Positions 1-7,705 of a DNA stretch of 7,705 bases are shown one piece after another. The notes under the pieces are model-generated. The model was not told the origin of the DNA. It saw only the letters and a program-made list of their open reading frames with translations, and searched no databases. The position numbers and the translations under genes were made by a program. This DNA comes from JBHIBR01 sp046759145 [NCBI: Nitrospinota bacterium] (lineage in GTDB: Bacteria > UBA8248), in the NCBI GenBank assembly GCA_046759145.1, contig JBHIBR010000075.1:1-7705 (forward strand), read 5' to 3'. Each line of letters begins with the position of its first letter. Within the stretch, counting starts at the first letter, position 1.

Positions 1-752
1 GTGCTTTCGTCCCGGGCGAGCACCTCCAGCGCCGCACGGGTCATCAGGCCCCCTACTTCTTCCGAGAGGTCGCGCCCTCCCACGCCCACTCCCTGAGAGA
101 GTCCCTCCCCAGCCTGGGCCAGCAGGCACGCCACCTGCTGGAGGCCCGTCCCCGATGCGGAGACTACCCCCACGCGCCCGCGGGGGACTTCGTTGGCGAA
201 GCCCAGGGGGACTCCATCCAGGATGGCCGTCCCGCAGTCGGGACCGAGGAGGAAAAGCCCCTGCTCTCGGGCGAAGCGCTTGAGGGAAACTTCCTCCGAG
301 AGGAGGACGTTGTCGCTGAAGAGGAACACGTGGAGGCCCCGTTCTAGCGCCTTCCGGGCTTCGGCCCCCGCGTAGGCCCCCGGCACCGAGATGAGGGCGA
401 GGTTCGCCCCCGGGAGCAGCTCGAGCGCCCCTTCCAGCGTGCGCGGGCGGTAGCCCTCCTCGCCCGCCCCTCCCCGGGCCGCGCTCGCGAGCATCTCCTC
501 CGCCCGCCTCCTCACCTCCTCGGCCAGGGCCCCTTCGAGCCGCGCGCAGATGAGGAGGTCCACCGGGCGCGCCCCCCGTCCCCTCGGGGTGAGGAGCCCG
601 ACCTCTTCAAGCAGCCTCAGGTTGGCGGGCGTGCCCATCATGGCTGAGGCCCGGGCGACCCCGGGGAGGGAGGAGAGCTCCCGGCTCAGCCGCATGAGGG
701 CGACCGAGTCGCGGTATTCGTCCTCAAGGACCCAGTTGTGGAGCTCGCCCAT
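1..752 (-). CDS. fdrA: FdrA/AllF-family protein (acyl-CoA-synthetase-like), N-terminal part, cut at the left window edge
   Basis: Translating the minus strand from the ATG at 752 gives 250 open codons running off the window; the stop is not seen. The protein resembles E. coli FdrA along its whole visible length: an N-terminal RDSVALM segment (residues 14-20), MMGTPAN at 38-44, NLALISVPG at 117-125, LFSDNV at 144-149, GPDCGT at 170-175 and VGVVSASGTG at 194-203. From about residue 168 it resembles the CoA-binding alpha subunit of succinyl-CoA synthetase. In E. coli, FdrA is now called AllF and is one of three proteins (AllFGH) needed for oxamate transcarbamylase, which converts oxalurate plus phosphate to oxamate and carbamoyl phosphate. 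The start is supported by an AGGGGAGGGG ribosome binding site five bases upstream (758-767). It is divergent from the amidohydrolase at 1170. Family assignment is firm; the reaction in this organism is inferred, since the partner subunits would lie off the left edge. Confidence 0.93.
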   Translation of the reverse strand, partial: MGELHNWVLEDEYRDSVALMRLSRELSSLPGVARASAMMGTPANLRLLEEVGLLTPRGRGARPVDLLICARLEGALAEEVRRRAEEMLASAARGGAGEEGYRPRTLEGALELLPGANLALISVPGAYAGAEARKALERGLHVFLFSDNVLLSEEVSLKRFAREQGLFLLGPDCGTAILDGVPLGFANEVPRGRVGVVSASGTGLQQVACLLAQAGEGLSQGVGVGGRDLSEEVGGLMTRAALEVLARDES

Positions 753-809
753 CCAGGCCCCTCCCCTGGGGCCCCGGCCACCGGGCCGGTGCGATAGAGC
801 TAGTTCTTT

Positions 810-836
810 TGAGCCCCAGCCGCCGGGCGGGGCTCA
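810..836 (-). other. GC-rich hairpin in the presumed fdrA leader (8-bp arms)
   Basis: A perfect inverted repeat: TGAGCCCC at 810-817 and GGGGCTCA at 829-836 with an 11-base loop. On the minus strand it would lie in the 5' leader of fdrA, 58 bases above the start codon. No T-run follows it on either strand, so it is not a standard intrinsic terminator. Confidence 0.45.
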
Positions 837-854
837 GGGGAGCTGGGGTCTTGC

Positions 855-874
855 CCGGGGCCGCGTGGCCCCGG
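855..874. other. Very stable hairpin, 8 G:C pairs with a tetraloop
   Basis: CCGGGGCC (855-862) and GGCCCCGG (867-874) are perfect complements around a four-base loop, giving a stem made only of G:C pairs. It lies between the candidate fdrA -10 element and the fdrA start, so it would be near the 5' end of that transcript. There is no T-run on either strand. It could be a leader structure, a protein-binding palindrome or chance in GC-rich DNA. Confidence 0.45.
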
Positions 875-893
875 CCTGGCCTAAGGGATGCAC

Positions 894-902
894 AGTATAT
901 CA
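894..902 (-). promoter_or_regulatory. Candidate extended -10 promoter for fdrA
   Basis: On the minus strand this reads TGATATACT, an extended -10 (TGn) followed by TATACT, which matches TATAAT at five of six positions. It is one of the few AT-rich spots in the intergenic region. No good -35 box is seen 16-18 bases upstream, which is tolerated in extended -10 promoters. Transcription would start near 887, giving a leader of about 135 bases. The call is tentative. Confidence 0.3.
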
Positions 903-982
903 GCCGAAGTCCGCCGCTCGCATCCGCACGCTGGTGCGCCGAGGCCCGATGCGTCCTGGGGCAGAGCCTCCCCAGGGGGGAA

Positions 983-1011
983 TTGTTAGGTCCGGGGCCA
1001 TCTCCTAGAAT
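983..1011 (+). promoter_or_regulatory. Sigma-70-like promoter for the amidohydrolase gene
   Basis: TTGTTA (983-988, four of six matches to TTGACA) and TAGAAT (1006-1011, five of six matches to TATAAT) are separated by exactly 17 bases. In DNA this GC-rich the pair stands out. Transcription would begin near 1018, leaving a leader of about 150 bases before the amidohydrolase start. Confidence 0.5.
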
Positions 1012-1096
1012 CCACTGGGGCCCCGCAGGGGGGATGGGGCGCATGAAGAGCCTCAGGGCGCTCCTCTGTGTGCGCAGGTGGTGAAACTGGGGAAGG

Positions 1097-1136
1097 CCGC
1101 CAGGCTCATCCTCTGCGGGGAGCCCCCGGATGGCGG
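1097..1136 (+). other. Bulged stem in the leader of the amidohydrolase gene
   Basis: CCGCCA (1097-1102) pairs with TGGCGG (1131-1136), and the adjoining GGCTC (1103-1107) pairs with GAGCC (1120-1124). This makes an 11-bp stem with a one-sided six-base bulge (1125-1130) and a 12-base loop. It ends 20 bases above the Shine-Dalgarno sequence. I do not recognise it as a known riboswitch class. Confidence 0.35.
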
Positions 1137-1156
1137 GAACCTCTTCCGCCTCGGTG

Positions 1157-1162
1157 AGGAGG
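1157..1162 (+). promoter_or_regulatory. Ribosome binding site that decides the amidohydrolase start
   Basis: AGGAGG at 1157-1162 lies one base before an ATG at 1164 but seven bases before the in-frame ATG at 1170. The second spacing is normal and the first is not, so 1170 is the better start. CCTC at 1149-1152 can pair with GAGG at 1156-1159 through a three-base loop, which would partly mask the site. Confidence 0.6.
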
Positions 1163-1169
1163 GATGGGT

Positions 1170-2435
1170 ATGGGGGAGCTGCTTCTGGCCCCTGCCATTC
1201 GTGCTGAGCGTATCGCGCGCGACCTCGATGCCCTCGCCCGCTTCGGCGCGGACCCATCGGGCGGCGTGACGCGGCCCGCCTTCAGCCCCGCCGACGCTGA
1301 GGCGCGGGCCCACCTCGTGGGCCTCATGCGGGAGGAGGCGCGGCTGGAAGTTCGGGTGGATGCGGCGGGGAACATTTTTGGCCGCCGCGAGGGGACGGAG
1401 AGGGGGGCGCCGGCTGTGCTCTCGGGCTCTCACCTCGACAGCGTGGTGCAGGGAGGTAAGTTCGACGGAACCCTGGGCGTGGCGGCAGCCCTGGAAGCGG
1501 CCCGGGCGATGGAGGAGGCGGGGCTCCGCACGAGGTGTGCCTACGAGGTGGTGGTGTTCTCCAACGAGGAGCCGAGCCCCTGGGGGACCTCCTGTTTGGG
1601 GAGCCGCGCCTTCGCCGGGCTGCTGGAGGTGGAGCTGCTAAGGCAGCTTCGCGACCCCGAGGGGAAGCCCCTCTTTGAGGCGCTTAGGGCCTTCGGCCTC
1701 GAGCCCGAGAAGCTCTCCTCCGCCGCCCGAGAGGCGGGCACCGTGGCCGCCTACGTCGAGCTCCACGTGGAGCAGGGCACCCGCCTCGAGCGCGCGGCGG
1801 TCCCCATCGGGGTGGTCACCCACATTGCCGGGATCGACCGCTTCCGCGCCCTCATCGAGGGGCGTGCCGCCCATGCGGGCACCGTCCCCATGGACGAGCG
1901 CCAGGACGCTCTGGTGGCGGCCGCCGAAGCCGTGCTGGCGGTGGAACGGGCGGGCCGCAGCCAGCTCTCGCGCGGGACCACCGCCACGGCGGGGCAGATC
2001 CAGGCCTGGCCGAACGCCCTGAACGTGGTCCCCGCCCGGGTGGAGCTCGGCTTCGAGGTGCGGGGCGTGGACCCCAAGAGCAAGGAGAGGGCGCGGAGGG
2101 AGGTGCTGGAGCGACTTTCGGCCCTCACCGAGAGGCGGGGAGTGGGGGTGAGCGTCCAGAACCTCTCTTCCTCGGAGCCAGCCGCCATGGGCGAGGGCGT
2201 GATGGCCGCCGTGGAGGAGGCCAGCAGGGCGCTCGGACTGGCCTCGCTTCGCCTTGCCAGCGGGGCGGGCCATGACGCCGCCCTCGTGGCGCGGGTGGCG
2301 CGGGCGGGGATGATCTTCGTCCCCAGCCGGGGGGGAGTGAGCCACTCTCCCGAGGAGTGGACCGGGCCCGAGCACGTCGAGGCGGGAGCGCGGGTCCTGG
2401 CTGAGGTGGTGGCCGCCTTGGCCGAGCCGATCTAG
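1170..2435 (+). CDS. Zn-dependent M20-family amidohydrolase (allantoate amidohydrolase / N-carbamoyl-L-amino-acid hydrolase type)
   Basis: A complete 421-residue protein, the normal family length; starting at the ATG at 1164 would add two residues. Enzymes of this group hydrolyse allantoate, or N-carbamoyl amino acids, releasing CO2 and ammonia. They are cytoplasmic dimers, and no signal peptide is present here. The two-metal site is intact: His88 (GSHLDSV), Asp99 (KFDGTLG), Glu134 (SNEE), His199 (ELHVEQG) and His392 (SHSPEE). The residues reported as essential for substrate binding in Geobacillus L-N-carbamoylase (His228, Asn279, Arg292) correspond by motif and spacing to His235 (AAHAGT), Asn285 (NVVP) and Arg298. 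The loop after Glu134 reads PSPWGTSCLGSRA instead of the usual G-x-R-F form, a variant I associate with some uncharacterised members. Sequence alone does not separate the allantoate, ureidoglycolate, beta-ureidopropionate and carbamoyl-amino-acid subgroups. Its position opposite fdrA favours a ureide or carbamoyl substrate. Confidence 0.93.
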   Translation: MGELLLAPAIRAERIARDLDALARFGADPSGGVTRPAFSPADAEARAHLVGLMREEARLEVRVDAAGNIFGRREGTERGAPAVLSGSHLDSVVQGGKFDGTLGVAAALEAARAMEEAGLRTRCAYEVVVFSNEEPSPWGTSCLGSRAFAGLLEVELLRQLRDPEGKPLFEALRAFGLEPEKLSSAAREAGTVAAYVELHVEQGTRLERAAVPIGVVTHIAGIDRFRALIEGRAAHAGTVPMDERQDALVAAAEAVLAVERAGRSQLSRGTTATAGQIQAWPNALNVVPARVELGFEVRGVDPKSKERARREVLERLSALTERRGVGVSVQNLSSSEPAAMGEGVMAAVEEASRALGLASLRLASGAGHDAALVARVARAGMIFVPSRGGVSHSPEEWTGPEHVEAGARVLAEVVAALAEPI

Positions 2436-2540
2436 CGCGGGTGGGGGCTCGGCCGGGTCGGCGGGAGTGAGCAGGTCCAGATACATGTGAGACGCCCCCG
2501 GCAGGGGGGTAGAGTGCGAGGGGCCCAAGGAGAGGAGGCA

Positions 2541-2562
2541 AGGGGAGGAGACTTCCTCCCCT
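2541..2562 (-). terminator. Hairpin at the convergent gene junction, putative terminator
   Basis: A perfect 9-bp inverted repeat, AGGGGAGGA (2541-2549) and TCCTCCCCT (2554-2562), with a four-base loop. It begins at the last base of the permease stop codon on the minus strand. The bases that follow on that strand are pyrimidine-rich but lack a true T-run. Being symmetrical, it could also stop transcripts of the amidohydrolase, which ends at 2435. A weaker hairpin, CCCCC (2495-2499) with GGGGG (2504-2508), lies nearby. Confidence 0.5.
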
Positions 2563-4988
2563 CAGGGGCTCCTGCTCGCCTCGGGCAAGGGTGCCACCTC
2601 TTGAGCAGGAACCGGGCGGGCGCGCTGCACGTAGAGGGAGAAAGCCATTAAGGTCACTCCGGCCATCTTGGGGGCATAGCCGGGCCAGAAGAGGCCGAAG
2701 GCCGCCCCTGCGAGCACCAGCCGCTCCCACCAGGCGAGCCGCCTGAGCAGGTATCCCTCCAGCGCCGCCGAGCTGCAGATGAAGCCCAGGGCCGCCCCCG
2801 CCCACGTCACCACCACCTCCGTCCAGGGGCCATTCATCAGGATGGGCGTGTAGGCCATCAGGAGGGGAATGACGTAAAGGGGCTTGGCCAGGCGCAGGGA
2901 GATGAAGCCAGTCCGCATCGGGTCGGTGCCAGCCAGGCCGGCGGCGATGAAAGCCGCCAGGGCGAACGGCGGTGTCAGGGAGGCGTCCTGACTGAGCCAC
3001 AAGATGATGAGGTGGGCCGGGAGCTCCGGCACGCCCAGCTCGATGAGGGCGGGCACGGCCAGGATGGAGAGAAGGATGTAGGAGGCTGTGATGGTCATGC
3101 CCATCCCCAGGATGTAGGAGGCGATGGCGCACAGCAGAAGGGCTAGCGGCAGCATCCCGTAGGAATACGAGAGCACCAGTTGCGAGAACTTTAGGGCCAA
3201 CCCCGGCATAGTGACCCCGGCCAGGACGAGGCCCATCACCCCGGCCGTGGCGCCCACCACCAGCGAGTTGAGGGCGCCCTCGACGAGGGCATCCAGGATC
3301 TTGGGAGAAGAGAGGACGAGAGTGGCACCGATGAGCCAGAAGAGAGCGAACCCAAGAGAATGCCCCCAGGCCAGGAGCGCGACGAAGAGGCCGACGGAAG
3401 CCAGCAGGCCCCAGCTCTGTCGGACGGCGGACCACAGCTCCGGTTGCTCCGCCCCCGGCGCCCGGCCCCCTGGCTCCCTGCGGGGGGCCGTTCCACCTAG
3501 GTAGCGCAACAGCGCGGGCACCTGGAGGAGGCGAGTCTCTTTCTTCAGAGCGGAGAAGAGCAGGGCTGAAACGATGGACCAGAAGGCGGCGAAGAAGGGG
3601 GAGTAGCCGACGATGAGCAACATAATGAGGATCGCCACGGGGAGCAGCAAAATCCCGTCCTTCCGCAACGTCCCCCAGAAGTCGGGGAGCTCCTCCTTGG
3701 GCAAGCCCACAATGCCTTGTTTGCACGCTTCATAGTGGACCGACATGTAGACTGACAAGTAATACAGCAGGGCCGGCACCAGGGAGATGAGGGCCACGTA
3801 GACGTATTTCGTCTCCGTGAAGGCGGCCAGCAGGAAGGCCGCAGAGGCCATGATGGGGGGCATGAGGTGACCCCCGATGGAGGACACCGCCTCCACGGCC
3901 GCGGCGAATTGGGGCCTGTAACCCGAGCGCTTCATCAGGGGGATGGTGAAGGCTCCGGTGATGACGATGTTGGCCGCTCCGCTTCCCACCACAGAGCCCA
4001 CCATGCCGCTCGAGACCACCGAGGACTTGGCCGCCCCCCCTTTAAGCCGGCCCACCAGGGAGAAGGCCAGGTCCACGAAGACGTCCCCCACACGGGTCCG
4101 CTGGAGGAAGGCGCTGAAGAGGATGAAAAGGAACACGAAGGTGGCGTACACGTTGGCGATGACGCCGTAGACGCCCTCCTCGCTGTAGAGGAAGGCGATC
4201 ACGCCGTTGTAGGAGAACCCCTTGTGGGCTAGGCCCTCGGGAAAATAAGGCCCCCAGATACCGTAGAGGAAGAAGAAGACCCCTACCAAGGGCAGCACCA
4301 GGCCCAGCACGCGGCGGCACGACTCCAGCGCCACGATGGCGGCGAACGTCCCGAACACCACGTCGTTCCAGAGCACCACCCCAGCCCGATCGCCCCGTTC
4401 GACAAAATTGTAGATGTACTCAATAGTGAACGCGACAGTCAGTGCGCAGAGGGCGATGTCGGTCGCGGAGAGGCGGTCCCGGGGCGAGCGGCCCGAGGCA
4501 GGGTAGTAGATAAAGACCAGGAGGCTGGTGAAGAAGATGAAAAGGGGAAGGAAGTGGTGATAGGCGTAGAAGGGGAGGTCGGGGAACCGAAAGAATGTCA
4601 GCCGCTCGGCCACCCAGGGCACGTTGAGGGCGCTTCCGTTCACCGACCCGTAGAGGTAGTAAAGGCCGAAGGCCACGCCCAGGAGGAAACTCGTCCGCTT
4701 CGGGTAGAAGCAGAGCCCGGAGATGAACAGGTAGGCGGGGATCGCGATGGCCCAGGGGATGGGGGCCAGGTGGAGGGTTCCCCATTCGATCCCCTGTCCC
4801 TGGGGCAGGGGCGCCTGGACCTTCAGGCCCGCCAGGAGGAAGAGATAGACGGCCCCGAGCAGCGTGAAGCCGGCCCAGGCGTGGACGCCCTCGCGGGCGA
4901 ACCCTTCGTCCAGCCTGCGCCGCTGGGCGAGCTCGGGCGCGAAGATCACACGGACGGCCGCCCAGGTTTTCAGCAACAGGCCGCTCAC
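2562..4988 (-). CDS. TRAP transporter fused permease (DctQM type), TAXI class, with an internal duplicated membrane unit
   Basis: An 808-residue, highly hydrophobic inner-membrane protein that couples solute import to a sodium or proton gradient, taking substrate from the periplasmic TAXI protein. The first ~230 residues hold several membrane segments (about 37-55, 77-95, 99-115, 145-163, 175-194, 205-222), matching the fused small subunit. The DctM-like core follows, with the first signature at 331-380 (GSVVGSGAANIV, then AAVEAVSSIGGHLMPPIM) and the second at 628-653 (GMGMTITASYILLS) and 667-693 (SQDASLTPPFALAAF, AGTDPMRTG). Two more hydrophobic segments end the protein. Residues 445-480 and 526-561 are similar to each other and joined by an Arg/Pro/Gly-rich loop (about 498-515), which as I recall is not usual. 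The start is the GTG at 4988; an in-frame stop lies upstream with no other start between. GGGA lies close before it, and the Shine-Dalgarno is weak. It is downstream of the binding protein gene, likely in one operon. The substrate is unknown. Confidence 0.95.
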   Translation of the reverse strand: MSGLLLKTWAAVRVIFAPELAQRRRLDEGFAREGVHAWAGFTLLGAVYLFLLAGLKVQAPLPQGQGIEWGTLHLAPIPWAIAIPAYLFISGLCFYPKRTSFLLGVAFGLYYLYGSVNGSALNVPWVAERLTFFRFPDLPFYAYHHFLPLFIFFTSLLVFIYYPASGRSPRDRLSATDIALCALTVAFTIEYIYNFVERGDRAGVVLWNDVVFGTFAAIVALESCRRVLGLVLPLVGVFFFLYGIWGPYFPEGLAHKGFSYNGVIAFLYSEEGVYGVIANVYATFVFLFILFSAFLQRTRVGDVFVDLAFSLVGRLKGGAAKSSVVSSGMVGSVVGSGAANIVITGAFTIPLMKRSGYRPQFAAAVEAVSSIGGHLMPPIMASAAFLLAAFTETKYVYVALISLVPALLYYLSVYMSVHYEACKQGIVGLPKEELPDFWGTLRKDGILLLPVAILIMLLIVGYSPFFAAFWSIVSALLFSALKKETRLLQVPALLRYLGGTAPRREPGGRAPGAEQPELWSAVRQSWGLLASVGLFVALLAWGHSLGFALFWLIGATLVLSSPKILDALVEGALNSLVVGATAGVMGLVLAGVTMPGLALKFSQLVLSYSYGMLPLALLLCAIASYILGMGMTITASYILLSILAVPALIELGVPELPAHLIILWLSQDASLTPPFALAAFIAAGLAGTDPMRTGFISLRLAKPLYVIPLLMAYTPILMNGPWTEVVVTWAGAALGFICSSAALEGYLLRRLAWWERLVLAGAAFGLFWPGYAPKMAGVTLMAFSLYVQRARPVPAQEVAPLPEASRSP
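3306..3656 (-). repeat. Internal protein-level tandem repeat inside the TRAP permease
   Basis: Permease residues 445-480 and 526-561 align without gaps, with 14 of 36 identities by my hand count. The shared pattern includes LL...V.....LL..G.S..FA.FW.I...L..S. The offset is 81 residues (243 bases). Each copy could form two membrane segments, so duplication would preserve the topology of what follows. In the TAXI permeases I remember, the first copy leads directly to the LDALVEG-like segment, which here follows the second copy (residue 565 on). The repeat is diverged, so it is old or an independent insertion. Confidence 0.5.
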
Positions 4989-5030
4989 GGTCCCGACAAA
5001 GACCCTCCCGCCCTCAGACCCCGGATGGGG

Positions 5031-5069
5031 GGCAGGTCATCAGGCGCCCGGGCCGGGCGACGACCTGCC
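5031..5069 (-). other. Two-tier hairpin upstream of the permease gene
   Basis: Outer arms GGCAGGTC (5031-5038) and GACCTGCC (5062-5069) enclose inner arms CGCCCG (5045-5050) and CGGGCG (5054-5059). That gives 14 pairs with a small internal loop and a three-base apical loop. It ends 43 bases before the permease GTG on the minus strand. Confidence 0.5.
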
Positions 5070-5131
5070 GCCCGGCCCTCCCCTGAACGTCACGAAAGAA
5101 TCCGCTTCCCGGGTGCAGGGCACCCCATCCG

Positions 5132-5160
5132 CGGGCAAAGTACTACACCTCCTTTGCCCG
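5132..5160 (-). promoter_or_regulatory. Hairpin enclosing a perfect Shine-Dalgarno sequence
   Basis: CGGGCAAAG (5132-5140) and CTTTGCCCG (5152-5160) form a perfect 9-bp stem with an 11-base loop. Read on the minus strand, AAAGGAGGTG (positions 5155-5146) spans the stem and loop and is fully complementary to the 3' end of 16S rRNA. No recognisable gene follows. A TTG at 5138, seven bases after it, opens a 32-codon frame ending at 5040 whose product resembles nothing I know. It may be a leader peptide, a ribosome standby or stability element, or a relic. Confidence 0.4.
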
Positions 5161-5205
5161 ATGCGCCAATGGCCCGCAACCCAGGTGGCGAGCTTCGCCG
5201 AGGCT

Positions 5206-6207
5206 CTAGTTGGCGATTTTTGTCGGGATCGGAATCCCCCGCTCCTTCCAGTACCGCTCCGCCCCTGGGTGGAGCTTCAGGTTGAAGGAGGCCATGCCCT
5301 TTAGGTCCGGCGCGGCCCTAAGGCCGATCCGCCAGGACTTGAACGCGCTCACCAGGAACCGGTAGTTGGCCGGGTCGTAGTTGATCCGGGTCACTTCGTA
5401 CACGACCCGGGCGGGCACGTCCTTGTTGACGATGGAGTAGATGGTGTAGGCGACAGTCTTGGCCGCCTGCTTCTGCCCTTTGTAGGAGCCGGCGGGGATG
5501 ACCGACTTGTAGTAACCAGGGTTCATCTTGATGAACTTGTCCTGCATCCCGTCGGGGATGGAAACCAGGAATATGTTCCCCCCCGTCGAGGCCGTGAGGA
5601 CTGAGGGAGAAGGGATGGGGTTCGGGATGGTGAAGGCGTCGATCTTCCCGTCCATTAAGGCCCGGGCGGCGTGGTCCCAACGCTGGTAGTTTTTCGTGAC
5701 GCCCGCGAAGTAGCCCGCCCACTTGAAGATGAGCGAGGTCATGAACTCGGTGTTGCTGCCCTTGGCGGCGAAGTTGATGCGCCCGCCTTTGAGGTCAGCG
5801 AGCTTCCTCACCCCCTGGCGCTCGAGGGTGATGATGTGGAACCAGGAAGTGGTGACCGGGCCGATGCCTCGTATGTTCAGGTGCTTTCTCTTGTACTTGT
5901 TCTGGCCCAGCATGGCGTCAGTCAAGAGCGGCCCGTTGCACATCCCGAAGTCCGCCGTACCGCTGTTCACCAGCCGGGCGTTGGCCACGAAACCTTTCGA
6001 GGCGCGGTTGGTCATCTCCACCTTCTTGGAGACCTTGCTGACGACCGCCGCCAGCGCTCCGGCGAGGCGGAAGGCGCCCGCACCCGGCCCGGCGCCCACG
6101 ACGGCGACGCGCGCCTTCTCGGCTCCCTGGGTGATGTCGGCGGCGGCCCACCCCACCACGGACAGCGCCACCACGGCGCACACGACGAGACGCGAGAGCT
6201 TTCTCAT
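5206..6207 (-). CDS. TAXI-family TRAP transporter substrate-binding protein
   Basis: A 333-residue periplasmic binding protein, the usual TAXI length. Residues 1-23 form a signal peptide: a basic MRKLSR start, a hydrophobic stretch, then AAA before Asp24 as the likely cleavage site. The mature protein shows family landmarks: a Gly/Ala-rich first strand (GAGPGAGAFRLAG, 38-50), NARLVNSGTADFGM (76-89), VRKLADLKGGRINF (133-146), AARALMDGKIDAF (180-192), VIPAGSYKGQ (236-245) and the C-terminal LHPGAERYWKERGI (312-325). The ATG at 6207 is chosen over an in-frame extension to 6351 because it follows AGGAGG by seven bases (6215-6220) and starts the signal peptide. Canonical TAXI proteins usually have a GGTxGxYY-like N-terminal motif; here it is PGAGAFRLAG, which may affect ligand choice. 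It is the first gene of the operon with the permease downstream. The ligand is unknown. Confidence 0.93.
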   Translation of the reverse strand: MRKLSRLVVCAVVALSVVGWAAADITQGAEKARVAVVGAGPGAGAFRLAGALAAVVSKVSKKVEMTNRASKGFVANARLVNSGTADFGMCNGPLLTDAMLGQNKYKRKHLNIRGIGPVTTSWFHIITLERQGVRKLADLKGGRINFAAKGSNTEFMTSLIFKWAGYFAGVTKNYQRWDHAARALMDGKIDAFTIPNPIPSPSVLTASTGGNIFLVSIPDGMQDKFIKMNPGYYKSVIPAGSYKGQKQAAKTVAYTIYSIVNKDVPARVVYEVTRINYDPANYRFLVSAFKSWRIGLRAAPDLKGMASFNLKLHPGAERYWKERGIPIPTKIAN

Positions 6208-6491
6208 GCTCCTCCCTCCTCTGATACCGACAGCCCCTCCCGTCCAAGGGCGCCCTCCGGCTGAGTGCCGAGGACCCCGGGAAAACAGGGATATGATGAA
6301 ACCACCCCCCTGAAATGAGCTTTGCCCCAAAGAGCTACTCCTTCTTATCACGGGAGAGGGGAGGATTCAACGGCCTTCGCCTCTTTCACGACCCTCCGCT
6401 ATCATCGGGCCGATGCGCTCGCTGTGCCCCGCTCGGGGCAGGAGCAGGAGAGGCGGCCCCGCGCGTCCGTCTCGACAGAGGGGAGGAGAGG
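6208..6491. other. Divergent intergenic region between the TRAP operon and the GGT-like gene
   Basis: No gene is seen in these 284 bases. Promoter signals are weak. On the plus strand, TATCAT (6400-6405) is a fair -10 without a convincing -35. On the minus strand, TTGAAT (revcomp of 6365-6370) lies 15 bases from GATAAG, a poor spacing. A small palindrome CTTTG-CCC-CAAAG (6320-6332) lies between the two and could be an operator. TGCCCC (6425-6430) and GGGGCA (6435-6440) form a short hairpin above the GGT-like gene. Confidence 0.5.
6320..6332. promoter_or_regulatory. Small palindrome, possible operator
   Basis: CTTTG and CAAAG flank CCC in the middle of a divergent promoter region. The string CTTTGCCC also occurs in the hairpin between the binding protein and permease genes (5152-5159), where its reverse complement forms the other arm. 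A regulator site is possible, but five-base arms are easily met by chance. Confidence 0.2.
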
Positions 6492-7705
6492 ATGGCGGGA
6501 AGTAAGCCGAGAGGCGCGGTGGCGGCGGCCCACCCCCTGGCGGTGGAAGCGGCGACCGGGGTGCTCCGCAAGGGAGGAGATGCGGTGGATGCGGCCCTCG
6601 CAGCCGCCTTCACCCTGGGAGTGGCCGAGCCCTACTACTCGGGCCTGGGCGGAGGGGGCTTCCTCCTGACCCACCGGGCGGGCGGGGGTAGCGGGGGGAC
6701 GGGCTCCCAGGACCTCCTGGACTACCACTCCCGCTGTCCGCAGGGGGCGCGGCCGGAGATGTTCCGCGGAAAACCGGAGGGCGAGAAGGACTGGGGCTAC
6801 AGGGCGGCTCACGTCCCGGGAACTGCCCGGGGGCTCGCCGAGGCGAGGGAGCGCTACGGGCGGCTGCCCCTGGCCGAACTCCTCTCCCCGGCCATCGCCC
6901 ACGCCCACGGGGGGGTGGAGGTCACGCCCTTCTTCCACGCCCGGGCGAGCGAGCCGCGTTTCGGGGAGCTGTGCCGGAGCTGCCCCGCCTTCGCCGCCAT
7001 CTACTCGGATGGAGGGGAGCCCTGGCCCGTCGGCCACCGCCTGGTTCAGGCCGAGCTCGGGGCGAGCCTCGAGCGCGTCGCCCGCGAGGGGCCGGGCGCG
7101 CTCTATGGTGGCGAGCTCTCTGAGCCCGCCGAGCGGGAGTTTCGCTCCCCGGGTGGGCTCATCACCCGGGAAGACCTCTCCCGCTATGAGCCCCGGTGGG
7201 TGCCTCCCCTCCGCTCCACCTACCGGCGCTGGACCATCGTGACGAACCGCCTCCCCGGCTGCGGCCCCCACCTGCTCCAGGTGCTGAACCTCCTCGAGGC
7301 CCACGACCTGGCCGCCCTCGCCCCGGGGAGCCCTGAGTTCATCTCCCTCCTGGTTGCGGCCTTCGAGGTGACTTTCCGCGAGCGGTTCGCCTCCTGGGGA
7401 GACCCCGAGTGCGTGCGGCTGGATGAGGAGGAGTTGGTGGGGAAGGCCCGCGCCTCCGCCCTGGCGCGGGAGATGGTGCCCCGCCGGGCTCGACGTGGGC
7501 GGGGGAGACATTCCCCGGCCCGCGCCGAGGGCTCCACCACCCATCTCTCCGTGGTGGACGGCCGGGGAAACGCTGTGAGCCTCACCCAGACCCTGGGTTC
7601 TCCTTTCGGCTCGGGCGTCGTCGTTGCGGGGCTCGGCTTCTGCTGGAACAACCACATGCTCTGGATGGAGGCCGACCCGGCCTCCCCCAACGCCCCCGGC
7701 CCCGG
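6492..7705 (+). CDS. Gamma-glutamyltransferase-family Ntn hydrolase with altered pocket, cut at the right window edge
   Basis: 404 codons are visible from the ATG at 6492; GGAGG at 6482-6486 lies five bases upstream. GGT enzymes are made as one chain and cut themselves before a threonine, which becomes the N-terminal nucleophile of the small subunit. The family frame is clear: KGGDAVDAALAAAFTLGV (27-44), SGLGGGGFLL (50-59), PGTARGLAEARERYG (109-123), GGLITREDLSRYEP (221-234) and the processing motif STTHLSVVDGRGNAVSLTQT (348-367), with Thr349 the expected nucleophile. Three things are odd. There is no signal peptide, so it is probably cytoplasmic, unlike E. coli Ggt. Residues that hold the gamma-glutamyl group in E. 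coli Ggt (Arg114, Asn411, Gln430, Asp433) align with His79, Gly369, His388 and Leu390. The PPPSSGG segment is reduced to LPGCGPH (254-260), and the linker before the cut site is very Arg-rich (331-344). The enzyme is probably an active amidase on another substrate. It is divergent from the TRAP operon. Confidence 0.9.
   Translation, partial: MAGSKPRGAVAAAHPLAVEAATGVLRKGGDAVDAALAAAFTLGVAEPYYSGLGGGGFLLTHRAGGGSGGTGSQDLLDYHSRCPQGARPEMFRGKPEGEKDWGYRAAHVPGTARGLAEARERYGRLPLAELLSPAIAHAHGGVEVTPFFHARASEPRFGELCRSCPAFAAIYSDGGEPWPVGHRLVQAELGASLERVAREGPGALYGGELSEPAEREFRSPGGLITREDLSRYEPRWVPPLRSTYRRWTIVTNRLPGCGPHLLQVLNLLEAHDLAALAPGSPEFISLLVAAFEVTFRERFASWGDPECVRLDEEELVGKARASALAREMVPRRARRGRGRHSPARAEGSTTHLSVVDGRGNAVSLTQTLGSPFGSGVVVAGLGFCWNNHMLWMEADPASPNAPGP

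Follow-up and report, generated by a model that had tools for sequence, protein, structure and literature searches.

The window analysed here, a stretch of 7,705 nucleotides, ends within a GGT-family gene that lies divergently from a TAXI-TRAP importer. On balance, we lean slightly towards the reading that this gene encodes a cytoplasmic Ntn-hydrolase from a deep non-canonical branch of the GGT family, which would hydrolyse an imported compound other than a gamma-glutamyl one. Family membership, the retained Thr349 and T367, the loss of four glutamyl-binding residues, the missing leader and the divergence from the importer can be read from the sequence itself. The proenzyme would cleave itself before Thr349, and the freed threonine would attack, at its carbonyl, a small amide or ureide-like molecule brought in by the importer, rather than an ordinary gamma-glutamyl amide, after which water would free the acyl group for catabolism. 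The features of the window are as follows.

3-752, - strand: FdrA/AllF-like protein, N-terminal 250 amino acids (45.6% identity to E. coli FdrA/AllF, 44.4% to YahF)
1164-2435, + strand: M20 hydantoinase/carbamoylase-family amidohydrolase (33.6% identity to E. coli AllC)
2562-4988, - strand: TRAP transporter fused permease, following the TAXI binding-protein gene
5206-6207, - strand: TRAP solute-binding protein of the TAXI family, in divergent orientation to the GGT gene, with its start taken at the ATG of MRKLSR
6492-7705, + strand: GGT-family (PF01019) Ntn-hydrolase proenzyme gene, leaderless, 404 amino acids within the window and 3′ end beyond it
6720-6731, + strand: DYHS (residues 77-80) replacing DFRE (E. 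coli 112-115), H79 at the R114 site, by alignment
7536-7538, + strand: Thr349, equivalent to E. coli T391, predicted self-cleavage site and nucleophile, by alignment
7590-7598, + strand: TLG (367-369) replacing TLN, with T367 (T409) kept and N411 changed to G369, by alignment
7647-7664, + strand: NNHMLW (386-391) replacing NNQMDD (428-433), with Q430 changed to H388 and D433 to W391, by alignment

Translation from the ATG at 6492 gives 404 amino acids, and the open reading frame is still open where the window ends, a point that the initial annotation had missed. The protein matches the PF01019 profile with an E value of 7e-89, covering positions 3-390 of the 512 in the profile, and its 299.4 bits far exceed the curated membership cut-off of 27. 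Its TIGR00066 equivalog score is 250.6 bits against a cut-off of 357.85, for a query that is incomplete at the C-terminus; the equivalents of E. coli S462/S463 and of the oxyanion glycines G483/G484 fall beyond the window end. The sequence GGGGAGGAG stands directly upstream of the ATG, and the domain core starts after only 7 residues. Hydropathy means over 12 residues peak at 0.14 in the N-terminus, at 0.75 in the upstream extension and at 2.08 in E. coli Ggt; the N-terminus is not hydrophobic, and a signal peptide of the E. coli type is lacking. Because there is no leader, a cytoplasmic location of the enzyme is supported, as the initial annotation had predicted.

Aligned to E. coli K-12 Ggt, the window protein is of the same family and keeps T391, T392, H393 and T409 as T349, T350, H351 and T367, whereas the canonical set of R114, N411, Q/E430 and D433 is replaced by H79, G369, H388 and W391. 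The retained Thr349 with its surrounding motif and the three replaced motifs had been reported in the initial annotation, and every letter and position proved correct. A structure model built from five sequences reached a mean pLDDT of 68 and a pTM of 0.74, with pLDDT below 50 at residues 386-404, and is too poor for a judgement on the pocket or on the place of Arg81. Its best fold match is the E. coli Ggt precursor 2e0w (E 7.7e-22, TM 0.78 by query), which is also the best PDB match by sequence.

The loss of the glutamyl-binding residues is real but common in the family, not exceptional, because both R114 and D433 are missing in 42 of 91 sampled PF01019 proteins (39 of 87 without four badly aligned rows, L323-L326, which are included in the counts over 91). 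This sample comprises all listed PF01019 proteins of 60 Pseudomonadota genomes, 41 of which have at least one; its 96 listed rows correspond to 91 aligned proteins, as five proteins are listed in two pieces each. All four canonical positions (R114, N411, Q/E430 and D433) are changed in 39 of the 91, while Arg is found at the R114 site in 49, Asp at the D433 site in 45, and Thr or Ser at the 391 site in 89.

Loss of the arginine does not exclude gamma-glutamyl hydrolysis, and the initial annotation, which had taken these replacements to indicate cleavage of an amide that is not gamma-glutamyl, is in this respect too strong; what speaks for its claim are the trees, the importer context and the precedents of LmbA and HpxW described below. 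The enzyme may still be a gamma-glutamyl hydrolase whose pocket has been rebuilt, as in leaderless extremophile GGTs, perhaps by Arg81, His79 or C-terminal residues, which we consider unlikely, if well worth weighing. Arg81 is indeed present, at a position where related groups carry R, T, P, K, C, I or V. According to a review (PMC8062742), GtGGT, TtGGT and DrGGT are without signal peptides and hydrolyse gamma-glutamyl substrates without transpeptidation, and the enzyme from G. thermodenitrificans (GtGGT) does so with Ser where E. coli has R114 and with His-Thr in place of the two serines; the same source gives 85% of hydrolysis retained in B. licheniformis GGT R109S and 82% in EcGGT D433N. 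The activities in one of its tables, for assays that are not matched, are nevertheless low in these enzymes: GtGGT has 0.36 U/mg, compared with 4.25 for E. coli and 185.6 for the B. licheniformis enzyme, and the leaderless extremophile GGTs range from 0.06 to 0.36 U/mg (PMC8062742). It also counts against a rebuilt gamma-glutamyl pocket that four pocket residues have changed together in the window protein.

Over most of the length of the protein, identity to relatives from searches of 94, 247 and 398 genomes does not rise above 41%, although short pieces in the search of 94 reach 52%; the searches of 247 and 398 genomes used a cut-off of E 1e-40, and for the 398 genomes the statement applies among the matches listed. 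Relatives in genome contigs were found at four loci, with 30-37% identity, and viral contigs yielded no relative of the window protein. We name the groups of family members by motif (NASGR, FH, DGxST, NNGxxWFDP and LmbA-like), beside the canonical GGTs. The NASGR group has Ser at 114 and His-Thr in place of the two serines, the same changes that the review describes in extremophile GGTs (PMC8062742).

A GGT-family tree, proposed in the initial annotation, was built with canonical GGTs and, in its third version, LmbA-like proteins, and in all three versions it places the window protein apart from the E. coli-type GGTs. In a quick tree of 82 of 83 rows (L052 left out), the window protein grouped with FH, DGxST and NNGxxWFDP at an SH-aLRT value of 92, and stood next to FH, also at 92, outside every starred set of that tree. 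A careful tree of 44 chosen rows separated the window, FH, DGxST and NNGxxWFDP from the canonical and NASGR proteins at 99/96; in this tree only, the window protein adjoined NNGxxWFDP (78/86) and was not joined to FH. The third tree, with 45 rows after the removal of L012, L051, L002, L049 and L064 and the addition of six LmbA-like rows, recovered the same half at 93/93, with the window next to FH at 68/85. In AU tests of groups that were named only after the first trees had been seen, placement of the window with NASGR was rejected (p 0.004), while placement with the canonical GGTs (p 0.074) or with NNGxxWFDP (p 0.453) was not. The result for the canonical GGTs leaves room for a gamma-glutamyl hydrolase, whereas rejection from NASGR, where the motifs of the leaderless extremophile enzymes occur, speaks against one. 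Taken together, a position in the non-canonical half, apart from E. coli-type GGTs, appears fairly well supported by these trees, and no sister group is well supported, the nearest being FH or NNGxxWFDP depending on the tree.

The window protein forms a long lone branch, with 1.38-1.59 changes per column across the three trees (1.59 in the quick tree). This length, and the absence of close relatives among those found, would fit an inactive or decaying GGT, an explanation to which we attach very little weight for a frame that is open over 404 codons and keeps T349, T350, H351 and T367.

The FH group (L149-L158 and L037) resembles the window protein: R114 is replaced by His in 9 of its 11 members and by Tyr in L154 and L155, the nucleophile of L039 lies within GSTTHL, and NxxM takes the place of NNQMDD; eight of nine checked members are without a clear leader, and L151 is ambiguous. 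The window protein differs in that it has neither the two-residue deletion before SG nor the longer insert before GY of the FH proteins, and in its Trp at 433, and it joins the group only weakly (92 in the quick tree, 68/85 in the third, not in the careful one). The Trp at the D433 site is found again in the NNGxxWFDP group (L004, L162-L176), which also shares the TQTL and FGS motifs, as well as importer and M20 genes nearby in six plasmid loci. This group, however, has Gly or Ala at R114, and its M20 proteins belong to another subfamily with no significant BLAST match to the window M20 protein. No characterised member of either the FH or the NNGxxWFDP group was found.

The association with binding-protein importers was surveyed at 74 loci by seed searches for a TctC, oligopeptide ABC or TAXI component within 3 kb of the GGT open frame. 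The seeds were taken from FH loci, NNGxxWFDP loci and the window; the canonical loci are only a partial control, and their count covers these importer types and no others. An importer was found at 9 of 11 FH loci, namely TctC at L149, L150, L151, L152 and L037, oligopeptide ABC at L154, L155 and L156, and TAXI at L158; the five TctC-linked loci look closely related. The remaining two, L153 and L157, have none within 3 kb by these seeds, and L157 has an adjoining M20 gene. Of the NNGxxWFDP loci, 6 of 16 have an importer within this distance (L004 and five of six plasmid loci); at the sixth plasmid locus, L172, the seeds match 4.4 kb away, and nine further loci have none within 3 kb by these seeds. 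The count is 3 of 20 for NASGR (L212, L217 and L218), 0 of 6 for DGxST and 0 of 21 for canonical loci, although E. coli ggt itself is located near ugp transporter genes. Pfam scans of the neighbours agree with the seed result for L149, L156 and L158. These observations support a link of some related non-canonical groups with binding-protein importers. Literature searches outside most subscription journals listed either no paper that links genes of the GGT family to importers of the TRAP, TctC or peptide type, or a single proteomics paper.

At the six NNGxxWFDP plasmid loci (L171-L176), which were picked, not blind, out of 25 rows listed from 722 records, the ABC importer genes share one strand with GGT and M20. 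The recurring run joins the binding protein, permeases and ATPase(s) of an ABC importer to GGT and an M20 metallopeptidase, five of the six loci also have an IclR-type regulator, and the run is likely to be an uptake and degradation operon. Further arrangements were seen elsewhere. At the NASGR-type locus L218 (5609-10315), the open frames for a TAXI protein, TRAP permease and GGT adjoin one another on one strand. The FH-type GGT of L156 (3585-12490) lies between two oligopeptide permease gene pairs, with creatininase-family and short-chain dehydrogenase genes. In two genomes, the canonical GGT genes of L206 and L207 are separated by about 1.3-1.5 kb, measured between open-frame bounds, from an M20 homologue of the carbamoylase type.

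The GGT gene and the TAXI gene on the opposite strand start 284 bases apart, at 6492 and 6207. The initial annotation had suggested that the substrate is the compound imported by this neighbouring transporter, and the importer linkage in related groups speaks for it; for the lineage of the window itself the linkage is a single case, because the searches gave no relative that exceeds 41% identity over most of the sequence. Glutamate is a known ligand of two TAXI binding proteins (PMC11574862), which would suit a gamma-glutamyl hydrolase. In one of the TAXI type, VcGluP, affinity for glutamate is reported to be affected most by Y45A and Q93A and little by E125A (PMC11574862); PDB chain 8s4j, anchored on Y45, agrees with the numbering of that paper at seven other checked residues. 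The window TAXI protein, which was searched as 5209-6243, 12 residues longer than from the annotated start, has F, F, N and S at VcGluP Y45, S75, Q93 and E125 in one pairwise alignment and is thus without these glutamate contacts. Tyr45 to Phe is a mild change. The contact changes argue mildly against glutamate as the ligand, and in this way against gamma-glutamyl hydrolysis.

The other two genes of the window, the divergent FdrA/AllF-like fragment and the M20 gene, could possibly mark a ureide catabolism locus. The M20 gene passes the cut-offs of the hydantoinase/carbamoylase and of one allantoate amidohydrolase subfamily, and the model that gives it the highest score is ErtE, whose cut-off it does not reach. 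Such a setting raises the alternative that the GGT-family enzyme is an oxamate (or similar ureide-derived) amidohydrolase, a counterpart of HpxW that works with the FdrA/AllF-like and M20 genes; we regard this as improbable. HpxW, which acts in ureide catabolism, is described as a GGT-family oxamate amidohydrolase, and B. subtilis YwrD is said to resemble it closely (PMC5270733). E. coli FdrA, YlbE and YlbF form an oxamic transcarbamylase that makes oxamate, which is reportedly not metabolised further there (PMC11326118). The identities of the window proteins to FdrA and to AllC are in keeping with this alternative, and the HpxW structure 5hft is among the fold hits of the model, at rank 50. 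Against it, the window FdrA-like protein is nearly as similar to YahF, a protein with no more than a putative annotation, the FdrA seed has no match at the 74 other loci, and the GGT, FdrA/AllF-like and M20 genes share no operon in the window. HpxW and the NASGR/extremophile type are likewise GGT-family enzymes without R114 and D433, but their motifs are ASG, QNRG and HT, whereas the window protein has DYHS and NNHM, with the HT site beyond the window. In a Klebsiella record, PF01019 frames without annotation lie between hpxU and hpxX; we take them by their position to be hpxW, and they show NASGR-type motifs. Membership of the window protein in the HpxW/NASGR group was rejected by the AU test, and HpxW is kept as a functional counterpart only. 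The PF01019 gene at this place in the Klebsiella record (L239/L240, CP125156.1, about 2556290-2557785) is split over two frames and carries no annotation. A wider version, in which the window protein, FH, DGxST and NNGxxWFDP form, within the GGT family, a large half of cytoplasmic amidohydrolases, many of them importer-coupled, with the window lineage, beside its AllF-like and carbamoylase-like genes, hydrolysing oxamate or a related ureide amide, seems just as doubtful. If it were true, the enzyme would act on a product for which E. coli has no further use.

The LmbA-type enzymes provide the other precedent. LmbA and Ant6 are described as GGT homologues with a Thr nucleophile that cleave a carbon-carbon bond (PMC5519988), and the window enzyme might do the same instead of cleaving an amide, which we think highly improbable. 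LmbA2991 (PDB 6j3a and 6j3i) and LmbA-like proteins are GGT homologues with another reaction and an ABC-importer context, but have TPSGGWLQ in place of TLN...FGS, and in the third tree they form a clade of their own that is joined to NASGR at 100/99, away from the window. Trp391 was considered as a link to LmbA and rejected, as the LmbA Trp is two positions further on. Among five plasmid loci with annotation, chosen out of 15 rows listed, LmbA-like genes lie inside ABC-importer operons at four; these are L231, L232, L235 and L236, on alphaproteobacterial plasmids, and the operons are of the peptide type. A Zn-dependent hydrolase and an amidohydrolase are also found near L236.

Hydrolysis of an imported, non-gamma-glutamyl compound is the reading that we slightly favour for the window enzyme. 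For the family at large, with 42 of 91 sampled proteins lacking both R114 and D433, the usual name of gamma-glutamyltransferase may be misleading for a good part of its members. Where a GGT-like gene stands beside a binding-protein importer, the ligand of the binding protein would offer a direct route to the substrate of the enzyme.
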